The notes beneath the pieces are model-generated. The model was not told where the DNA came from. It saw only the letters and a list, made by a program, of their open reading frames with translations, and did not search any database. Positions 1 through 5,758 of a stretch of DNA of 5,758 nucleotides are shown here, piece after piece. The translations under genes and the position numbers were made by a program. Every line of letters begins with the position of its first letter. The first letter of the stretch is position 1. Origin of the DNA: Thermoleophilia bacterium (GTDB lineage: Bacteria > Actinomycetota > Thermoleophilia > Gaiellales > Gaiellaceae); NCBI GenBank assembly GCA_029858755.1, contig JAOUEK010000151.1, forward strand, positions 1 through 5,758, written 5' to 3'.

Positions 1-303
1 CGTGAGAGGCGCGGCCGGTCGTGTCGCCCGCTCATTGCTTTGGCGGGCGGCGGGTGACGATGCCCGGTGGGGGTGCGGGGTGGAGGGGGAGACCGAGCCT
101 TGCGGCGAGCTGTTCGCGGCGGGTGTCTCGGGGCGCAGCCTTCGGCGTAGGAGGGGGTCGGTGCCGGTGGTGCTCGGCGCCGTCGCGTGCATGCTGGCCT
201 CACACCTGCTCGTCTGACTCGCCCCCGCGAAGCGCGGCGGTGGACCGGCGGCGACCGGCCCCTGTCGGGGTGTGAGCGGCGTGCGTTCGGCTCCCGCCCC
301 TCG
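1..303. other. Left-edge stretch with no supportable gene
   Basis: No recognisable protein family was found on either strand. A plus-strand frame runs from the left edge to a stop at 215-217. It ends in a basic then hydrophobic tail (RRRRGSVPVVLGAVACMLAS), but its codon-position base pattern is only weakly gene-like and I recognise nothing in it. It could be the end of a gene entering from the left. Two hairpins are visible: a 7-bp stem 25-31/43-49 with an 11-base loop, and a short CCCC-TGTC-GGGG hairpin at 259-270. The second lies just past the stop of the minus-strand PEBP gene and could be a weak terminator for it. Neither is followed by a T-tract. Confidence 0.4.
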
Positions 304-864
304 TCAGCGTTCGTAGGTGCCGGTCAGCTCGCCGGCGCCGAGCACGTGGCCGGCGAGCGCAGCCTGGAACGCGGCCTTGTCCGCTCCCGGCTCGAGGGAT
401 AGTGGGGCGTCGAGCGCATACAGGCGGAAGAGGTACTGGTGCGGGCCGCCCCGTGGCGGGCAGGGGCCGCGGTAGCCGCGACCGCCGAAGCCGTTGCGGC
501 CATCGGCGAGCGCCGCCGCGCCCTCGGGCAGCTCGCCCGCGGCCGGGTCGAGGTCCCACGCGAGCCAGTGCGTGAAGCTGCCGCCCGGCGCGTCCGGATC
601 GTCGACGAGCAGGGCGAGCGACGCGGTGCCCTCGGGTAGCCCGCTCCAGGCGAGCCCCGGCGAGAGATCCGCGTCGTCGCACGAATGCCGGGCGGGGATC
701 GGGTCGCCCCCCACGAACGCGGTGCTGGTCAGCGTGAGCACAGCGACCCACTGTCCCGCCGGCCCGAGCTCGTCGGCAGGCGCGGTTCTCGTCTCGCCTC
801 CTCCGCACCCCGTCGCGAAGACCGCTGCGGCCACGACGGCGGCGCTCGCGACTGCTCGGCTCAT
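304..864 (-). CDS. YbhB/YbcL-family (PEBP, Raf-kinase-inhibitor-like) lipoprotein
   Basis: This encodes 186 residues of the phosphatidylethanolamine-binding-protein fold in its bacterial YbhB/YbcL form, whose bacterial role is poorly defined (small anionic ligand binding is the usual suggestion). Family landmarks in order are IPARHSCDDADLSPGLAWS (56-74), DDPDAP (88-93), the HW pair (99-100), GYRGPCPPRGGPHQY (130-144, the ligand-pocket loop) and FRLYALD (146-152); it ends GELTGTYER. Residues 1-20 form a short signal with a lipobox-like VFATGC, so Cys20 is probably lipidated and the protein held outside the membrane. The ATG at 864 was chosen because it gives this signal; longer in-frame starts only add arginine-rich shadow sequence. 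It begins 8 bp after the endonuclease V stop, with a possible GGGAG ribosome site at about 877-881 inside that gene, so the two are probably co-transcribed. Family assignment is firm; function is not. Confidence 0.9.
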   Translation of the reverse strand: MSRAVASAAVVAAAVFATGCGGGETRTAPADELGPAGQWVAVLTLTSTAFVGGDPIPARHSCDDADLSPGLAWSGLPEGTASLALLVDDPDAPGGSFTHWLAWDLDPAAGELPEGAAALADGRNGFGGRGYRGPCPPRGGPHQYLFRLYALDAPLSLEPGADKAAFQAALAGHVLGAGELTGTYER

Positions 865-872
865 CGTCGCCG

Positions 873-1554
873 TCAGTCTCCCACAGCGGCCGAGCATGTC
901 GCCGCGCGTGCCGAGCGCGCCGCGCGACGTGCCGCACGGAGCGGCACCGGCGTGCGAGCCCCGCGCGTGGCGGCGAGCACGACGCGCACGGCGACATCCG
1001 GGTCGGTGCGCCACGCCGCGTGGACCGCGAGCGGGCGGGTACCGGGACGGGTGCGCAGCCAGGCGCCGACGCACTCGCCGTCGAGGAGGAGAGGGCTCCG
1101 TCCGCCGGCCTCGTCGGACGGCCGGTCGCCGTGGGCGACGAGGGCGCGATGTGTCACGCCCACCGTGGGGAGGCCGAGCATCGCGCCCAGGTGCGTGGCG
1201 AGCCCGGCGCGCCGGGGATGGTCGCGACCGGTCGCGTTCACGAGCAGCACGTCTGGCGCCGCGCGCAGCGCGCGGACGGCGAGCTCCAGCAGCGCCCCCT
1301 CGCGCAGGGCCAGCAGGCCCGCCTCGTACGCCGCGCCCGCCGCTCCCTCGACGATCACCACCTCACCGCCCGCAGCCGCCGCTGCCCAGGCGCGATCGCC
1401 CGCTCCGCCGGGGCCAGTGCCCGCCACGTGGGAAGCACACGAAGCAGCCGCCGATCAGGCACTCGTCGACGGGGCGCCACGGCTCGACGCGCGTCACGGC
1501 GAGGCGCTGTTGCTCCGCAACCAGCTCGGCGGGCGTGGACGGCCAGCCCGTCAC
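873..1554 (-). pseudogene. Endonuclease V homologue, frameshifted and lacking catalytic residues
   Basis: Endonuclease V nicks DNA near deoxyinosine. The C-terminal part lies in one frame (from about 1424 down to a TGA at 873). It has the family's LLALREGALLE and PDVLLVNATGRDHPRRAG, then a GLPTVGVTHR stretch, and later ATRGARTPVPLR. The N-terminal part lies in another frame (from a GTG at 1554 to about 1423): GWPSTPAELVAEQQRLA, then CLIGGCFVCFPRG, which matches the usual 'aGvDlsFpg' segment. The frames meet at 1417-1428. Dropping one G from the GGG at 1420-1422 restores a continuous protein of about 226 residues, the normal family length. By alignment to the family, the first catalytic Asp is Phe and the second is Asn (codon 1236-1238); only the Glu of LREG remains. 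The break may be a sequencing error, but the residue losses are separate from it. A GTG at 1425-1427 could start a truncated 184-residue product. An alternative upstream start is the GTG at 1602. No strong ribosome site is seen. Confidence 0.75.
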
Positions 1555-1616
1555 ACGGACATGGTGCCGCGCAGCCGCACGCCCGCGCCAGGTGGTAGAC
1601 ACGTGGGCGAGGTCTC

Positions 1617-2408
1617 GTGGTGACGGACGGCGAGTGCGTCGAGCTGCTGCAGTGGGCGCTGCCCCGGCTCGGCCTGCGTTGGGACGGGTTCCGCAAGGTC
1701 CGGCGCCAGGTCTGCCGCAGGGTCGCCCGAAGGCTCGATGCCCTCGGTCTGACGGACGGCGCCGCATATCGCCGCCACCTGGAGGCGCACGCGGAGGAGT
1801 GGGCGGAGCTCGACCGTTGCTGCCGCATCACCATCTCGCGGTTCTGGCGAGACCGTGCCGTGTTCGAGACGCTGCGTGACCTCGTGCTCCCCGCTCTCGG
1901 GCCGTCGGTCGCGGCCTGGAGCGCCGGCTGCGCCTCGGGCGAGGAGCCGTACTCGCTCGTGCTCGCAGCGATCGACGCCGGGGTCGCGATCGACGTGCTG
2001 GCCACCGACGTCGATGCCGGCCTGCTCGACCGCGCCCGCGCCGCCCGCTACCCCGAGAGCAGCCTGCGCGACCTGCCCGCCGGCCTCCGCGCACGGGCCT
2101 TCGACGACGGGCGCCTCCACCTCGCCGTCAGGGGCCGCGTCCACCTCGTGCAGCACGACGTGCGCGACGACCCGCCACCAGGGCCGTTCGACCTCGTCCT
2201 CTGCCGCAACGTCGCCTTCACCTACTTCGCCGACGACGTGCAGCGCACGGTCGCCGAGCACCTGCGCCGGTCGCTGCGCCACGGAGGCGCGCTCGTGGTC
2301 GGCGCGCACGAGACGCCGCCGGCGGACCGCCTCGAGCCGTGGCTCCCTGCGCGCGGGGTCTGGCGCCGCGCCGATGTCGCGTGGGCGCCCGGAGGGCGTT
2401 CTCCATGA
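1617..2408 (+). CDS. Stand-alone CheR-type SAM-dependent methyltransferase
   Basis: This encodes 263 residues of the CheR family, which uses S-adenosylmethionine to methylate glutamates on chemoreceptors or, in non-chemotaxis versions, other targets. It has an N-terminal helical region (about 1-65), then ITISRFWRDRAVF (71-83), the SAM-binding motif WSAGCASGEEPYS (101-113), ATDVDAGLLDRA (129-140), YPESSLRDLP (145-154) and FDLVLCRNVAFTYF (191-204, counterpart of CheR's 'fDlIfCRNVliYF'). The key SAM-site residues appear intact. GTG at 1617 and GTG at 1620 are both possible starts; a GAGG at 1609-1612 is 4 or 7 bases away, so 1620 is slightly better placed. No chemoreceptor, CheB, CheA or flagellar gene is in the window, so its target is unknown. 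It diverges from the endonuclease V remnant with only 15-62 bp between starts. Assignment to the family is firm; a chemotaxis role is not supported. Confidence 0.9.
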   Translation: MVTDGECVELLQWALPRLGLRWDGFRKVRRQVCRRVARRLDALGLTDGAAYRRHLEAHAEEWAELDRCCRITISRFWRDRAVFETLRDLVLPALGPSVAAWSAGCASGEEPYSLVLAAIDAGVAIDVLATDVDAGLLDRARAARYPESSLRDLPAGLRARAFDDGRLHLAVRGRVHLVQHDVRDDPPPGPFDLVLCRNVAFTYFADDVQRTVAEHLRRSLRHGGALVVGAHETPPADRLEPWLPARGVWRRADVAWAPGGRSP

Positions 2409-2489
2409 CGTGCCGATGATCGGGAGTTGTCCCCACGATTCGGACGTGCGCACGCGGTCTTGAACCGCCGCCCAAGGTGCCTCGGACGA

Positions 2490-2519
2490 GCGGCGCCTCC
2501 ACCGACGCGCGGGCGCCGC
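2490..2519 (+). terminator. GC-rich hairpin, possible terminator of the methyltransferase gene
   Basis: A perfect 8-bp inverted repeat (GCGGCGCC at 2490-2497, GGCGCCGC at 2512-2519) surrounds a 14-base loop, 82 bp past the CheR-like stop. No T-run follows, so this is a structural guess only. In such GC-rich DNA hairpins of this size can arise by chance. Confidence 0.3.
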
Positions 2520-2645
2520 CGCCACTCGTGCCGGCCCGAGCTTCCTCGGTCCACCGCACGAGCCTCTCCTTCACCAGGGCCGAGCCCGCTACCGGAGCCA
2601 CCGAAGCTCCCCGGGGCCTCGAGACCTCCCTCGGGCGGGGCTGAA

Positions 2646-2691
2646 TGCCCCCGGCCGAAATCGAACCAGCGCACGCGGTTTAGGAAACCGC
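2646..2691 (-). repeat. Displaced 3' fragment of tRNA-Arg(CCT), candidate att site
   Basis: This is a truncated tRNA gene copy containing the anticodon stem-loop with CCT, the variable loop, the T arm, the acceptor 3' strand and the discriminator base. It differs from the intact gene only at 2658 (A for G at 3837), which turns a G-C pair of the T stem into a G-U pair. Similarity stops at 2691, and nothing to its right resembles a D arm or acceptor 5' strand, so it cannot make a tRNA. Confidence 0.85.
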
Positions 2692-2697
2692 CCAGCC

Positions 2698-2735
2698 GCC
2701 GAAAGTCCGACGCGCTTCCGCGACGTGCTTTCGGC
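2698..2735. repeat. 8-bp inverted repeat just inside the left tRNA fragment
   Basis: GCCGAAAG (2698-2705) and CTTTCGGC (2728-2735) are perfect inverted copies around a 22-base spacer, starting 7 bp inside the tRNA-fragment boundary. It could be an integrase or excisionase arm site, a terminator, or chance. The spacer shares TCCGCGACG (2717-2725) with the hairpin at 3701-3739. Confidence 0.35.
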
Positions 2736-3021
2736 AGAAGGGATCGGGGTAGACCGCAATGGCCCCGGCGAGAATCGCACGTTGCGGGGCGAGAAACGAG
2801 TCCTCGCGAGCCGTGACCAAAGTAGGGGGGTTTCCCGGTTGCGACCCCGGCGCGCTCGCTGCGACCCTCGTCGCATGCTGACGGATCCCTGGCACGCCTT
2901 CTCTGCCGCAGAGGTCGCACGACGAGGTCTCCGACGCCGGTGGCGGCGCTCTCTCGCGCCGCGAGCGGCAGGTCGAGACAACCGAGACGGTACGAGCGGT
3001 GCCGCATCCCACAACATCCAC

Positions 3022-3028
3022 GGAGGTG
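3022..3028 (+). promoter_or_regulatory. Strong ribosome binding site of the secreted-protein gene
   Basis: GGAGGTG lies 4-5 bases before the ATG at 3033. It is the best Shine-Dalgarno match in the window and fixes that start over an upstream in-frame ATG at 2940, which lacks one. Confidence 0.8.
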
Positions 3029-3032
3029 TCTC

Positions 3033-3689
3033 ATGACCTGGACCGACCGAGGCCATCGGGCGGCCTTCGCGGCGATCGGCATCGCGGTCGTCGCGCTCGG
3101 CATGTCCTTGACGGCAGGCGCGCAATCGACCGCGAAGAACCTCATCGTGAACGGCAACGCAGAGCAGGGAGCGGCGTCTCCCAACGGCTACGACGTCGTT
3201 CCGGAAGTTCCGGGGTGGAAGCGGCGGGGAGGCTTCACCGTTGTCGAGTACGGGGCGTCCGACTTTCCCGGCACCCAGACCAGCACCGCTGTCCATGGGG
3301 GCGCGAAGTTCTTCGCGGGCGGGCCTGGAAACGCGAGCTCGGCCGTCACCCAGACCATCTCCGTCGCCTCGCAGAAGCAGCTGATCGACTCCGGCAAGGC
3401 GAAAGGGACGCTCTCGGGATACCTCGGTGGATACGGCGGGCAGGACGACTCCTTGATCGCGACCGCCGTGTTCCTCGGTCAATCTGGCGCTCGGCTCGGC
3501 ACGATGCTCAAGCTCGGCCCGGTCGGCTCGGCGGCCCGCAAGCTCCAGACCGGGATGATCCGACAGACGGTCGCGGGCTCGATCCCGAAGGGAACACGGA
3601 CGATTCGCGTGACACTCAGCGCCAACAGGACGTCCGGTAGCTACAACGACGGCTACGCCGACAACTTGTCTCTGACGATCGGCCGATAG
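3033..3689 (+). CDS. Secreted beta-sandwich (galactose-binding-like) protein, function unknown
   Basis: This encodes 218 residues. Residues 1-30 form a Sec signal peptide: a charged start, a hydrophobic core AFAAIGIAVVALGMSL, and a likely cut after AGA (28-30). The mature protein opens with NLIVNGNAEQG (36-46) and ends with SYNDGYADNLSLTI (203-216). These opening and closing strands are typical of secreted jelly-roll or carbohydrate-binding-like domains, the 'NLlvNGdFE ... yvDNvsl' type. Between them are VPGWKRRGGFTVVEYG (59-74), GGAKFFAGGPGNASS (89-103) and LSGYLGGYGGQDDS (127-140). There is no catalytic signature, membrane anchor, PEP-CTERM or LPXTG tail, so release or non-covalent surface binding is likely; a glycan or cell-wall ligand is an inference. 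It is the only gene between the tRNA-derived repeats, with lower GC than its neighbours, which supports acquisition by transfer. A strong hairpin follows 12 bp after its stop. Family type is moderately sure; the ligand is unknown. Confidence 0.85.
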   Translation: MTWTDRGHRAAFAAIGIAVVALGMSLTAGAQSTAKNLIVNGNAEQGAASPNGYDVVPEVPGWKRRGGFTVVEYGASDFPGTQTSTAVHGGAKFFAGGPGNASSAVTQTISVASQKQLIDSGKAKGTLSGYLGGYGGQDDSLIATAVFLGQSGARLGTMLKLGPVGSAARKLQTGMIRQTVAGSIPKGTRTIRVTLSANRTSGSYNDGYADNLSLTIGR

Positions 3690-3700
3690 CCAGCGCGGGG

Positions 3701-3739
3701 TGCGCGTCGCGGGGACCGAGCAATGCTCCGCGACGCGCA
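3701..3739 (+). terminator. 12-bp perfect hairpin downstream of the secreted-protein gene
   Basis: TGCGCGTCGCGG (3701-3712) and CCGCGACGCGCA (3728-3739) are exact inverted complements around a 15-base loop, which itself holds a small GAGC-AAT-GCTC stem. It starts 12 bp after the TAG at 3687-3689, where a terminator is expected. No T-tract follows, which is common in high-GC genomes. It could also shield the gene from transcription coming through the oppositely oriented tRNA. Confidence 0.6.
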
Positions 3740-3824
3740 GCCGGGCCGCAAGCGTTGCCACCGTCATCCTCGGGCGGCCCGTGCCCGCTGCGAACGTCCC
3801 CTCGCCCGTCGGCAGCGCGGCCGA

Positions 3825-3870
3825 TGCCCCCGGCCGGAATCGAACCAGCGCACGCGGTTTAGGAAACCGC
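3825..3870 (-). repeat. tRNA-embedded copy of the 46-bp direct repeat
   Basis: This is the 3' part of the intact tRNA-Arg gene, matching 2646-2691 at 45 of 46 positions. If the cassette is an integrated element, this copy rebuilt the tRNA end at insertion, and recombination between the two copies would excise the intervening DNA as a circle of about 1.18 kb. Confidence 0.8.
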
Positions 3871-3896
3871 TGCTCTATCCACTGAGCTACGGGGGC
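3825..3896 (-). tRNA. tRNA-Arg (anticodon CCT)
   Basis: A complete 72-base cloverleaf can be folded by eye. It has a 7-bp acceptor stem GCCCCCG/CGGGGGC, TA, a D arm GCTC-AGTGGATA-GAGC, an anticodon arm GCGGT-TTCCTAA-ACCGC with CCT in the loop, a 4-base variable loop GTGC, a T arm GCTGG-TTCGATT-CCGGC (one G-U pair) and discriminator A. CCT reads the AGG arginine codon, rare in GC-rich genomes. The 3' CCA is not encoded. It lies 59 bp from the permease stop on the same strand and is probably transcribed on its own. Confidence 0.95.
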
Positions 3897-3904
3897 GCGG
3901 CGTG

Positions 3905-3910
3905 AGGGTA
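3905..3910 (-). promoter_or_regulatory. Possible -10 box of the tRNA-Arg gene
   Basis: On the minus strand TACCCT fits the TANNNT actinobacterial -10 pattern and ends 8 bases before the tRNA 5' end. No good -35 hexamer is visible at the usual spacing, so support rests on position and the short match. Confidence 0.35.
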
Positions 3911-3955
3911 GCGCGCCACCGGCACCGCACGGGGTCGGCCCGCTCGCAGCGCGGG

Positions 3956-4726
3956 TCAGCGGGTGACGACGCGGCGGAAGCGCCAGATCGCGAGCGTCCC
4001 GAAGACGACGACGATCCCCGTCGCCCAGGCGACGGCGAGCCAGACGTTGTTCCCGGCGGGGGTGCCGATGAAGAGCGCGCGCACGGCGTCGACCATGACC
4101 GTGAACGGGTTGACGCTCGCCAGCGGCTCGAGCCAGGCGGGCATCGACTGCACGGGGACGAAAGCCGAGGAGACGAACGTGAGTGGGAAGATAATCGTGA
4201 AGCCGTACGCGTTCGCGGCCTCCGGCGACGACGCGATCAGCCCGATGAACGCGAACACCCAGGAGAACGCGTAGCCGATGAACAGGAGCAGCGCCAGCCC
4301 TGCGACGACGTCCGGCACGCTCGTCGCGAACGAGAAGCCGACGGCGAGGCCCACGCCGATCATCACCACGAGCTGCACGACGTTGAGGCCGACGTCGGCG
4401 AGCGTGCGCCCGGTGATCACGGTGCCCGGGGTCATGGGGAGGGAGCGGAAGCGGTCGATCAGGCCCTTCTTCATGTCGTCGGCGAGCCCGAGCGCGGTCA
4501 CGAAGCCGCCGAAGGCCATGGACTGCACGATGATCCCGGGCATCAGGAAGTCGACGTAGTCGAAGCCGGGCGTCGAGATCGCGCCGCCGAAGACGAACAC
4601 GAAGAGCAGCACGAACATCACGGGCTGCACCGTGTAGCCGATCAGCAGGTCGGGCTGGCGGCGCACCCGCAGCAGGCTCCGCTCCGCCAGCACCAGCGTG
4701 TCCGTGAGCGCGTGCCTCACGTTCAT
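3956..4726 (-). CDS. ABC-2 type exporter permease (DrrB-like)
   Basis: This encodes 256 residues, the integral-membrane half of an ABC-2 exporter resembling the daunorubicin/doxorubicin permease DrrB; the full-length family size is present. About six membrane segments are readable, near 26-48, 60-82, 112-134, 138-166, 173-190 and 228-247. The cytoplasmic ABC-2 segment KKGLIDRFRSLPMTP (86-100) and the late signature SSAFVPVQSMPAWLEPLASV (186-205), followed by NPFTVMVDAVRAL, are typical. The ATG at 4726 was chosen because it overlaps the ATPase stop as ATGA and has GAGGAG upstream at 4735-4740; longer in-frame starts would only read antisense-like arginine-rich sequence through the ATPase gene. 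It pairs with the ATPase as a dimeric pump. Substrate cannot be told from sequence: drugs, lipids or glycans are all known for this family. Confidence 0.93.
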   Translation of the reverse strand: MNVRHALTDTLVLAERSLLRVRRQPDLLIGYTVQPVMFVLLFVFVFGGAISTPGFDYVDFLMPGIIVQSMAFGGFVTALGLADDMKKGLIDRFRSLPMTPGTVITGRTLADVGLNVVQLVVMIGVGLAVGFSFATSVPDVVAGLALLLFIGYAFSWVFAFIGLIASSPEAANAYGFTIIFPLTFVSSAFVPVQSMPAWLEPLASVNPFTVMVDAVRALFIGTPAGNNVWLAVAWATGIVVVFGTLAIWRFRRVVTR

Positions 4727-5691
4727 TCCCGAGGCTCCTCCGTCTCGTGCGCCTCGGCTGCGTGCCCGGTGAGTGCGAGGAAGACGTCGTCGAGCGTCGG
4801 GCGGCGCAGGGCGATGTCGTCGACCGCGGTGCCCGCGTCGTCGAGGAGGCGGACGGCCTCGGCGATCGCCCCGCCTCGCCCGCGGACGGGGACACGCACG
4901 AGCCCGTCGTCGAAGGTCGGCTCGCCGGCGGCGATGCCTGCGAGCGCGGCGGCAGCGGCGTGCGCCTGCGCCGGATCGACGAGATGAACCTCCAGGCGGT
5001 CGCCGCCGACGTCCGCCTTCAGGTCGTCCGGCGTCCCCTCGGCGATCACCTTGCCGTGGTCGATCACGGCGAGCCGGTCGGCGAGCCGGTCGGCCTCGTC
5101 GAGGTACTGCGTGGTGAGCAGGACGGTCGTGCCGTCGCCGACGAGCGCCTCGATCGCCTCCCACAGGGCGAGGCGGCTGCGCAGATCGAGGCCCGTGGTC
5201 GGCTCGTCGAGGAAGAGCACGGGCGGCCGCGCGACGAGCGCGGCGGCGAGGTCGAGTCGGCGGCGCATGCCCCCCGAGTAGGTGCGTACGAGCCGGTCGC
5301 CGGCTTCCACGAGGTCGAAGGCCTCGAGCAGCTCCCGCGACCGCCCCCGGGCCGCGCGGCGCCCGAGGTGGTAGAGGCGGCCGACCATCTCCAGGTTCTC
5401 GAACCCGGTCAGGTTCTCGTCCACGGCGGCGTACTGGCCGGCGAGACCGATGCGCTCCCGCAGCAGAGGCGCCTCCCGCACGACGTCGAGCCCCGCCACG
5501 CGCGCCTCGCCGCTGTCGGGCCGGAGCAGCGTCGTCAGGATCCGCACCGCCGTCGTCTTGCCGGCGCCGTTCGGCCCCAGCAGGCCGAAGACGCTCGCAA
5601 CAGGAACGGCGAGGTCGATCCCGGCGAGCGCCTCGACGGGGCCGTACCGCTTGCGCAGAGCCGACGTCTCGATCACCGCGTCACCGGGCAC
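4723..5691 (-). CDS. ABC exporter ATP-binding protein (DrrA-like)
   Basis: This encodes 322 residues from the chosen GTG at 5691, the ATP-hydrolysing subunit of a DrrA-type drug or lipid exporter. Motifs in order are Walker A GPNGAGKT (39-46), Q-loop around Q86 (AGQYAAVDENLTG), signature YSGGMRRRLDLA (138-149), Walker B VLFLDEP (158-164) and D-loop TGLD. The switch position is TTQYLDEAD (193-201), with Gln where most ABC proteins have His, a normal DrrA-subfamily feature. A C-terminal regulatory region (about 230-310) ends LRRPTLDDVFLALTG, also DrrA-typical. Start choices are GTG at 5718, 5691 or 5674-5676, none with a Shine-Dalgarno site; 5691 is preferred because a TANNNT box lies exactly 6 bases before it, as in leaderless transcripts. 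It overlaps the permease by 4 bp, so the pair is translationally coupled. Confidence 0.93.
   Translation of the reverse strand: MPGDAVIETSALRKRYGPVEALAGIDLAVPVASVFGLLGPNGAGKTTAVRILTTLLRPDSGEARVAGLDVVREAPLLRERIGLAGQYAAVDENLTGFENLEMVGRLYHLGRRAARGRSRELLEAFDLVEAGDRLVRTYSGGMRRRLDLAAALVARPPVLFLDEPTTGLDLRSRLALWEAIEALVGDGTTVLLTTQYLDEADRLADRLAVIDHGKVIAEGTPDDLKADVGGDRLEVHLVDPAQAHAAAAALAGIAAGEPTFDDGLVRVPVRGRGGAIAEAVRLLDDAGTAVDDIALRRPTLDDVFLALTGHAAEAHETEEPRE
4735..4740 (-). promoter_or_regulatory. Ribosome binding site of the permease, inside the ATPase gene
   Basis: GAGGAG on the minus strand ends 8 bases before the permease ATG at 4726. Together with the ATGA overlap it fixes that start. Confidence 0.7.
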
Positions 5692-5697
5692 GCGGGC

Positions 5698-5703
5698 ACG
5701 GTA
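5698..5703 (-). promoter_or_regulatory. Possible -10 box for a leaderless ATPase transcript
   Basis: On the minus strand TACCGT (TANNNT) is followed by six bases and then the GTG at 5691, which would put the start codon at +1. No clear -35 is present and the match is short. Confidence 0.35.
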
Positions 5704-5758
5704 GCCGAGCGCGCGCACGCAGCCCGCAGTCGGTGGGGCCCCGGGAAGCCGGCAGCGC

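Follow-up and report, generated by a model that had tools for sequence, protein, structure and literature searches.

The window analysed here, the whole stretch of DNA, is one complete contig of 5,758 bp (G000:C492) from a host assembly of 2.70 Mb in 564 contigs that is 80% complete. It contains one intact tRNA-Arg(CCT) gene, on the minus strand at 3825..3896 (ARAGORN; Rfam RF00005, 67.7 bits), which is the probable target of an insertion. Pairwise comparison revealed that the part of this gene at 3825..3870 (minus strand), corresponding to tRNA positions 27-72 and running from the anticodon stem through the discriminator base, recurs as a direct repeat at 2646..2691 (minus strand), where it forms a displaced tRNA-Arg 3' half, or distal core, that the site model described below recovers as a core-only match. 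The two copies, whose starts are separated by 1,179 bp, are identical at 45 of 46 bases, or 46 of 47 if positions 2645 and 3824 are added, and the sole mismatch within the 46 bases is an A at 2658 against a G at 3837. The near-identical, same-orientation repeat with these limits that the initial annotation had described is thus real. Comparison of both flanks found no likeness beyond the 46-47-base block on either side, and a local tandem duplication, which the initial annotation had named among the findings that would refute its reading, is rejected as the source of the second half because similarity stops at the repeat edges. Two further stretches (2437-2471 and 2760-2780) that by eye resembled decayed tRNA pieces scored 28 and 22; they were not counted, since 100 shuffles of a 1.4-kb stretch gave scores of up to 28 (95th percentile 23) and control stretches of relatives reached 31.

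The interval between the cores (2692..3824) has a G+C content of 0.687, against 0.761 in the left flank and 0.726 in the right. Its single convincing gene is ORF218 (3033..3689, plus strand), which has no match in Pfam or NCBIfam and 229 homologues with e-values of 0.001 or better, the nearest non-identical ones being 81-89% identical. The AlphaFold model of the protein (mean pLDDT 88) consists of an N-terminal helix at residues 4-25, which we read as a predicted signal peptide of a secreted protein, followed by a β-sandwich. The best PDB matches of this model were Fbs1-type sugar-binding domains, with CBM4 and CBM16 modules ranked lower, and this jelly-roll fold suggests that ORF218 might bind carbohydrates. 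One named homologue of the protein (P0034) suggests a Gaiellaceae-like host. The gene is patchily distributed within the order, being found in 8 of 129 genomes including the host, with a best identity of 46% outside the host; it had no match in phages and two weak ones in plasmids (36% and 33% identity). None of eight loci of ORF218 relatives, taken with 1.5-kb flanks, contained a T-loop or tRNA of the tRNA-Arg(CCT) type. One distant relative (33%; L188, G003:C1:1449828-1451734) has the 3' end of a tRNA-Arg(TCT) gene some 1.2 kb away, with no displaced half within 20 kb. The stretch of the interval that adjoins the distal half (2692..3032) has no convincing gene, the minus-strand ORF at 2680-3021 having no Pfam match, and any surviving integrase arm sites would sit there.

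Searches with the Phage_integrase profile (PF00589), with stops read through, drew no match in the window, in agreement with the earlier claim that no recombinase is encoded between the repeats. Three integrases and one excisionase-like (HTH_17) protein of relatives likewise had no significant match in the window, and no integrase remnant was found within the interval. In the whole assembly the same profile, again with stops read through, gave a single match, on contig C302, to a recombinase that is nearest to XerC/XerD in NCBIfam yet falls under their curated cut-offs; no phage-type integrase was thus detected in this 80%-complete assembly, and given this completeness an integrase could sit in the missing part. 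Among the matches listed, the host assembly held no further tRNA-Arg(CCT) cores, leaving one interval on a 5.8-kb contig.

To place this arrangement among relatives, a 42-base pattern of the tRNA 3' half, allowing up to three mismatches, was run against 103 genomes of the family, of which 25 matched, and none with the reversed pattern as control. A 180-position site model built from nine arm-plus-core sites was run against 129 genomes of the order and matched in at least 86 of them; as many of these matches are plain tRNA genes, only full-length matches were taken as arm sites. Loci were fetched from both genome searches and each core passing the mismatch filter was classified, giving 95 cores in 55 genomes; 49 of these are intact tRNA genes, and 46, from 26 genomes, are halves. 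These 95 cores are a chosen set rather than an unbiased census, biased in that sites lacking an integrase served to train the site model. Wherever an intact tRNA gene and a half share a contig, the half lies downstream on the same strand (16 of 16 pairs on 12 contigs, with none in the opposite orientation). In a control with 27 tRNA-Arg contexts, a same-strand downstream half scoring at least 62 was present in six, the window included, while upstream and opposite-strand stretches did not exceed 31 and the next downstream match scored 32; same-strand downstream 3' halves thus exceed chance. In those halves of relatives that were inspected base by base, the shared block as a rule begins in the anticodon loop (TTCCTAA) or immediately ahead of it and runs to the discriminator base, with a few eroded (for example in G020 and G005) and others eroded at the 3' end (G102, G112 and G097). 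In five cases an integrase lies 175-381 bp from the half. Within the host's family the tRNA-Arg(CCT) gene is a hotspot, and the initial reading of the repeat as a signature of site-specific integration is well supported by the starting point of these halves, their uniform placement and the five adjacent integrases.

Defining an interval as the stretch between consecutive cores on the same contig and strand, we obtained 24 closed intervals in 17 genomes, all of which were covered by the integrase search; PF00589 was absent from 18 of the intervals and present in six. Cores excluded by the filter include, among others, those of G020, whose tRNA is followed after 79 bp by a 33-base fragment, G051:C91, and G075, where an integrase is present. 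The interval in the window, at 1,179 bp, is the shortest of the 24. All 10 intervals shorter than 3.93 kb are integrase-less, against 8 of the 14 longer ones (Fisher p 0.024, with the size cut picked after the list was seen). The idea that the small size and missing integrase are exceptional is thus not borne out at this site. The six intervals with an integrase are those of G089 (3.9 kb), G101:C4 (8.4 and 5.8 kb), G090 (8.2 kb), G059 (15.4 kb) and G103 (37.8 kb), the match in the 5.8-kb interval containing one stop. The 8.4-kb element of G101 encodes an HNH protein, a C5 methylase, Vsr, an HTH_17 protein and an integrase adjoining the distal half, a layout as expected of an intact element. 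The interval integrases belong to at least three lineages: G059/G089, which together with those of G075 and G102 share 45-77% identity; G090/G101, at 49-50% identity; and G103. An integrase of a further lineage adjoins a half in G008.

Several additional features were noted around these cores. On contig C4 of G101 (105520-143222; L079, L258 and L259) a 38-kb stretch carries six successive cores on the same strand, one of them weak, and integrase matches occur in the first two intervals only, one of them with a stop. Elsewhere, conserved arm-plus-half units of about 150-200 bases are repeated 1.9-4.7 kb apart with no integrase (L204, G102:C7, 1677-3804; L205, G112:C312, 7594-15446; L206; L207), and the segments that they enclose encode proteins of secreted or signalling type. 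A small protein family beginning MIGEKVQQF, with members up to 84% identical, is found no more than 5 kb from tRNA-Arg cores in each of three genera (L075:11071-11460, L207:10487-10984 and L261:7143-7619), and zinc-ribbon adenylate-cyclase-like proteins recur near such cores in four genera.

We then made pairwise comparisons of the 200 bases that adjoin each half within the element, using a score cut of 33 set against a shuffle maximum of 32 in 1,035 pairs. Twenty sites were linked at a score of at least 33, and these were split by inspection into two arm families. The first comprises 12 sites from 7 genomes in 5 genera, most of which carry GTCTACC near -135/-124 and GGACTC near -98/-88 or -46. 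The second comprises 8 sites, plus that of G067 by motif, and is typified by ACTGGYGC or a repeat of CTGGYGC near -84/-72; ACTGGYGC also occurs downstream of intact tRNA genes, in 6 of 48 at +108 to +121. GTCTACC was present in 12 of 45 distal arms against a background of 1.6% per 200 bases, GGACTC in 11 of 45 against 4.0%, and ACTGGYGC in 8 of 45 against 0.95%, counts in which sites of one genome are not independent. Ten of the 12 GTCTACC hits are in register, those out of register being the window and G112:C312:21594. Copies of a motif that are spaced by 11-12 bases and flank a core to left and right are reminiscent of arm-type integrase sites, and the motif sets of the relatives are, from their sequence, candidate integrase arm sites. 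On the same contig and within 20 kb, none of the 12 sites of the first family has a phage-type PF00589 match, several of these contigs being short, and the G059 site of the second family lies inside an integrase-bearing interval. The element-side sequence of the window matches neither arm family. Its segment 2692-2841 contains GTCTACC at -68 and GGACTC at -117, both out of register for the first family, and TTCTCGCC twice, 21 bases apart; these occurrences are possibly due to chance.

The flanks of the window were also traced in the relatives. The CheR gene of the left flank has no match in six congeners and 31-43% matches in 10 other genomes (31 searched). A 74% relative of the ABC-2 permease is encoded in G003, some 80 kb away from the tRNA-Arg(CCT) gene of that genome. 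Given the absence of CheR from the congeners and the distance of the permease relative from the tRNA, no empty site can be read from these genes. A candidate empty site in G004 was rejected, as its 38-base match is out of register (offset 30 against 84). Among the matches listed for the site model, G001, G003, G004 and G006 have one match each, the intact tRNA, and G002 and G005 have none, with a 38-base fragment elsewhere in G005. With six congeners giving either an intact tRNA or no match, the displaced half is not common to the genus as sampled; the presence of the arrangement in all close relatives, which the initial annotation had named as part of what would refute its reading, was not encountered among these matches. 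Four core or arm-plus-core patterns matched no viral contig as a potential phage attP, and the sole hit of a fifth pattern (L281) was discarded, as it has no tRNA 3' half at that place, and in 13 kb of its sequence neither a tRNA nor a match to the integrases of this site.

Directly observed are the repeats, the missing integrase and the like layout at the same tRNA gene in relatives, some of them with an integrase. The reading that we favour, at a probability of roughly 0.7, is that the 1,179-bp interval is a non-autonomous remnant left by site-specific integration, the responsible tyrosine integrase being encoded elsewhere or since lost. An incoming element would have carried an attachment core that copied the tRNA from the anticodon stem-loop to the 3' end. 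Recombination of this core with the tRNA gene would let the element's copy rebuild the tRNA and displace the host's own 3' half to the far end of the insert. The element would then have lost its integrase, or might never have had one, leaving one gene for a predicted secreted protein between the cores. The insertion step and the loss of the integrase are inferred, as would be any present ability of the segment to move, and active mobilisation of the interval in trans is possible. A version of events in which the second half was copied locally by duplication, template switching or gene conversion, with no integrase involved, would fit the 45/46 near-identity if the copy were recent, but the shared block spans only 46-47 bases and ends at the usual attachment limits, and the 16 same-strand downstream pairs of the relatives, together with the integrases in several intervals, make it the least probable of the explanations considered. 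An assembly artefact joining two tRNA 3' ends from different places in one contig is scarcely more credible: the window makes up an entire contig in a fragmented assembly and repeats of this type do interrupt assemblies, one contig of G015 terminating within the tRNA, but the same layout is seen on 12 contigs, three of them longer than 90 kb (G078:C30, G101:C4 and G103:C28), and proteins identical to ORF218 are listed for contigs of up to 26 and 23 kb.

The alternative deserving most attention differs from the remnant reading in the history of the segment: the interval would be a minimal one-gene cassette that did not arise by deletion and continues to be mobilised in trans by the tRNA-Arg(CCT) integrase of another element. 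Favouring it are the 18 of 24 closed intervals that lack an integrase, the two arm families set at fixed distances before halves across genera, mostly with no integrase nearby, and the recurrence of cargo families near cores in different genera. Nevertheless, the arm of the window belongs to neither family, the host assembly has no phage-type integrase match, nothing demonstrates movement, and the set is biased through the training of its site model, so that we consider this alternative unlikely. Its extension to the whole hotspot is a more doubtful proposition still: the tRNA-Arg(CCT) gene would be the entry of an integron-like system in which tyrosine integrases acting in trans stack integrase-less cassettes, the window holding the smallest, one-gene cassette with an unrecognised arm type. 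In such a system each small cassette would end in a tRNA 3' half carrying an attachment arm of one among a small number of types, and the cassettes would follow one another behind the tRNA gene.

Under the remnant reading, the interval can be compared with several described systems. Cis-mobilizable elements (CIMEs), as defined in PMC5704250, arise by decay of an ICE or IME and by tandem accretion; they have no genes for integration or transfer, keep attL and attR, and move along with an incoming element after accretion. The interval is similar in lacking such genes, with ORF218, which is Pfam-negative, as its only gene, and in lying between two cores, which have no recognisable arm sites, and relatives have rows of such segments, some adjoining integrase-bearing elements. 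It differs in being far smaller (1.18 kb, one gene) and in showing no sign of an ICE or IME ancestor, the searches with integrases and the HTH_17 protein of relatives having been without significant match and no other remnant being seen. The interval would work like a cis-mobilizable element, by likeness rather than by class assignment. The nearest published parallel that we found is the Dehalococcoides ssrA arrays, for which PMC3146451 reports 15 islands without an integration module, a serine recombinase, a 20 bp repeat and crossover in the tmRNA T-loop. In both systems an RNA gene is followed by islands in series whose borders are copies of that gene's 3' end, and a conserved motif accompanies the repeat. 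Unlike those arrays, the present site is associated with tyrosine integrases that belong to several lineages, its core measures about 41-46 bases counted from the anticodon loop, and it has two sets of arm motifs.

Islander, according to its description in PMC4383910, likewise looks for an intact tRNA gene and a same-orientation fragment at the island ends around an anticodon-centred site, both of which are present in the window, but it requires an integrase gene inside, which the window lacks, and would therefore filter it out. Among its 3,919 islands are 125 tandems with at least two members and 4 with at least three; G101:C4 has six cores in a row, but an integrase match in only two of its intervals, one with a stop. 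Hitcher elements and integrase-less cassette arrays (CALINs) have also been described (PMC11389934); the rows in relatives are similar in consisting of mostly integrase-less segments with recombination sites, and differ in having a tRNA 3' half and arm-like motifs, apparently in place of attC sites, any action in trans being hypothetical here. A search of the open-access literature on integration in Gaiella and Thermoleophilia found nothing on this hotspot. As a single interval the window is ordinary in kind, being covered by known classes. It opens onto a hotspot across a bacterial family known mostly from metagenomes, in which most of the examined intervals are integrase-less. If the shared arms are functional, many genomes would hold non-autonomous cassettes that are missed by island finders requiring an integrase, and whether such segments are debris or are moved in trans becomes a testable question.

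Outside the interval, we noted that the endonuclease V match on the minus strand at 873-1767 begins at profile position 55, and that N-terminal-like sequence is discernible by eye in another frame, in an ORF with no Pfam match of its own, which points to a possible frameshift or assembly error in this region of the window.
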